Shown: in pieces, positions 1 to 64,000 of the stretch
Numbering within the stretch: position 1 is the stretch's first letter
Layout: every line of letters begins with the position of its first letter
From: Planctomyces sp. SH-PL62
GTDB taxonomy: Bacteria; Planctomycetota; Planctomycetia; Isosphaerales; Isosphaeraceae
Assembly: GCF_001610895.1 (NCBI RefSeq)
Contig: NZ_CP011273.1
Location: forward strand, 4,712,001-4,776,000
Direction: 5' to 3'
DNA length: 64,000 bases
Translations under genes and position numbers: made by a program
Notes under the pieces: model-generated
The model's database searches: none
The model's input: only the letters and a program-made list of their open reading frames with translations
Told to the model about the DNA's origin: nothing

Positions 1-3000
1 TCGCCGGATCAGTGCGGGGGCCGTAGGACAGGCCGCTCGCCGGCGGCGTGACGATCGGGTAGACCGCGTTCCCGGCGGGGTTGGGGCCGATTTCGCTCCG
101 GCCCGCGTCGATGGCCTGCGAGCCGGCGGACAGAGCGAAGTTGCGGTTGGCCGCGTCGACGAACTTGGGATCGCCGTAGCGGGGGCTGATGTTACCCTGG
201 AAGGCCCCGCTGTTGCCTTCCGAGAGGACGTTCTGGTTGTTGCCGAAGAACAGGTTGTTCTGCAGCTGGCTGTTCCACTGCATCCCCTGGAGGTTGACCG
301 CGACGTCGCTCGAATTGACGAAGATGTTGTTCATCGCCATCGTGTAGACGTGCGACTGGGAGTTCGTCCCGTCGTGGATCGGCGACTGGGTGCGGATCCC
401 GGTGCCGGTGTTGTAGAACGTGTTGTTCAGCGCCACCAGGATCATCGGCGACGGGCTGGGGTCGTTGTTGACGGTCTCGGAGTTGACCCGGACGCCGACC
501 GGGGTGTTCGAGATCGTGTTGTTGTAGAGGTAGAGCGTCACGCCCTGGCCGCGGAAGTCGGACCTCTCGAAGCCGACGATCGCGTTGGCGGCGCCGGGAT
601 GGGCGAACACGGCCGCGTCGGCGAACGAGTCGATGTTCGAGGCCGAGATCCGCAGCGCCATGCGGGCGTTGAGCTGCACCGAGGGATCGACGTAGCCGGC
701 CTTGTTCTCGAGCGGGCTTCCGGGCCCGGCGCTGACGATGCCGCCGCCCTCGACCTCGATCCGGGTCATGAAGCGGAGATCGGCGTTGTCGATCAGGCTC
801 CCCTGACGGGGGTCGTCCAGGTTGAACGTCGTCGACGAGTTGCCGCCGATGTAGATGTACCCGCCGTCGCCCGCCGCCGGGGTCGAGAGGCTCTGCCCAG
901 CGTACCGGGTGTAGGGCCCGACCGGGTAGCTGTTGAGAATGGTGTTGTTGACCACGCCCCGGGCCGTCGTGCCGACCGTCGTGTCACGGAGCGAGGTGAT
1001 GATCACCGGCACCCGCTTCTGTCCCGTGCTCTGATTGCCCGGGATGCCGAGGATGCGGATCTGCGACCAGACGCCGGGATCGATCAGTGGGCTGGCGTCG
1101 GGATCGGCTCCGTCGTCGACGCCGGCGATGAAGCCGGCCCCGCCCTGGAGCGACGCGGCTGCGCCGGTGGAACCGAAGGTCCCCTCGAGGTCGCCGGCTC
1201 CGTTGGTGTTGTTCTCGGTCAGCAGCTTGACCACGACCGAGGCCCCGGGGCTAGCGATCCGCGTGCCGTCGGCCAGGAGCGTGTTCGGCAAGGCCGACTG
1301 GATCGTCAGCGAAGTGTTGGGGCCCGGAGGCGTGACGAAGGCGCTCGGGTTGGCGACGGGGCGGCTCGTCCCGGCCAGCACGATGGTCCCGCGAAGGACG
1401 TAGGTGATGTCCGTCAGGTCCCAGACGGCGTGGACGAACTGGTTGCCGGAGCTGAACGGGAGCAGGCTCGCCTCGATCGGGCCGACGACCGCGTAGTTCG
1501 ACGAGGCGTTGCTGAGATAGGAGCGGGTCGCCAGGACCGCCAGGCCGTCGATGCCGTTGCCCTGCATCACGTTCCCACGAAGGAACGGATGGCCGGAGAT
1601 GAGCGGACGGAGCGGGTCGCCGGCCAGGAGGCCGTCGGGCTCGACCTGCATGGCCGCGTCGAAGTTGTTGTAGAAGTTGTTGTTGGTGACGTAGACCCGC
1701 GTCCCCTGGCCGAACGTGAACGGGGTCGAGAACGTCGTCTGGTCGGTGATGAACGACAGGACCGACTGCGACGGCATGGTGATGTTGGTCGTGTTGACCT
1801 CGCCGCCGCCGTAGCGGAACGTCGCCGCGTTGATCACCGCGCGGGCGCCGCTCTGGATGCCGACGCTCCCCCACATCGCCGGGCCGAGGGTCACCGGGGT
1901 GGTGTTCCCGGTCACGTTGATCGGCGTGGGGACGAGGGTCGTGGTCGCCGTGTTGTCGAACAGCGAGGTGAACAGGACCTGCGGGTCGTTGGCGTTGAGC
2001 GCCTTGAAGTTGTCGCTCTCGGGGCTGTAGTTCGAATTCCGGTCGAACTTCGACATGTAGTCGCGCGAGCCGACGTTGAGGCTCGACTGGGGGTTGAGCA
2101 CGCTGAGCGAGGAGTTGCGGCCGAACCGCAGCATGCTGCCCGAGTCGACGTAGAGACGGTCGCCGACCCAGCGGGTGCTGCCGCCCGAATTGACCTGGAA
2201 CTGCTGGCCCACGATGAGCTGGGCGAGCACGATCAGCGGCAGGGGCTGGAACAAGGCGTAGTTCGCCGGCCTGACCTGGTCGGTGATCGGGTTGGCCAGG
2301 CGGGTGGCGTCGGTCGGCTCGATGAAGCCGTTGTTCTGGGCGAGCATCCAGATGCCGTTGAGGCTGTTGTTCTGGACCGTGACCCGGCGGATCACCGGAC
2401 CGCGAGCGACGTCGTCCTGGAGGAACGAGTCCATGTCGGCGCCGATCGCCCCCTGCGTGCCGCCGGAGGTTCCGGTGTCGGTGACGCGGGTGTTGGTGAT
2501 CGAGGGCCGAGTGTTGTAGAGCGTGATGCCGCTGTACGTCGTGCCCGAGCTTCGCGGGACGGCGCCGCCGCCGTACCGGAAGGTGGCGAAGTTGATCCGC
2601 GACATCAGCTCGTCCGCCCCGGCGAGGGCGGGCCTGGCGGGATCGGCCGAAGCCGCCCCGACGCCCAGCAAGATGCCGTCGACCGGGAATCGCACGTCGT
2701 TGGCCCGGGTGTCGACGGACTGGTTGTAGTTGCGGAAGACCACGCCGCCCCAGTCGCCCGCCCGGGGCGTGGTGTTGGGGTTGCCGTTGGTCGGCCCGCC
2801 GATCGACGCGTCGTTGTACGACGTGAAATTGACCTGCTGGCCCGGGATCGAGTTCCCCTGGATCTGGAGCGCGGAGCCCTGATTCTGGACGAACAGCGAC
2901 GCGTTCTGAGACTTCAGCGTCGTCCCCGGCGTGAAGACCAGGGTGGTGTTGAAGGGGACCGAGGCGCTGCCGTTGTTGTAGGAATTCGACCCGGCCGGAG

Positions 3001-6000
3001 CCTGGAGCACGAACGGCAGTTGCGTGACGACGCCCGTGAGCGGATCCCGCTGGGGAGTGCCCGGGATGGCGACGATCACGACCGGGCCGGTGTAGGCGAG
3101 CTGCTGGGCCGCGTAGAGCACCGAGCGGTCGAACCGGCCGTTGCCGTTCCGGTCGTAGTTCGGGTTGAATCCCGACAGGAAGTTGGAGGCGGAATTGAGC
3201 CCGCCGTTCGGGTCGCGGCCCGGGTTGAGGTCGGACCCGGGGGCGGCCTCGGGGGCGAGCGCCGAGTACGGCTTCGCCAGGCTGCCGTCGGGCGCCGTCG
3301 ACGGATCGAACGGGTCTTCCCTGTAGTCGGGGCGGGTGTAGAGGATGTGGTTGCTGGTCGCCACCACGAAGCCGGCCATGAACGCCCCGCCGTCGACCCC
3401 GTCCCCGGTCATGCGGCTGACCGGCGCGGGCGAGGTGTAGCCCGTCGTGAGCAGCGTCTCATAGTTGTAGATCGCGCGGTCGCCGGGGAACAGCTTGGAG
3501 GGATCGGGCGAGAACGGGTGGAACTGGGTGCTGACGGTGCTGGTCGGGTTGCCCAGGAACTCGCCGTCGAGCTGGTTGCGGTAGATGTCGAAGATCCGGC
3601 TGTCGTTGCCGCTCACGTCCACCTGGTTGGGGACGTAGACCCGGTAGTAGTCGGCGTCGGGCAGGCCGCCCGGGGAGAGGAGCACGATCCGCGTGCCGTG
3701 GGGATGGCTGGCGTCGGACTTGATCCAGCCGCCGGTGGCGGGGTTCTGCCAGTAAAGCTCGGCGATCGTCCCGGCGACCCGGGTGAAGCCGCTCCCGGAG
3801 GAGCCCTTGCCGTCCTGGCCGAGGTCGCCGAAATTGCCGTCGGCCGGGGCCCCGGCCGAGTTGGCGGAGCGGACGAGCTGGATCATCGCCGAGTAGTCGA
3901 TGGCCGCGCCGGAGCCGTTGCTGAAGGGGAGCGGGTTCGAGAAGTCGAGCATCCACGCCTTGGGCGGGGCCTGGGCCCGGCCGCCCGAGAGGTCGAAGTA
4001 CGCGCCCGGCCCGCCGACCGAGTAGTACGCGTTGGGCGAGGGGGCGCTGGCCATCACCATGTTGGTGATGTAGGCCGGGGCCCGCTGGAGCTTGAAGTAC
4101 AGGGCGTAGTTCGGCGTGCTGCTCCCCCCGTTGAGCAGCGGGTTGCCGGCGGCGTCGAGCAGGCCGCTGCGGAAGACGCCGTCCACCGTCCCCTGGCTGA
4201 AGGCCCGGAGTCGGTACGTGCCCGCCGGGAGCCCGGGGGCCAGGGTCAGGTCGATGCGGCCCTGGTAGGTCCCGATGAAGTTCCCCGAGGCGTCGTACGT
4301 GGGGGTGAGGCCGACGTAGTTCGCCTTGGTGATGTACTGCGAGACGTCGAGGGTCGTCCCGTTGTCCAGCGTAACCTGGAGCTGGTAGTTGCTCAGGTTG
4401 ACGGCCGTCGAGGGATCGAGGGCCGGGAAGACCACGTTCCTGGGCGTCGCGAGATAGCCCGCCGCCTGCGCCGAGACGTCCTGCACGTAGAGCGAGAGCC
4501 CCGGCAGGTCGGAGACGTAGAACGGGAACGGCGACTGGTCGAGCTGCGCGGCCCCGGTGACCGAGGGCCTCGTCAGGTCGATGCGGAAGGCCCGGTCGAG
4601 CGACGAGGAGAGGCCGGATCCGGACGTCTGATCGTTCTGGCCGACCACCACCACCCGCGCCCGCTGGAAGCCTTCGGGCAGCGCCGTGTGCGCCGTCAGC
4701 GTGAAGGCGCCGTTGGCGTCGGTCTTGCCCGAGACGTTGTAGCTGCCGGTGATCCCACGACCGCCGGGGCCCACCCCGAGGCTGAAGGCGCCGCCGTTCG
4801 TGGAATTGAACTGAACGTAGTAATCCGCGTTGGCGACCGAGCCCGGGAAGGTGTTGAACACCTGGCCGATGAACTTCGGCTGCGCCTTGTTCGTGTTGGA
4901 GTCAGAGGGGATGCCGGTGTCGTTGGTCGACGACGGATCCAGGGCGAACGACGTGATCACCGGGGCCCTGACGACCAGGGTGCCCAGCTCTTGCAGGAAG
5001 GTGCCGCCGGCCGTCCCGTTGCCCGACGGGAACGAGCCGGAGAACTCGCCGTCGAGTTGGTTGCCGACCGCGTCGGTCACCCCGCCCGCGCCGCCCATCA
5101 CCACGATGGCGTAGGCGTCCGTCGGCAGTTCGGTCTGGGGCAACGCCGAGAAGTCGAGCGTGGCCGTGTTGGTGGCCGCGTCGTACCTGATGGTGACGCG
5201 GGGATCGAGCGAGGGACGGGCGATGTTGGGGGAGCTGAAGTTCGGCGCGCCGTTCAAGCGGGCGACGATGATGTTCTGCTTGGTGATCGTCGCCGGATTC
5301 ATCGGCTTGGAGAACTTGACCGTGACGAGCCGCCCCTGCGTGTTCGTCGAGGCCACCCTCGGCGACGTGACGTCGCTGAGCTGGAACGAGATCAGGCCCG
5401 ACTGCTCGAGGACGCGACCGTCCGTCGAGGTGACGGGCCCGGCGACGACGTAGCTGTAGACGCCGTTGGCCGTATTGGTGACCGCCTTGTTGTAGGTGAA
5501 CGAGTAGGGATAGGCCACGACCGTCGGATTCGTGGGGTCGTCGACCGGGATGGGCGCCCCGATCGAGGTCGTGACGCCGTTGGGCTTCCGGACGAACTGG
5601 ATGTTGCCCGCCGACAGGCTGGAGGCCCGGACCGGCTTGCTGAAGGTCACGATGATGTAGTTCGGCGTCGTGGTGACGACCGTGCTGTTCGCCGGCGTGG
5701 TCGAGGCGACCTGGAGCACGTCCACCGAGGCGACCGCCGCGACGGCGTCGATCAGGCCGAAGCCGGACTGGGGATGCCAGACCCCGGCGCCCGCGCCGTT
5801 CATCGGCCGGGCCGAGGAGGCCAGGCCGGCGCGGATCTCGGCGACGGTTGCGTCCGGGGCCTTCTCGAACATCAGCGCGGCGACGGCCGCGGCGTTCGGG
5901 GCCGCCGACGAGGTGCCGAAGAAGCTGGGCAGGTCCTGCGAGAGGTTGGTCGTCGTCGCCGGGTTGCCCGGGAACGGCGGGTTGTTCGTCTGCATCACCC

Positions 6001-7645
6001 CGCCGAAGAACGTCGTGTTGCCTCCGTCAGGCGCCGTGATGAACGGGTTCTGCGGGACCACCGACTTCGAGAGCAGGGCGCCCCGGGCGTCGCGGACGTA
6101 GATCGACGGCCCGAACGAGCTGAACGGCTCGTTCGCCAGCGGGTTCTGGTTAAGGAACGGCGACGGGGCCCACCAGGGGGTGGCGCCGACGCCGATCGTG
6201 TCGACCGCCGTGGAGTGGCCGACGCTGGTGGCGTAGTAGGTCCCGCCCGCCGTGCCGAACTGCTGGGAGACCGCGACGTCGCCGCCCCACTCGACGAACT
6301 GGACGTGGCCGGGATCGGCGCCGCTGACGACCTGGATCACGACGGAGTAGGTGCCCGCGGTCGGGATGGTGACGAACTGGAACGGCTGCTGGGTGGCCGT
6401 GTTGTCGTCGGTCCCCGAGGCGACCACGGCGCCGCTGGAGTCCAGCACGAAGAAGTGGAGCTGCGAGGTGACCGTGTTGCCGGTCCCCACGGGCTGCTGG
6501 GTGGCGAACGGCTGGTCGTACTGGAAGATGATCGACACGCCGTCCGACGCGGTCGTGATCGGCATCTGCGTGACGGCGGTGCCGGAGCCGCCGTTGAAGT
6601 TCATGAACCGGGCCGCCGCGCCGTTGTTGATCGACGGGATCGTGGCCTGGACCCCTCGGAAGCTCGACAGGTAGCCGCCGTCGGCCGAGTTCCGGGCCGC
6701 GGCGAAGTACGGGATCCCCCGCTGCGTGACGTTGGTCACGGACTGGGCGATGATGCCGTCCTGGAAGAACGGCTCGTTGGCGTACCCGACGTCGTCGACG
6801 ATCACCTTCGAGCCGGCGTCGGCCAGGGCCACGATGTTCTGCGCGTAGCTGAGGTCGTCGATGAACGCCGTCGCGAACTGCAAGGTCGCGCCGGGCGCGA
6901 TGTCATAGATGTTCTGCAACATCGCCCGACCTTCGTCCGACCCCTGGCCCGCGGGGAGGTCCGAAAGCACGCGGATGCCGGCGGGAAGGTCGCCGGTGGA
7001 GACGTCGGTCTGATAGCCGCCGAGCGAGTCGAAGCTGTCGCTGAGGACGCCGACCGTCACCCCCGCGCCGGTGACGTTGTACTGCGTCGCCGCGGCGTCG
7101 GCGAACATCGACTGCTGCGCCTGGTTGTTGGCCAGTCCCTGATAGGAGGCCTCGGGCTTGTAGATCGGCCGTCCGCTGACGAGGCTGGGGATCTGCGAGG
7201 TCGTGTAGAGCTGGTTGATCGGCAGCCAGCCGTTGATCATGCCGTAAGTCGTGCTGGACGACGTGACCTGCATCCCCAGGTTCTTCACCGTCTTCTGGAG
7301 CGCGTTCAGGTCGCCCCACGTCGTCAGGCCGACGAGCACCGAGCCGTTGCGGATCTGGAGCGCGGGGAACGCCGCCGCCAGCGCGTTCGAGGTGAGCCCG
7401 GACTGCTGCTTCTGGTACAGGTTGATCAGCTGGCCGCCCAGCGGGGCCATGGGCCCGTTCTGGACGTCCCCGATGTCGACCGAGCGCGCATTCCAGATCG
7501 GGTTGCCCCCCTGGAGCGGATCGCTCGCCAGCAGGATGCGCCCCTCCAGGTACTCGAGCTTCGGGGAGCCCTGACGCTTGGCGTGCTTCTTGCCTTGACG
7601 CCGATCGGGCCCCTTGTCACCACTATCCGCCTTGAAGCTCCCCAT
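1..7645 (-). CDS. giant exported S53/S8-like protease with Ig-like and beta-helix regions (3' end outside window)
   Basis: At least 2548 residues, open at the left edge. ATG at 7645 follows a purine-rich GGGGGAG. The N-terminus carries the planctomycete extracellular signature LEYLEGRILLAS (near residue 32). A subtilisin/sedolisin-like domain follows: VGVLSDSFD (about residue 200), SDEGRAM (about 238), IVDDVGY (about 283) and GTSSAAPNAAA (about 579). The position usually held by the subtilisin His is Glu, as in S53 sedolisins. A PPC-like beta domain seems inserted before the Ser motif. Two Ig-like modules follow (VTFSKPVR, VKFSKPMN). From about residue 1600 there are beta-helix-type repeats with recurring ATFRYGGG blocks and asparagine-rich NNTFYN/NNIFVN turns. 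A calcium-dependent acid protease on a large surface or secreted scaffold is inferred. It is monocistronic, with no close upstream partner. The C-terminal anchor or sorting signal is not visible. Confidence 0.85.
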   Translation of the reverse strand, partial: MGSFKADSGDKGPDRRQGKKHAKRQGSPKLEYLEGRILLASDPLQGGNPIWNARSVDIGDVQNGPMAPLGGQLINLYQKQQSGLTSNALAAAFPALQIRNGSVLVGLTTWGDLNALQKTVKNLGMQVTSSSTTYGMINGWLPINQLYTTSQIPSLVSGRPIYKPEASYQGLANNQAQQSMFADAAATQYNVTGAGVTVGVLSDSFDSLGGYQTDVSTGDLPAGIRVLSDLPAGQGSDEGRAMLQNIYDIAPGATLQFATAFIDDLSYAQNIVALADAGSKVIVDDVGYANEPFFQDGIIAQSVTNVTQRGIPYFAAARNSADGGYLSSFRGVQATIPSINNGAAARFMNFNGGSGTAVTQMPITTASDGVSIIFQYDQPFATQQPVGTGNTVTSQLHFFVLDSSGAVVASGTDDNTATQQPFQFVTIPTAGTYSVVIQVVSGADPGHVQFVEWGGDVAVSQQFGTAGGTYYATSVGHSTAVDTIGVGATPWWAPSPFLNQNPLANEPFSSFGPSIYVRDARGALLSKSVVPQNPFITAPDGGNTTFFGGVMQTNNPPFPGNPATTTNLSQDLPSFFGTSSAAPNAAAVAALMFEKAPDATVAEIRAGLASSARPMNGAGAGVWHPQSGFGLIDAVAAVASVDVLQVASTTPANSTVVTTTPNYIIVTFSKPVRASSLSAGNIQFVRKPNGVTTSIGAPIPVDDPTNPTVVAYPYSFTYNKAVTNTANGVYSYVVAGPVTSTDGRVLEQSGLISFQLSDVTSPRVASTNTQGRLVTVKFSKPMNPATITKQNIIVARLNGAPNFSSPNIARPSLDPRVTIRYDAATNTATLDFSALPQTELPTDAYAIVVMGGAGGVTDAVGNQLDGEFSGSFPSGNGTAGGTFLQELGTLVVRAPVITSFALDPSSTNDTGIPSDSNTNKAQPKFIGQVFNTFPGSVANADYYVQFNSTNGGAFSLGVGPGGRGITGSYNVSGKTDANGAFTLTAHTALPEGFQRARVVVVGQNDQTSGSGLSSSLDRAFRIDLTRPSVTGAAQLDQSPFPFYVSDLPGLSLYVQDVSAQAAGYLATPRNVVFPALDPSTAVNLSNYQLQVTLDNGTTLDVSQYITKANYVGLTPTYDASGNFIGTYQGRIDLTLAPGLPAGTYRLRAFSQGTVDGVFRSGLLDAAGNPLLNGGSSTPNYALYFKLQRAPAYITNMVMASAPSPNAYYSVGGPGAYFDLSGGRAQAPPKAWMLDFSNPLPFSNGSGAAIDYSAMIQLVRSANSAGAPADGNFGDLGQDGKGSSGSGFTRVAGTIAELYWQNPATGGWIKSDASHPHGTRIVLLSPGGLPDADYYRVYVPNQVDVSGNDSRIFDIYRNQLDGEFLGNPTSTVSTQFHPFSPDPSKLFPGDRAIYNYETLLTTGYTSPAPVSRMTGDGVDGGAFMAGFVVATSNHILYTRPDYREDPFDPSTAPDGSLAKPYSALAPEAAPGSDLNPGRDPNGGLNSASNFLSGFNPNYDRNGNGRFDRSVLYAAQQLAYTGPVVIVAIPGTPQRDPLTGVVTQLPFVLQAPAGSNSYNNGSASVPFNTTLVFTPGTTLKSQNASLFVQNQGSALQIQGNSIPGQQVNFTSYNDASIGGPTNGNPNTTPRAGDWGGVVFRNYNQSVDTRANDVRFPVDGILLGVGAASADPARPALAGADELMSRINFATFRYGGGAVPRSSGTTYSGITLYNTRPSITNTRVTDTGTSGGTQGAIGADMDSFLQDDVARGPVIRRVTVQNNSLNGIWMLAQNNGFIEPTDATRLANPITDQVRPANYALFQPLPLIVLAQLIVGQQFQVNSGGSTRWVGDRLYVDSGSMLRFGRNSSLSVLNPQSSLNVGSRDYMSKFDRNSNYSPESDNFKALNANDPQVLFTSLFDNTATTTLVPTPINVTGNTTPVTLGPAMWGSVGIQSGARAVINAATFRYGGGEVNTTNITMPSQSVLSFITDQTTFSTPFTFGQGTRVYVTNNNFYNNFDAAMQVEPDGLLAGDPLRPLISGHPFLRGNVMQGNGIDGLAVLATRSYLSNASSNYAVVGPIEASLLPFSSGNQFVHAVWDLTDITYVLRGTIVLAGTSRPVANPSAFVTPPGPNTSLTIQSALPNTLLADGTRIASPGASVVVKLLTENNTNGAGDLEGTFGSTGAAASLQGGAGFIAGVDDGADPDASPLIDPGVWSQIRILGIPGNQSTGQKRVPVIITSLRDTTVGTTARGVVNNTILNSYPVGPYTRYAGQSLSTPAAGDGGYIYIGGNSSTTFNLDDPRQGSLIDNADLRFMTRIEVEGGGIVSAGPGSPLENKAGYVDPSVQLNARMALRISASNIDSFADAAVFAHPGAANAIVGFERSDFRGQGVTLYLYNNTISNTPVGVRVNSETVNNDPSPSPMILVALNNTFYNTGTGIRTQSPIHDGTNSQSHVYTMAMNNIFVNSSDVAVNLQGMQWNSQLQNNLFFGNNQNVLSEGNSGAFQGNISPRYGDPKFVDAANRNFALSAGSQAIDAGRSEIGPNPAGNAVYPIVTPPASGLSYGPRTDPA

Positions 7646-8373
7646 CGACAGACTCCCCCGGTTTGCGTTGAAAGTGCCGCCCCAGGCCGACCGCCGCGTT
7701 CCACCGCGCCGGCCCCCACAGGTCGGTCTCTCCCGTCAAGGTGACTCATTCCGATCAAGCGGTTCCGACGTCGGCGAGGAAATCCCTCGCCCCCGCCCGT
7801 CGGCCGCGCGGCCCCTCGCGACCGCCCTCTCGCGAGGCCGCTCGCCCTCCAACCGGCATCTCTCGAAGGCCGCAAGCGGCGGCCCTCCCGTTTGTCACAA
7901 CTGCGACCCACACCCACCGGGCCGTCCGACGTCCCCGCTCAGAAACGTCGCCCCGACTTCGATGCGTCCAGGCCCTCGATCCCTCGCCCGCCCTTCCTCC
8001 CGTCGGCCTGACGGCGCGACGAGGATCAAGGCGTTAGCCCTATAATTGGGTGACTCCATGCACGCAGTCAATGATTATTTTTGAAGATTCCGTTCGTCAG
8101 GCCCCGGGTCCGGGCAATTCGGCGGGATGTGAGCTCAAAGGGGGTGTCGTCAGGCGAATCGGGGCTGGCGCCACGTTGGAGATGGCGGCTCATACGACAG
8201 TCTGACCCATGGATGGGGGTTGTCAAAGGAGGGGGAGGGTCGAATGGCCGGGCGGGGTGGGACCTTCATCGGTCGTGGCGAGGGGAGAGGTCGGAGGATG
8301 ATTTCGTACGGAATGGGAGGGGTCGATCGCGACGATCCCGCGCCGATCGACCCCGATTCGAGGGGAAATCGTC
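7646..8373. other. 728-bp intergenic region
   Basis: Upstream of the giant secreted protein gene and downstream of the HAD gene, both on the minus strand. Short open frames here have no recognisable protein features and no convincing ribosome binding sites. The only notable element is an AT-rich patch around 8041-8090 that holds a possible promoter reading leftwards. Confidence 0.6.
8042..8071 (-). promoter_or_regulatory. possible sigma70-type promoter for the giant exported protein gene
   Basis: Read leftwards, TTGACT is followed after 18 bases by AATTAT in an AT-rich patch that stands out from the surrounding GC-rich DNA. If used, it would give a leader of nearly 400 bases before the ATG at 7645. 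This is a motif match only. A perfect TATAAT also lies on the plus strand at 8041, but no gene follows it. Confidence 0.25.
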
Positions 8374-9024
8374 TCAAGTCCGGGGGCTTTCGAACGAAGG
8401 CCCGGTCGGGTCGACGCCCAGGGCCCGGAGATCGTCACGGAGCGTCGCGGCGTCGGTATAGACCAGGCCCACGAGGCCCGCTTCGCGAGCCCCCTGCACG
8501 TTCTCCTCGACGTCGTCGATGAAGATGCAGGAGTCGGCGGGCGCCCCCACCGCCCGGGTGCAGGCCTCGAAGAACGCGCGCGAGGGCTTCATCGCCAGGA
8601 TTTCGTGCGAGAGCACGAAATGGTCGAACTGGTCGAGCGTCTCGCGGAACTGGCGACGGTAGAACGTGGCATGGAGGGCGTTCGTGTTGGAACCCAGCAG
8701 CAGCGTATAGCCGCCGGCCTTCAACTCGGCCGCCAGCGCGGCGACCGGGGCGTTCAGCTCGAAGATGTCCTGCCAGGCCTCGGCGAACTCCTCGAACGTG
8801 ATGTCGAGCCCGACCTCCCGCTGAACGATCGCCGAAAACTCCTCCGGGGAAAGTCGGCCCGATTCGAATTCGGAAAGCCGCCCCTTCAGGCCTTTGGACT
8901 TCGCGAGTTCGTGGAACGCCTCGGCGGAGAGCCCGAGCCGGGCGCCGAGCTTGCCGTAGATGATTGTGTAGTCGAAAAAGGCCAGGACGTTTCCGAAATC
9001 GAACATCAGCACCGGCGAACGCAT
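8374..9024 (-). CDS. HAD-superfamily hydrolase (YihX-like)
   Basis: A 216-residue cytoplasmic phosphatase-type protein. Motif I is FDFGNV with the nucleophile Asp at residue 9. The second Asp of the usual DxD is Gly, as in YihX-type glucose-1-phosphatases. Motif II is LLGSNTN, motif III has the Lys of KPSRAFFE, and motif IV is CIFIDDVEENV. The helical cap lies between motifs I and II, making it a HAD-IA type with a small cap. It is the last gene of a tight operon: the stop of the DUF1559 gene is 3 bases before its ATG. The substrate is unknown; a small sugar phosphate or haloacid is possible. The fold is certain, the substrate is not. Confidence 0.9.
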   Translation of the reverse strand: MRSPVLMFDFGNVLAFFDYTIIYGKLGARLGLSAEAFHELAKSKGLKGRLSEFESGRLSPEEFSAIVQREVGLDITFEEFAEAWQDIFELNAPVAALAAELKAGGYTLLLGSNTNALHATFYRRQFRETLDQFDHFVLSHEILAMKPSRAFFEACTRAVGAPADSCIFIDDVEENVQGAREAGLVGLVYTDAATLRDDLRALGVDPTGPSFESPRT

Positions 9025-9027
9025 GTC

Positions 9028-10029
9028 TCAATTCCTCGGGGGGGGTGTCGAATCCGGCACGGCGAGTTCGGACGGGTCGGCCGTCGAAGGGGGTGCCTCC
9101 GCGCCGACGGTCCCGTAGGCTTGCCACACGACCGGCGAGATCGACGTCGCGACGACCTTCGCCGAGCCGTCGAGCATCAGCAGGTTCACGCCCCGGATGT
9201 GGGCGCTCGACGCGCTCATGACTGCGGACCGTCCGTCGCGAGAGACGCTCGAAACGGGGGAAGCCGGCGGGTCGGCGTGGTTGTAAAGCGTGTAGCGGTA
9301 GTCGGCGGGCGCCCAGGTCGAGCCGGCGTCGCCCCGCCAGGGCCCGCCCTGGGGTGGCGACGGTCGGCCGATCGGCCGCGTCGCGAGCTGATCCGCGATG
9401 AAGTAGTTCTCCGGCGCGTCTTCCTCCCGGCCGTTCCCGACCAGCCGTTCGGCGAAGGCCGCGGTGAAGCTCGCGCCGTCGCGACGCTCGACCTCGGCCA
9501 GGTTCGTCGGCCGTCCAATCGCGAACGCGCCGTCGGTCCCTTCGCGGTCGCCCCCGGTCGCCGCACGGTAACTGACCGGCGAGGCGAAGCGGCCGTCGAT
9601 CGCGGTCGCGTCGCTCGGGCAGAGGAATCCCGCGACGGGGATCGCTTCGGGCGTCGGCGCTCGGAGGCCGGGGAGGTTGGATCCATCGGGGTCGAGCCCG
9701 AGGAAGCTGGCGACGCCGAGGGTCTCCAGCATCGCCCGCAGCGGTCCGGGCGGGGAGTCCGCCAGCGATCCGTCCACGCCGATCGGCGACCCGACCCACA
9801 GGAGGCCCCTGTAGGCGTCGTCGTAATACGCCAGCGCCTTGCCGATCTGCGCCAGGTTGTTCTGGCAGATCGTCAACCGGGCCGACTCCCGAGCTCGGGT
9901 CAGTCCCATGACCACGAACAGCAGGACCACGATCACGACGAAGAGAATGACGACGACGTCGGCCGGCGCAAGCCCGGCGGGGGCGGTCGGCGCGGGCCGA
10001 CCGTCTCGGAATACTGGCGACCGCCTCAC
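9028..10029 (-). CDS. DUF1559-type pseudopilin-like protein
   Basis: 333 residues from a GTG start placed 3 bases after the stop of the propeller gene, which implies translational coupling. A strongly hydrophobic segment (about residues 24-43) is followed by RARESARLTICQNNLAQIGKAL, which resembles the N-terminal helix of type IV pilin-like proteins. The C-terminal part has the DUF1559 signature: a His, nine residues, then Asp-Gly (SSAH...MLDG). The CPSD motif near the middle also fits. It lacks a clean prepilin peptidase GFTL motif before the hydrophobic helix, unlike many family members. These proteins are greatly expanded in Planctomycetes and thought to form type II secretion-like surface assemblies; the exact role is unknown. 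Confidence 0.85.
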   Translation of the reverse strand: MRRSPVFRDGRPAPTAPAGLAPADVVVILFVVIVVLLFVVMGLTRARESARLTICQNNLAQIGKALAYYDDAYRGLLWVGSPIGVDGSLADSPPGPLRAMLETLGVASFLGLDPDGSNLPGLRAPTPEAIPVAGFLCPSDATAIDGRFASPVSYRAATGGDREGTDGAFAIGRPTNLAEVERRDGASFTAAFAERLVGNGREEDAPENYFIADQLATRPIGRPSPPQGGPWRGDAGSTWAPADYRYTLYNHADPPASPVSSVSRDGRSAVMSASSAHIRGVNLLMLDGSAKVVATSISPVVWQAYGTVGAEAPPSTADPSELAVPDSTPPPRN

Positions 10030-10032
10030 GGA

Positions 10033-12207
10033 TCAGTCCTTCACAGTCAGGAGGGCGTCGCCGGAACCCACGTTCCCGGCGGCGTCGGTGGCTCGGATCA
10101 TCAGAAGGTGGACGCCCGGTTTCAGGTCGGGCAAGGCCAACGTGATCGTCTCGCTGGTCCCATCGAACAGGCCGTCGTCCGGGAAGAGCGACGACCAGGC
10201 GCCGCCGTCGACCGCGTACTCGGCTTTCACAACCCGCGTCAGATCGTCGGTCAACGAGACCACGGCCTTGCGAGCTTCGGGGGCGATCATGATTTTCGGC
10301 GCCTCATGATCGACGAGGAAGCTCTCGCTCTCTCGCTCGCGGCTCAGGGCGTCCTCGGGGCTGTTGGAGGGTCGGTCGCTGGCGACCAGCCGCACCCGAT
10401 AGCGCCCCGACGGGAAGGCCGAGGCGTCCCACGAATACGACTTCTCCGTAATCGGCGCGTCAGTGAGGCCGATCCAGTCGGGCCAACCCTCCTTGCGGAC
10501 CTGGACCCGAAAGTTCAGGTCGTCCCCGTTGGGATCGGCCACATCCCATCGGAGATTCAACTTCGCCTGCTTCGCCGCGCCGTCCGCGACGGAGACGTCG
10601 GGCGTCTCCAGCTTGGCGATCTCCGGGCGGAGGTTCGTCGAACGGTACGAGACGGCGACCGAGCGCAGTTCGGGCGAACGCTTCGGGTCGCGGGTCGCGA
10701 GCTTCGCGCGATACTGGACGAAGCGGCCGATGGGGACCTGGGCCTGGGCCGTCTTCGGATCGGTCTGCTCGGGCGACCAGTCGGACCAGGTCGAGTCAGG
10801 CTCGCCGACGTGGCCGGTGCGCACCTGCAACGCGATGGAAGTCCCCTCCTGCGTCTCACCCTGCCAGGTCAGCGAGCCGAACCGGCTGGGGAGCTTGGCG
10901 TCGAAGACGTCGGAAACGAGTTCGCCGCGTTCCACGACGTTCGAGGCCAGCCGCACCACCGCGCCGGGGTCCCCCGCGCCCAGGAGCAGGCCGCCGTCAG
11001 GCTCCGCGAGCAGCGCGAGGATCTGGCCGTTGTCGAGCCTGGCGATCGGCGTGCTCTCCGATTCCCCCTCGTGCACCTCATAGAGCACGCCTTCGGGTCC
11101 GGTCCCGACCAGAAGGCGGTCTTCGATCCGGGCCAGGGCGAAGAGGAGCGCCTTGACCCGGAAGACCTCGCGGGCCGCGCCGGCCTGGTCGATCCGGTAG
11201 ACGGCGTTCTCGCCGGGCGCGGCGGGTTTCGGCGCCGCCGAATTCCGGCCCGAGGCGTCTTCAGCCGGCTTCTCGGCTTCGTCGTCGGCGGGCGCCTGCA
11301 TCACGGCGGCGACCGTCGCGCCGGGCCTCGCGCCGGGCCAGTCGCCGTCCGGGTCGGACCCCCGCATCGAGAAGAGCCCAGACCCTCGCGAGGAGCCGCC
11401 GCCGCCCGCCTCGGCGGCCGTGGCCGCGTCGAGCGATCCGTCGGGGCCGGGCAAGAGGGCGCGGATCTCGGACTGGGGGGCGTCGTACAAGACGGACGCC
11501 TTCCCGTCCGGGGCGATGCGGTAGATCAGCCCCTCGCCGTCGCTGCCCGCATAGACCGAGCCGTCGGGCCCGACCGCCGCGCAGAGCAAATGCGCGGACT
11601 TGGCGTCGTGGACGAGGGACCAGGCCCCCTGGACGCTCCGCTTCCAGAGTTGTCCGTTAGGGCCGGTCGCGGCGTAGACGTTCCCCTGGGGATCGGCGGC
11701 GAGGTCCCAGACATAGAGCACGCTCGGGTCGGGCCGAGACGAGGGATGCATCGGGTCGGTCAGCTCCACGACCTTTCCCGACGGGCCGGTGCCCACGAAG
11801 ACCTTGCCGTCCGCCGTGGCGACGAGGCTGAGCGCCTGGCCGTCGGCGTCGTCGAGGATCGGCTCCCAGGCGGTCGGCTCCTTGGGGGCGAGCCGGAAGA
11901 CCTTCCCGGAATCGCCGGTCGCGGCGTAGACCGAACCATCGGCTCCCCGCGCCAGGTCCCAGACGCGTTCGGCGTCGAGAGGAGCGGTCGGCAGGAGGGC
12001 TCGACCCAGGCGGACGCGGCCCTGGTCGGAGATCACCACGCCTTCGCGCCTGTGCCTGGCGAAAGCCGAGGCCGACTCTTGCCGCCAGGTTTCGAGCTTC
12101 GCGAAAACCTCGATCGCGCCGGTCGCGACGAGGAACGCCGCGAGCGTCGCGATCGTGAGGGGCTTTTCGAGAAGTCGCCGACGCCGGGGGAGCCTGAGAT
12201 CGGTCAT
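10033..12207 (-). CDS. exported beta-propeller protein with C-terminal Ig-like region
   Basis: 724 residues. A single hydrophobic segment after a basic N-terminus (residues 1-35) suggests a signal anchor. Repeats of the form GSVYAATGDSGKVFRL, GKVFVGTGPSGKVVEL and GNVYAATGPNGQLWKR recur from about residue 70 to 450, as expected for a beta-propeller with WD40/NHL-like blades. A low-complexity Ala/Glu/Pro insert sits near residue 290-320. The last 250 residues have fibronectin/Ig-like features (DPNGDDLNFRVQV, SGRYRVRLVASD). A scaffold or ligand-binding role at the cell surface is inferred. It lies 40 bases after the S55 peptidase gene, and its stop is 3 bases before the DUF1559 start, so all four genes are probably co-transcribed. 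Confidence 0.85.
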   Translation of the reverse strand: MTDLRLPRRRRLLEKPLTIATLAAFLVATGAIEVFAKLETWRQESASAFARHRREGVVISDQGRVRLGRALLPTAPLDAERVWDLARGADGSVYAATGDSGKVFRLAPKEPTAWEPILDDADGQALSLVATADGKVFVGTGPSGKVVELTDPMHPSSRPDPSVLYVWDLAADPQGNVYAATGPNGQLWKRSVQGAWSLVHDAKSAHLLCAAVGPDGSVYAGSDGEGLIYRIAPDGKASVLYDAPQSEIRALLPGPDGSLDAATAAEAGGGGSSRGSGLFSMRGSDPDGDWPGARPGATVAAVMQAPADDEAEKPAEDASGRNSAAPKPAAPGENAVYRIDQAGAAREVFRVKALLFALARIEDRLLVGTGPEGVLYEVHEGESESTPIARLDNGQILALLAEPDGGLLLGAGDPGAVVRLASNVVERGELVSDVFDAKLPSRFGSLTWQGETQEGTSIALQVRTGHVGEPDSTWSDWSPEQTDPKTAQAQVPIGRFVQYRAKLATRDPKRSPELRSVAVSYRSTNLRPEIAKLETPDVSVADGAAKQAKLNLRWDVADPNGDDLNFRVQVRKEGWPDWIGLTDAPITEKSYSWDASAFPSGRYRVRLVASDRPSNSPEDALSRERESESFLVDHEAPKIMIAPEARKAVVSLTDDLTRVVKAEYAVDGGAWSSLFPDDGLFDGTSETITLALPDLKPGVHLLMIRATDAAGNVGSGDALLTVKD

Positions 12208-12247
12208 GTCGATCCTCGTCAGTCGTGAAGTCGGGCGTCCGGCCCGG

Positions 12248-14152
12248 TCACTCCAACGATAACGAGAGCCCGGCGTCCTTGGCCACGGTGAACTTGAGGG
12301 TCTGGTTCCCTTCGACGACCCAGGGGGTGGCCGCCGCCTGGATCAGGTCGGATCGGATGGCCGAGGCCGGCGCCTGCCGCTTCGAGCCGAACGCCGCTCG
12401 GGCGCTCGCGGGGAGGTTCGGCAAGGCCACCCCGTTCACGGCCAGCCCGCGCTCGGGGGTCTGGACGTGGAGGTAGACCTCGGTCCGCTTGGGCTCGGTT
12501 TGCAGCCGGAGCGACGAGAGAATCCCCTCCAGGTCGCGCGGCTCGCTGAAGATCGGGTCGTTGCGGAACCGTCTCCGGGCGCTGTTGGTCAGGTCGCAGA
12601 CGACGGCCTCGTGGGACCCTTCGGGAAAGTCGGCGGGGATCTGGACCGACGCCTCCACGACCCGACGCTCGCCCTTGTAGGGCTTGAGCGTGACGAACGC
12701 CTTCAGGGTCCCGCCGGGCTCCACGGTCACGGACTGGAGCCGCACCGACTCGATGGCCGCGACCCGTCGTCCGTCCTCGATCTCGACGTCGCAGTCGATC
12801 GCCGCGATCCGGACGGGCCCCATCGGGTTCTTGACCAGGATGTTCACGATCGAGGCGAGCGGCCCGAAGAGCGCCGAGGCCCCCATCGGCCCGGTGTATC
12901 TCGGCCCGCTGAATGTGTCTTGCAGCGTGATGGTCCCGTGGCCCTCGACGTGGACGTCGGCTCGGAGGCGGGCGGTGAGTTCCTCCGGCAGGTTCCCCTC
13001 CGTGTCGATCGCGCTGGTGAGGATCGACATGATCAGCGCCGAGGTCAACGACGGCTCGCGGACCATGCCCACCTTGTACGTGCGGGCGTCGGCGTACTTC
13101 CCGGTCTTGACCCGCACGGACATCGGCAGCATGTCGGGCTTGGCCCCGATGCGACCGGCGACCCCGGTGCTGACGTCGGCGTCCACCACGCCCACCACCT
13201 TCAGCGGCGAGCCCATCTTCATGCTGACGCTGGCTCGGGGATAAACGGTGTGGATGTAGCCGGTCATCATCGGGAACTCGCAGTTTCCCAGGCTGAACAT
13301 GGGATGGCCGAACCCGTACACCCGGTTCCCCTCGACGTGCGTGACCGTGCCGATGCCCGAGAGGTCGAAGTCGCCCATCACCATGGCGATGCTCAGCGGC
13401 GACCCCGGCTCGAACGGCTTCTCCCCTTCGGCCTGGATGATCTCGTCGGAGGCGCGGCCCCCCGACATGGGGGCCATCCCCAGGGGACGGAGCCTCTCGT
13501 CGAGCATCGCCAGGGCCCGAGGGCTGAACCCTGAGGCTGCCAGCGGCGTCGCGATCGGGATCATGCCGGCCCCCCCGCCGGAGACCCGCAACGGCATCTC
13601 CAAGCGGTTCGCCGCGGGCTCGTCGCCCGTGAGCCCCTCGATCTCGATCTTGGTCGCGTACGAGAGCGACGCCTGGATCGGAGCCGTCCCGTCCTCCTCC
13701 AACGCCTCGGCCGCGAGCCGGCGGTCGCTGGCTCGGACGTACTTCACCATCTGCTGGAACGGCGTGACGCCGGCGATCGGGTCCTTGGCGAACTCCCAGG
13801 CGAAGGCGACGGCGCCGACGAGCTTGCCGTCGATGTAGATCGGGCTGCCGCTCATCCCCTGGATGATCCCGGCGTGCTCCAGGTTGCAGCCGCTGAGCCG
13901 GCACAGGACCATGTCCCGGCCGGGGCTGACGTCTCGCATCACCCCCAGGACCTCGGCCCCGAACTCCTCGAGCTTCGAGCCGACCATCACGGTCCGGCCC
14001 ACGCCTTTCATCCCAGGCCGCAGATCCTTCACGTCCCAGTACGTCGCGGCGTCGGGCTCGTCGGCGATCACCGCCGTCGACGACGCCAGAACCAACGCGG
14101 CCCAACCTAGCCCCAACGCGAATAAACCTCGCCGGAACGTCCTGGTTCGCAT
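12248..14152 (-). CDS. SpoIVB-type (S55) serine peptidase domain protein, exported
   Basis: 634 residues. A signal peptide spans about residues 1-30, with a likely cut after AVIA. The S55-type core begins with LRPGMKGVGRTV, then IIQGMSGSPIYIDGKLVGAV with the putative catalytic Ser in GMSGSP (residues 99-104), and DPIAGVTPFQQM. A GFGHPMFSLG motif follows near residue 280. In Bacillus SpoIVB the corresponding His-Pro motif, as I recall, precedes the Ser motif, so here the order is reversed. About 250 residues of beta-rich C-terminal sequence follow. It is the first gene of the operon. It may process or regulate the surface proteins encoded behind it; that is inference from context. Confidence 0.88.
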   Translation of the reverse strand: MRTRTFRRGLFALGLGWAALVLASSTAVIADEPDAATYWDVKDLRPGMKGVGRTVMVGSKLEEFGAEVLGVMRDVSPGRDMVLCRLSGCNLEHAGIIQGMSGSPIYIDGKLVGAVAFAWEFAKDPIAGVTPFQQMVKYVRASDRRLAAEALEEDGTAPIQASLSYATKIEIEGLTGDEPAANRLEMPLRVSGGGAGMIPIATPLAASGFSPRALAMLDERLRPLGMAPMSGGRASDEIIQAEGEKPFEPGSPLSIAMVMGDFDLSGIGTVTHVEGNRVYGFGHPMFSLGNCEFPMMTGYIHTVYPRASVSMKMGSPLKVVGVVDADVSTGVAGRIGAKPDMLPMSVRVKTGKYADARTYKVGMVREPSLTSALIMSILTSAIDTEGNLPEELTARLRADVHVEGHGTITLQDTFSGPRYTGPMGASALFGPLASIVNILVKNPMGPVRIAAIDCDVEIEDGRRVAAIESVRLQSVTVEPGGTLKAFVTLKPYKGERRVVEASVQIPADFPEGSHEAVVCDLTNSARRRFRNDPIFSEPRDLEGILSSLRLQTEPKRTEVYLHVQTPERGLAVNGVALPNLPASARAAFGSKRQAPASAIRSDLIQAAATPWVVEGNQTLKFTVAKDAGLSLSLE

Positions 14153-14643
14153 GGCACGGATTCTCCCTGAGACAGGGGCGGCCGAAAGGTCACCTCGACA
14201 CGGAATTGAGCAAGGCGAGGGGAGACCCGAGTCGGGGGCGTCGGGAGGTCGCCGTCGTCGTGGAGGACGTCATCGGGCCCGAATCAACCGATTCTGATGG
14301 GACTGGTAACCGGACGCGCTCCGAAACCCGAGGCTCGCCGCTCCGCGAAATCGGGATCGGGACGCCGATCGATCCTGGATCCGTCCTCATGGAAATCTAC
14401 GGCTGTCGCATCATCGCGTCAACGAATGCCCCTGATTTCCCTACATCGGATTTTCCGATCGCCGCCGCCATCGCCCGACGGCGGACCGCTGCCGCTTCGC
14501 CCGGCCTGGTCGAAAAAATCGCGCGCCTCGAGTAGGTGCATGAATCGCCGCAGCATCTTGCAAATTGTTGAAACAAGGTTAAACTCCCAGGCATCAAAAC
14601 GGATTTCCCCGCGACGTTCGCCTGATCGAAGGAGCCTCCTCAG
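14153..14643. other. 491-bp divergent intergenic region
   Basis: Lies between the S55 operon (leftwards) and the DUF1501 gene (rightwards), so it should hold both promoters. An AT-richer patch near 14555-14590 (TTGCAA, TTGAAA, TTAAAC words) is the best place for the DUF1501 promoter, but no well-spaced pair is clear. No gene is supported here. Confidence 0.5.
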
Positions 14644-16023
14644 ATGTTGAACCTCATGGGATCGGCAGGCGGCGAAGGGGCGGGCGTGACGCGCCGGGCG
14701 ATCCTCAAGGCGGGGACGCTGGGTCTCTCGGGCTTGACCCTGGCGGACATGCTCCGGGTCAAGGCGAGCGGCGGGATCACGAAGCGCGGCGGCGACGATC
14801 CCTCGATCATCCTCGTCTGGCTCGACGGTGGTCCTCCCCAGCACGAGACCTACGATCCGAAGCCCGAGGCCGCCGCCGAGGTCAGGGGGCCGATCGGTTG
14901 CATCCCGACCGCCGTCCCCGGCATTCAGATCTCCGAGTTGCTGCCGCGGCACGCGGCGATCCAGGACAAGTTCGCCCTTCTCCGCTCCGTCCACCACGAC
15001 AACGACGACCACTTCACGGCCGCCCACTGGATGCTGACGGGCTACGGCGGCCCCAACGGGGTCAACCAGTCGCCCATCAATCCCTCGTTCGGCTCGATCA
15101 TCTCGCGCGTGAAGGGTGGTAAGCAGCCGGGGATGCCGTCGTACGTCGGTTTGCCCAACACCCATACCGTGGGGCTGCCAATCGGCTACCACGGCGCGGC
15201 GTATCTGGGCCGAACCTTCGACCCGTTCAACGCCGACGGCGACCCCAACAACGACGCTTACCACGCCACGAGCCTGGACCTTCCCTCTGGGGTCGACGCC
15301 GGCCGGCTGGGCTCGCGACGCGACCTTCTTTCGCGTTTCGACGCCGCTCGCGCCCGGATCGAGCGCACCGCCGCCGGCTCGGACCTGGACCGCTTCCAGG
15401 ACGCGGCCCTCACGATGATCAGCGGCCCCGAGGCCCGCGCGGCGTTCGACCTCGCCCGGGAGCCGGCCCATCTCCGCGATCGCTACGGCCGCCATACCTG
15501 GGGCCAGAGCGCCCTGCTGGCGAGGCGGTTGGTCGAGGCCGGCGTCCGATTCGTCACCCTGACGTTCGGCGGCTGGGACTGGCACTCGAGCATTGAGAAG
15601 GGGATGCACAACGTCCTGCCGATCCTCGACGCCGCCGTGGCGACCCTCATCGAAGACCTCAACCAGCGCGGGCTGCTGGAATCGACGATCGTGCTGGTGA
15701 TGGGCGAGTTCGGCCGCACGCCCAGGCTCAATCAGGGTCTGCCGCAAGACCCGATCCCGGGCCGCGACCACAACGGCCGCGTGATGAGCGTCCTGGCGGC
15801 CGGCGGCGGCATCCCGGGAGGCCAGACCATCGGCTCCTCCGACGCACGCGGGGGTGCCCCGGCGGAACGTCCCATTCGTCCGCAGGACATCATCGTCTCC
15901 CTCTACGATCGGCTCGGGATCGATCCCGACACCTCGTTCCAGGACCGAACCGGCCGACCGATCACGGTCGGCTCGACGGGCCTGATCATCCCCGAGATGG
16001 GAAGCTGGGGGGCAAGGGCCTGA
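14644..16023 (+). CDS. DUF1501 (sulfatase-like) protein
   Basis: 459 residues, preceded by AAGGAG 9 bases before the ATG. The N-terminus has a twin-arginine-like signal (TRRAILKAGTLGLSGLTLADMLR, about residues 16-38), typical of the family. The alkaline-phosphatase-like fold shows in VWLDGGPPQHETYDPKP near residue 60, VMGEFGRTPRLN near 355, and GRDHNGRVMSVLAAGG near 375. DUF1501 proteins usually sit next to a DUF1549/DUF1553 cytochrome-like partner in Planctomycetes; none is present here, so this copy is solitary. Its function is unknown; export to the periplasm is inferred from the signal. It converges with the next minus-strand gene with an 11-base gap. Confidence 0.9.
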   Translation: MLNLMGSAGGEGAGVTRRAILKAGTLGLSGLTLADMLRVKASGGITKRGGDDPSIILVWLDGGPPQHETYDPKPEAAAEVRGPIGCIPTAVPGIQISELLPRHAAIQDKFALLRSVHHDNDDHFTAAHWMLTGYGGPNGVNQSPINPSFGSIISRVKGGKQPGMPSYVGLPNTHTVGLPIGYHGAAYLGRTFDPFNADGDPNNDAYHATSLDLPSGVDAGRLGSRRDLLSRFDAARARIERTAAGSDLDRFQDAALTMISGPEARAAFDLAREPAHLRDRYGRHTWGQSALLARRLVEAGVRFVTLTFGGWDWHSSIEKGMHNVLPILDAAVATLIEDLNQRGLLESTIVLVMGEFGRTPRLNQGLPQDPIPGRDHNGRVMSVLAAGGGIPGGQTIGSSDARGGAPAERPIRPQDIIVSLYDRLGIDPDTSFQDRTGRPITVGSTGLIIPEMGSWGARA

Positions 16024-16034
16024 GACGATCCGGC

Positions 16035-16520
16035 TCAGCTCTCCGGTTCGGTGGCGGGGGAATCGTCAGGAGTGGACTCCCGCTCACGTTCCCGCCGCGC
16101 CGACGCGGCGACGATTCGGAGATGGTGCTTGAGTTCCTCGACGTGGTGGCGGACCAGCGCCCGCCGCTTCTCGCGTGCGAACCGCCAGGTCGCGCTCCAA
16201 TCCCAGAGGGCCACGCCGAGCGACACCACGATCAGGCCGAGGACGGCGAGCCAGACGAGGACGAACGCCGGGTTCCCCTTGCCTTGAAAGTTGGGCGGGA
16301 CCCCAGACCCTGCGAAGACCACGGCGGCCAGCGTCGCCATCACGACGACGCCCAGCCAGCGGCGCACGTCCTGACGACGATGGAACGCGGCGTCCTCGTC
16401 CGCGAGGCCCCCCCTCGCCCGCTGCTCGTACCACTGCCTCAATCCGAGGAAGAGCGCGATCAGGGAGACCCCGATGGCCAGGCCTTGACTCGCCGACTGC
16501 AACTCGGTCGCGACCGCCAT
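16035..16520 (-). CDS. small integral membrane protein of unknown function
   Basis: 161 residues, with CAGGAG upstream of the ATG. There are three hydrophobic segments: about residues 12-28, 55-72 and 82-102. A charged C-terminal tail (KRRALVRHHVEELKHHLRI and an Arg/Glu-rich end) is probably cytoplasmic and partly coiled. I do not recognise a family. It starts 36 bases after the Ser/Thr kinase stop on the same strand, so it is likely co-transcribed and could be a kinase partner or target. Confidence 0.75.
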   Translation of the reverse strand: MAVATELQSASQGLAIGVSLIALFLGLRQWYEQRARGGLADEDAAFHRRQDVRRWLGVVVMATLAAVVFAGSGVPPNFQGKGNPAFVLVWLAVLGLIVVSLGVALWDWSATWRFAREKRRALVRHHVEELKHHLRIVAASARRERERESTPDDSPATEPES

Positions 16521-16556
16521 GACGGGAACTCCTGCCGAGGGAGGGCTCGACCTCGA

Positions 16557-18032
16557 TCAATAGAGGTCGAGTCGAGTCATCTGGGCCTCGATGCGGTCGG
16601 CGTTGTGGGCGATCTCCAGGATGGCGTCGCGAAGGTCGCCGACCCGCATTCGATCCCGCACGAAGGTTCGCGACATCACGAGCATCGGTGCGCCGAGGAC
16701 ATACCGGATCGAGAGGCTGCCATAGGTCAGGCGGCTGTTCAGGGCCAGGGCGTAGCCGTAGTAGGAAGGTTCGGCGGGGCCGCACACGGAGAAGACGGAC
16801 AGGTAGCGCTCGCCCTTCCCCTCCTCCCCGTCGTTGACCTCGACCATGACCTCTTGAAGCCGGTCGCCTGGCTGGGGGAGGAGGACGCGGAAGGTGTCGC
16901 GATTTCCCTGGATGAAGGCGTCCACGCCCTGCAAGCACTCGCGGACGAGGCTCTCGGTATCCCGAAGATGATGGAGCAGCATCTGCAACTGGTTCCCCAA
17001 CTCCTCGGACGAGGCAAACCGCGCGGCCGGGCTCTTCGCCAGGCAACGCTCGATCAACTCCGCGAGGCGAGGGTGGGTGCCGGGGAGGATCGCCCGGATG
17101 TCGGGGATCGGCTCGCTCTGATGCAGGTTGATCAGGCTGCCGATCCGATCGGAGGTGTAGGGCAAGCGGCCGGTGAGCACGTAGTAGAACATCACGCCGA
17201 GGGCGTAGATGTCAGACTGGGGGCTCGCCGGAGTGCCGTTGAACAGCTCCGGAGCCATGAAAGTCGGCGTGCCCGCCAGGGGCTGATTCGCCCCGCTGAG
17301 CTTGGCCCGGGTCTGGGCCAGGCCGAAATCGGCGAGCTTGGCGTGCCCCTCGGCCGTCAGGAGGACGTTCGCCGGCTTGACGTCACGGTGGATGATCCCC
17401 GACCGATGCGCCGCGCCGAGCGCGAGCAGGATCTGCCCCACCAGCCTCGCGGCGCGGCCGGCCTCAAACGGGCCGTCCTTGACGATCGAGTCGCGGAGGC
17501 TCACGCTGCCCTGGACGTACTCCATCTCGATGAAGTGGAAACCGGCGTCCGAACCCAGGTTATGGATCGTAACGACCTGCGGGTGGACGAGGTTCGCCGC
17601 GGCCCGCGCCTCGGCCCAGAACTGGTCGCGGAGGTTAGGCCGACGGGCCACCAGCGTGGGATCGATGATCTTCAGCGCGCAGGTCCGTTCCAGTCCCAGG
17701 TGCCAGGCCTTGTAAACCCGCGCCATGGACCCGCGTCCCAGGTCTTCCAGGATGCGGTACTGGGCCAGCTTCCGACCGATCAGGTCGTCGTGCCACTCGG
17801 GTTCGGCGGCGGGTTCCACCGGCTTCGACCGGGAGTTGCGGGTGCCCTTGTGCGGCACGTGGAGCCGGGTGGCTTCCAGATCGACGAGGGGTTCGCCGTC
17901 GTGGGCGATGGATGAGTCCTCCTGGAGCGATGACGAGGCGCCGTCGATCGCGGCATCGGCGACGGCCGACGCGGCGATGAGACGGGGGTCCAGGACCGGC
18001 GCGGGGAGGTCCGCACAAGGGCCTTGGTTCAT
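16557..18032 (-). CDS. Ser/Thr protein kinase with a C-terminal YbjN-like domain
   Basis: 491 residues from the ATG at 18032, which has TAGGA just upstream. The open frame extends to 18284, but that part overlaps a candidate promoter. The kinase domain runs about residues 92-350: glycine loop LGRGSMARVY, catalytic Lys121, HRDVKPAN with Asp217, DFG at 235-237, and APE replaced by MAPELF. There is no transmembrane segment, so it should be cytosolic. Residues about 365-491 form a separate alpha/beta domain (LSVFSVCGPA, YYGYALALNSRL, LGAPMLVMSRTFVRDRM) that resembles YbjN or type III secretion chaperone folds. This assignment is by eye. It is probably transcribed with the small membrane protein after it. 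A substrate- or effector-binding role for the C-domain is inferred. Confidence 0.9.
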   Translation of the reverse strand: MNQGPCADLPAPVLDPRLIAASAVADAAIDGASSSLQEDSSIAHDGEPLVDLEATRLHVPHKGTRNSRSKPVEPAAEPEWHDDLIGRKLAQYRILEDLGRGSMARVYKAWHLGLERTCALKIIDPTLVARRPNLRDQFWAEARAAANLVHPQVVTIHNLGSDAGFHFIEMEYVQGSVSLRDSIVKDGPFEAGRAARLVGQILLALGAAHRSGIIHRDVKPANVLLTAEGHAKLADFGLAQTRAKLSGANQPLAGTPTFMAPELFNGTPASPQSDIYALGVMFYYVLTGRLPYTSDRIGSLINLHQSEPIPDIRAILPGTHPRLAELIERCLAKSPAARFASSEELGNQLQMLLHHLRDTESLVRECLQGVDAFIQGNRDTFRVLLPQPGDRLQEVMVEVNDGEEGKGERYLSVFSVCGPAEPSYYGYALALNSRLTYGSLSIRYVLGAPMLVMSRTFVRDRMRVGDLRDAILEIAHNADRIEAQMTRLDLY

Positions 18033-18189
18033 GATTCCTATCAACCTATTACGATCCGAATGGCCTGCAAGGGCAGGCGGACTTAACGCGACGGCCAGGA
18101 GGAAGTCGAGAACTTCCGCGAATTGCCGACGGAACTTCCCGTCGACGCCGACTCTCGAACCCGAACCAGTCGAGTTCAAACAGCGCGTT

Positions 18190-18217
18190 CTTATTGTGCC
18201 GTAAGGACTTGCGTCAA
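18190..18217 (-). promoter_or_regulatory. candidate sigma70-type promoter for the kinase gene
   Basis: Read leftwards: TTGACG, a 16-base spacer, then AATAAG, in a locally AT-richer stretch about 160 bases before the ATG at 18032. If real, transcription starts near 18183, which rules out the longer start at 18284. Confidence 0.35.
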
Positions 18218-18376
18218 ATGGCAGTAGAGTGAGGCTCTTACGTGATTGTATCCCTAGATCGACGTTCTTTCTAGGTCCCTTCACAAATCTTCCCGAATTC
18301 CCCCCCGTTCCAGGCCCGTCGACCGATCCAAAACGGGGTCCCTCGAGGGGTCTCGCGGTTCATCCCCGGAGATGCG

Positions 18377-18425
18377 AACGGGGCGGGCCCGCCGCGCATC
18401 TCGCGCGTCGAGTCCGCCCCGTTTT
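18377..18425. terminator. possible terminator hairpin after gnd
   Basis: AACGGGGCGG at 18377-18386 pairs with CCGCCCCGTT at 18414-18423, with a T-run (TTTT) on the plus-strand side. It lies 31-79 bases beyond the gnd stop. The T-run favours rightward transcription, so it may work poorly for gnd; a smaller GCGGGA/TCCCGC hairpin at about 18436-18447 is closer to the stop. Confidence 0.35.
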
Positions 18426-18455
18426 GGTGGCGTAAGCGGGATTCCCGCCTGGGCT

Positions 18456-19922
18456 TCAGACGTTGTACGTCGTGGAGGCGGTGGTCCCGCCGTGGCCCGT
18501 CCAGTTGGTGTGGAAGAACTCGCCGCGGGCCTTGTCGATCCGCTCGTAGGTGTGGGCGCCGAAGAAGTCGCGCTGGGCCTGGAGCAGATTGGCCGGAAGC
18601 TGGGCGGTCCGGTAGCCGTCGAAGTACGACAGCGCCGAGACCATGGCCGGGATCGGGATCCCGTGCGTGATCGCGGCGGCGCCGACGCGCCGCCAACCTT
18701 CCTCGGCACGGCCGACTTCCTGGGCGAAGAACGGATCGATGAGGAGGTTGGTCAGGTTCGGATCTCGGTCGAAGGCTTCCTTGATCCGGCCCAGGAACGC
18801 GCTGCGGATGATACAGCCCCCTCGCCACATCATGGCGACGGCCCCGTTGTTGATCTCCCAGCCGGAATCCTTGGCCATCGCCCGCATCAGGGCGAAGCCC
18901 TGGGCGTACGAGATGATCTTGCTGGCGTAGAGCGCCTGCTCGATGTCGTCCACCATCGTCTGATGGTTGCCGTTGTACGAGGTGGGGTGGACCTTGAGGA
19001 TCTTGGACGCGGCCACCCGCTCATCCTTCTGGGAGGAGAGCGTCCGCGCGAACACGGCCTCGGAGATCAGGGTCAGCGGGACGCCGAGGTCGCAGGCGGA
19101 GATCACGGTCCACTTGCCGGTCCCCTTCTGGCCGGCGGTGTCCTGGATGAGGTCGACGGTCGCCTTGCCGGTCTCCTCGTCCTTGTGGGCGAGGATGTCG
19201 CGGGTGATCTCGATCAGGTAGCTGTCGAGCGGGCCCTTGTTCCAGCGGTCGAAGACGGTGTGGAGCGCGGGGGGTTCCATACCCAGCAGCTTCCGCATGA
19301 CGAAGTAGGCTTCGCAGATGAGCTGCATATCGCCGTATTCGATGCCGTTGTGCACCATCTTGACGTAGTGGCCGGCGCCCTCGGGGCCGACCCAATCACA
19401 GCAAGGGGTGCCGTCGGGGGCCTTGGCGGCGATCGCCTGGAAGATCGGCTTGACCAGCGGCCAGGCGTCGGGATTGCCGCCGGGCATGATGGAGGGGCCC
19501 TTCAGCGCCCCTTCCTCGCCGCCGGAAACTCCCGTTCCGACGAACAGGATCCCCTTCTCCTTCAGCGCCCGGGTCCGCCGGGTCGAGTCGGGATAGTGGG
19601 AGTTGCCGCCGTCGATCAGGACGTCGCCCGGCTGCAAGAGCGGGACCAGTTCGTCGATCACCTGGTCGACCGGCGAGCCCGCCTTGACCATGATCATGAT
19701 CTTACGAGGCCGCTTCAGGCTCGCGACGAGTTCCTGGACGGTGTGCGCGCCGACGATCGACTTCCCCTTGGCTCGATCGGCGAGAAAGGCGTCGACCTTC
19801 GAGGTGGTCCGGTTGAAGACGGCCACCGTGTACCCGTGGCTGGCCATGTTCAGCACGAGGTTCTCGCCCATCACGGCGAGGCCCACGAGTCCAATATCGG
19901 CGGTCGGTTGGTTGGCGGCCAT
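18456..19922 (-). CDS. gnd: 6-phosphogluconate dehydrogenase (decarboxylating)
   Basis: 488 residues from the ATG at 19922, which matches the normal length of about 470-490. The enzyme oxidises and decarboxylates 6-phosphogluconate to ribulose 5-phosphate in the oxidative pentose phosphate pathway (cytosol). Visible marks are the N-terminal nucleotide-binding motif IGLVGLAVMGENLVLNM, GVSGGEEGALKGPSIMPGG, and the active-site block GHYVKMVHNGIEYGDMQ with its Lys, Asn and Glu. The all-alpha C-terminal domain (WKGGCIIRS-like MWRGGCIIRSAFL) is intact. The upstream extension of the frame lacks family similarity. It lies 125 bases behind the phosphofructokinase gene and may share its transcript. Confidence 0.96.
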   Translation of the reverse strand: MAANQPTADIGLVGLAVMGENLVLNMASHGYTVAVFNRTTSKVDAFLADRAKGKSIVGAHTVQELVASLKRPRKIMIMVKAGSPVDQVIDELVPLLQPGDVLIDGGNSHYPDSTRRTRALKEKGILFVGTGVSGGEEGALKGPSIMPGGNPDAWPLVKPIFQAIAAKAPDGTPCCDWVGPEGAGHYVKMVHNGIEYGDMQLICEAYFVMRKLLGMEPPALHTVFDRWNKGPLDSYLIEITRDILAHKDEETGKATVDLIQDTAGQKGTGKWTVISACDLGVPLTLISEAVFARTLSSQKDERVAASKILKVHPTSYNGNHQTMVDDIEQALYASKIISYAQGFALMRAMAKDSGWEINNGAVAMMWRGGCIIRSAFLGRIKEAFDRDPNLTNLLIDPFFAQEVGRAEEGWRRVGAAAITHGIPIPAMVSALSYFDGYRTAQLPANLLQAQRDFFGAHTYERIDKARGEFFHTNWTGHGGTTASTTYNV

Positions 19923-20047
19923 GTGCGTCGATTCCCAAAAGGTCAAAAGCGGACGGCCTTCCGGCCGGGCGGGCGATGAAGGGGTTTCGGGTCGTGATTC
20001 TACCACAGGCCGCGAGGGGGTCATAAGCCGCCCTCGGTGCCGGAGTC

Positions 20048-21340
20048 TCACTTCCGATACGTCTGCGGGACGTATGCGGCCAGCTTCCGGGGCGCGTAAA
20101 CCGGCGCGATCCGGGCGAACCGAGGCAGGCCGCCGACGGTCGGGACGCTGACCCAGTCCTCGCCGATCAGCGGGCGCGCGTACTCCAGGAAGTCGTCGGT
20201 CACGTCGATCCGGCTGGGGGCGAGCCATTCCTCCGGGAAGAACCGCTCCGAGTTGGCGACCTGCTCCAGCGGGGCCTTGTCGAAGTGGACGCTGTACGAC
20301 GATCCCGAGCGGTCGCGGAGGATGGTGGACATCCAGCCGTTCCCCTCGTTCCTGGCGATGTCGACCGCATGCGCGCCGACGCCGTAGGCCTCGTCGAGAT
20401 CGACCACGCTGGCGTAGGCGATCGCGTTCCGCTGGTCGGTCCCCGGGACCTGGCCGCGCGCCTTGCCCGGCACGGGGAATTTCAGCGTGTTCAAATAGTT
20501 GACCACGATCTGGGCGACCGTCTGCTGGCTGGAGCTGAACTGGACGTGGCCGAAGTTGTCTCGGATCGTCCCGAGCTCGCCGACGTCGAATCCTTCGCTG
20601 ACGACGACGAGGCAGCGACCGTCGGATTCCAGCTGGCGGATCACGTTCTCGCCGAGCTGTTCCAGGGTCAGGCCCGATTCGGTCAGGTAGATCTGGAGCG
20701 GCATCTTCCGCTCGGGGTCGGCCAGGCGGGCGGCGGCGGGGATGTAGCCGATCTTCCGGCCCATCGCCTGGACCACCAGCACCGGGTCGGCGGGCGACGA
20801 GCCGGCGTTCTCTTCATTGGCCTGGCTGACGTAGTGGGCGTAGTAGCGGGCGATCGAGCCGTAGCCGGGCGAGTGGTCGAGCAGCCGGAACTGGGCGTCT
20901 CCCAGGTCGTTGTCGATCGTCTTGGGGACGCCGACCGCCACCAGGTCGAGCCCGCCGTCGCGGGCCAGGACGCTGATCTTGTGCGCCGTGTCCTGGGAGT
21001 CGTTGCCGCCGATGTAGAAGAAGTAGCCGACGTCATGGGCCTTGAAGACCTCGACGACGCGGGTGAAGTCCTCGTCCAGCCCCTTCTTCAGCTTGTAGCG
21101 GCAGGTGCCGATGCTCCCGGCGGCCGGCGACGTCCGCAGCAGGGAGATCTCCTCGGCCGAGGTCGCCGTCAGGTCGATCAACTCCTCCTTCAGCACCCCT
21201 TCGATGCCGAACCGACCGCCGTAGACCTTGCCGAACGTCTGGGGATGACGCCGACAGCTCTCGATGATCCCCCGGAGCGAATTGTTGATGACGCAGGTGG
21301 GCCCGCCGGACTGGGCCACGACGACGTTCCGCGGAGGCAT
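20048..21340 (-). CDS. pfp: PPi-dependent 6-phosphofructokinase
   Basis: 430 residues from the ATG at 21340. It catalyses reversible phosphorylation of fructose 6-phosphate with pyrophosphate. Two residues that separate PPi enzymes from ATP enzymes are visible: IGGNDS has Asp where ATP enzymes have Gly, and VPKTIDND has Lys before TIDND. The first Asp of the usual GGDDS is Asn here, which is less common. Other marks are the N-terminal AQSGGPTCVIN, VQAMGRKIGY, and the substrate motif SEGF. Its neighbours are a HAD phosphatase-like gene 211 bases upstream and gnd downstream, so the block handles hexose and pentose phosphates. Confidence 0.93.
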   Translation of the reverse strand: MPPRNVVVAQSGGPTCVINNSLRGIIESCRRHPQTFGKVYGGRFGIEGVLKEELIDLTATSAEEISLLRTSPAAGSIGTCRYKLKKGLDEDFTRVVEVFKAHDVGYFFYIGGNDSQDTAHKISVLARDGGLDLVAVGVPKTIDNDLGDAQFRLLDHSPGYGSIARYYAHYVSQANEENAGSSPADPVLVVQAMGRKIGYIPAAARLADPERKMPLQIYLTESGLTLEQLGENVIRQLESDGRCLVVVSEGFDVGELGTIRDNFGHVQFSSSQQTVAQIVVNYLNTLKFPVPGKARGQVPGTDQRNAIAYASVVDLDEAYGVGAHAVDIARNEGNGWMSTILRDRSGSSYSVHFDKAPLEQVANSERFFPEEWLAPSRIDVTDDFLEYARPLIGEDWVSVPTVGGLPRFARIAPVYAPRKLAAYVPQTYRK

Positions 21341-21551
21341 GATGCGTTCGATCCTTTCCGATGCGACGAACCGCCCGACGGCCGTCCCGAGCCGACGGCG
21401 TCCCGATTTTCCCCACGATTTCAACACGCCGGCGGACCGTCGACAAGGCGTCGCAACGGCCTCGCCCGCGCCGCCGCCAGTCCCCGCGCGGGGGCGAGGC
21501 TCGCCACGCGGGGTCCGGACGGGTCTCCGGCCGACGCCGGTCGGTCGTCTC

Positions 21552-22451
21552 TCAGGCGGTCTTCCAGGGCGGCTCGCTCGGGAGGAGCGACTGGAACCGC
21601 GCGACCTGGGCATCCATGTAGCCGCCGGCGAATTCGCCGTTGAGGAACTTGGGCAGGGCTTCCTCGAAGAACCGCTGCCAGGACTCGTCCTCGAACCCAG
21701 GGTCGATCGGGTAGAACAGGACCCCGTTGTCGAAGGCGGCCTTCATGTCGCCGGGAGCGTCGCCGATCATCAGGATCTTATCCAGGTCGTAGCGACCGAC
21801 GGCGGCGAGGGCGAGGTGCTCTTTCTTGCTCCCCAACTCCTGGCCGGCGATCAGGCTGACGAACGACTTCAGGTCGTTCTCCTCCCATTCCCGCTCCAAA
21901 GCCTCGCCGGGGGTCGCCGAAACGACCATGACGTCGGCCTTGCCTTGCAGGCATTCCAGTGACTCCCGCACGAACGGAAACGGGGGGACGTCGTGGACCA
22001 TCTCGCCGATCGTCCGGTTGACGGCCTCGCTCCAGGCCAGCGCCAGGGCCAGGTCCGGGTCGTTCTTCGCCTCGACCTCCCGCGCGAGCGTCGGATTCGA
22101 GAGCTTGGTCTCGTGCTTGATCCACTCGCGGACGCCCTTGAGGGCGGGGACGCGGAAGCGACGCGCGACGACCTCCGGCCGGTTCATCACCAGATCGAAA
22201 GCCATGACGAGGGCCGGGAACCGGTTGATGCCCCGCCATTGCGAGTACAGGTTCACGAACTCGGCCGCCTCGCGGACGTACTTGGAGATCGCCGCCAGGT
22301 CGTACGAATTGATGATGTTCGGGATGAAGCACTCCTTGTGCTTCACTTCCATCGTGTCGAAGGCGCACCCGTCGCTGTCCACGCCGACGAAGAACTCGTG
22401 CCGCTTCGAGAACTGGCGCAAGGCAAGCTGGGGGTCGCTCGGCGCCGCCAT
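21552..22451 (-). CDS. HAD-superfamily hydrolase, large helical cap
   Basis: 299 residues. Motif I is VDSDGCAFD with Asp24 and Asp26, an intact DxD. Motif II is VVSATPGEA, motif III has the Lys of GSKKEHL, and motif IV is ILMIGDAPGDMKAA. A long alpha-helical insert (about residues 35-170) forms a C1 cap. The motif set is complete, so it should be an active cytosolic phosphatase or phosphoglucomutase-like enzyme. Position ahead of pfp and gnd suggests a sugar-phosphate substrate, which is inference. It is probably the first gene of that block. Confidence 0.88.
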   Translation of the reverse strand: MAAPSDPQLALRQFSKRHEFFVGVDSDGCAFDTMEVKHKECFIPNIINSYDLAAISKYVREAAEFVNLYSQWRGINRFPALVMAFDLVMNRPEVVARRFRVPALKGVREWIKHETKLSNPTLAREVEAKNDPDLALALAWSEAVNRTIGEMVHDVPPFPFVRESLECLQGKADVMVVSATPGEALEREWEENDLKSFVSLIAGQELGSKKEHLALAAVGRYDLDKILMIGDAPGDMKAAFDNGVLFYPIDPGFEDESWQRFFEEALPKFLNGEFAGGYMDAQVARFQSLLPSEPPWKTA

Positions 22452-22834
22452 ATCCGAATTTCCTTCCGCCCCGAGGGACGACTAGCCAGACCAGGTCGCG
22501 GGTAACGCCCCCCTCCGTTACTCGCGCCCGGGCGATCGCGGAAAGAGCAAGGACCGCGGCGGGGCGTCGAGATCGAGGCGGGGCGACGAACAGTGATCCA
22601 CGGATCGTAGCCCCTGCGGGAACGACCGTCCAGTGGGGCGCCACGCCCTCCCGCCGGTTTCCGGTAGCTTCCGCCGTCGCGGACCGGACGAACGGAAGAT
22701 CGGACGATTGAGCGACTGGTGCACTTTTGATACCGTGAGGCGTCCGTTTCATCGAGCGGACGCCGACGGCGGCGGGCGGCGAGCCTCAGCGGGGGCCGCC
22801 AGGGTTGGTTGCGTCTCGGGGATGGACATCGGCG
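22452..22834. other. 383-bp divergent intergenic region
   Basis: Lies between the HAD-pfp-gnd block (leftwards) and the second kinase (rightwards), so it should hold both promoters. I see no clear -35/-10 pair, hairpin or small gene. Confidence 0.4.
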
Positions 22835-24142
22835 ATGGCGAGCCCTGACAGGACCAGGTCGGAAGGTCGGACGCCTGTGGACCTGCTCCCGGTGCTGCAA
22901 AGCTCGGGCGTCCTCAGCGAACGAATGTTCGAGGAGATCTCCAGTCGCGTCGACTCCGGAGAGTACCCGGCCGACCCGAACGGCCTCGCCGAGCGACTGG
23001 TACGCGACCGCCTCCTCACGGCCTATCAGGCCCGGCGGCTGCTCGCGAACAAGGCGTACGGCATGCTCGTCGGCCGATATGTGATCCTCGACCGGATCGG
23101 CGCGGGGTCGATGGGTCGCGTCTACAAGGCCCATCATCAGATGATGGACCGCGTGGTCGCGCTGAAAATCATCGCCCCCGAACTCTCCTGCAACGACCGC
23201 GTGGTGGCGCGCTTCCAGCGCGAGATGAAGCTCGTCGGCCGGCTGGACCACCCCAACGTCGTCCGCGCGTACGACGCCGACCGCGCCAACCGCGTCCTCT
23301 ATATCGTGATGGAGTACGTCAACGGCGAGAGCCTCGGCGACCGCCTCAAGCGCAGCGGCCCGATCCCCGCCGCCGAGATGATCGACTACGCGGCGCAGGC
23401 CGCCCTGGGCCTGGCCCATGCCCACGAGCAAGGCATGGTCCACCGGGACGTCAAGCCGTCCAACATCCTGCTGAGCGAGGACAAGAAGGTCAAGATCCTG
23501 GACCTCGGCCTGGGCGTCCTGATGGAAGCCGACGAGGGGGCGACCTTCGCCACGGCCGACGGGATCGCGGTCGGCACGGTGGACTACATGTCGCCCGAGC
23601 AGGCCCTGGGGCGCGACGTCGACGGCCGCAGCGACGTCTTCAGCCTCGGCTGCGCCATGTACCACCTCATGACCGGCAAGCTGGCCTTCCCCGGAGAGTC
23701 CCCCATCGACCGGCTGGGACGCCGGATCAACAACCGACACGTCCCGATCACGGATCACCTGCCCGATTTCCCCGCCGCCGCCCAGCGCGTCCTCGACAAG
23801 CTGATGGCGTTCAAGCCCCAGGACCGATTCCAGGACGCCAGCGAAGCGGCCGAAGCGCTCCAGTCCCTGATCCGCCCCAGGTCCAGGAAGCCCGCGCCGG
23901 CTCTGGCCCCTGCACCTTCGCCCCCGCCGGTCGCGCCCCGACCGCCGGAACCGGCCGAGGAAGCCGCGGTGGCGAGGCCCCCGGCCCCCTCTCCCGCGAC
24001 CCGTCCCCCCGCCTATCCCCGCTGGTTCGCCCCCCTGGCCGCCGCCGCCGTCTCTCGTCCCAACATCCTCCTGACGATCGGCCTTGCGGCCTTCGCCCTC
24101 ACCTTCGCGGCCGGTGCCGTGGTCGGCTACCTCCTCAAGTAG
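22835..24142 (+). CDS. membrane-anchored Ser/Thr protein kinase
   Basis: 435 residues from the ATG at 22835; a TTG at 22805 would add ten residues. The N-terminal 80 residues (LVRDRLLTAYQARRLL) match the helical lead seen in many planctomycete kinases. The kinase domain spans about residues 81-345: glycine loop IGAGSMGRVY, Lys111, HRDVKPSN with Asp205, DLG in place of DFG with Asp223, and MSPEQA. A Pro/Ala-rich linker (about 360-400) leads to one transmembrane helix near the C-terminus (about residues 411-432), so the kinase domain faces the cytosol and only a few residues lie beyond. No sensor domain is present outside the membrane. It is convergent with the epimerase gene. Confidence 0.92.
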   Translation: MASPDRTRSEGRTPVDLLPVLQSSGVLSERMFEEISSRVDSGEYPADPNGLAERLVRDRLLTAYQARRLLANKAYGMLVGRYVILDRIGAGSMGRVYKAHHQMMDRVVALKIIAPELSCNDRVVARFQREMKLVGRLDHPNVVRAYDADRANRVLYIVMEYVNGESLGDRLKRSGPIPAAEMIDYAAQAALGLAHAHEQGMVHRDVKPSNILLSEDKKVKILDLGLGVLMEADEGATFATADGIAVGTVDYMSPEQALGRDVDGRSDVFSLGCAMYHLMTGKLAFPGESPIDRLGRRINNRHVPITDHLPDFPAAAQRVLDKLMAFKPQDRFQDASEAAEALQSLIRPRSRKPAPALAPAPSPPPVAPRPPEPAEEAAVARPPAPSPATRPPAYPRWFAPLAAAAVSRPNILLTIGLAAFALTFAAGAVVGYLLK

Positions 24143-24330
24143 CCGTCGCCCCATCTGTCTGGATATCGCGCCAACCCCTTCGCGTTTGCCGTTCTGATGC
24201 CACAATCCAGTTGGCGAAGTCCCTTCACCCGGAGGCTCCCTGGCATCCGGACTGGATCGTAGGCTCTAGCGGCCCGCGCGGACAAGCATTGCGAAGTGAA
24301 GTCGTTTCCGCCGAACGAACCCAATCGCCA

Positions 24331-24360
24331 AATTTTTAACTTATTAATTTAAAAAGCTTT
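24331..24360. other. 30-bp AT-only-rich tract between convergent genes
   Basis: Almost pure A/T (one C and one GC pair within about 30 bases) in DNA that is otherwise near 70% GC. It sits between the kinase stop at 24142 and the epimerase stop at 24411. It contains AAAGCTTT and runs of T on both strands, so it may help end transcription from either side. The 268-bp gap holds no gene. Confidence 0.5.
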
Positions 24361-24410
24361 ACGTCATACGCTTGGCTTCAACCGCGCCGAACCAACCCAA
24401 TTTTCAGGCG

Positions 24411-25423
24411 TCAGCGAGCGGAACCGGACCCGGCCGCGGCGGATCGATCGGCGGTCGAATGCGCCGGGGCGAACAGGTCGGCGAGGGCTCCGGCCAGGTC
24501 GGGGAAGCGGAATTTGTAGCCGAGATCGGACGCCCGGCGAGGGATGACGCGCTGGCCCTTGGCGATGACCTCGGCGACCTCGCCCAGCACCACCCGGAGG
24601 AGGAGATCGGGCGGGCCGAAGGGGAGGAAGACGCGCCACGGGGCGTAGGGCTTCCAGAGGGTCCGCGAGAGCTCCCGCGAGAAGTCGGCGTTGCGGACCG
24701 GATGGGGTGCCACGCCATTGATGGGGCCGGTCGCCCCCGGATTGCGGAGCGCGAGGTCCAGGATCCCGACGATGTCCTCGATGTGGATCCAGCTCATCCA
24801 CTGCTGCCCTCGCGCCGGGGCGAGACCGCCGTTCCCCCCACCGGCACGCCGGGGCCGAGCTTGAACAGGGGCGTCATGACCTTCAAGGCTCCATCGCCGG
24901 CGGCGAGCACGATCCCGGTCCTGACGACCGCCCGGCGAACCCCCAACGCCTCGACGGGCGCTGAGGCCTGCTCCCACTCGCGGCAGACGACCGCGAGGAA
25001 GTCGGTCCCGGACGGAGCGGACTCGTCCAGTTCCTCATCGCCGCGGGGGCCGTAGTAGCCGGTCGCCGAGCCCTGGACGAGCACCTGCGGACGGGCCCTG
25101 GCGACCGAGATCGCGGCGACGACGTGCTCCGTCCCGTCCACGCGGCTGTCGCGGATCTTCCGCTTCACCTCGGAGTTCCAGCGCTGGGCGAACACGTTGT
25201 GCCCGACGAGGTTCACCACCGCGTCGCAGCCGTCGACCGCCTGCTGCCAGGGTCCCGGAGCGGTCGGATCGCCCTGGAGCACCTCATAGTCGCGCGTCGC
25301 GGGGTCTCGACGCAGTTCATCCGCCCGACGAGACACGACGACCGGCCGATCGCCCGCCTCCAGGAGTCGACGAACCAGGTGGGTGCCGATGAGCCCGGAG
25401 CCCCCCGTGATGAAGATGCGCAT
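24411..25423 (-). pseudogene. TIGR01777-type NAD(P)-dependent epimerase (SDR), split by a one-base frameshift
   Basis: The start at 25423 gives MRIFITGGSGLIG, the Rossmann GxxGxxG (residues 7-13), then LVGHNVFAQRWN and GSATGYYGPRGDEELDE, all typical of TIGR01777/YfcH-like epimerases of about 300 residues. The first frame stops at 24794. The rest of the family (GQQWMSWIHIEDIVG, ATGPINGVAPHPV, VLGEVAEVIAKGQRVIP, LGYKFRFPDL) continues in the -1 frame to a stop at 24411. The break is at a run of six G (24834-24839): one extra G restores a single frame of about 337 residues. It is either a sequencing error, a recent inactivation, or a site of -1 frameshifting. Both halves keep family residues, arguing against long decay. 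Confidence 0.85.
24833..24839 (-). other. slippery heptamer G GGG GGA at the frame break
   Basis: On the coding strand the zero-frame codons are GTG GGG GGA ACG, so the run fits the X XXY YYZ pattern of a -1 frameshift site, and a -1 shift gives exactly the continuing frame. A small hairpin, CTCGC/GCGAG (24809-24824), begins 8 bases downstream, a usual spacing for a stimulator. In GC-rich DNA such hairpins are common by chance. Confidence 0.35.
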
Positions 25424-25652
25424 GGTTCACCCCTGAAAGGACGCCTGGTCGATCGAGCCCAGCCCGGTGCACTCATCGTTCCGGCGTCCGCACGCCTCGT
25501 CAAGCAGAGTGGTCCTTTCCGTTCGATTTCCCGACCGAGAGGGTTGCGCGAATTCGGGGTGAACCCCGGCCGGTCCGTGTTGGCCCCGGCGCGGGTTCAT
25601 GATAGGGTCGACGGAGACGACGTCGATCGACCTCCAGGAGTCTTCCCCCGCC

Positions 25653-26552
25653 ATGCCCCGCCGCGTGCTCAAGTGGATCGGGTTCCCCCGCCTTCGACCC
25701 GAACGGACGTCCCACACGCCTCTGGTGCTGGTCAATGGGCTGGCCGAGCAATCGGAGAGCTGGTTCGCCAACGAGCGCCATCTGGCGAGCCGCTTCGACC
25801 TCAAGGTGCCGGAAATCCTTCTCTACGGCGGGGACGCCCTGCACCGCTGGATCGACGCGGGCAACGACGTCACGGTGGACTACCTGACGCGACGGCTGGA
25901 GACGTACCTCGACGAGTTCGTGCAGCGCCCGCCTTACCATTTCACGGCTTCGAGCCTGGGCTGTCAGGTGGTGCTGACCTACGCGGTCGCCAACCCGGAG
26001 AAGGTGGGCCGGCTCGTCTTGATCTGCCCGTCGGGCTTCCACGGCGACGAGAACCTGCCGATGATCGAGGGGGTCAGACGGAGCCGCTACGATAGCCTGG
26101 TCGCATCGGCGTTCCACGAGCCCCGATTCGCGGACGACAGGCTGGTCGGCGCCTTCGAGCGGAAATTCCAGGACCGTCGCTGGAAGAAGGGGGTTTTGCG
26201 GACGCTGCGGGGGACCGTCGGACATTCCGTGGAGCACCTGCTGCACCAGGTCGCCAGCCCGACCCTCGTGGTCTGGGGCGCGGAGGATCAGGTGCTCTCC
26301 GACGTCCCCGGCTCCATCCGCGCCGGCGATCGCATCCCGGACGTCCGCCAGGTCGTGATCCCTCAATGCGGACACGCGCCACAGATCGAAAAATCGCGAC
26401 TCGTCAATAAGTTGATCGATCGCTTCCTGAACGACCGGCTCGGCCCGCTCCCCAGCGAGCTCGACCCGTCCGGATTCCTCGTCGCCGACGCCCCGTCCGA
26501 GGCGGCCCCGCGCCTCGCCTCCCCCTCTCCGCCCCCCCTGCTCCCTTCCTGA
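25653..26552 (+). CDS. alpha/beta hydrolase
   Basis: 299 residues from the ATG at 25653, which has CAGGAG 12 bases upstream; an ATG at 25599 in the same frame has no such site. The fold shows in PLVLVNGLAEQSESW (oxyanion region), the nucleophile elbow TASSLGCQVVL with Ser101 (Ala replaces the first Gly of GxSxG), the acid WGAEDQVL and the His of CGHAPQIE. No signal peptide. It opens a plus-strand operon: its stop is about 10 bases before the methyltransferase ATG. A thioesterase or lipid esterase role in the GH3/ACP pathway is inferred from position only. Confidence 0.88.
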   Translation: MPRRVLKWIGFPRLRPERTSHTPLVLVNGLAEQSESWFANERHLASRFDLKVPEILLYGGDALHRWIDAGNDVTVDYLTRRLETYLDEFVQRPPYHFTASSLGCQVVLTYAVANPEKVGRLVLICPSGFHGDENLPMIEGVRRSRYDSLVASAFHEPRFADDRLVGAFERKFQDRRWKKGVLRTLRGTVGHSVEHLLHQVASPTLVVWGAEDQVLSDVPGSIRAGDRIPDVRQVVIPQCGHAPQIEKSRLVNKLIDRFLNDRLGPLPSELDPSGFLVADAPSEAAPRLASPSPPPLLPS

Positions 26553-26562
26553 CGCGGTGCCC

Positions 26563-27150
26563 ATGAGCGACTTCACGCTGTTCCTCGGCAAGTTCTTGAG
26601 GCAGGGGACCGCCATCGCCAGCCTCGCGCCCAGCAGCCGATGGCTGGCGCGGGCCACCCTCCGCGGCATCGACTGGGACCGTCCGAACCTCGTCGTCGAG
26701 CTCGGGGCCGGGACCGGGCCGATCACCCGCGCCCTGGCCGAACGCACAGCCGGCCGCAGCCGTGCCCTGATCGTCGAGCGCGACCCCGACTTCGCAGCGA
26801 TCCTCCGCGACCGCTACGGCGACCATCTCGACCTCGAAGTCGTCCGGGGGGACGTCCGCGACCTCGCCGACATGCTCCGCGATCGGGGAATCGAGCAGGT
26901 CGACCACATCCTCTCCGGGCTCCCGACCCCCTCGCTCCCGAAAGACCTGCAAACCAGCCTGTTCCGCGTCGTCCGGCGGGCCCTCAAGCCCGAGGGTTCG
27001 TTCAACCAGATCACCGAGATGCCGCTCGTCTATCGGGGCCTCTATCGCCGGTTCTTCGAGGACGTCCGGTTCGTCTTCGAGCCCCGCAACATCCCACCGG
27101 CCGGGGTCTACCTCTGCCGAAGGATCAAGCCCGAGGCCGTCACGTCGTGA
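26563..27150 (+). CDS. phospholipid N-methyltransferase-like SAM methyltransferase
   Basis: 195 residues (ATG at 26563; a GTG two codons earlier is possible). The N-terminus FLGKFLRQGTAIASLAPSSRWLA is characteristic of PmtA-type membrane-lipid methyltransferases. The SAM-binding motif is VVELGAGTG (about residues 44-52), with the acidic VERDPDF following and the ILSGLPTPSLP catalytic-loop motif near 123. PmtA enzymes methylate the amino group of phosphatidylethanolamine at the membrane surface. The similarity also fits rRNA dimethylase-like folds, so the substrate is not certain. Its stop TGA overlaps the GTG start of the GH3 gene, a sign of translational coupling. Confidence 0.88.
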   Translation: MSDFTLFLGKFLRQGTAIASLAPSSRWLARATLRGIDWDRPNLVVELGAGTGPITRALAERTAGRSRALIVERDPDFAAILRDRYGDHLDLEVVRGDVRDLADMLRDRGIEQVDHILSGLPTPSLPKDLQTSLFRVVRRALKPEGSFNQITEMPLVYRGLYRRFFEDVRFVFEPRNIPPAGVYLCRRIKPEAVTS

Positions 27151-28742
27151 ACGAATCCTCGCTTCTGGCGATCCTCTCCGGGTCCGCCCCGGCCCGCCGG
27201 CTGGTCAACGCGGGTTTCCATGTCCATGCGAAGATGCGGATGCGAACGCTCGCCGCCCTCGATCCCGTCCGTGAGCAGCGGCGGACCTTGCGACGGCTGG
27301 TTTCTCAGGCCCGGCGCACCCGCTTCGGCCGCGACCACGGCTTCGACGCGATTCGTACCGTCGAGGAGTACCAACGGCGCGTCCCGGCGCGCACGTACGA
27401 GGCCCTCTGGAGCGAGTATCTCCGCGACCGTTACCCCGTCTTCGAAGACCTGACGTGGCCGGGGCGCATCCCCTACCTCGCGCTCACCAGCGGCACGACC
27501 CAGGGGGCCACGAAGTACATCCCGGTGTCGCGCCAGATGGTGCGATCGAATCGCAAGGCGGCGCAGACCGTGACGGCCGCCCACATGGCGGCCCGGCCCG
27601 GCTCGAAGCTCTTCGACGGCCGCGTCTTCTTCCTGGGCGGAACCACGAAGCTGGAGGAGCCCGCGCCGGGGGTCCGGCAAGGCGACCTGAGCGGCGTCGC
27701 GGCGATCGAGCTCGCGCCGGCCCTGCGGCCCTACACGTTCCCGCCGCTCGACCTCGCCCTGGAATCCGACTGGGACCGCAAGCTCGATCGACTGGCCGAG
27801 CGGAGCCTGGCGCACAAAATCACGCTGGTGAGCGGGGTGCCGAGCTGGCTCCTCATGCTCTTTCAGCGCGTGCTCGCCCTGAGCGGCCGGTCGACGATCG
27901 CCGAGGTCTGGCCCCACCTGGAGTTGGTTGTCCACGGCGGCGTCAAATTCGACCCGTACGAGGCGACGTTCCGCGAGACGATCGGCTCGGACGAGGTCCG
28001 GCTCCAGGAGACCTACCCCTGCTCCGAGGGCTTCGTCGCCTTCGGCGACCCGGAGACCGGGCTGCTGCGGCTCCTGGTCGATCACGGTATTTTTTATGAG
28101 TTCATCCCGGTCGCCGAGTACGAGCCGGAGTCGCCCCACGCGGGCCGATACTGGCTGGAAAACGTGGAAACGGGCGTGGACTACGTCCTGGTCGTCTCGA
28201 CCTGCGCGGGGATGTGGGCGCACGTGATCGGCGACACGATCCGCTTCGAATCGCTCGACCCTCCCCTGCTCCGCTTCACCGGCCGGACCAAGTACACGCT
28301 CTCGGCGTTCGGGGAGCACCTGATCCACGAGGAGGTCGAGGCCGCACTCGCCGAGACGGCCGCCGCGACCGGGGCGACGATCCGCGAATGGCACGTCGGC
28401 CCTCGGTTCGCGGAACCGCTGGGATTCCATCAATATGTGATCGAATTCCAGGCTCGGCCGGGCGACCTGGCGACGTTCCGGTCGCGACTCGATGAAGACC
28501 TGCGCCGACGCAACGCCGACTACGACGCGCATCGACGGCCGGGCTCCGGCATCCCCGCGCCGGCCCTGATCGCGGCCCGTCCGGGAGCCTTTGAAGGCTG
28601 GATGAGGCGTCGAGGCAAGCTCGGCGGCCAGAACAAGGTTCCGCGCATGGACGCGGGGGGCGCCGCGACGCTCGACCTCGTCGACTACCTCCGCGAAGCG
28701 AAGCTGGTCGACGACGAGGCGCTGCCGGGCGATCCCCCGTGA
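27147..28742 (+). CDS. GH3-family acyl-acid-amido synthetase-like protein
   Basis: 531 residues from a GTG whose last two bases overlap the TGA of the methyltransferase (GTGA). It belongs to the GH3 branch of adenylate-forming enzymes: LALTSGTTQGATKYIPVS (ATP-binding motif, about residues 112-128), a YPCSEGFVAFGD block near residue 290 that matches the second GH3 motif, and LLRFTGRTKYTLSAFGEHL at the start of the C-terminal lid. Plant GH3 enzymes adenylate carboxylic acids and join them to amino acids. Bacterial ones are mostly uncharacterised. With an ACP gene 24 bases away on the opposite strand, the acyl acceptor or donor may be carrier-bound; that is inference. The gene is full length. 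Confidence 0.92.
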   Translation: MNESSLLAILSGSAPARRLVNAGFHVHAKMRMRTLAALDPVREQRRTLRRLVSQARRTRFGRDHGFDAIRTVEEYQRRVPARTYEALWSEYLRDRYPVFEDLTWPGRIPYLALTSGTTQGATKYIPVSRQMVRSNRKAAQTVTAAHMAARPGSKLFDGRVFFLGGTTKLEEPAPGVRQGDLSGVAAIELAPALRPYTFPPLDLALESDWDRKLDRLAERSLAHKITLVSGVPSWLLMLFQRVLALSGRSTIAEVWPHLELVVHGGVKFDPYEATFRETIGSDEVRLQETYPCSEGFVAFGDPETGLLRLLVDHGIFYEFIPVAEYEPESPHAGRYWLENVETGVDYVLVVSTCAGMWAHVIGDTIRFESLDPPLLRFTGRTKYTLSAFGEHLIHEEVEAALAETAAATGATIREWHVGPRFAEPLGFHQYVIEFQARPGDLATFRSRLDEDLRRRNADYDAHRRPGSGIPAPALIAARPGAFEGWMRRRGKLGGQNKVPRMDAGGAATLDLVDYLREAKLVDDEALPGDPP

Positions 28743-28766
28743 ACGGTCCCGCGACGCGTCGGCGCT

Positions 28767-29018
28767 TCAGGCCGCCTTCTTGTCGGCGACCAAGTCCGCG
28801 ATCTGACGGATGGAGTCCAGGTGCTCCACGCCCGCCTCGTGGGCCTCGACCGTGATGCCGAAGCGCTCTTCCAGGTAGACGACCAGCTTGAGCGTCGTGA
28901 TCGAGTCCAGGATTCCGCCGGTGATCAGCGGGGTCGACTCGGTCAGCTCGGACGGATCTTCACCGGGCAGGAACTCGTTCAGGATGAACGAGTGGACTTC
29001 TTTCTGGATCTCTTCCAT
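28767..29018 (-). CDS. acyl carrier protein
   Basis: 83 residues. Four-helix ACP pattern with the phosphopantetheine site in GGILDSITTLKL, Ser39 in the DSI variant of DSL. The acidic helix II and the VEAHEAGVEHLDSIRQIADLV ending are typical of a discrete ACP. It is clearly not the housekeeping fatty-acid ACP by context (no fab genes nearby). It starts 63 bases after the stop of the phosphodiesterase-type gene on the same strand and converges with the GH3 gene. It probably carries the acyl or aminoacyl intermediate of this locus. Confidence 0.93.
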   Translation of the reverse strand: MEEIQKEVHSFILNEFLPGEDPSELTESTPLITGGILDSITTLKLVVYLEERFGITVEAHEAGVEHLDSIRQIADLVADKKAA

Positions 29019-29081
29019 GAGTACCTCTTGCTGAGTCGGCTTGCTGGGGAACGAACGAATCGGGGACCGATTCGCGATGCG

Positions 29082-30659
29082 TCAGTCGACGCCCGCGGCG
29101 ACGACGTCGCCGATCGGCTCGGGGTCGGCGGCGACGAGATTCGGCGTCTCATACCGATGGAGAGTCGGGGGGGCTTCGAAAGCGTCCTGCAAGACGCGGC
29201 CTTCCATGAATCCGGGCGCCTCCAGGCCGAGGATCGCCAGGGAGGTCGGCGCCACGTCGTGGAGGCAGGCGTCGAGTCGCGGGCCGGGACGGACGCCCGG
29301 CGCGTCGATCGCCACGACGCCGTCGAGCCAGTGGGTGGCCGGCAAGCCGGGATCGGGTCGGAGGATCGTGTTGCGGTAGCGTTCGGACCACTTGGCCTGG
29401 GCCTGGTAGCCGTCGGCCGAGAGGGCGAAGACGTCCGGCATCCCCTGCTCGGCGGGGTCGACGCCGAAGCGGTCGGCCGTCGCGTAGACGTCCGCGAAGA
29501 GCTTCTCGCCGCGCTCGGGGTCTCGGGCGTCCTTGAGAAGGGCGACGATCTCGCGGAGCGCACGGTCCGCCGAGGCTCCCGGGACCGCCTCGCGGTTCAG
29601 GAAGACGTTGCCGCAGAGCTGGCCGAACGGGGCGAACGCGACCGTCCGCCGCCAGTCGCACGAGATCTGGCCGTCGATCGGGCGGACCTTGGCCGGCGCG
29701 GCCGCGCCGGGCTCGCGGAGCGCCCGCCAGCGTCGGAGGCGTTCGAGGAGCCGGATCGCGCGATACCGGAACCGGGTCCCGTAGACCCGCGTGCGCTGGA
29801 GGCCAGCCGCCCGGAGCATGCCGTTGACGTTGACCAGCGAGCGGCACGGGCCGAAGCCGTGATCGGAGACGACCACCACCGCCGCGTCTCGTGCGGCCGC
29901 CAGTTCCAGCAGCCTCCCGATGGAGGCGTCGAGTTCCCGGACGCAGCGTTCCACGGCGTCGGTGAAGCCGGCCTCGCGGATCCCGGTCTCGTCCACGTCG
30001 AAGTACGGCCACATCCGATGCTGGAGGCTGTCCAGGTTGTGATAGTGGACCATCATCGCGGTCCAGTCGACCTGGCCGTCGGCCTTGAGGGCCGCCTCGG
30101 CCTGGGCCCGGAAGATCGCGACGCAGCGGTCGGCCTGCTCGCGGGCCTCGTCGGCCGTCCGGGGGCGTCGCTTCCAGACGAGCTTGTTCGTGTAGGCCGG
30201 GACCTCCAGGCGGAGACGGCGGCCGAATTCGGGGCACTGGCCGAAGGCCCGCTCCGTGTCGGGGGCGTCGGCCCCGGCGACGAACAGTCCGCGCACCGGA
30301 GGTGCGGGATAGGTCAGGGGCAGGCCGAGGCTGACGACCGAGCCTCCGAGGTCGCTGAGGACTTCCCAGATCGTCGGCGTGCGGACGGTCGTCGCGTCGT
30401 GCTCGCGGATCGTCCCGTCGGAGTGGTCCAGGAAATTGAAGTCGTGGACCCCGTGGGTCAGGGGCGTGCAGCCGGTCGAGAACGAGGTCCAGGCGACGGG
30501 CGTGACCATCGGGTCGGTCGATCGCAGCCGGCCGACGGCCGAGCGTCGCCAGAGGCTCGCGAGGTTCGGCGCCCAGCCCCGGTCGAAGATCGGGTCGAGG
30601 ATCGTTCGCGTCCCTCCGTCGAGTCCCACGAAGAGCACGCGCGATGAATTCGTCGGCAT
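29082..30659 (-). CDS. alkaline-phosphatase-superfamily (type I phosphodiesterase/NPP-like) enzyme
   Basis: 525 residues from the ATG at 30659 (a TTG two codons earlier is possible). The metal-binding FVGLDGGT (Asp14) and the nucleophile region VTPVAWTSFSTG (Thr53 aligns with the NPP nucleophile) are followed by THGVHDF. The second metal site VVVSDHGFGP lies near residue 265, and a late His in YRNTILRPD/ACLHDVAPT region completes the fold. The family hydrolyses or transfers phosphate mono- and diesters. No signal peptide is evident, so it may act in the cytosol. It precedes the ACP gene. It may act on a phospholipid head group or on the product of the GH3 pathway; this is inferred from location. 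Confidence 0.88.
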   Translation of the reverse strand: MPTNSSRVLFVGLDGGTRTILDPIFDRGWAPNLASLWRRSAVGRLRSTDPMVTPVAWTSFSTGCTPLTHGVHDFNFLDHSDGTIREHDATTVRTPTIWEVLSDLGGSVVSLGLPLTYPAPPVRGLFVAGADAPDTERAFGQCPEFGRRLRLEVPAYTNKLVWKRRPRTADEAREQADRCVAIFRAQAEAALKADGQVDWTAMMVHYHNLDSLQHRMWPYFDVDETGIREAGFTDAVERCVRELDASIGRLLELAAARDAAVVVVSDHGFGPCRSLVNVNGMLRAAGLQRTRVYGTRFRYRAIRLLERLRRWRALREPGAAAPAKVRPIDGQISCDWRRTVAFAPFGQLCGNVFLNREAVPGASADRALREIVALLKDARDPERGEKLFADVYATADRFGVDPAEQGMPDVFALSADGYQAQAKWSERYRNTILRPDPGLPATHWLDGVVAIDAPGVRPGPRLDACLHDVAPTSLAILGLEAPGFMEGRVLQDAFEAPPTLHRYETPNLVAADPEPIGDVVAAGVD

Positions 30660-30938
30660 GGGCAACCGCCTCTGCTACCTCGTAGGCCCGTCCGGCTCGG
30701 TCCCACGGAATCCGCCGAAATCGCCGTCCTTGCCGATTCGACGGGCCGGAATCCTGTTTCGAGGCACCAGGACACTAGCTTTTGGGGAATCTTTGGTCAA
30801 TCTCGACTTTCCTTCGAGCCCCCCGTCGTTTTCTGCCGATCCGGAAGGCTAGAGTCGCACGACCACCGGCATCGGGACTGATCTTGCGCCGGTGCGTCGG
30901 GGTCGGCCCCGTTTCCGAGTCTCCGAGGTGCCTGGCTT

Positions 30939-31685
30939 ATGACCGCACGGAAGCCGACAGTCTCCCGCTGCTCGCGGAGGACCATGATCCTCGCGGGGCT
31001 GTCGACGGCCCTCGTCCTTTCGGGACCGGGCTGCGGTGGGCATCGCCTGCGTAAAGAGTCCGATCGCGTCCCTTATCGTGGCCTGATCGACCCCGACCAG
31101 GCGCGAGAGCTGGACAAGACCACGATGCCCAGGTACGTGGTCGAGCCTCCGGACGAGCTGGACGTCACGGTCAAGCCGTTGCCGGCCGACTGGGCCCCGT
31201 CGTCGTTCGTGGTGCAGGCCGACGGCCTGGTCGACCTGGGCCTCTACGGCGACGTCTACGTCGTCGGCCTCACCCTCGACCAGATCGAGGAGAAGGTCGC
31301 CCAGCAGCTCACGCTCGACGCCCTCAAGCGCGGACAGAAGCCGTCGGAGCCCTATCGGGTCTCGGTGCGGCTGAGTGCGTCCCAGAGCAAGCATTACTAC
31401 GTGCTCGGGACGGTCGGAACCGAAGGGAAATTCCCGATCAAGGGGAACGAGACGGCCCTCGACGCCATCCTCCTGGCGGGGCTCAAGTCCAACAGCCTCC
31501 CCGAGAAGGCGTACCTCGTCCGTCCCCACTCCGCGGGGGGCGTGGACCAGGTGCTCCGCATCGACTGGTGCGCCATCAAGGATCGCGGCGACACCCTCAC
31601 CAATTATCAGCTCTTCCCGGGCGACCGCATCGTCGTCCCCGGCACCCGGCCCCCCAGCCTGATCGCGACCCTGCTGGGCCGCTGA
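30939..31685 (+). CDS. polysaccharide biosynthesis/export (Wza-like) lipoprotein
   Basis: 248 residues with GAGGTG upstream of the ATG. A basic N-terminus, a hydrophobic segment and a Cys at residue 32 (LVLSGPGC) suggest a lipoprotein, although the lipobox is not ideal. The Poly_export domain begins near residue 65 (MPRYVVEPPDELDVTV) with VVQADGLVDLGLYGDVYVVGLTLDQIE. An SLBB-like segment follows (KHYYVLGTVGTEGKFPI, ALDAILLAGL), ending with the usual LFPGDRIVVP. These proteins form the outer export channel or its collar for exopolysaccharide. No polymerase or kinase partner is next to it. Confidence 0.9.
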   Translation: MTARKPTVSRCSRRTMILAGLSTALVLSGPGCGGHRLRKESDRVPYRGLIDPDQARELDKTTMPRYVVEPPDELDVTVKPLPADWAPSSFVVQADGLVDLGLYGDVYVVGLTLDQIEEKVAQQLTLDALKRGQKPSEPYRVSVRLSASQSKHYYVLGTVGTEGKFPIKGNETALDAILLAGLKSNSLPEKAYLVRPHSAGGVDQVLRIDWCAIKDRGDTLTNYQLFPGDRIVVPGTRPPSLIATLLGR

Positions 31686-31695
31686 GCGCACGCGT

Positions 31696-31725
31696 AAGGG
31701 CCGGAGGACGAATCCTCCGGCCCTT
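31696..31725. terminator. bidirectional terminator hairpin
   Basis: A perfect 13-bp inverted repeat, AAGGGCCGGAGGA and TCCTCCGGCCCTT, around a CGAA tetraloop. It lies between the convergent export-lipoprotein and permease genes, 10 bases after the first stop and 29 before the second. There is no long T-run on either side. Confidence 0.75.
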
Positions 31726-31754
31726 GATCGATCACCGGCCGACGGCGGAGACGG

Positions 31755-33122
31755 TCAGACGTCGATCCGCTGGGGCATGGCGAGGACGGACGTCTTGAGA
31801 CCCATCTTGTAGAAGAGGGCGTACAGGACGAAGCCGACGATGTACGCGGCCACCGGGGCGGCCGGCACGGAGGGGATCTGCGGGGCGACGGCGTGCAGGT
31901 TGGGCATGACGCCCACGAAGAAGCCGACCGCCCAGGCCAGCCAGCCGGCCGGGTTGAAGCCGGCGCGGGGGCCGCTCCAGCGACGCCCGTTGAGGAGGTA
32001 GTCGGCCGTCATGGCGCCGCAGATCGGCCCGAACGAGGCGCCGATGATCCCGAAGACGCCGGCGAGGTTGCCCGCGATCCCGGTCACCGCCAGGATGATG
32101 CTGACGAGCGTGCCAACGCCGACCGAGAGGTATGGGTTGATCTTCGGCATGACCGTCTTGAAGCTGTTCGCTGCGATGAACGACGAGAAGCAGGCACCGG
32201 GGAACGAGGCCAGGGTCAGGCCGATCATCACGATCTTGTAGAAGTTGTCGGACAGCCTCACCTTCAGGGCCGCCGTCATCAGGTTCTCGGTCTCCGGAAT
32301 GGCGTTCGCCGCGCGGGCGCCGGCCACCACGATCACCGAGATCCCGGCCGTGACGATGATGGCGATGATGACGCCGACGATCCCGCCCAGCTGCACGTCG
32401 CGGGCGTCTCGGCTATTGGTGCCGAAGTCGACGCCGGCGGCGCCGGCCGTCCCGAAGAAGCCGACGATGAAGGCCATGATCGTGAAGATCGCGGCCATCG
32501 ACCCGGTCTCGCCCTGGACGTCGACCGCGGGCTTGTAGCTGAACGCGGGTCCGCCGAACTGCACCAGGCCGATGATCAGGACGGCCAGGGGGATGATCGG
32601 CAGGAACGTGGCGACCTTGGCCACGTACTGGATCCCCTTGAGGCCGACGAACGCCGCCGCCGCCGCCCAGAGCACGGCGAGGACGTAGAACATGTTCTCG
32701 TCGCCGTTGAAGCCCTGCATCAAGGCGTCGGCCGACCCATAAGCGTTGACCCCGAGCCAGCCGAACTGGAGGGCACCCATGAGGAACCCCGGCATGATCA
32801 GGCTGCCGATCGCTCCGAAGGTCGACGAGCCGACCACGTAAAGGGGCAAGCCGGTCTTCATGCCCAGGAGGCCGGGCGCCAGGTAGAACAGGAAGTGGCA
32901 GATCAGGGCCCCGAGCACGATCCCGACCAGGCTGGCCAGCAGTCCGCCGACCGTCAGCCCGCTCCCCGAGATCGAGTTCCAGAACACGAACCAGAGGAAG
33001 ACCCCCGCGAAGGTGGGGGCGGTGTTCGTGTACCAGGGCGATCGGTTCGAGACCGGGTTGGGCGTCGCGCTGGCGAGGTAATCGGGCAGCGGGCTCGTGG
33101 AGGGGATCGTTTGTGTGCTCAT
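31755..33122 (-). CDS. NCS1-like (cytosine/purine-type) permease
   Basis: 455 residues with about twelve hydrophobic segments from residue 37 to 440. The N-terminal PVSNRSPWYTNTAPTFAGVFLWFVFW and the VDFGTNSRDARDVQLGGIVG loop match the CodB/NCS1 transporter family, sodium- or proton-coupled importers of nucleobases and related compounds. The loop LNGRRWSGPRAGFNPAGWLAW is also conserved in its paralogue at 34011-35456. The substrate cannot be read from the sequence; no catabolic deaminase gene is next to it. Confidence 0.88.
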   Translation of the reverse strand: MSTQTIPSTSPLPDYLASATPNPVSNRSPWYTNTAPTFAGVFLWFVFWNSISGSGLTVGGLLASLVGIVLGALICHFLFYLAPGLLGMKTGLPLYVVGSSTFGAIGSLIMPGFLMGALQFGWLGVNAYGSADALMQGFNGDENMFYVLAVLWAAAAAFVGLKGIQYVAKVATFLPIIPLAVLIIGLVQFGGPAFSYKPAVDVQGETGSMAAIFTIMAFIVGFFGTAGAAGVDFGTNSRDARDVQLGGIVGVIIAIIVTAGISVIVVAGARAANAIPETENLMTAALKVRLSDNFYKIVMIGLTLASFPGACFSSFIAANSFKTVMPKINPYLSVGVGTLVSIILAVTGIAGNLAGVFGIIGASFGPICGAMTADYLLNGRRWSGPRAGFNPAGWLAWAVGFFVGVMPNLHAVAPQIPSVPAAPVAAYIVGFVLYALFYKMGLKTSVLAMPQRIDV

Positions 33123-33494
33123 GTCGGTGTTCTGGATCGTCCCGGCGTGGAGAGGCGTTTGGGGTTGCGACGACGGTGCAGTAGACGACGCCCGGAAAGC
33201 GCTGTCAAGGGACTACTCGACGGCCTCGGGCCTCGCGGAGAGGCACCCCGGCGACGTGCGGAAATGAACGATGAGCCCCGCGCGATCGGGGACGCGGCGA
33301 GGCGGCCCGGAACGGTCGGGATCGGAGGACCCGCCCGGCGGAGTCATTCGCAATTGCTTTGATGACTCGCCATTGCCGAGCGGTCTCGGGTGCCACGCGT
33401 TCGTCCCCGAACCCGTGTCCATCCGATGCCTTGCGGCACGGGCTCGGGGACGACCCCATGGCACCCGAGGGCCGGTGATCGAGGCAATTTGGTA
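33123..33494. other. 372-bp intergenic region
   Basis: Upstream of the NCS1-like permease and downstream of the small HExxH gene, both on the minus strand. The part near 33385-33469 is a large palindrome (listed separately). Short open frames across it look non-coding. Confidence 0.5.
33385..33469. repeat. long imperfect inverted repeat
   Basis: Two arms of 35 bases (33385-33419 and 33435-33469) match with about five mismatches around a 15-base loop. The outer arm CTCGGGTGCCA/TGGCACCCGAG and the core TCGTCCCCGA/TCGGGGACGA are perfect. It could be a repetitive extragenic palindrome, a remnant of a small transposable element, or a strong terminator for the gene at 33495. I saw no second copy in the window. 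Confidence 0.75.
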
Positions 33495-33917
33495 TCAGGT
33501 CGCGCCTGGGCCTTCCCGCTCTCCGGAGCGGGCGCGGGCGTCGCGCTCGAACCAGTTGTCGTGGTAGTAGTGGTTCCCCGCGCCCCAGGCGAGGACGCTC
33601 GCCACGAGATACGCCGGGAGGAACGCGATCCCCCAGCGTTCCGCCTGCCGCACGTGCACCTGTTCGTGGGGACGAAGTACGTCGAGCCACCAGCCGTCGT
33701 AGCCCAGGATGACGTGGCCCAGCGTCATCGCGCCGAAGCCCAGGCCGCGGGCCATCCAGGTCGCGAAGCCGCCGTGGAACTCGAGGGCGCCCTCACGAAC
33801 CCGGCTGCGACCTCCCGTCGCCAGAGTGAGTCCTCCCGCGATGAGACCGACCATCGTCGTCGGCGCGGCCCAGCTGTAAACGACGATCCGGGACGCCAGG
33901 CTGCGGGAGCTTCTCAT
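33495..33917 (-). CDS. small membrane protein with an HExxH motif
   Basis: 140 residues with an excellent GGAGGA site 5 bases before the ATG. There are hydrophobic segments near residues 15-34, 52-68 and 95-112. The motif RPHEQVHVRQAERWG (HEQVH near residue 83) is an HExxH zinc signature, followed by a second His/Glu-rich patch NHYYHDNWFERDA near residue 115-127. It could be a minimal metallopeptidase-like protein, but it is shorter than known zinc peptidases, so a structural metal site is equally possible. Lies between two permease paralogues and is divergent from the second. I do not recognise a named family. Confidence 0.8.
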   Translation of the reverse strand: MRSSRSLASRIVVYSWAAPTTMVGLIAGGLTLATGGRSRVREGALEFHGGFATWMARGLGFGAMTLGHVILGYDGWWLDVLRPHEQVHVRQAERWGIAFLPAYLVASVLAWGAGNHYYHDNWFERDARARSGEREGPGAT

Positions 33918-34010
33918 CGCGTTCCTCCGGCCGGATCGGCGGACATGGTAGACTATGTTCTTTCGTCAACGACGACTCAAGACCCCGCACGCATCGGATT
34001 GCGAATCATC

Positions 34011-35456
34011 GTGAGCCCTCCCCATCCGACCCAGCCGCAACCTCTCCTCCAAGCCCCCGTCGTTCAGGCGCAGCTCGATCAGCCGTCGCCTCCGATTCGC
34101 GGCTGGTCGGCGAGCCTCGCGCCGGCGTACCTCGGCGTCCTCGCCTGGTTCCCGCTCCTCGATACGCTGGGGGGGATCGGTCCGAGCGGGGCGAGCGTCC
34201 TGTCTCGCTATCCGAGCGCGGTCCTCGCCCTGATCGCCTGCTATGGGCTGCTTTACCTGCCGCTCGCCCTGCAGGGTCTCCAGACGCGCCGACGGCTCAC
34301 GGTGGTCGCGTCGGAGGCTTTCGGCGTGGACGGGGCCGAGTGGATCACGGGCGTCCTTTACGGCCTGTTCGCAGCCGTATGGGGTGCGATTGCGATCGCC
34401 TATTCGGTCCGGCTGACGCTCATGGGGCTCGCGGCCTGGGGACTCGTCAATCAGGATTCGCTGCTTTCAACGAGCCTGGGCGGGGTCCCCCTGGAAGGAC
34501 CGCTCGCGTTGACGGCGCTGGCGTTCTGGACGTTCATCATCGCTTCGGCCAATGGGCTGGGGCTGATGAACGTCATCGCGGCGATGATGCGGGTCTACTC
34601 GCCGTTCGCGGCCTTGGTCCTCATCCTGGCCGCCGCCTGGTGCGGGCTCCAGTCGCCAGCGAGCGTCTCCCCGGGGGCGGCGAGCGTGGCTTCGGCGGGC
34701 GGAGCGACGCTCCTGGAGCCGAGGATTTTCCAGTTCGTTTTCGGGGCGTTCGCCTTTGCGGGACTGATGGCCGTGGAATGGGGGGGAGCGGTGCGCGACC
34801 GCCGCGACGTGCGTCTCGGTGGTTGGATCGGCATCCTGGCCCCGGGGGCGGCCACCTTGCTCGCGGCCCTGGTTCTGTCGGCGACCGGCGGCGCGGGATC
34901 GATCCGCCTGGCGATCGCCGATGGGCTCGGGGGTTCGACGGGCCCCCGGATCGCGGGGGCCCTCCTGCTGCTGTTCGGGCTCTCGTCGCTTGCCCCGGCG
35001 TGCTACGCATCAGCCCTGTTCACGCAGCGGCTGAGGGGCCACTGGCCGGTGCTGCGGGGATGGACCGGGGTCTGGTTGGCCGGGCTCCTGTTCTTCCTGC
35101 CCGGAGCGACGGGCCTGGCGTGGCGGCTGGAGGCGATCGCGACGATCGCTGGGGCGTTCTTCGCTTCGGCCGGGGGAGTCCTGGCGGCGGACGTCCTGCG
35201 AAGTCGAGGCCGATGGACGGGCCTCCGTTCCGGATGGCACGCGCCTGGGGCCGGGGCCTGGGTTCTGGGCGTTTCGGTCGGGCTCGCGCCGCTGGCCGGC
35301 GAGTGGCTCGACGCCGCTTGGCTCCGATCGGTGCAACCTGCGGCCCTGTTCGCGTATGTCGTCTCGGGGGTCGCCTATCTCGTCGCGAGTCGAGTCGGGA
35401 CGTCGCTGGCGTCCGTCGAGCCCGTGCCGACGGCGGTCACCGAGGCCGCTTCATGA
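34011..35456 (+). CDS. diverged NCS1-like permease
   Basis: 481 residues from a GTG at 34011; an in-frame ATG at 33945 would add 22 residues but leaves only 27 bases to the divergent gene and has no better ribosome site. Twelve or so hydrophobic segments. It is a clear paralogue of the permease at 31755-33122: VEWGGAVRDRRDVRLGGWIGI aligns with VDFGTNSRDARDVQLGGIVGV, and LRSRGRWTGLRSGWHAPGAGAWVLG with LNGRRWSGPRAGFNPAGWLAWAVG. Several family positions have changed, so the substrate may differ. Its TGA overlaps the ATG of the MFS gene (ATGA), so the two are translated together. Confidence 0.85.
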   Translation: MSPPHPTQPQPLLQAPVVQAQLDQPSPPIRGWSASLAPAYLGVLAWFPLLDTLGGIGPSGASVLSRYPSAVLALIACYGLLYLPLALQGLQTRRRLTVVASEAFGVDGAEWITGVLYGLFAAVWGAIAIAYSVRLTLMGLAAWGLVNQDSLLSTSLGGVPLEGPLALTALAFWTFIIASANGLGLMNVIAAMMRVYSPFAALVLILAAAWCGLQSPASVSPGAASVASAGGATLLEPRIFQFVFGAFAFAGLMAVEWGGAVRDRRDVRLGGWIGILAPGAATLLAALVLSATGGAGSIRLAIADGLGGSTGPRIAGALLLLFGLSSLAPACYASALFTQRLRGHWPVLRGWTGVWLAGLLFFLPGATGLAWRLEAIATIAGAFFASAGGVLAADVLRSRGRWTGLRSGWHAPGAGAWVLGVSVGLAPLAGEWLDAAWLRSVQPAALFAYVVSGVAYLVASRVGTSLASVEPVPTAVTEAAS

Positions 35457-36736
35457 CTTCCGACCCCGCTCCGGCCGACGGGGGCATGTTCCGGTCGCTC
35501 TCCAACCGGAACTATCGCCTGTATTTCGCGGGCCAGGGCGTGAGCCTGATCGGCACCTGGCTGCAAGCTGCGGCGGTCCGTTGGCTGGTCTATGAGCAGA
35601 CGGGCTCGGCCGACCGGCTCGGCGTCATCGAGATGGCGAACCTGATGCCGGGGCTGGTCGTCGGCCTGTTCGCCGGGGCCATCTCGGATCGGGTCGCTCC
35701 TCGCGCGATGATCCTGGCGATGGAAGTCGGCCAGATGGCCTGCGCCTTCGTACTGGCGAGCCTTGTCGCCGCCGGGACGATCCAGTTCTGGCAGATGGCC
35801 GTGATCCTGGCGACGGCCCGGGTCTGCGTCTCGTTCGAGCTGCCGAGTCGGCACGTCTTTCTCTACGAGCTGGTCGGCCCGGAGCGTCTGACGAACGCCA
35901 TCGCCCTGAACGCCGGGATGTTCAACGCGACCCGCGTGATCGGGCCGGCCCTGGCGGGCGTGGGCTTCGCGGTTCTGGGCGCGGCGGGCTGCTTCACGCT
36001 GAACGCCGTGAGCTACCTGGCCGCGATCGCCTCGGTCCTGGCGATCCGTGTCCCCCCGCGGACCCGCGCGGGCCTGTCCAGCGGGGCGGCCCTGCGCGAC
36101 GTGATCGCCGGCCTGGTGTACCTACGAGGCGAGCGGCGGATCTCCGGCCACCTGGCCTTGATGGGATTCTTCGGCCTGATGGGCATGGGTTACGAGGCGA
36201 TGACGCCCGTCTTCGCCCGGACGATCCTCGGGGTGGACGTCGGCGGGTACAGCGTCTTGCTCGCCAGTGGGGGGGCCGGGGCGACGCTCGGGGCCCTGAC
36301 GGTGGCGAGGATGGGGGACGACGTCCGCAAGGAGCGGATGGTCGTTTACGGCATGCTCTGCTTCTCAACGTTCCTGCTGGCCGCCTCGCTGTTCCCGATC
36401 TGGTCTTCCCCGACATGGCCGTCCCTCGCCCGGCTGGGGTCGGGCGCGGTTTGCCTGTTCGGAGCCTGGTTCGGGGCGGCCTTCTTCTACTCGTCCACGC
36501 AAACCCTGATCCAGATGCGGATCCCCGCCCAGCTTCGGGGCCGGATCATGGGCGTCTGGATGGTCGTCTTCTCCGGCTCGGTGCCGCTCGGAGCCCTGTG
36601 GACGGGCCGCGCAGCGTCGATTTGGGGCGTCTGCCCGGTGATGGGCTGCTCGGCCGCCGTCTGCCTCACGACCGGGGCGCTGCTGCTCCTGCTTCAGGGC
36701 CGTGACGACTCGTCGAAGGTGAGGCAGGGGGCCTGA
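35453..36736 (+). CDS. MFS transporter (MFS_3/enterobactin-exporter type)
   Basis: 427 residues. The ATG overlaps the stop of the permease. Start block MFRSLSNRNYRLYFAGQGVSLIGTWLQAAAVRWLVYEQTGSA and the loop FAGAISDRVAPRAMILAMEVGQM (motif A region) are typical of the EntS/DUF894-type MFS exporters. About eleven to twelve transmembrane helices, with SFELPSRHVFLYELVGPERLTNAIALN and QMRIPAQLRGRIMGVWMVVFSG conserved. Function is probably efflux of a small molecule. Coupling to a nucleobase-type permease is unusual. A hairpin terminator follows at 36744. Confidence 0.9.
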   Translation: MTSDPAPADGGMFRSLSNRNYRLYFAGQGVSLIGTWLQAAAVRWLVYEQTGSADRLGVIEMANLMPGLVVGLFAGAISDRVAPRAMILAMEVGQMACAFVLASLVAAGTIQFWQMAVILATARVCVSFELPSRHVFLYELVGPERLTNAIALNAGMFNATRVIGPALAGVGFAVLGAAGCFTLNAVSYLAAIASVLAIRVPPRTRAGLSSGAALRDVIAGLVYLRGERRISGHLALMGFFGLMGMGYEAMTPVFARTILGVDVGGYSVLLASGGAGATLGALTVARMGDDVRKERMVVYGMLCFSTFLLAASLFPIWSSPTWPSLARLGSGAVCLFGAWFGAAFFYSSTQTLIQMRIPAQLRGRIMGVWMVVFSGSVPLGALWTGRAASIWGVCPVMGCSAAVCLTTGALLLLLQGRDDSSKVRQGA

Positions 36737-36743
36737 AAAAGAG

Positions 36744-36770
36744 AAAACCCCGAGGGGATCCCCGGGGTTC
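36744..36770. terminator. bidirectional intrinsic terminator
   Basis: AACCCCG (36746-36752) pairs with CGGGGTT (36763-36769), and the loop can extend the stem. Read leftwards the stem is followed by TTTTCTCTTTTTC, a good T-run for the ferredoxin gene. It also lies just 9 bases after the MFS stop. Confidence 0.75.
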
Positions 36771-36819
36771 GTCAGGCTCGGCGAGGGCGTCCGGTCCGCG
36801 AAGGGCGGGCCGTCGGCGA

Positions 36820-37125
36820 TCAGCTCCGCTTACGGCTCTTGTCGCAGGACTCCGCTTCGAGGGCGTCCTTCTTCTCGTTGATGTTCGGGCTCTGAGGCGA
36901 CATCTCGGCGTTGAGCGCCGTGAATTCCTTCCACTCCTCGGGGAGGTTGTCCTCGTGGAAGATGGCCTCGACCGGACACTCGGGGACGCAGGCCTCGCAG
37001 TCGATGCATTCGTCCGGATGGATGTACAGCATCTGGGCGCCTTCGTAGAAGCAATCCACGGGGCAGACCACGACGCAATCCGTGTATTTGCAATCGAAGC
37101 AGGGCTCTGCGACGACGTGAGCCAT
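36820..37125 (-). CDS. fdxA: seven-iron ferredoxin (3Fe-4S/4Fe-4S)
   Basis: 101 residues from the ATG at 37125, with GAGGAG 8 bases upstream. Cysteine pattern close to Azotobacter ferredoxin I: Cys9, Cys17 and Cys50 for the 3Fe-4S cluster, and Cys21, Cys40, Cys43 and Cys46 for the 4Fe-4S cluster; Cys12 and Cys25 are extra, as in that protein. Motifs [19 protein letters not shown] and [19 protein letters not shown]. It is a soluble low-potential electron carrier. The C-terminal tail ([20 protein letters not shown]) matches the long form of the family. No redox partner gene is adjacent. Confidence 0.95.
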
Positions 37126-37297
37126 GAACGGACTCCTCAAACTATCAATCGGATCGAACCAGGCAGGGAGAGGCCGCCCGCGCGGCAGCGGCCCAGCAAG
37201 ATAGCAATCTTAGGGTCGTCGCGTCGGGTGGTCAAGAGATGCAGGCGGGGCCTGCGGCGGGGGCGTGGGCCCCCACCGGCCGCGATCGATCCATTCG

Positions 37298-37906
37298 TCA
37301 AGGCTTGACGCGCTTGGCCCCGGTGATGGTGATCGGCTTCACGGGGACGTTCTGGAGGCCGCCACGATCCTGGACCGGGGTCTTGGCGATGGCGTCGACG
37401 ACGTCCATGCCCTCGACGACCTTGCCGAAGACCGTGTAGCCGCCGCCGTAGGTGTCGAGGGGGGCGTTGTCGGCGTGGTTGATGTAGAACTGGCAGGTCG
37501 CCGAGTTGGGATTGTTCTGCCGCGCCATGGCGATCGTGCCGCGCTTGTTGGACAGGCCGTTGCTCGATTCGTTCGGGATCGCGGCGCGGACGCCTTCCGT
37601 CTTCTCGCGGAGAGTGGCGTCGTGGCCTCCACCCTGGATCATGAAGCCGGAGATCACCCGGTGGAAGATCAGGTTGCTGTAGAAGCCGTCGTCGACGTAC
37701 TTGAGGAAGTTCTCGACGGTCTTCGGGGCCTTCTTGGCGTCGAGTTCGACGACGATCTTCCCCTCGGTGGTGTCGATTTCCACGCGGGGGTTCTCGTCGG
37801 CGCCCTGGGCGCCGGCGGGCGTGCTGAAGGCCAGGCAGGCGCCCAGGCCGAGGATCATCCCGCAGATCAAGGTCGTCGAGATCATGGTGCGTCCAGACGT
37901 CGTCAC
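37298..37906 (-). CDS. exported cyclophilin-type peptidyl-prolyl isomerase
   Basis: 202 residues from a GTG at 37906 with GGAGAG upstream; an ATG seven codons later is a weaker option. Signal peptide about residues 1-33 (ICGMILGLGACLAFSTPAGAQG). The cyclophilin domain is VEIDTTEGKIVVELDAKKAPKTVENFLKYVDDGFY, FHRVISGFMIQGGGHD (active-site Arg in FHRV), GTIAMARQNNPNSATCQFYI and GYTVFGKVVEGMDVVD. It catalyses cis-trans isomerisation of Xaa-Pro bonds and should act in the periplasm. Single gene. Confidence 0.95.
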   Translation of the reverse strand: MTTSGRTMISTTLICGMILGLGACLAFSTPAGAQGADENPRVEIDTTEGKIVVELDAKKAPKTVENFLKYVDDGFYSNLIFHRVISGFMIQGGGHDATLREKTEGVRAAIPNESSNGLSNKRGTIAMARQNNPNSATCQFYINHADNAPLDTYGGGYTVFGKVVEGMDVVDAIAKTPVQDRGGLQNVPVKPITITGAKRVKP

Positions 37907-38055
37907 GTCGTTCTCTCCGTGTTCGCGTTCGCGAGACCGTCGCCGAAGGGCCGGGCGACGGCCCTCCCCTCGGCGCGAAAACTCAATCCCGCCAACCTAA
38001 CACGGCGGATCGCGGCTGTCGAGCGAGCGCGCCGAGCCGCCAGGCCGGGCCGCGC

Positions 38056-38805
38056 TCAGGCGTCGCGGCGGCAGACGAAGCAGTCCTGATGCGCGTCCCA
38101 GGCGGCGTCGCCGTGCTGGACGAAGGTCAGCCCCTCCACGGCGCGGATCTGGTCGAGGACCCAATCGACGTGGGAGACCGACGTGCCGTAGTGCCACTCG
38201 GTCCCCGGATACCGGACGTAGCCGAAGCGGTCGCGGTCGTAGGCCGAGGCCAGTTCCGCAAGGGCCGCATCGTCATGGCCGTAGTGGAAAGCCCGGGTCG
38301 CCATGAATTCGTGGGCGCGGCGGCCATGGGTCGTGAAGATCAGGACGCCGCCGGGCCGCAACGCGGCGTGGAAGGCCCTCAGGAAGCGCACCCACTTCGG
38401 GCCTTCCAGGTGGGTGAACAACGACCCGACCCAGACGAGGTCGTAGTGCCCGGCCCGGACGGGGATGTCTTCCGGGTCGTCGCACGAGTAGACTGGAACG
38501 GCGTCGAACGTGGAGGCGCAGAAGTCGACGCCCTCGCGGCTCATGTCGCAGGCGGTGATCTCGGCGTTCGGGAAGCCCATCCGGAGCCAGCGGATGACGC
38601 GGCCCTGCCCGCAGGGGAGGTCCAGGATGGTCTCGACGCCGAACGGGCTGGCGCCCGCTTCGGTGCGACCGGCGGCCTTCAGGCCCTCCTGGATGCAGTC
38701 GAGCGCCGAGCGGCCGACGCGGAAGTAGTGCTCCATCCCCGCGAAGTCCATCTGCTCGTGCGGGGACAGCGTGCGGTTCAGCGTCTCTTCGGCCGACTGG
38801 TTCAT
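38056..38805 (-). CDS. class I SAM-dependent methyltransferase
   Basis: 249 residues. SAM motif ILDLPCGQGRVIRWL (about residues 60-74), acidic partner ITACDMSREGVDFC near 93, and motif post-I DLVWVGSLFTHLEGPKW followed by HAALRPGGVLIFTTHG. The C-terminal part holds a YVRYPGTEWHYGTSVSHVDWVLDQI segment, seen in glycan- or lipid-associated methyltransferases. Substrate unknown. Monocistronic; located behind the TPR gene with a hairpin between. Confidence 0.88.
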   Translation of the reverse strand: MNQSAEETLNRTLSPHEQMDFAGMEHYFRVGRSALDCIQEGLKAAGRTEAGASPFGVETILDLPCGQGRVIRWLRMGFPNAEITACDMSREGVDFCASTFDAVPVYSCDDPEDIPVRAGHYDLVWVGSLFTHLEGPKWVRFLRAFHAALRPGGVLIFTTHGRRAHEFMATRAFHYGHDDAALAELASAYDRDRFGYVRYPGTEWHYGTSVSHVDWVLDQIRAVEGLTFVQHGDAAWDAHQDCFVCRRDA

Positions 38806-38924
38806 CCCTTCAACTCCCGGCGGGCCCCGACCTGGTCGCGCGGCCGGAGACTCTCCCTCGGCCGTCCAGGTCGGACGCGGCCCACCTTAACGATCGTCGC
38901 GACTCTGGCAAGGCCGGAACGCCG

Positions 38925-38956
38925 AAGGGCGGCGAGGGTCTCCCCCGGCCGCCCTT
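38925..38956 (-). terminator. hairpin terminator after the TPR gene
   Basis: AAGGGCGGC (38925-38933) pairs with GCCGCCCTT (38948-38956) around a 14-base loop, 37 bases beyond the TPR stop. There is no long T-run. Confidence 0.5.
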
Positions 38957-38992
38957 CTTGCGACGATCTCGATGACGCGATCCGGGGGCGGC

Positions 38993-41900
38993 TCAGCGCC
39001 CGTCGACGTCGATCTGGTTGACCAGCCGCACGGCCTCATCGGCCATGTCCGGGCTGAGCTGGTCCTTCGAGGCGATGGCCTTCGACAGGTGATCCTTGGC
39101 GCGGTTGCCGCGGGCCTTGTCGGCGGCGATCAGCTTGCCGTAGTGGTAGTGCAGCACGGCCAGCTCCGGGGATCGCTTGAGCCCTTCCTGGTAGGACTCC
39201 TCGGCGTCGGCGGGACGGCCGACCGATTCCTGGATGGCGCCCAGCGTGTCGTAGAACTCGCCGGGGAGGGCGGCCGGGTTGGCCCGTGCGACCAGGGCCT
39301 GCGCGAGTTCCAGGGCCTCCTGGCTGCGGCCCAGGGAGCTGTGGAGCACCCAGGCCTTGTTGTTGACGGCCTCGATCGACCCCGGCTGGAGCTGCAGGAC
39401 GCGGTCGTACTGCTCGACGGCCCGCTCGAAGTAGGGCCGGGCCTTGTCCGGGTCCGGCTGGCTTTCGGCGAGGGAGAGGAGCAGATCGCCCAGGTTCAGG
39501 TGAGAGACCGGCGAATCGAGGAGCGTCGCGGCCTTCTCGGAGAGCGGCAGGGCCAGTTCCAGTCGGCGAGCCTTGTGGAAGCCGACCGCCGCGGCCAGGA
39601 GGGTCGTCCCCTTGGCGTCGCGGTTGGCGATCTCGGCGGCGAGCCGCTTGGCCTCTTCGAGCCCGGCGGGGCGTGCGGCCGGGCTGGCCGGGTCGGGCTC
39701 GGCCAGGAGCTGCACGTACTGGGCGACGATCGAGGGGTCCGCCGGTTCGGCGTCCAGGCCCCGCTTCAGCGCGGCGAGGGCCGCCGGGCGGCGATTCCGC
39801 TTCAGCTCGATATCGGCCATCACCTGATAGGCGTCGGCGAACTTGGGATCGGCGGCGAGGGCCGCTTCGAGCTGGCTGACGGCCTTCGTCCGCGAGGCCT
39901 CGCGCTGGGCGTCGCTGACGCCCGAGGCGTCGAGGGCGCGGGCCTGGAGCAGGACCGCCTCGCGGCTCCCCTTCTCAACGCCGAGGACGTAGTCGGCCTG
40001 CTGGAGCGCCTCGTCGACCTGGCCGACCTTGAGCGCCGCCTTGCCGAGCGAGACCCGGACGTCGAGGCGACGGGGCTCACGCTCGACCGCCTGGGCGTAG
40101 GCCTTGGCGACGTCGATCGGGCGGTTCTGCGAGGCGAACAGCCGGGCCCGCAAGATCGGACCGACCGACGAGTTCTTGGCGACCCTGTCGATCTCCTCGG
40201 TGATGCTCACGGCCTGCGTGTAGTCGCCCCGGCGAGCCGCCTGGTCGCACTCGGCCTGGAGGATGGCGAGGTTGGTGGGGAACTTCGTCCGGTACTCGCG
40301 GATGAGGTTCGCCGCCTTCTCGTCGAGCGAGCGGAGCTTCGCCTCGTCGCCCGCGGCCATCGCGTCGGCGGCGGCCAGGGAGACCACCTCGACGAGGCCG
40401 GCGGCGAGGTTGCCGTCGCTGGGCGACTCGGAGACGAGGCCCTGGAGCATCCGCTCGGCGCCTTCGTAGTCCTTCTGATGACGGTAGACGTCCACGAGCA
40501 TGCGACGGTAGACGCCGGTCGAGTCGTCCTTCGCCTTCGATTCCACGAATTGCAGGCCCTTGGCCGGATCGCCCCCCTTGGCGAGGATCAGGTACTTCGC
40601 CTGGACGAGCGGAATCGACGTCGGCTGGGCCTCAAGGCCCTCGTCGACGACCCGGATGGTCCGCTCGGCGGAAGTCTCCATCGGGGGCGTCTCGTTCTCG
40701 ACGGCGGCCATCATCAGGTAGAGGACGTCGGGGGCTTTCTCGCCGTCCTTCGAGAGCAGGTCGACGGCCTTCCTGAGGAGCGCCGTCGCGTCGTCGTACT
40801 GCTTGGCCTGCATGTGAAGGAATGCGCGGGTGACGACGGCCGAAGCGTTCGTCGGGTGGTCCTTCAGGACGAGTTCGAGCTGGGCGAGGGCGGACGAGGC
40901 TTCGTCGTGCTGGCGATAGAAATTCGCGGCGCGGACGCGCTCGTCGGGGTTGGGCGGGTTCGTCTCGTCGCCGAGCAGCGAGGCCAGTTCCGCCTTGGCG
41001 ACGGGCCACTGCTTCTTGGCGACGAGGGCGGTGACCAGCTGCCAGCGGTCGGCGCGGGTCAGGGCGCCCGACTCGTTGTTCCGCTTCAGCTCCTCGAATC
41101 GTCGGATCGCGTCATCGACGTTGCCGTTCTGGAGCGACAGGTTCGCCAGGGCGGACTGGGCGGCCGACATGAGGGTCACGCCCGCCTCGACCTCCTTGCT
41201 GGGCCGGTCGCGGACGATGCTCTCGAGGGCCTTGGAGGCCTCGGCGACGGAGCCCGAGCGGCCGTCGAGCTGAGCCTTCCAGAAGGCGACGATCTTGTTC
41301 TCGGGGTCCTTCTTGAGGGCCTCGTCGAAGTGGGCGATGGCCGCGGCGATCTCGCCGCGCTTCAGGGCGAGCTGGCCTTCGAGGATGTCGCCGGTGGCGC
41401 CTTCCTTCCAGCGGCTCCGGACCTTGGCGACCACCGCGGCGGCGGCGTCGAGGTTGTTGCGGCTCATCTCGAGCTGGGCGAGCTGGACCCAGGGGGCGGA
41501 GCTATCCGAACGCTCGCCCAGCTCGGCCAGGAGCTTGCGGGCGTCGTCGACGCGGTCGAGCGAGTCGTTGAGGATCTGGGCCCGCATCATCGAGAGGGTC
41601 ACGTCGTCCGGGTGCTGGACGAGGAACGCGCCGAGCGACTTCTCGGCGTCGTCGGCCTTGCCGTCCTTGGCGAGGAACGCGGCCTCGAGGCCGGCGATCT
41701 CGGAGGCGTTGGGGAACTTGGCCTTGGCGGCGGCAAGTTGCTTCCGGGCCTCTTCCTTCTTGCCTTGCTGCTCCAGGATGAGGACCGCCAGGTTCTCGGC
41801 CGCCGGGGGGGCCTGGCCGGTCTTGCGGAGGGCGTCGATCCGCGCCATGGCCTCGTCGGGCCGACCGCGCTGGACGTCGATCTGGGCGAGCCGGAGCGTC

Positions 41901-43621
41901 GAGCCGCCGTCGGACTTATCGCCGAGCTTGGCGACCTTCTCGAACTCCTGAGCGGCCCGTTCAAGGTCTCCGGGCCCTCGGCGGGCCTGGAAAAGCTCGC
42001 CGCTGAGCTGGTGCAGGACGACCTTCATCTCGCCAGGGATGGTCCCCTGGGCGAGCTGCTTGGAGAGCGAATCGATGATCGGCGCGGCTTCCTCGGGGTA
42101 TCCGGCCTGGAGGATGGTCCAGGCGGCCCAGAACTCATACTGGGGGTCGAGGCTGGACATCCTCAGGGCGTTCTGGAGGTACTGGCGCCCCAGCGACTGC
42201 TCCTGATTGAGCACCAGGGCGACGCCGTAGCGGGCCTGCGCCTCGGCGACCTCGGGGAGCTGTTGGGCGGCGGCCTTGAGGTGCGCCAGCGCGCTGGCCC
42301 GGAGCTTGGGCTGGGGCTTGGCCGGGGCGTCGGCCGGATCGGGCTTCTTCGTCGCCGAGGCGACCACTCCCGATTCCTCCAGCTCGACGGCCCCCTGGAA
42401 GAGGTGCCCGAGCCCCTGATAGCGGGGTTCGGCCGCGGCCAGCAGGGCCTGGATGTGGGGAGCGGCCTTCGCCACCCGCGCCGAGTCGTCGGCCTGGACC
42501 AGCGCCATCTCGGCGCCGACGGTGTGGAGCCCGAGCACGATCAGCGAGGAGCTGGGCCGTAGCGCGAGGGGCGAGGCCAGGGCCTCGTTGACAACCTGGA
42601 GGCAGCGGTCGCGCTGGCGGCGGAACCGGAGGTGGTCGGCGTAGGTCAGATAGATCTGGTAATCGACCAGCTCGCCCGCCTTCCGACTCGTCTCGAAGAG
42701 GGTCGCGAGCTGCTGCTCGATGGTCTCGATCAGGGCCTCGGTCGTGGCGTCTCCCTCGACCTGCGACATCCGCACGAGCGAGCGCTGGGTCTGCTCCAGG
42801 AGGTAGCTCAGGCGGGTGGCCCGCTGCGAGCCGGGCTCGGCGGAGGCGAGGAACCGATCGGAGAGGGCGACCATCCCCTTGACGATCTCGGCCCGGGCGG
42901 CCGGATCGGACTCGTTCTGGACGTCGAGGGCGGCGAGCCGGAGCTTGGCCATGAGGTCGGTCGGCGCGGCGTCGTCGGCCAGGGCGAGCTTTCGGCCCGC
43001 GGCCAAAGCCGCGTCGCGGCCGGGGGCGTCGTTCGTGGCGACGGCCAGGCGGGCCTGGGTCAGGAGCCTGCGGACCTCGGGGGCCTCGCCGGCGACAAGG
43101 CGGTCGTACAGCGTCCGCACCTCGGCGAGGTTCGGAGTGCGGGACTCAAGCCCGTCGAAGGCCAGCACGAAGGCGGCGTCGAGGTTCTCGGGGTCGATCG
43201 TCGCGACTTCCTTCGCCCAGTAGACGGCGTCCGACGCGACGTCGTCGGCCATGGCGAGCTGGAGCAGACGGACCCGAGGCCCCTTGAGGTTCTTATCGAA
43301 CTTCACCGCCTTGATGAGGTGGTCCGTGCGTTCGGTCCGCAGGGCGTCGCGACGCTCGGCGGGGGCGGACTTCAGCATCTCATCGTAGAGTTCGGCGAAC
43401 TCTTCATGGATCGCGGAGTTCTTGCTCTCCGACTGGAGCGCCTGCTTGAAGTAGATCTCGGCGTCCGCCAGTCGCCCGGCGTCGCGCGCCGTCCGAGCCT
43501 GTTTGAGCACGCTCTGCGAGGAGGGGGGGGCGAGTGTGGACGAGATCGCGATCACGCCGACCACGGCGACCGCGACGAAGAGTCCCGAGAGGATCAACAG
43601 AGGCTTCCAGCGGACGGTCAT
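38993..43621 (-). CDS. very large TPR-repeat protein with N-terminal membrane anchor
   Basis: 1542 residues, with AAGGAG upstream of the ATG. One hydrophobic helix (about residues 8-28) then TPR units to the end, starting with LKQARTARDAGRLADAEIYFKQALQ and ending with DTLGAIQESVGRPADAEESYQEGLKRSPELAVLHYHYGKL. The repeats are spaced over the whole length with linkers rich in Ala, Lys and Asp, so the domain should form a long superhelix outside the cytoplasm or in the periplasm. Large TPR proteins often assemble with secretion or polysaccharide machinery. No partner gene is close. Size is well above the usual TPR proteins. No C-terminal anchor seen. Confidence 0.92.
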   Translation of the reverse strand: MTVRWKPLLILSGLFVAVAVVGVIAISSTLAPPSSQSVLKQARTARDAGRLADAEIYFKQALQSESKNSAIHEEFAELYDEMLKSAPAERRDALRTERTDHLIKAVKFDKNLKGPRVRLLQLAMADDVASDAVYWAKEVATIDPENLDAAFVLAFDGLESRTPNLAEVRTLYDRLVAGEAPEVRRLLTQARLAVATNDAPGRDAALAAGRKLALADDAAPTDLMAKLRLAALDVQNESDPAARAEIVKGMVALSDRFLASAEPGSQRATRLSYLLEQTQRSLVRMSQVEGDATTEALIETIEQQLATLFETSRKAGELVDYQIYLTYADHLRFRRQRDRCLQVVNEALASPLALRPSSSLIVLGLHTVGAEMALVQADDSARVAKAAPHIQALLAAAEPRYQGLGHLFQGAVELEESGVVASATKKPDPADAPAKPQPKLRASALAHLKAAAQQLPEVAEAQARYGVALVLNQEQSLGRQYLQNALRMSSLDPQYEFWAAWTILQAGYPEEAAPIIDSLSKQLAQGTIPGEMKVVLHQLSGELFQARRGPGDLERAAQEFEKVAKLGDKSDGGSTLRLAQIDVQRGRPDEAMARIDALRKTGQAPPAAENLAVLILEQQGKKEEARKQLAAAKAKFPNASEIAGLEAAFLAKDGKADDAEKSLGAFLVQHPDDVTLSMMRAQILNDSLDRVDDARKLLAELGERSDSSAPWVQLAQLEMSRNNLDAAAAVVAKVRSRWKEGATGDILEGQLALKRGEIAAAIAHFDEALKKDPENKIVAFWKAQLDGRSGSVAEASKALESIVRDRPSKEVEAGVTLMSAAQSALANLSLQNGNVDDAIRRFEELKRNNESGALTRADRWQLVTALVAKKQWPVAKAELASLLGDETNPPNPDERVRAANFYRQHDEASSALAQLELVLKDHPTNASAVVTRAFLHMQAKQYDDATALLRKAVDLLSKDGEKAPDVLYLMMAAVENETPPMETSAERTIRVVDEGLEAQPTSIPLVQAKYLILAKGGDPAKGLQFVESKAKDDSTGVYRRMLVDVYRHQKDYEGAERMLQGLVSESPSDGNLAAGLVEVVSLAAADAMAAGDEAKLRSLDEKAANLIREYRTKFPTNLAILQAECDQAARRGDYTQAVSITEEIDRVAKNSSVGPILRARLFASQNRPIDVAKAYAQAVEREPRRLDVRVSLGKAALKVGQVDEALQQADYVLGVEKGSREAVLLQARALDASGVSDAQREASRTKAVSQLEAALAADPKFADAYQVMADIELKRNRRPAALAALKRGLDAEPADPSIVAQYVQLLAEPDPASPAARPAGLEEAKRLAAEIANRDAKGTTLLAAAVGFHKARRLELALPLSEKAATLLDSPVSHLNLGDLLLSLAESQPDPDKARPYFERAVEQYDRVLQLQPGSIEAVNNKAWVLHSSLGRSQEALELAQALVARANPAALPGEFYDTLGAIQESVGRPADAEESYQEGLKRSPELAVLHYHYGKLIAADKARGNRAKDHLSKAIASKDQLSPDMADEAVRLVNQIDVDGR

Positions 43622-44216
43622 CGGGCTAGTCTCCTTCAGCTCGAGGTGCCGGGCCGACCCGTAGGCGGGATCCGCGACGCTGAACCTTCCGGGTTCGCGC
43701 GCGGCGCCTTGCGAGTCGGGCGTTGTGTGTCAGAGGAGATCGAAATCGGCGTCGACGGGACGACGCGGGTTCCGCCGGGAGGCGGGGACGGGGGGCGTGG
43801 TGCGATGTCCAGCGAGGGGAGTGGCGTTAATGCGCGCCCGACCCGGCCTCAAAGTCGCAATCCTTTGCCGTAGCGTCCCTGCATCGAGGCAATGCTCAAA
43901 ATAGGGCTTCCCCTCCCCGAGTTCAAGCCGACTTTCCGCAACCCGGAGATTCCGCAGATCGTGCATGCCCGGAGCGGCCCGTCTGGCCTGGCCGCTCGAC
44001 GCCGACGATTCCCATCCCGGGTCGATCTGCGGTTGGATTTTCCTTGCCGTGCGAACCGCGTCGACGCCAGAGTGAGTCGGAACCCCCGGGAACCGCCCAT
44101 CGGCCGGATCGAGCCCTCGATCGAAGGCGTTCGTCCAGCCGGATCGCCGAGGAGGTCGGTTCGGCGAGCGAACTCGCCCCGACCGGACGATCGATCAACC
44201 TGGAGAGCGGGGCTCG
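43622..44216. other. 595-bp divergent intergenic region
   Basis: Separates the TPR gene (leftwards) from the HEAT-repeat gene (rightwards), so it should hold both promoters. The open frame on the minus strand at 43730-43966 (78 residues, ending VDADFDLL) has no ribosome site or recognisable domain, and its codon choice in the first half is unlike that of the neighbours. I treat it as non-coding or a decayed remnant. No clear promoter pair stands out. Confidence 0.45.
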
Positions 44217-46499
44217 ATGAGCACATATCGATTCTTCCTTCTGGCCGTCGTCGCAACGCCTCTCGCGGCCCAGGCTTCAGAGCGGACCTATGAAGGAAGA
44301 CCGATCTACGCCTGGATCCTGGATATCGGAAGCGAGGACTTCGATATCCAGGATCGGGCGTCGATGACGCTTCGCCGCGTTGGGCCGGAGGCCGCCGCAT
44401 CGCTCCCGGAGATCGTGGCCCTGCTCGACGACCAATCAGGGCCCGTGCGCGCGGCGGCGGCCGAGGTCCTCGGTCGCATGGGACCGGCGGCGAAGGCGGC
44501 GGCCCCCCCGCTCATCAAGGCGCTGAGATCCGTCCGGATCGACCGTCGGAACGTCGGCTTTGAGCGTCTCGAGGATCCGCTCTTCGTCTTCAGGGTCGTT
44601 CGGAGTCTCGGCCGAATCGGTCCCGAGGCCGCTGGAACGACGGCCGCCCTGATCGACGCAATCGGTCCCCTCAAGTCCGATCAGGAGATCCTCAAGGAGG
44701 TCTTCTTCGCCATCGCGAAGCTCGAACCGGAGCCCCTGCCGATCCTGATCGCGAAGGGCCTCAAGCATGAGGACCTCATGGTCAAGGCGGCCTGCCTGGA
44801 ATTCCTGGGCTGGCTTGGGGAAGAGGCGGCGCCCGCCCTGCCGTCGCTCTTGGAACTCTATCAAGAACAGGGCGAGTTCGCCGAGGCGTTGAGAATCAGC
44901 CTGGGCGAGGCTCTGGGCTCGATCGGTCCCGCAGCCAAGGCCGCCCTCCCCTTGCTGGCCAGGGAAGGGGACGTCGCCGCCCTGCTTCGGATCGCCCCCG
45001 AGGACCCGCTCACGCTCCAGACGGTCCGCGAAAGACTAGAATCCAGGGATGAGCAGCTTCGCCTACCCGCGGCGCTCGCCCTCGCCCGATTCGACCCGAT
45101 GTCGCAGAGCGCCCTGTCGATCCTGGGGGAACGGTTCCCGGTCATGGCCGCTCCCCCCGCCGACCGAGCCTTGATGGATCTCACGAGCCTGCCGCCGATC
45201 CTGGCCGAGATCGACCGCGATGGACGAGTCGCGATCCCCGCCCTGGTGAACGCGCTACGGAGCAACGACGGGAATACGCGCGCGGAGGCGATCGTGGCCC
45301 TCGGTTCGTTCGGTCCACGCGGGAAGGAGGTCGTGCCGACCCTCGTCGCGCTCCTGAAAGACGAAGCCGAGTACATCCGTCGGGACGCCGCCTGGGCCCT
45401 GGGGTCGATCGGCCCCGACGCGAGAGCCGCAATCCCCGACCTGATCGCCGCGACGAAGGACGAAGGCTCGGACGTCCGCAAGATGGCCTGTAAATCCCTG
45501 GCGAAGATTGATCGCGACGGTGAAACCTCGCTGCCCGCGCTTCGCAGGGCGATGCAAGACGAGAATCCGTGGGTCCGGGACGATGCAACCTTCGTGATCG
45601 GCTCTCTGGGAGAGAAGGCGAGGCCCGCCGCGCCGGAGCTACGAGCGATGATGAAAGAGCACAAGTCCGTCGCCGCGGCCTATTCGCTCTGCCGGATCGG
45701 CGAAAACGTCCCCGAAGACCTCGAGACGTTGATCGGATTCATCCCTCGACACGACTCGGCGGAGCAAAGCCTGCTGGCGCCCGTGGTGTTGGCCCGCCTC
45801 GGCCCACAGGCGCAGGCAGCGACCCCGGCGCTCATCAAGGAGTTGGAGAGTCATAGGTCGCCCGAGGAACTGTTGTGGGACGAGTCCTCGGTCATGGCTC
45901 TGGGCCGGATCGGTCCTCAGGCGAAGGCCGCGGTTCCGATCTTGAAGGCGCGAATGCAAGACCAGGACGGCCCCCTCCGCGACTGGTGCGCGATCGCACT
46001 GAGCCGCATCGACCCGGACGCCGAGAACGCCTTTCCGACACCCGACGCCCTGCTCGATCGGGAAGCCCGCCATCGCCGCCGGATCGCGCGACTCGAGGCG
46101 ACTCAGTACACCCTCATCGCGGCGCTCGGCGGCATCCATGACGTGCCGGAAGGAGGGCGCGAGAGCGTGCTCCTGATGCTGGGGAACCTCGGCCCGCAAT
46201 CGAACCAGTACCCGACGTTCCCCATGTACGTCGGCTGTCGCGTGGACGAAGCCTTGGTCCTCGCCGTGACTTGCTGGGCCGCCGCGCGGACGAACCCCGG
46301 GACGGGGGCCTCGGTTCCGCTCCTCATCGAAACCCTGAAGCACGAGGACGCCTTCGTCAGGACGACGGCCGCGTATGCGCTCGGCGGCCTGGGGACCTCG
46401 GCCAAGGCGGCAGCCCCGGCGCTTCGGAACGCCCAGGCCGACCCGGAACGGAGCGTCCGGGATTGGTCCAAACGAGCCCTGGAGCGAATCACGCCTTGA
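44217..46499 (+). CDS. exported HEAT-repeat protein
   Basis: 760 residues. Signal peptide about residues 1-21 (FFLLAVVATPLAAQA). The rest is HEAT repeats, at least ten, of the form ALGSFGPRGKEVVPTLVALLKDEAEYIRRDAAWALGSIG and KAAAPALRNAQADPERSVRDWSKRALERI. They stack into a superhelical scaffold that usually binds proteins. Phycobilisome-lyase-like HEAT families share the repeat but no lyase residues are visible. Exported HEAT proteins are common in Planctomycetes and of unknown role. Its stop is 15 bases from the convergent YihY gene stop. Confidence 0.92.
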   Translation: MSTYRFFLLAVVATPLAAQASERTYEGRPIYAWILDIGSEDFDIQDRASMTLRRVGPEAAASLPEIVALLDDQSGPVRAAAAEVLGRMGPAAKAAAPPLIKALRSVRIDRRNVGFERLEDPLFVFRVVRSLGRIGPEAAGTTAALIDAIGPLKSDQEILKEVFFAIAKLEPEPLPILIAKGLKHEDLMVKAACLEFLGWLGEEAAPALPSLLELYQEQGEFAEALRISLGEALGSIGPAAKAALPLLAREGDVAALLRIAPEDPLTLQTVRERLESRDEQLRLPAALALARFDPMSQSALSILGERFPVMAAPPADRALMDLTSLPPILAEIDRDGRVAIPALVNALRSNDGNTRAEAIVALGSFGPRGKEVVPTLVALLKDEAEYIRRDAAWALGSIGPDARAAIPDLIAATKDEGSDVRKMACKSLAKIDRDGETSLPALRRAMQDENPWVRDDATFVIGSLGEKARPAAPELRAMMKEHKSVAAAYSLCRIGENVPEDLETLIGFIPRHDSAEQSLLAPVVLARLGPQAQAATPALIKELESHRSPEELLWDESSVMALGRIGPQAKAAVPILKARMQDQDGPLRDWCAIALSRIDPDAENAFPTPDALLDREARHRRRIARLEATQYTLIAALGGIHDVPEGGRESVLLMLGNLGPQSNQYPTFPMYVGCRVDEALVLAVTCWAAARTNPGTGASVPLLIETLKHEDAFVRTTAAYALGGLGTSAKAAAPALRNAQADPERSVRDWSKRALERITP

Positions 46500-46514
46500 C
46501 CTGGATCCGCGCGT

Positions 46515-47585
46515 TCAGGAATCCGGGTCGGCGTCGTCGGCGCTCGCCGTCGCGCTCGCGTCGGGCTCGAGACTGCGATCGGCCGAGGGATCGTCCAGCA
46601 TCGGCGAGCGCATCCGGTTCGACTTCTCCTTGAGAGGTCCCCGCCTGAAGAAGGCCCCGATGAAGCCGGCCGCTCGCGCCCGGGTGGACGGGCTCTCGGT
46701 CCGCTCGCCGTAATCCTTGCCGTAGGGCGAGGCGTCCTCGATCACCTTGTTGAACTCGGCCGCGACCAGCAGCTCCACCGCACAGAGCCAGATCCAGCTC
46801 ATCAGGACGATCACGCCCGCCAGGGAACCGTAGGTCGCGCTATAGTCGCCCCAACGCTGGACGTAGTAGCGGAACAGGTAACTCACCGAAACCAACAGGA
46901 TCGATCCCAGCAGGCTGCCGGGCGTGATCCACTCCCAGCGCTGGTCCGCGTCCGGCGCGAAGTACATGGCGGCTGCGAAGCTGATGAGGATGAGGCCGAA
47001 CACCGTCAGGGCGTGGGCGAGCGTCAGGAGGTACGCGGAAGCCCCCTCCAGTCGCAGGAAGCCCAGGATCTGGGGCCAGAGAAGGGTGCTGGCCAGGACG
47101 AGGATCAAGAGGATCGCCTCCAGCACCGCCATAAACAGGGCGATCAGCCGCTGTTTCCAGTAAGGCCGCCGCTCCGTCACGCGCATGATCCGGTTGACCG
47201 CGTCCATGACCGAGACGAACAGGCTGGAGTTCAGCCACAGCAAGGCGAACGTCCCGAACGAGATCAGACCACCGCTGGGACGGCTGCGCATGCTCTCGAG
47301 TTCGCCGACCAGGAGCTTCGTGGCCTCGGGCGGGAAGATCCCCTCCAGCAGCGTCGTCGGATCGACCTGCTTGTCGCGAGAAATCCAGGGAAGCACCTCG
47401 GCTGCGAGCATCACCACGAGGCCGAGGAACGGGACGAGGGACGCGATGGCGTAGAAGGTGATCGCCGCCGCCCGCGTCATCAACTCGTCTTCGTTGAGCT
47501 TCGTCCAGGTCCGTCGCAGCGCTTCCTTCAGCGACAAGCCGCCGAGGTCCATCGCGGAACGGAACCTTCGCTTCGATGCGTCCAT
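46515..47585 (-). CDS. YihY/BrkB-type integral membrane protein
   Basis: 356 residues from the ATG at 47585; earlier in-frame starts would run close to the upstream gene. Six hydrophobic segments and the family marks DELMTRAAAITFYAIASLVPFLGL, RPYWKQRLIALFMA, and RYYVQRWGDYSATYGSLAGVIVLMSWIWL. The last 60 residues are a charged, low-complexity cytoplasmic tail (Asp, Ser, Ala). The family was once called ribonuclease BN in error; its function is not settled, with envelope or virulence roles reported for some members. Starts 77 bases after the thioredoxin/YHS gene on the same strand. Confidence 0.9.
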   Translation of the reverse strand: MDASKRRFRSAMDLGGLSLKEALRRTWTKLNEDELMTRAAAITFYAIASLVPFLGLVVMLAAEVLPWISRDKQVDPTTLLEGIFPPEATKLLVGELESMRSRPSGGLISFGTFALLWLNSSLFVSVMDAVNRIMRVTERRPYWKQRLIALFMAVLEAILLILVLASTLLWPQILGFLRLEGASAYLLTLAHALTVFGLILISFAAAMYFAPDADQRWEWITPGSLLGSILLVSVSYLFRYYVQRWGDYSATYGSLAGVIVLMSWIWLCAVELLVAAEFNKVIEDASPYGKDYGERTESPSTRARAAGFIGAFFRRGPLKEKSNRMRSPMLDDPSADRSLEPDASATASADDADPDS

Positions 47586-47661
47586 CGTCGATCGCCTCGC
47601 CGTCTCGCGTTCACCTAGCCACGTCGCACGGTCAATGCAAACGGGGTGCCCGAACCGGCCG

Positions 47662-48726
47662 TCAGCGGCGAATCGTCCGCGACGGCGCCAGTGACATGAA
47701 CGCGTTGCGGTGCTGGTCATCGGGGAACCAGTAGCTCCGCCCGGCCATCGTCAGGCTGTAGCGGGGATCACCCGGAACGAGGACGCCCGCCTCGGCCAGA
47801 CAGTGCGGGCAATTCCCCTGCTCCTCGACGCCGACCGTCGCATATCGATCCGGATCCCCGACGAATCGGAGCCGGTCCTGCTTCGAGGCGCAAAGGTAGA
47901 GGCGTCCCTTGTAGAGGGCCCCGAACCGGGGATCGCCGGGGGCCTCCTTCCCCTGGTCGAGTTGCTCGACGGGGCATCGTCCGTTATTGGCCGGGACGTA
48001 GCGATCGGGGTCCCGGCGGAAGAGGTTGAAGGTCACGAGATTGGCGAACTTGTAGACGCGTCCCTGATGCGCCACGGCGTATTCCGCCTGCCCCTCGACG
48101 AGGCGCTTCTCGGCGACCAGGCTCACCGGGCAATAGCCCGAGAGTTCCACGTGTTCCTCGATCTTCGAGGGCTTCTCAACCTTCGCGATCTGAATTTGGG
48201 AAGGCTCGGGAGGACCGACGAACTCCCGCGCGAGTCGGGGGGCGTCGGCCAGATCCTCCACGTTGTGGCGAGGGGCCCGGCTCGCGACGGCGCGGCCGAG
48301 GAGGCCGTCGAGGTCCTCGGGGCCGAGATAGCCCTGATGGACGCCCAGCACGTTGCGCGAGGGATCGACGAGGACCGTGGCCGGGAGGCCCGTCAGGCCG
48401 AAGCTCAGCGCCAGGTCTTCCTGGACGTCCGCCCGGAGCTTGACCGCGACGAAGTCCGACCGCGACCGTGCCACGACGGCGGGGGCCGGGAAGCTGTCCT
48501 GCTCCATGCGGAGGCAGTTGGGGCACCAGGGGCCCGTGAACTGGATCCAGAGCAGGCGATCGGACGTGCGGGCTTCCTCAAGCGCCTGACCGTAATCGGA
48601 ACGCCAGGCAAGTCCGTCGTCGGGCGGCGCGTCATCGCCGAGGGAAGTGGGGATCGGGGCCGTCCACGCCAGGGCGAGCAGGGCGCCCAGACGCACGAGG
48701 CGCAGGGGGGATCGGTGGGGAGGCAT
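47662..48726 (-). CDS. exported thioredoxin-fold protein with three YHS-like repeats
   Basis: 354 residues from the ATG at 48726, which follows GAGGAG. Signal peptide about residues 1-29. The thioredoxin domain has FTGPWCPNC (Cys68 and Cys71) and GLPATVLVDPSRNV (cis-Pro). After a linker come three related modules: GYCPVSLVAEKRLVEGQAEYAVAHQGRVYKFANLVTFNLFRRDPDRYVP; GRCPVEQLDQGK...RLYLCASKQDRLRFVGDPDRYA; and GNCPHCLAEAGVL...RSYWFPDDQHRNAFM. Each has the Cys-Pro and the hydrophobic YKF/DPDRY ending of YHS domains, which bind metals. A periplasmic redox and metal-handling role is inferred. Confidence 0.88.
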   Translation of the reverse strand: MPPHRSPLRLVRLGALLALAWTAPIPTSLGDDAPPDDGLAWRSDYGQALEEARTSDRLLWIQFTGPWCPNCLRMEQDSFPAPAVVARSRSDFVAVKLRADVQEDLALSFGLTGLPATVLVDPSRNVLGVHQGYLGPEDLDGLLGRAVASRAPRHNVEDLADAPRLAREFVGPPEPSQIQIAKVEKPSKIEEHVELSGYCPVSLVAEKRLVEGQAEYAVAHQGRVYKFANLVTFNLFRRDPDRYVPANNGRCPVEQLDQGKEAPGDPRFGALYKGRLYLCASKQDRLRFVGDPDRYATVGVEEQGNCPHCLAEAGVLVPGDPRYSLTMAGRSYWFPDDQHRNAFMSLAPSRTIRR

Positions 48727-48944
48727 CGGATCTCCTCGTCGACAGTCGAATCGCGAAGATGTCGTGATTGAGTGAACGCCCGGGAACCGGACGCACTCCA
48801 TCCGTGGAGATACCGCTCTGCTAAGTCGAGAGGCGCCATGCCATTGGCGACGGACCCGGATGCTCTCCAGGTCCAGGGTCGTTTATCGGCGCGACGGCTC
48901 CACGCCTGGAGCGAATTCGGGACGACGATCGGGCCGGAAACGAA

Positions 48945-48973
48945 CTCGGCCTGCACGATGGTTGCAGGCCGAG
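48945..48973 (-). terminator. hairpin terminator of the nfeD-floA operon
   Basis: A perfect 11-bp stem, CTCGGCCTGCA and TGCAGGCCGAG, around a 7-base loop, 54 bases beyond the stop at 49027. Read leftwards it is followed by TTCGTTTCC, a weak T-run. The rest of the 300-bp gap up to 48727 holds nothing clear. Confidence 0.6.
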
Positions 48974-49026
48974 GGATGCGCGAAATCGGCGCATTCGCGC
49001 GGGGGGAAACGAACAGGGGGCGGGGC

Positions 49027-49848
49027 TCAGACTCCCCTTCGAGACCTGCGAAGGCTGACCGGGGGCTGGAGGACTTCGGCGATCAGGGCCATCTCGCGCA
49101 GCCGGGGTTGGTCGGCGATCATCCGACTTAGTTCCTGGGCGGTCAGGGAGGGAGGGACGACGTTCGACGCGACGGTGGCGGCGGCCGACGAGGCGTTCCG
49201 AAGCGAAGTGTCGCCAAGGGCCGTGAGTTTCGACGTGAGCGGGGAAAGGTCCATCGGCTTGCCCCGATTCAGGGCCATCGACTGACCGACCTGCTCAGAG
49301 AGCACGCGCTGCGTGGCAGGATCCTCGCCGAGCGGACGCTCCCCTCTCGGCTCCTGACGGCGGCTTCGGGACGGCTTGCGCGCGGCCGCGGGGCGAGGGC
49401 TCGATCGGGGTCCGGAAACCGGCGCGGACCCGATTTGCATGCGACTGACGGGATCGATGAACACGAGCTCGTCGTCGATGACGTAGACGTCGGCCGCAGG
49501 CTGCCCATCGGCGGCCGCCTGGCGTCCGATCCGACGCGGGGGCGTCGGCGCGGAAGAGGGCGACGGCCTGGGGACGCGATCGGGCGTCCACGCCCCGCCC
49601 TCCTCCGAGCCGAGATCCGCCGTCGATCGTCTCGACGCCGAGGGCGCAGGCGACTCGCCGTCCCGGATCCCGGCGGTCTCCTCGCGACGGGCCGCGGGCC
49701 CCAGGGCGTTGGGCCCCGGTCGACCTCCCGGTCGGGCCGGTCGCTGCGGCAGCGGCTGGCCCTCCCGGTTCAGGAGCGAGGTCAACGCCCAGATTGCCAG
49801 GAAGATCAGGGGCACGATGAACTGAGAGATGGCTTCGAGCCTACCCAT
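49027..49848 (-). CDS. membrane-anchored proline/arginine-rich protein of the floA operon
   Basis: 273 residues from the ATG at 49848, with AGGAG 9 bases upstream; a TTG three codons earlier lies inside that site. One hydrophobic helix near residues 8-25 (ISQFIVPLIFLAIWALTSLL), then a long low-complexity stretch rich in Pro, Arg, Ser and Ala (30-190), and a more ordered C-terminus (LTAQELSRMIADQPRLREMALIAEVLQPP). No known domain. It lies 59 bases behind floA. In Bacillus the nfeD-floA pair also has a third small gene (yqfB), but I cannot claim homology. Probably a membrane-microdomain accessory protein. Confidence 0.78.
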   Translation of the reverse strand: MGRLEAISQFIVPLIFLAIWALTSLLNREGQPLPQRPARPGGRPGPNALGPAARREETAGIRDGESPAPSASRRSTADLGSEEGGAWTPDRVPRPSPSSAPTPPRRIGRQAAADGQPAADVYVIDDELVFIDPVSRMQIGSAPVSGPRSSPRPAAARKPSRSRRQEPRGERPLGEDPATQRVLSEQVGQSMALNRGKPMDLSPLTSKLTALGDTSLRNASSAAATVASNVVPPSLTAQELSRMIADQPRLREMALIAEVLQPPVSLRRSRRGV

Positions 49849-49907
49849 CGGCTGCAACTCCTGCGATCACGAGGGGCGGGGGCGGGGGCGGGCGACGCGA
49901 CGACGGC

Positions 49908-50981
49908 TCACGGGGTCGAGACCACGGGCTGTCGCACGTTGCTCCCGGTGCCGGCGATGGCCGAACGCATCTCGGTGTCGGCCTGGACGTTCCTCAGGTT
50001 GTAGTAGTCCCCCACGCCGAGGTGGCCCTGGCGGAACGCCTCGGCGATCGCCAGCGGGACCTCGGCCTCGGCCTCGACGACCTTGGCGCGGTTCTCCTGC
50101 ACGGCCGCCTGCATCTCCTGCTCCTTGGCGACCGCGAACGCTCGCCGTTCCTCGGCCTTGGCGCGGGCGACGCGGGTGTCGGCCTCGGCCTGGAGGGCCT
50201 GGAGGTTGGCGCCGATGTTGTCGCCGACGTCGATGTCGGCGATGTCGATCGAGAGGATCTCGTAGGCCGTCCCGGCGTCCAGCCCCTTCTCCAGCACCCG
50301 CTTGGAGATCGAGTCGGGCTTGCCGAGCACCTGGAGGTGGGTCTCGGCCGAGCCGATGGCGTTGACGATGCCTTCGCCGACGCGGGCGATGATGGTCTCG
50401 TCGGTCGCCCCGCCCACCAGGCGGTCGAGATTCGTCCGCACCGTCACCTTGGCCTTCACCTTCAACTGGATGCCGTTGCGGGCGACGCCGTCGATCGTGC
50501 TCCGCCCCTGGCTCGGGTCCGGGCAGGGGATGACCTTCGGATTGACGCTCGTCTGCACGGCTTCCAGCACGTTCCGGCCCGCCAGGTCGATGGCCGTCGC
50601 CTGCTTGTAAGAGAGCGGGATATCGGCGCGGTTGGCGGCGATCAGGGCGCGGACCACGTTCGGGACGTTCCCCCCCGCGAGATAGTGCGACTCCAACGCC
50701 CGCGTGGTGAGGCCGTCCTTCTCGGTCAGTCCGGCCTGATAGGCCATGATCTTGGACCGGACGATGATGTTCGGGTTCACCTTGCGGAAGGACATCCCGA
50801 CCAGGTCGACGATGCTGACGTTCGCCTGGGTGAGGAACGCCTGGATCCAGAGGTTGAAATACTTGGTGATGAAGATACCGCCGAGAAGTGCGATCACGCC
50901 GAGCGTGACGACCCCCAGCCAGAACAGGGTCGTGACGGGCATCGCGGGCGGATTCGCCTGAGCGAGAATCATGGCGGTCAT
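49908..50981 (-). CDS. floA: flotillin-like protein FloA
   Basis: 357 residues from the ATG at 50981, with GAGGAT upstream; the longer open frame to 51278 overlaps nfeD. An N-terminal hydrophobic hairpin segment (about residues 17-48, [31 protein letters not shown]) is followed by the SPFH domain ([68 protein letters not shown]). The Ala/Glu-rich coiled-coil (about 255-320, [27 protein letters not shown]) is diagnostic for YqfA/FloA. It organises membrane microdomains. Paired with NfeD as in Bacillus yqeZ-yqfA. Confidence 0.94.
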
Positions 50982-51027
50982 GGAAGATCCTCGTGGGTTG
51001 TTGGTCAGTCGCTGTCGTCGAACGGGC

Positions 51028-51588
51028 CTAGGCCTCGGCGCCGAGATCGACGTGAGGCGGGGTGGGTTCCTCACGCCGAGAAGTCGGCTCTTCCCTCGCG
51101 GGGACGTCGATCGGCCGGACGACGACCTGGCCGGAGCGGACGCGGACGACGCGCACCCGCACCCCCTCGGCGATGAGACCGGCCTCAGCCATCCCATCAT
51201 ACCGTCGACCACGAAGCTCGACATGGCCGCAGGGGCGCAACGGTGTGAGCGACCGGCCGTCGGTCCCCACCAGGTCATGGATCCGGCGGTCCGTGTGCGA
51301 GACGTCGATCTCCTCAGGCTCCGGGGGGACGAGCGCGAACCGACGACCTAAAGGCGAACGCGACCACAGCCGGAACGCCAGCACCGCCGTCGTCGGCACC
51401 GCGACGAAGTCGACGGCCGCGAAGATCATCCCGAGGCGTCGCGAGGACTGGAACGCGTTCCAGAGCCCGAGGCCCAGGCAGACGATCGCGCTGAGGCCGA
51501 TGAAGCCGCCCGACGGGATGAAAAGCTCCAGAACCAGGAGCATCAAGCCCATCGCCAGGAAGACGATCGGCCAGAACGCGTCATCCAC
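51028..51588 (-). CDS. NfeD-like membrane protein
   Basis: 186 residues from a GTG at 51588 that has GAGGGGGG upstream; an ATG fifteen codons earlier lacks a signal. Three transmembrane helices: about residues 5-20, 24-45 and 50-75. The soluble C-terminal domain is an OB fold, as in the NfeD1b type ([50 protein letters not shown]). The N-terminal serine peptidase domain of longer NfeD proteins is missing, as expected for the short form. It directly precedes floA (46 bases) and is the first gene of the operon. Confidence 0.92.
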
Positions 51589-51996
51589 GATCCGCCCCCC
51601 TCGAGCCCTCGTCAGTCCCGCAACCCCCCGCATCGGGACGCCCGCGAGATCCGGCCGATTGTTTCACATCGTCATTGTACGCGATCCGGACGCCCGCCGC
51701 CAAAGGATCCGGCGGCCGCCGATTTCCACGATGAGAATCGCCCGAAATCCCGCCGAGCAAACCCCCTTGCGAAACGTCGGGGCGCCGCGTCCCGCTCCTC
51801 CGGAAGCCCCACCCAAGGCCCGCGCCCCGCCCGCGTGAAACCTTCGACGCACGGGTCCAGGTTTGATCCAGGTCGCTGGGCCAGGCCGCCGTCCGCGGAT
51901 GTACCTGGAGGTCGAAAGTTGCTAATACCTTAAGGAAAGACTTCGCCACGTCGTCACCCGATCGTGGAACGCTTTCCCACTCAGCAGGGCTCATCA
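51589..51996. other. 408-bp divergent intergenic region
   Basis: Should hold the promoters for nfeD-floA (leftwards) and for the glycosidase-like gene (rightwards). The stretch 51925-51945 (GTTGCTAATACCTTAAGG) is locally AT-richer and is the most likely start region for the rightward gene. No gene or strong hairpin is seen. Confidence 0.4.
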
Positions 51997-53283
51997 GTGA
52001 AATCCGTCACTCCGTGGATCGCGTCCCTTCTGGCCATCCTCGTCTGGGGGGTTTCGACGTTCGGCGAAGACTCGAACCCCAAATCCACATGGAAGCTCGG
52101 CGCCCCCATCGTCACCTACTGGGCGGGGCCGGGATCGCATACCCCATTGAACGACGTGACGGCCTCGCAACTTGCGGCCGGCGGCTGGAATCTGGGCTGG
52201 ACGAAGCGCGCCGAGGACCTCGACATCTACGATCGCCACGGGCTGCGCGCGGTCCTTGAAATCGGCATGCCCGATCTCGACGACCCGGCGCAGGCCGAGG
52301 CGCTCGACGCCTTGATCGTCAAGGTCCGCGATCATCCGGCGCTCTATTCCTACTACCTGGCCGACGAGCCCGGTGCCGGCGCGTTCGCCAAGCTGGGCAA
52401 GATCATCTCCTGGATTCGTCGACGCGACCCGGCCCACATGGCCTTCATCTGCCTGCTGCCGACGTACGCGAGCGACGGCCAGCTCCAGGTCAGCGACGAC
52501 GTCGCGGAGCGAGCCAGGGTCGGCTATCCGCAGGATTTCGCGGGCGTCAACACCAGCGACCTGACGGCGGTGCGGTACCGCGATCACCTGAGACAGTTCG
52601 TCGACGTCGTTCGGCCCGACCTGATCAGCTACGACCACTACCATTTCCAGCATTCCGGCGACGGCACCCAGTACTTCCTCAACCTCGCCCTGATCCGCTC
52701 GACCGCACTGGCGGCCGACGTCCCGTTCCTCAACGTCATCCAGGCCTGCGAATCCACGGGCGAAGGTCTACGCCTGCCCGATGAGCAGGAACTGCGCTGG
52801 CTCACCTACACCTCGCTCGCCTACGGAGCTCAGGGGTTGGCCCACTTTCGTTACGACACGGGATTCTGGAAAGACCCCAGGGAGACCAGCGTCCCGCTGC
52901 CGCGATTCTGGGCGGTCTCGCAGCTCAACCGCGAGTTCGTCGCCGTGGCGACCGAGCTTCAACCCCTCCGCTCACTCGGCGCCTACCATTCCGAAAAGGC
53001 ACCCCTGGGCGGCGAGCCCCTCCCGGCCGGAAGCGCCTTCACGCCCGAACCGTCCTCGCGAGATTGGCTCCTCGGCTACTTCGGATCGTCGGTGGGAACT
53101 CCAACGCACGTCTTGGTCGTCAATCTGAATTACAAGGCGAGGACTCGAGTAGCGCTGAACGGCCCCGGCGACATGGAGGCGTTCCATGCGCCGACCGTGG
53201 TCTGGCGTCCCCTGCCGGGCGGCGATCGGATCGAACTCGACCTCCCCCCCGGTGGTGGAGTTCTGGTTCGCCTGAACCGATAG
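51997..53283 (+). CDS. exported TIM-barrel glycoside hydrolase-like protein
   Basis: 428 residues from a GTG at 51997 with AGGG nearby; a GTG 11 codons earlier would weaken the signal peptide. Signal about residues 1-23 (IASLLAILVWGVSTFGED). The barrel shows in APIVTYWAGPG, YSYYLADEPGAGAF (probable acid/base Glu after strand 4, near residue 125), DLISYDHYHF, and YGAQGLAHFRYDTGFWKDP. The C-terminal beta domain (THVLVVNLNYKARTRVALNG) is like those of beta-galactosidase-type families. No exact family is certain. It should cut an extracellular glycan. Confidence 0.85.
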   Translation: MKSVTPWIASLLAILVWGVSTFGEDSNPKSTWKLGAPIVTYWAGPGSHTPLNDVTASQLAAGGWNLGWTKRAEDLDIYDRHGLRAVLEIGMPDLDDPAQAEALDALIVKVRDHPALYSYYLADEPGAGAFAKLGKIISWIRRRDPAHMAFICLLPTYASDGQLQVSDDVAERARVGYPQDFAGVNTSDLTAVRYRDHLRQFVDVVRPDLISYDHYHFQHSGDGTQYFLNLALIRSTALAADVPFLNVIQACESTGEGLRLPDEQELRWLTYTSLAYGAQGLAHFRYDTGFWKDPRETSVPLPRFWAVSQLNREFVAVATELQPLRSLGAYHSEKAPLGGEPLPAGSAFTPEPSSRDWLLGYFGSSVGTPTHVLVVNLNYKARTRVALNGPGDMEAFHAPTVVWRPLPGGDRIELDLPPGGGVLVRLNR

Positions 53284-53415
53284 GTTCAGGTGAGGGCGAG
53301 CGGATCCAGGGGGCTCATGCGCCGGCGTGTGTTAGGCTAGGGGGGCCCGGACGAGTGACGAACGACCGTCGCCGCGCATCCGGCCTCGCGAAGCAGGAAT
53401 GACCGGGAGCTAGCC

Positions 53416-54639
53416 TTGTCCGATCCATGCCCCTCCCCGCGGTCCTCGTCCCGGGGAGTTTCGATTCGCCGGCTGACCCTCTACCGCGTCGAGGTGCCGC
53501 TCAAGAAGCCGGTCAAGCACGCTTCGCACGAGCGAACGACCAGCGAGAACCTCGTCGTGCGCGTCGAGTTGGACGACGGCGCGACCGGCTTCGGCGAGGG
53601 CGTCCCCCGGTCGTACGTGACCGGCGAGACGATCGAGACCACCTTTCAGGCCCTCGAAAAGTGCGAATGGCCCCGCGCGATCGGTCGACCGGGCTCGTTC
53701 GCCGAGGTCGTGGCGACCCTGGAACGCCTGAGCCTCCCGGAGATCGACGACGACCCCCGTGGGATGCGCGGCAACGCCGCCCGCTGCGCGCTGGAATTGG
53801 CCGTGCTCGACGCCTACGGTCGGAGCTTCGGCGTTTCGCTCGGCGAGGCCGTGGCCCTGGCGACGGCCGACGGGCTGGAGCGGAACGCCCGCCCCCTCCC
53901 GGTCCGCTACAGCGCGGCGATCACGGCCGAATCGCGCCGCAAGGAGCGGATCTCGGCGATCAAGTTCCGGGTCTACGGCTTCCGAGACGTCAAGGCGAAG
54001 GTCGGCGTGGCCGGCCAGGACGACCCTGGGCGGCTGGAGACGATCCGCCGCATCCTCGGGCGTCGGATGGACATCCGCATCGACGCCAACGAGGCGTGGC
54101 GGGCCGACGAGCTGATCGAGAAGGTCGACCCCCTGCTCCGCTTCCGCCCTTCACTCCTGGAACAGCCGGTCGCCCACGCCGAGGTCGACGCCCTGGCGGA
54201 TCTCCGGCCCCGCCTCGGACTCCCCGTGATGCTCGACGAGTCGCTCTGCGGCTGGCCGGACGGTATCGCGGCGGTCGACCGCAAGACGACCGACTTCTTC
54301 AACGTCCGACTTTCCAAGTGCGGCGGCGTGCTGCCGTCGCTCCGCCTGATCGGCCTGGCTCGCCGCAACGGGCTGGGCGTGCAGCTGGGCTGCCACCCCG
54401 GTGAGACGGCGATCCTCTCGGCCGCCGGCCGCCACGTGGCCAGTCGGGTCGCGGGCATTCGCTACCTTGAAGGATCTTACGATCGCCACATCCTCAAATC
54501 GAACGTGACTCGCGACGACCTCACGTTCGGCTATGGCGGCCGTGCGAGGCCGATCGAAGGCCCCGGCCTGGGGATGCGCGTCGACCCCGATCTGCTGGCC
54601 GCGATGACGACCGAGACCCGGGAGCTCGACCATGCCTGA
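53416..54639 (+). CDS. enolase-superfamily epimerase/cycloisomerase
   Basis: 407 residues from a TTG with GGGAG upstream. It belongs to the muconate-cycloisomerase/dipeptide-epimerase subgroup: Lys193-x-Lys195 (VKAKVG), metal ligands Asp223 (DANEAW), Glu249 (LEQP) and Asp274 (LDES), and the second-side Lys301 (RLSKCGG). Both catalytic lysines are present, as needed for 1,1-proton transfer (epimerase). An N-terminal capping domain spans about residues 15-150. Possible substrate: L-Ala-D/L-Glu type dipeptides from cell-wall turnover. It overlaps the next gene by 8 bases, so the hydrolase probably shares the pathway. Confidence 0.9.
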   Translation: MSDPCPSPRSSSRGVSIRRLTLYRVEVPLKKPVKHASHERTTSENLVVRVELDDGATGFGEGVPRSYVTGETIETTFQALEKCEWPRAIGRPGSFAEVVATLERLSLPEIDDDPRGMRGNAARCALELAVLDAYGRSFGVSLGEAVALATADGLERNARPLPVRYSAAITAESRRKERISAIKFRVYGFRDVKAKVGVAGQDDPGRLETIRRILGRRMDIRIDANEAWRADELIEKVDPLLRFRPSLLEQPVAHAEVDALADLRPRLGLPVMLDESLCGWPDGIAAVDRKTTDFFNVRLSKCGGVLPSLRLIGLARRNGLGVQLGCHPGETAILSAAGRHVASRVAGIRYLEGSYDRHILKSNVTRDDLTFGYGGRARPIEGPGLGMRVDPDLLAAMTTETRELDHA

Positions 54640-55501
54640 GGTTGCGCACGAGGAGATCGAGTTCACAACCTCCGACGGCTACCCCTGCCGCGTCGCCCGC
54701 TGGCCGGCCGTCGGCGAAGCCCGAGGCCGGGTGGTCGTGCTGCACGGCGTCCAGAGCCACTCGGGATGGTATCCCGGACTGGGCAGACGGCTCGCGGAGG
54801 CGGGTTACGACGTCTCGTTCCCGAACCGGCGCGGCTCCGGCCCCAACCTTCAGGAACGAGGTCACACCCCATCCGCGCTCCGGCTGGTCGAGGACGTCGC
54901 CGAGTGGATCCAGCGGATCAAGGCCGAGGCGCCCTCCCTGCCCATCGCCCTGGCCGGGATCAGCTGGGGAGGAAAGATCGCCGTGTTGACGGCCGTCCGC
55001 AGGCCCGATCTGGTGGACGCCCTGGCCCTGATCTGCCCCGGCCTGGAGCCCCAGGTCGGGGTCACGTTCGCCGAGAAGCTGCGGATCGCTAAGGCGGTCT
55101 TCACAAACCGCCGGAAAACGTTCCCGATCCCCCTGGCCGACCCCGCCCTATTCACCGACGACCCCGAGAAGCAGGCGTTCATTCGCGACGATCCGATGGG
55201 GCTTCGGCAGGCGACGGCCGGGCTCTTGCTCGCCAGCTTCCTGATCGACCGGATGATCCGTCGAGCCCCGAAAAAGCTCCTCCAGCCGACGCTCCTCATG
55301 CTGGGGGGGCGGGATCGGATCGTCGACAACGCGCGAACTCGCGCGTACTTCGGGAGGGTGGCCGCCGAGGACCGTCAGATCCTGGAATATCCCGACGGCT
55401 GCCACACCTTCGAGTTCGATCCTGACCCGGGGCTCTATGCGAGCGATCTTGCGACCTGGCTGGAGCCCCGCCTGGCGGCGAAACGAGAGCGTCCCCGTTG
55501 A
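54632..55501 (+). CDS. serine aminopeptidase-like alpha/beta hydrolase
   Basis: 289 residues. Ser111 in the nucleophile elbow AGISWGG, the acid in GGRDRIVD, and the His in DGCHTFEFD form the triad. The block VVVLHGVQSHSGWYPGLGRRLAEAGYDVSFPNRRGSGPN matches the lysophospholipase/monoacylglycerol-lipase type (Hydrolase_4). No signal peptide. The ATG overlaps the end of the epimerase gene (8 bases), implying coupling. Its stop is 10 bases from the convergent msrB stop. Substrate unknown. Confidence 0.9.
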   Translation: MPEVAHEEIEFTTSDGYPCRVARWPAVGEARGRVVVLHGVQSHSGWYPGLGRRLAEAGYDVSFPNRRGSGPNLQERGHTPSALRLVEDVAEWIQRIKAEAPSLPIALAGISWGGKIAVLTAVRRPDLVDALALICPGLEPQVGVTFAEKLRIAKAVFTNRRKTFPIPLADPALFTDDPEKQAFIRDDPMGLRQATAGLLLASFLIDRMIRRAPKKLLQPTLLMLGGRDRIVDNARTRAYFGRVAAEDRQILEYPDGCHTFEFDPDPGLYASDLATWLEPRLAAKRERPR

Positions 55502-55511
55502 TCGATCAGGA

Positions 55512-56240
55512 TCACCGACTTCGGGGAGACCGGCTCGAACCCGCGCTGTCGTGAGCCGGGGCGGTGGATTCCGGCGACTCCGGGCGCTCGTCTCGGGTGG
55601 CCGAGGACCGTCGCCGGTTAGTCGTCTTGCGGTTGGCGGTGGTGGGCCGGGCCGGCTCGGAATCCAGCTTGAGCGCCAGCGAATTGATGCAGAAGCGGAG
55701 GCCGGTCGGCGCGGGGCCGTCGTTGAAGACGTGTCCGAGATGGGCGCCGCAGCGGGAACACATCACCTCGACGCGGGGCTCAGCTTCGCTCCGATCCAGG
55801 GCCTGTTCGAGAACCTTCGTGTTCAGGGGCCGCCAGAAACTCGGCCATCCCGTGCCGGACTCGAATTTATGGCGGGCGTCGAACAGCTCGGCCCCGCAGC
55901 AGACGCAGAGGAAGGTTCCCTTGAAGCGACCGTGCGAGTATCGCCCGGACCACGCCGGCTCGGTCGCCTTCATCCGGGTCACGAGATACTGGTCGTAGGT
56001 CAGGAGCTTCCGCCATTCTTCGTCGGTCTTGACGACGCGCTCGGGCTCCTTCGCGGACCTGTCGGCGGCCCCGGACTTCGACTCGACGGTCGCGACGGAC
56101 GTCGGCGAATCAAGGACCGTCGGCTTCTCGGCGGGCGCCTCCTTGGCTTCCTGCGCCGTCCCATTGCCGGCGAGGATGACCAGGGCCGCCGCTGCGACGA
56201 AGTATCGGGATGACGCCAGCAGATGCGGGAAGATGTTCAT
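55512..56240 (-). CDS. msrB: exported peptide methionine sulfoxide reductase B
   Basis: 242 residues from the ATG at 56240; upstream in-frame starts lack a signal. An N-terminal hydrophobic segment (residues 10-26, cut after TAQ) marks export. The MsrB domain spans about residues 70-192: zinc Cys112, Cys115, Cys161 and Cys164 (CVCCG and CSRCG), HLGHVFNDGP, and the catalytic Cys184 in LRFCINSLAL. It reduces methionine R-sulfoxide in proteins, here outside the cytoplasm. A basic, Ser/Arg-rich tail of about 50 residues follows the domain and is unusual. No msrA is adjacent. Probably co-transcribed with the metallopeptidase upstream (102-base gap). Confidence 0.95.
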   Translation of the reverse strand: MNIFPHLLASSRYFVAAAALVILAGNGTAQEAKEAPAEKPTVLDSPTSVATVESKSGAADRSAKEPERVVKTDEEWRKLLTYDQYLVTRMKATEPAWSGRYSHGRFKGTFLCVCCGAELFDARHKFESGTGWPSFWRPLNTKVLEQALDRSEAEPRVEVMCSRCGAHLGHVFNDGPAPTGLRFCINSLALKLDSEPARPTTANRKTTNRRRSSATRDERPESPESTAPAHDSAGSSRSPRSR

Positions 56241-56342
56241 GGTCCAGCCGCCCGTGGTTAAAGTCTGGATCCGCGCCCGCGTCGCAAATTCGAACACGCC
56301 TCGGTCGCATGGGATGATCTCGACTTCATTCTACCGGGCCGT

Positions 56343-57809
56343 CTAGGGCTGAGTGGCGGGATTCTCAGCGGCGAGCCTCGGGGAACGCTTCATCTCGGAC
56401 TTCTCGGCCTTGAAAGCGGCTTCCAGGAGCGAGCCCGAGACGACGCCGGGGAATCCCTCGACGACGGCCACGTCGGTGCCGCGACGCTCGACGACCCGGC
56501 AGTCTCCGTCCGCGCATCTCCATAGCGAATCGGGCACTTCCTGGGGCTGGAATTTCTTGTCGCCCATCCGGTCGGTCTGATACCGGACCAGGGCTTGAGC
56601 GAACTCGCGGGCGTCGGATTCACTATCCCAGGTCGTCATCCAGACTAGGCCCAGCTTTCCGTCCGGCCCCTCGAAGGCGGCGTAGCGGTCGCCGTCCCAT
56701 CCCGCCGCGGCGGCCGTCCCGCCGTGGCGACGGAGCAAAACCGCAGTCTGCATCTCGCCCAGGACGTTCCGACCGACCTCCTTCCAACCCGGACCGGGGT
56801 CGAGGTTCCCCAGTTCGATCAGGGTCGGATTGTCGGGATTTTCTTCATATTTGGCGGGGTGGAGAATCTGTTCTGTGGAGAGCGGAGGATCCAGATAGGC
56901 GGCGTCGATCCCCTTCCAGCCGTCGTCGTTGGCGAGCTTCGCGCAGAAGACCATGCCGCGAAGGTAGGGGAAGAGCATCGATTCGGTAATGATCGGAGGC
57001 GCTCCCTTGAGTGCCTGGCCTCCTCCCAGCGAGGTCATGAAAGGCGCCATGAGGCTCAGGCCCCGGGCCAGATTCTCGGACGGGGTCTTGATGATCTCCG
57101 AGCCTTCCCAGTCGTCCATGCCGGCCGCCATCATGGCCAACGTCGCCTCGCCTTCGATCAGGGCGGAGACCGCCAGCGACTGGTCGTCGTTGCGCTTGGA
57201 GATCTGGTGGAGGGCGTCCAGATCGTAGTGCTGGTCGGAGAGGGCGTGGGTCATCTCGTGGGCGATGACGGTCTTGTTCTCGTCCTTATCGAAGCCGCCG
57301 GTCTTCCCCAGGAACCGTTCGAGGAACGTGGGAGGCTCGTTCTTCTTGGCCTCGGGCTCCTCGATCATGTACATGGTCTTGGTCTTGGGGTCGTAGTAGG
57401 CGGCGATCTCCTCGGAATAGACATCGACCAGCAGCTTCTTCAGGTCCATGTCGGTCGGGAGCAGGCCGAACGCCTTGAGCGATTTCTCGTTGGCCTCGAA
57501 CTCGGCCGGCGTCATGTCCTCCTCGAACTCCTTGAGGAGCATGTCCTGGAGCTTCTCGCGCTTGGTCACGTCGCGCTTGACCTCGTGCTTGAAGGGGATG
57601 CGACGGAGGCGAGGGAGGATCTTCTCGAAGGCTTCCTTGTAGCGGAGCTGGGCGTCGTTGGAATTCCCCTGATCGGCGAGGCCGTCGCCGACGTGGAGGA
57701 GGTCGGTCCCCGCTTTAACGTCGGGGTGGATGTCCTGGCCCCGGGAGGAGCCGACCAGGAGGAGCGCGAGAGCCGCGAGAAAGGTCGACTTCAACTCGAA
57801 GAAGTGCAT
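56343..57809 (-). CDS. exported zinc metallopeptidase (HEMTH)
   Basis: 488 residues with a signal peptide (about 1-24, ALALLLVGSSRGQ). Zinc motif AHEMTHALSDQHYDL with His184, Glu185 and His188, and a downstream IEGEAT with Glu219/Glu221 that can serve as the third ligand, giving a gluzincin arrangement. The region before it (VYSEEIAAYYDPKTKTMYMI) is typical of a family of DUF-type bacterial peptidases. A C-terminal beta-rich half has no known match. It is preceded by the proline-rich membrane protein on the same strand. Confidence 0.88.
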   Translation of the reverse strand: MHFFELKSTFLAALALLLVGSSRGQDIHPDVKAGTDLLHVGDGLADQGNSNDAQLRYKEAFEKILPRLRRIPFKHEVKRDVTKREKLQDMLLKEFEEDMTPAEFEANEKSLKAFGLLPTDMDLKKLLVDVYSEEIAAYYDPKTKTMYMIEEPEAKKNEPPTFLERFLGKTGGFDKDENKTVIAHEMTHALSDQHYDLDALHQISKRNDDQSLAVSALIEGEATLAMMAAGMDDWEGSEIIKTPSENLARGLSLMAPFMTSLGGGQALKGAPPIITESMLFPYLRGMVFCAKLANDDGWKGIDAAYLDPPLSTEQILHPAKYEENPDNPTLIELGNLDPGPGWKEVGRNVLGEMQTAVLLRRHGGTAAAAGWDGDRYAAFEGPDGKLGLVWMTTWDSESDAREFAQALVRYQTDRMGDKKFQPQEVPDSLWRCADGDCRVVERRGTDVAVVEGFPGVVSGSLLEAAFKAEKSEMKRSPRLAAENPATQP

Positions 57810-57879
57810 GGAGATCTTCCCTGGGCGACGGAGGCTTGGAAGGGAATCGATTCGAGGCGCGGCTGGATCGCGCGGGAGG

Positions 57880-59118
57880 TCACGGGCGTCGAGCGTTGAT
57901 GGTCCGTCGAACCGAGGTCGGCTTGGTCTGGGCGGGCGTCGACGATGGCGGCGGGGCCGCCGGCAGGGCCGCGGAATCCGGCCTGATCCGCAGGAGTTGC
58001 TTCGCCGCGAACAGGCGGACCTCGGCCGGCCCGCGAGGACCGTTTCGGGAGTTCATCGAGCGGTGCAGCCGGTTCGCCAGGTAGTCGAGGATGCCCGGCT
58101 CGGGGACACCGATGGCGCGCAGCATCTGGACCTCGCCGTCGCGGGTGAGCTTGCCTTTGTAATGGGCCAGGCTGCCGTACGCGCGATTTTTGAGTTCCTC
58201 GCTGTAGCCCCGTCCGAACTGGTTGCAAAGGTCCTCGATGGCCTCTCCCGCGTCTCGGCCGCCGGCCGCGACGATCTGTCCGAGGGCCCGGCGGAACTCG
58301 TCCCGATCGTTCTCGACTCGCGCCTGGGCGTCGGCCGCGACCTCGACGCGTGCGTCGAGCTTGCGACGCTCCATCTCGTCTTCATGGGCCTGTTTCAACA
58401 ACCCTTCCTGCCGGATCCGCTCCATCAGCTCCTCGCGAGTGGGGGGCGCGGGCTCGGGGAGTTCGTCGACCTCGGGAGTCGACGCCTCAGGCTGGGGAGG
58501 GACCGGCTTCACCGCGTCCGAAGCCGTGGACGCGATCGAGATCGGTGGAGCGGGGCGAGGTTCTTCCGCTTCGGTCGGCGGGTCCGAGGGCTTCGTCTCA
58601 GCAGGCGGCGCGGGCTCGGCGGTCTTCAAGGGAGGCGGTCCGGAGCCGGGCCAGGCCAACACGTCCGGGGCGAGGGGGGCGGCGGGCTCGACGGGCCGGG
58701 GGGAGGCGGCGACCGGAGGCGAGAGTAGGAAGCCCGGCGGCAAAGGCTGGCTTTCCAGCGTGAGGGGCATGGGGATGTGCGGAGCCATCGCCGCCGAAAC
58801 CTGCGCCAGCGTCTCGTCGAGATCCGGCGCGGCGGGCGGGAGAGTCTCGGCCTGGGAGGCCGCGAGCGCCTGCGTGCGCGAGAAGATCGGCTGGACGTAC
58901 AGGTGGTGGTATCCCGCGAACAACGCCAACGACGCGACGAGCGTCAGCGGGAACAGCACGACCGCGGGCAGGCCGCGATTCCGATACTGGATCACCACGA
59001 CAGGCTCGGCCGGGTGGGGCGCGTCCGCATCGGGCGATTCCTCCTGGCCCTTCGATGCGTCGAGACGCCCGATGTCAAAATTTTCGGCATCGAGGTTGAA
59101 ATCCGGATCGTCGATCAT
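57880..59118 (-). CDS. proline-rich single-pass membrane protein
   Basis: 412 residues. One transmembrane helix at about residues 51-72 (GLPAVVLFPLTLVASLALFAGYHHLY) follows a short acidic N-terminus. Then a Pro/Ala/Glu-rich region (90-230) and a charged helical region (about 230-280, LMERIRQEGLLKQAHEDEMERRKLDARVEVAADAQ) that looks coiled-coil. The C-terminal 120 residues are more ordered (IEDLCNQFGRGYSEELKNRAYGSLAHYKGKL). No family recognised. Lies between fumC (94 bases upstream) and the metallopeptidase (70 bases), so co-transcription is likely. Confidence 0.8.
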   Translation of the reverse strand: MIDDPDFNLDAENFDIGRLDASKGQEESPDADAPHPAEPVVVIQYRNRGLPAVVLFPLTLVASLALFAGYHHLYVQPIFSRTQALAASQAETLPPAAPDLDETLAQVSAAMAPHIPMPLTLESQPLPPGFLLSPPVAASPRPVEPAAPLAPDVLAWPGSGPPPLKTAEPAPPAETKPSDPPTEAEEPRPAPPISIASTASDAVKPVPPQPEASTPEVDELPEPAPPTREELMERIRQEGLLKQAHEDEMERRKLDARVEVAADAQARVENDRDEFRRALGQIVAAGGRDAGEAIEDLCNQFGRGYSEELKNRAYGSLAHYKGKLTRDGEVQMLRAIGVPEPGILDYLANRLHRSMNSRNGPRGPAEVRLFAAKQLLRIRPDSAALPAAPPPSSTPAQTKPTSVRRTINARRP

Positions 59119-59212
59119 GTGATCCCGCCCCCATGGTCGCCCACTCCGAGTCGCTCCTCATTCTCTCCGAAATCACTCTGAAAGTCCCAGAGAAGTTTCC
59201 AGGAAACCCCAT

Positions 59213-60748
59213 TCATCCCCCGAGGGCGCCGCCTTCATACCCTCGATGAGTCTGCCGCATCGGGTCGAGCAGGCGGTCGATCTCGGCCCGGGAAGGGAAG
59301 CCGCCGTGTTCACGCAGCAACTCGGTCGAGGCCGGCAGGCCGAGCCGCCCGGCGATGTCTTCCGGCGTCTTTCCATCCATCTTATACGCGAGTTCCCGGA
59401 TCGTCAGCCCTTCGCGGTATGCGGCCTTGGCCAGAGCGGCGGCGTTATCATAACCGATCCGGGGAGCGAGCGCGGTGCACATGGCCAGGCTCTGCTCCAC
59501 GTGGTCCCGACACTGCGCCTCGTCGGCCTCGACGCGAGTGGTCCCCTGGGCCTTCTGGCCGGCGAGGAACTCCCGGGCGTCGATGCACTTGAGGGTGAGA
59601 TGCTCCGCCGCGTCGGTCAACAGCCCGATCGACTCCAGGAGGTTGTAAGCCATCACCGGCATCATGACGTTGAGCTCGAAGTTCGATCCCAGCGCGTTCG
59701 CCCAGGCGATCGTGGCGTCGTTCCCCACGACCTGTGCGGCCACCATCATGACGGCCTCCGGGATGACCGGGTTGACCTTCCCCGGCATGATCGAACTTCC
59801 CGGCTGGAGTTCGGGGATCAGGACCTCGCCGATCCCGCAGCGGGGGCCGGATCCCAGGAGCCGCAGGTTGTTGGCGATGTTGGACAGACTCACGGCGACG
59901 GTCTTCAGGAGGGCCGACGCCTCGACGATCCCGTCGCGGCCGGCCATCGCCTCGAAGAAGTTGGCGGCCGGTCGGAAGGACAGACCGGTCTCTCGGCCCA
60001 GCGCCTCGGCCATCCTCGCGGGGAACTCGACGTGAGTGTTGACCCCCGTTCCCAGGGCCGTGCCGCCGATCGGCAACTCCGCGAGGGCCTCGGACGCGAC
60101 GCCGATCCGCCTCAGGCCGTGGTCGATCTGCGCGGCGTAGCCCGAGAACTCCTGCCCGAGCCGGATTGGGACTGCGTCCTGGAGATGCGTGCGGCCGATC
60201 TTGACCACTCCGTCGAACGCCTCGGCGCGCTCGGCCAGGGCGTCGCGAAGCCGCTCCAGCGCGGGCTTCAGCCGCTTCTCCAACTCCTCGCGCGCCGAGA
60301 CGTGGATGGTGGTCGGGATCACATCGTTGGAGGATTGGCCCAGGTTCACGGCGTCGTTGGGATGGACGGGCGATCGTCCCCCCCGGCGGCCGACGGCCTT
60401 CTCGTTGGCGAGACCGGCGACCACCTCGTTGGCGTTCATGTTGGTCGAGGTACCGCTCCCCGTCTGGAAGATCACCAGCGGGAACTGGTCGTCGCGGAGG
60501 CCGTCTGCGACCTCTTGCGCCGCCTCCTCGATCCAGGCGCCGAGCTTCAGATCGAGCAGCCCCAGGTCGACGTTGACCCTCGCCGCGCTCTTCTTGACGA
60601 GCCCCAGCGCGCGGAGGAAGGCTCGCGGGAACCGCAGCGAGCCGATCTCGAAATTCCGACGAGCCCGCTCGGTCTGCGCCCCGTAATACGCGGCGGCCGG
60701 AACTTCCATCTCGCCCATCGAATCGCGTTCGGCTCGGGCCTGCGTCAC
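59213..60748 (-). CDS. fumC: class II fumarate hydratase
   Basis: 511 residues from a GTG with CAGGAG upstream, a little longer than the usual 460-470. Interconverts fumarate and malate in the TCA cycle. Signature loop GSSIMPGKVNP (residues 327-337) with the catalytic Ser, TGSGTSTNMNANEV (about 96-109), HPNDAVNLGQSSND (129-142), and His188 in GRTHLQDAVP. The C-terminus has the EGLTIRELA block. Iron-free, heat-stable class. It precedes the membrane protein gene and is not in an obvious TCA operon. Aspartase and argininosuccinate lyase were considered, but the sequence fits fumarase best. Confidence 0.95.
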   Translation of the reverse strand: MTQARAERDSMGEMEVPAAAYYGAQTERARRNFEIGSLRFPRAFLRALGLVKKSAARVNVDLGLLDLKLGAWIEEAAQEVADGLRDDQFPLVIFQTGSGTSTNMNANEVVAGLANEKAVGRRGGRSPVHPNDAVNLGQSSNDVIPTTIHVSAREELEKRLKPALERLRDALAERAEAFDGVVKIGRTHLQDAVPIRLGQEFSGYAAQIDHGLRRIGVASEALAELPIGGTALGTGVNTHVEFPARMAEALGRETGLSFRPAANFFEAMAGRDGIVEASALLKTVAVSLSNIANNLRLLGSGPRCGIGEVLIPELQPGSSIMPGKVNPVIPEAVMMVAAQVVGNDATIAWANALGSNFELNVMMPVMAYNLLESIGLLTDAAEHLTLKCIDAREFLAGQKAQGTTRVEADEAQCRDHVEQSLAMCTALAPRIGYDNAAALAKAAYREGLTIRELAYKMDGKTPEDIAGRLGLPASTELLREHGGFPSRAEIDRLLDPMRQTHRGYEGGALGG

Positions 60749-60895
60749 GGTAAGGCTCCTGCTGCATGAACGGTTTCTGGTGAAGCGGCAAACTCCATCA
60801 TCGCACGCGCGATTCGCTCAGGAGGTGCTGGATATGAAAATGTCGTGCCGCTCACTCGTCGGCCGGGGCGGCCTCCGCGAGTGCATCTCGGCGGC

Positions 60896-63800
60896 TCAGA
60901 TCCCGCCCGGGGACCAGGCGGCGTAATAAGTCAGGGCCGGATAGTCGCGGACGAACCCCAGTTCGGTGAGCCGCTCGGCCGCCGCGCTCGCCACGGTGGG
61001 CTGGCCGTTATAGGTCTCGACCTTGAAGACCCGGCGCTCGGGAGACGCCATATCGAGGACGCGGGCCAGCGCCGCGTCGAGTTCGGCCTTCGAGGCCGAC
61101 GCCAGACCCGTAAGCCGCTTCCCGTAGGCTTCCAGGATCAGGATCGGCCGCCCTCCGCGCAGGACCAGGAAATTCCCGGTCGAGCGGATCAGGCGGGCGG
61201 CCCCCCCTTCGAGCAAGGGGATGTCGAGCGGGGCTCCGGCCCCGTAGAGATTGGCGGGATCGGCCGCCGAGATCAGGATCTCGAGGGCGTCGCGGCCCGT
61301 CGCCGCCGCCAGGGCCGCGAGCCCTTCGGCAGCCTCCTCGGTCGCGTACTGGACGCCCGAAAGCCCCTCCACGAAGTAGCCCCGGCGGATCTCGCCGCGT
61401 AGCTCCAACCGCGCGAGGTGGGGGTACAGGGTCGACCAGGGGGGGGCCCAGGCGTCGACCGCCGCCGTCTCCCGCGCGAGCACCCCGTATCGTGCGAACA
61501 AGGCGTCGATCCACGCCAGCGTCCGCTCGTCCGACTCGACGGCCGGGACGACGAGCTCCCATCGGCCCTCGGGACGAGACGGTTCGACGCGCCGAGAAAT
61601 TCCACGCCGCCGACCGCCGCGCGAGGCTCCCGCGGAGGTCCGGTCGACCACGTCCAGAACCTCGAAGGCGCCAGGACGGAGCGGGTCGAATCGGTCGTTG
61701 GCGACCGCGCCGCGGTGCAACAACGATCGCAGGGTCCGCCGCAACGACAAAAGATCGACGCCCGAAGCCCGCGCCAGGTCGGCGGCGAACGACGCGCCGC
61801 GCCGTTCCAGCGCCTCCAGGACCTTGGGCTCGTCGTCGCTCAGGGGCGGGGCGTCGGTGGGCTCGGGCCAGCCCCCGGCGAAGCCGCGCGGGACGATCGC
61901 GACCAGCGGCGTCTCGCGGCCGTCCGTCGCGGCCCGCCAGGTCCAAGCTCCCCGTGCGAGCGCCTCGTCCAGCCAGGATCGCTGGTAGCCGACGACCCGC
62001 CTCGGCAGGAGTTCCTCCTCCCAGAATTCCGCCGTCGCCGCGAAGCCCTGGAACTGCTCCAGGACCGCCTCCACCCCTTCGATCCCCGAGAGCCGGGTCT
62101 CCGGGTGGACGTGCTGCCGGCGGGCGAAGAAATCGGCGAATACCTCGGGCGCGACGGCGACGCTCTCCTTCCGCCTTTGCGCCAGCGTCAGGCGCTGGAT
62201 CTCGGCAAGGTTCTCGCGCTCGGCCCACCGGGGACCGTCGTCCCCCTCCTCGATCTGGACGACGTCGCTCGACTCCACCCAGGCTTCCAGGAGCGTGCGG
62301 GCGGTCTCGGGGGGGATCGGATACCGCCGGATCAGGTCGGCCAGCCCCACCAGCGCGTGGGTCTTCAAGTAGCGCCGGACGATCGTCTCGACGGCCTCCG
62401 CGTCGGGCGCGGCTTCCGGCGCGAAGGCCGACGCGTAAAGCGCCGACTCCTCGGCCGAGATCCAGCGGCCGGGTTCGCTGGTTCCTTCCAGTTCGATCCG
62501 GGCCGCCCTCCCCTGCCCGGCCAGGTCGACCGCGAACGCCTCCATCGGCCCGGCCAGGTCGGAGGCCGCGAGGTCGCCCAGGGTGCGGAGCGTCTCGGCC
62601 ATCTCGTCGGCGGTGCGCGGCGGGCGTCCGCGCTGGCGGAGTCGGCCCTCCACGCGGCCGACGGCCTGCTCGTCGAGCCCCCGACCGGCTTCCAGGCCGT
62701 GCAGCAGGCCGTCCAGGAGGTCGACGTCGATCGTCGCCGAACGGGACTCGTCGGGCTTGCGGCGGGGCTCGTCCCACTCGTAGATGTAGGCCGCCGTGAA
62801 CTGGAAGACCAGGTCCGACGCGAACGGCGAGGCCAGTTCGTCGGCCCGCTTCTCGACGCGGATCGTCCCGGCGGAGACGGCGTCCAGGAACTCGCGGAGG
62901 CGGGGCGTCTGGAGGTCGTCGTCCAGGCACTCGCGATACGTCTCGACCACGATCGGGTGGTCGGGAAACTCGCCGACGACGCCGAGCAGGTCCTTGGCGC
63001 GGAGCCGTTGCAGCCAGAGCGGCGTGCGCTTCGAGGGGTCGGGACGGGGCATCAGGAGGGCCCGCCCGGCGTTCTGCCGGAACCGCAGGCCGAAGAGGGA
63101 GGTGTCGGGGAGCACGCGGCGGATCAGCCGCTCGGCTTCGGCGCCGTCGAGGCCGTCGAGCAGGTCGAGCGGCGGCTCCTCCGTCTGGGGCAGGCGAAAC
63201 AGCAGGCCGTCGTCGCCGTGCAGGCAGGACGCGGTGAATCCGTATCGGTCCTGGATCCGCGCCAGGAGCGCGAGCTTCAAGCCCAGGTGCATTCGGCCGT
63301 AGGGGGAGAGCACGGCGAGGGCGGTCTCGCCCGTCGGGTCGCGGAAGCTCTCGACGAGGATCGTACGGTCGTCGGGGACCACGCCCGCGAGCCGCCGCTG
63401 CCGGGCGACGCGGCGGATCAGCAGACGGGCCGCGGCGGGTTCGAGGCGGCACTCCCGCTCCAGCCTTGCGGGCAGACCGGGGTCGTCGAGCCCCTCCGCG
63501 ATCTCGCGGGTCAGGACGCCGACGGCTTGGCCCAGTTCCATCGAACGGGGGTTGGTTTCGCCTCGCCAGAAGGGCATGACGACCTGGCTCCCCTCGGCCG
63601 GGCCGACGATCACCTTGTGGACGTCGATGACCTCGATCCGCCAGGCGCTGTTGCCCAGCATGAAACTCTCGCCGACGCGACGCTCGAACACGAACTCCTC
63701 GTCCAGCTCGCCGAGCTTCGGCCCCCCTTCGCCCAGGTAGACCGGGAAATGTCCGACGTCGGGGATCGTCCCGCCCCCCGTCAGCGCCAGGCGGGAGGTC

Positions 63801-64000
63801 CCGGGCAGCGCCCCGAGTTGATTGTGGACGCGGTCCCAGGCGACCCGGGCGCGAAGGTCGCGGATCGAGCCGGTGGAGTAGCGTCCCGAGACCAGCCGGA
63901 GCACGCGTTCGAAGGCGTCGGCGGAAAGTTCGCTGAAGGAGTAAGCCCGGCGAACGAGGTCGTAAAGCTCGGAGGCGTCCCAGCGATCCATCGCCACGCA
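60896..64000 (-). CDS. lhr: Lhr-type ATP-dependent helicase, C-terminal part (5' end outside window)
   Basis: At least 1034 residues, open at the right edge; the reading frame continues past 64000, so the GTG at 63997 is not the start. The visible part lacks the RecA-like helicase domains, which should lie to the right. It begins with the bridge CVAMDRWDASELYDLVRRAY, then the large Lhr-specific region with the DEAD/H-associated domain (GRMHLGLKLALLARIQDRYG, TYRECLDDDLQTPRLREFLDAV), winged-helix repeats (ERRGASFAADLARASGVDLLSLRRTLRSLLHRG), and ends in the beta-rich C-terminal module. Lhr unwinds RNA-DNA hybrids and acts in DNA repair. No partner gene is close; fumC follows 147 bases later. Confidence 0.9.
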   Translation of the reverse strand, partial: CVAMDRWDASELYDLVRRAYSFSELSADAFERVLRLVSGRYSTGSIRDLRARVAWDRVHNQLGALPGTSRLALTGGGTIPDVGHFPVYLGEGGPKLGELDEEFVFERRVGESFMLGNSAWRIEVIDVHKVIVGPAEGSQVVMPFWRGETNPRSMELGQAVGVLTREIAEGLDDPGLPARLERECRLEPAAARLLIRRVARQRRLAGVVPDDRTILVESFRDPTGETALAVLSPYGRMHLGLKLALLARIQDRYGFTASCLHGDDGLLFRLPQTEEPPLDLLDGLDGAEAERLIRRVLPDTSLFGLRFRQNAGRALLMPRPDPSKRTPLWLQRLRAKDLLGVVGEFPDHPIVVETYRECLDDDLQTPRLREFLDAVSAGTIRVEKRADELASPFASDLVFQFTAAYIYEWDEPRRKPDESRSATIDVDLLDGLLHGLEAGRGLDEQAVGRVEGRLRQRGRPPRTADEMAETLRTLGDLAASDLAGPMEAFAVDLAGQGRAARIELEGTSEPGRWISAEESALYASAFAPEAAPDAEAVETIVRRYLKTHALVGLADLIRRYPIPPETARTLLEAWVESSDVVQIEEGDDGPRWAERENLAEIQRLTLAQRRKESVAVAPEVFADFFARRQHVHPETRLSGIEGVEAVLEQFQGFAATAEFWEEELLPRRVVGYQRSWLDEALARGAWTWRAATDGRETPLVAIVPRGFAGGWPEPTDAPPLSDDEPKVLEALERRGASFAADLARASGVDLLSLRRTLRSLLHRGAVANDRFDPLRPGAFEVLDVVDRTSAGASRGGRRRGISRRVEPSRPEGRWELVVPAVESDERTLAWIDALFARYGVLARETAAVDAWAPPWSTLYPHLARLELRGEIRRGYFVEGLSGVQYATEEAAEGLAALAAATGRDALEILISAADPANLYGAGAPLDIPLLEGGAARLIRSTGNFLVLRGGRPILILEAYGKRLTGLASASKAELDAALARVLDMASPERRVFKVETYNGQPTVASAAAERLTELGFVRDYPALTYYAAWSPGGI

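Follow-up and report, generated by a model that had tools for sequence, protein, structure and literature searches.

A GH3-dependent route to ornithine lipids (OLs) has been described in Singulisphaera acidiphila, where it is encoded by the operon Sinac_1599-1601 (Rivera-Najera et al., J Biol Chem 2025; PMC12493201). In that organism, OlsH attaches a fatty acid to ornithine in a reaction needing ATP and Mg2+, OlsI completes the ornithine lipid in cell extracts, and OlsG, described earlier, methylates the delta-nitrogen; the trimethyl ornithine lipid is lost in an olsH mutant (PMC12493201). The OlsBA and OlsF pathways lead to the same product class, but their enzymes are unrelated (PMC12493201), and neither OlsBA nor OlsF was found at the locus described here. 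Methylated OLs made by the OlsI-OlsG-OlsH set serve in the membranes of soil and peat planctomycetes. Trimethylornithine lipid is among the major membrane lipids of Paludisphaera borealis, and the Gemmataceae Fimbriiglobus ruber and Limnoglobus roseus are also listed with trimethylornithines (PMC7828035).

The window analyzed here is a stretch of 64,000 nucleotides of DNA from Planctomyces sp. SH-PL62. The genomes nearest to it include Paludisphaera soli (G003), and on this closeness its genome is assigned to the genus Paludisphaera. The initial annotation had proposed an uncharacterised locus of five genes at 25653-30659, all of which proved real in placement and strand on the basis of open reading frame coordinates and domain matches. 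These genes and the export gene beyond them are as follows.

olsI, 25653-26552, plus strand: alpha/beta-hydrolase-fold O-acyltransferase predicted to convert lyso-OL to OL (NCBIfam NF052614)
olsG, 26563-27150, plus strand: predicted ornithine lipid N-methyltransferase (NCBIfam NF041658 and identity to S. acidiphila OlsG)
olsH, 27147-28742, plus strand, GTG start: predicted GH3-family lyso-ornithine lipid (N-acyl ornithine) synthetase (NCBIfam NF052613)
ACP gene, 28767-29018, minus strand: discrete acyl carrier protein (NCBIfam NF052616)
AlkP-superfamily phosphodiesterase (PDE) gene, 29082-30659, minus strand: type I phosphodiesterase-like (Pfam Phosphodiest, 109.4 bits)
export gene, 30939-31685, plus strand: Poly_export protein (Pfam Poly_export, 43.6 bits)

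The GTGA overlap reported inside the plus-strand set was seen at 27147-27150, where the olsG stop overlaps the olsH GTG start. The plus- and minus-strand sets are indeed convergent, with a gap of 24 bases between olsH and the ACP gene (28742/28767), whereas the corresponding gap in S. acidiphila spans about 2.8 kb and holds a PEP-CTERM-type gene and another open reading frame. The two sets do not make up a single locus, however. The plus strand almost certainly carries the OlsI-OlsG-OlsH operon of the GH3-dependent OL pathway, with the ACP and the AlkP-superfamily enzyme belonging to a separate, family-wide, export-linked unit that is conserved in its own right and adjacent by position only.

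The GH3 protein matched NF052613 at 977.1 bits (cut-off 620) over positions 3-524 of 524, with the GH3 N, M and C domains all present, and is 63.5% identical to Sinac_1599. Two nucleotide motifs, TSGTTQGATK (at 114) and TYPCSE (at 289), are identical to those of S. acidiphila, while the third reads GMWAHVIGD in place of GMWSHLIGD (two changes). Ser115, which is essential in S. acidiphila OlsH (PMC12493201), was invariant among 41 homologues. The orthology to the S. acidiphila enzyme points to ATP-dependent N-acylation of ornithine by the window OlsH. The fold, the ATP motifs and the formation of acyl-amino acid amides are shared with JAR1 and the other GH3 acyl-acid amido synthetases of plants, but OlsH is very distant from these (phmmer E = 1e-6 to JAR1) and differs in its lipid substrate and ornithine acceptor.

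The other two plus-strand genes were likewise assigned. OlsI scored 440.3 bits against NF052614 (cut-off 385), shares 66.3% identity with its S. acidiphila counterpart and carries Ser101, Asp212 and His241, which were invariant in 35 homologues and, from the fold, would form the catalytic triad. OlsG scored 341.5 bits against NF041658, just below the cut-off of 350, with 190 of 191 positions covered, and is 61.4% identical to the characterised S. acidiphila OlsG, whose place in the operon it shares. The initial annotation had called this protein PmtA-like, and a PmtA-type phosphatidylethanolamine methyltransferase was considered for 26563-27150; this candidate was rejected, as the PmtA match reached 52.8 bits against 341.5 for OlsG. 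Taken as a whole, the plus strand has the same three genes as Sinac_1599-1601 in the same order and orientation, with 61-66% identity and the nucleotide-binding motifs retained.

The pathway steps were shown in S. acidiphila and are expected in the window organism by orthology. OlsH would adenylate a fatty acid with ATP and couple it to ornithine through the alpha-amine to yield lyso-ornithine lipid (N-acyl ornithine); OlsI would esterify a second fatty acid onto its 3-hydroxyl, giving ornithine lipid; and OlsG would methylate the delta-nitrogen three times, giving trimethylornithine lipid, a phosphorus-free membrane lipid. A change of amino acid or fatty acid substrate in the window OlsH, leading to a related N-acyl amino-acid lipid in place of ornithine lipid, is very improbable. 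GH3 enzymes do vary in their substrates, and minor activity on lysine and arginine is reported for S. acidiphila OlsH (PMC12493201), but the level of identity and the two unchanged nucleotide motifs, the presence of the OL-specific methyltransferase OlsG in the same operon and the trimethylornithines reported in P. borealis (PMC7828035) all argue against such a change. The initial annotation had suggested an amide-linked lipid or N-methylated head group, made by the GH3 protein together with the ACP and lipid-type enzymes. For the GH3, hydrolase-fold and methyltransferase proteins this guess was a good one: their predicted product, trimethyl ornithine lipid (PMC12493201), is an amide-linked lipid whose head group is N-methylated. 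The label "uncharacterised" does not hold, since NCBIfam models exist for OlsH, OlsI, OlsG and the ACP and a 2025 paper describes the pathway as a third route to OLs (PMC12493201), so that the OlsI-G-H finding is already known.

Co-occurrence was examined in 59 relatives including Isosphaeraceae (f1) and a second group (f3), which was called Gemmataceae from the closeness of a Fimbriiglobus contig (L150) to the f3 loci (57-78%). OlsH was over cut-off in 38 of the 59 and OlsI in 37, and the two co-occur (Fisher p = 1.7e-12, 59 genomes). Three genomes showed a mismatch between them, two (G015 and G034) having genes cut by contig ends and one (G008) having a stand-alone OlsH only. The order OlsI-OlsG-OlsH was kept throughout Isosphaeraceae and in five of the six f3 loci read, and the plus-strand operon is therefore not a chance arrangement, being conserved across two families. 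In the exceptional f3 locus (G051/L068), OlsH has no adjoining OlsI or OlsG, with 2.3 kb of contig available upstream, and the OlsI gene of G051 is on a different contig; the Fimbriiglobus contig also carries OlsH without adjoining OlsI and OlsG (9 kb upstream read). OlsH and OlsI have been stated to lie always in one operon in planctomycetes (PMC12493201), and these two loci qualify that statement.

Further GH3 proteins were seen in the course of this survey. Stand-alone OlsH genes over cut-off, with neither OlsI nor OlsG in the sequence read, were found at L070, L071 and L072 (G033, G019 and G029, respectively), where they are second copies, and at L051 (G008); L070 and L071 have a TPR protein gene immediately upstream of OlsH. 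OlsH-like GH3 proteins 42-50% identical to the window OlsH are present in L151-L163 except L152 (metagenome-assembled genomes labelled Proteobacteria, Terriglobia, Verrucomicrobia and others), and homologues of OlsI, OlsG and the ACP were not detected in the flanks read of these loci. The window genome itself encodes a second GH3 protein about 13 kb past the window end (G000:C1:4788644-4790338, minus strand; L074:8644-10338), which is 23% identical to OlsH, is nearer to plant JAR1 (E = 3e-30) and has no curated equivalog. Its relatives occur in most Planctomycetia genomes searched, and in 8 of the 15 loci read an alpha/beta hydrolase gene adjoins the GH3 gene in the same orientation. The protein seems to be a further bacterial enzyme of amide formation, as yet uncharacterised.

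The minus-strand genes follow another pattern. The ACP scored 166.7 bits against NF052616 (cut-off 130), has the phosphopantetheine site GGILDS and is a clear member of this sequence family, to which NCBI curators have given the name "ornithine lipid biosynthesis acyl carrier protein". A role of the ACP in Isosphaeraceae, as supplier of the second acyl chain to OlsI or of the first one to OlsH, would fit the curated name, the gene arrangement in about half of the Isosphaeraceae with OlsH, where the two genes are directly convergent, and the room left by the OlsI acyl donor, drawn as "X" and possibly acyl-ACP (PMC12493201). We consider such a role unlikely on the basis of the distribution of the ACP. 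The family was found in all 37 Isosphaeraceae searched, with 33 over the cut-off and four just under it (125-128 bits), and these genomes include four that have no OlsH (G016, G017, G022 and G025, of which G022 is only 77% complete). Conversely, none of the 41 Gemmataceae searched had the ACP over cut-off, whereas 19 had OlsH over cut-off; trimethylornithine producers have been reported in this family (PMC7828035). OlsH is, moreover, reported to require neither ACP nor CoA, and the main text of that study mentions no neighbouring ACP or phosphodiesterase gene (PMC12493201).

Linkage gives the same picture. In 28 of the 31 loci listed, the ACP gene adjoins a polysaccharide-export gene, with the PDE gene often but not always between them; of the three loci lacking this adjacency, two (L125 and L126) are cut off by a contig end shortly beyond the PDE gene. 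The arrangement holds where OlsH is adjacent or 1-4 kb away (L038, L041, L046 and L055) and also where OlsH lies outside the region (L113-L115, L117-L120, L122, L123, L127 and L128). No ACP gene was found in the 7-9 kb read downstream of five Isosphaeraceae OlsIGH operons (L052, L056, L058, L061 and L063). At L117 (G017) and L121 (G016), the upstream neighbours and the SDR-ACP-PDE genes are retained and OlsIGH is missing, which makes OlsIGH a separable cassette in a stable neighborhood. Scored by distribution and linkage, no functional tie of the ACP to OlsH or OlsI was found, and the ACP, which had been proposed as a member of the lipid pathway, is probably not a component of it. Because its presence and position track the Poly_export gene and not OlsH, the functional name of NF052616 is doubtful and looks to have come from adjacency, as far as we infer the route by which NCBI named it.

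The SDR gene of this neighborhood (TIGR01777/ThyD-like) lies upstream of olsI in the window (24411-25423, minus strand) and is split over two frames, 24794-25423 matching positions 1-199 and 24411-24977 matching positions 198-304 of the 305-position model. The split is a frameshift, due to mutation or sequencing error; the S. acidiphila SDR gene is intact (L143:6144-7214).

The phosphodiesterase is identified in general terms by its Pfam match, with no NCBIfam equivalog, and a sequence search of the PDB returned nothing nearer than phosphonoacetate hydrolase, itself a distant match (E = 2e-5, about 100 residues aligned) that does not set the substrate. Its gene lies directly beside the ACP gene in genomes lacking OlsH as well, while many relatives with OlsIGH have no such gene near OlsH. 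Conservation with OlsH was thus not found, and by genomic context the phosphodiesterase is the predicted partner of the ACP, not of OlsH; the inclusion of an AlkP-superfamily enzyme in the lipid pathway by the initial annotation has to be given up. The same pattern bears on the reading of all five genes as one new pathway, in which a different amide lipid or a phosphorylated head group would be made and the AlkP-superfamily enzyme would act on a lipid intermediate. Tight spacing and convergence in the window speak for such a unit, but many OlsIGH-keeping relatives have no phosphodiesterase next to the ACP and OlsH, the phosphodiesterase accompanies the ACP without OlsH elsewhere, and the olsH product is already known in S. 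acidiphila; we regard this reading as very improbable. A five-gene unit was rejected because neither the phosphodiesterase nor the ACP co-varies with OlsH.

The minus-strand genes are instead conserved with the export gene. At the S. acidiphila locus (L143, NC_019892.1), the ACP, the phosphodiesterase and the export protein are 73.5%, 59.8% and 57.4% identical to their window counterparts. It is a tentative suggestion, somewhat doubtful at present, that the ACP, phosphodiesterase and Poly_export protein form an undescribed, OL-independent unit found throughout Isosphaeraceae and serving to acylate or assemble a polysaccharide for export or some other component of the envelope. The link to Poly_export faintly suggests work on an envelope polysaccharide. 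The best match of the export gene beside the ACP gene was to an XrtA/PEP-CTERM exopolysaccharide export model, below cut-off, and the PEP-CTERM-type protein gene between OlsH and the ACP gene in S. acidiphila lies at L143:10672-11436 (minus strand); together, these may be a hint to the role of the ACP unit.

If an OL-independent ACP-phosphodiesterase-export unit does exist, the functional name given to the ACP by NCBI would be wrong. Adjacency is no ground for placing the ACP and the phosphodiesterase in the OL pathway, and an automatic annotation that puts them there is probably spreading. The GH3-dependent trimethylornithine lipid route itself is general in Isosphaeraceae and common to many Gemmataceae.
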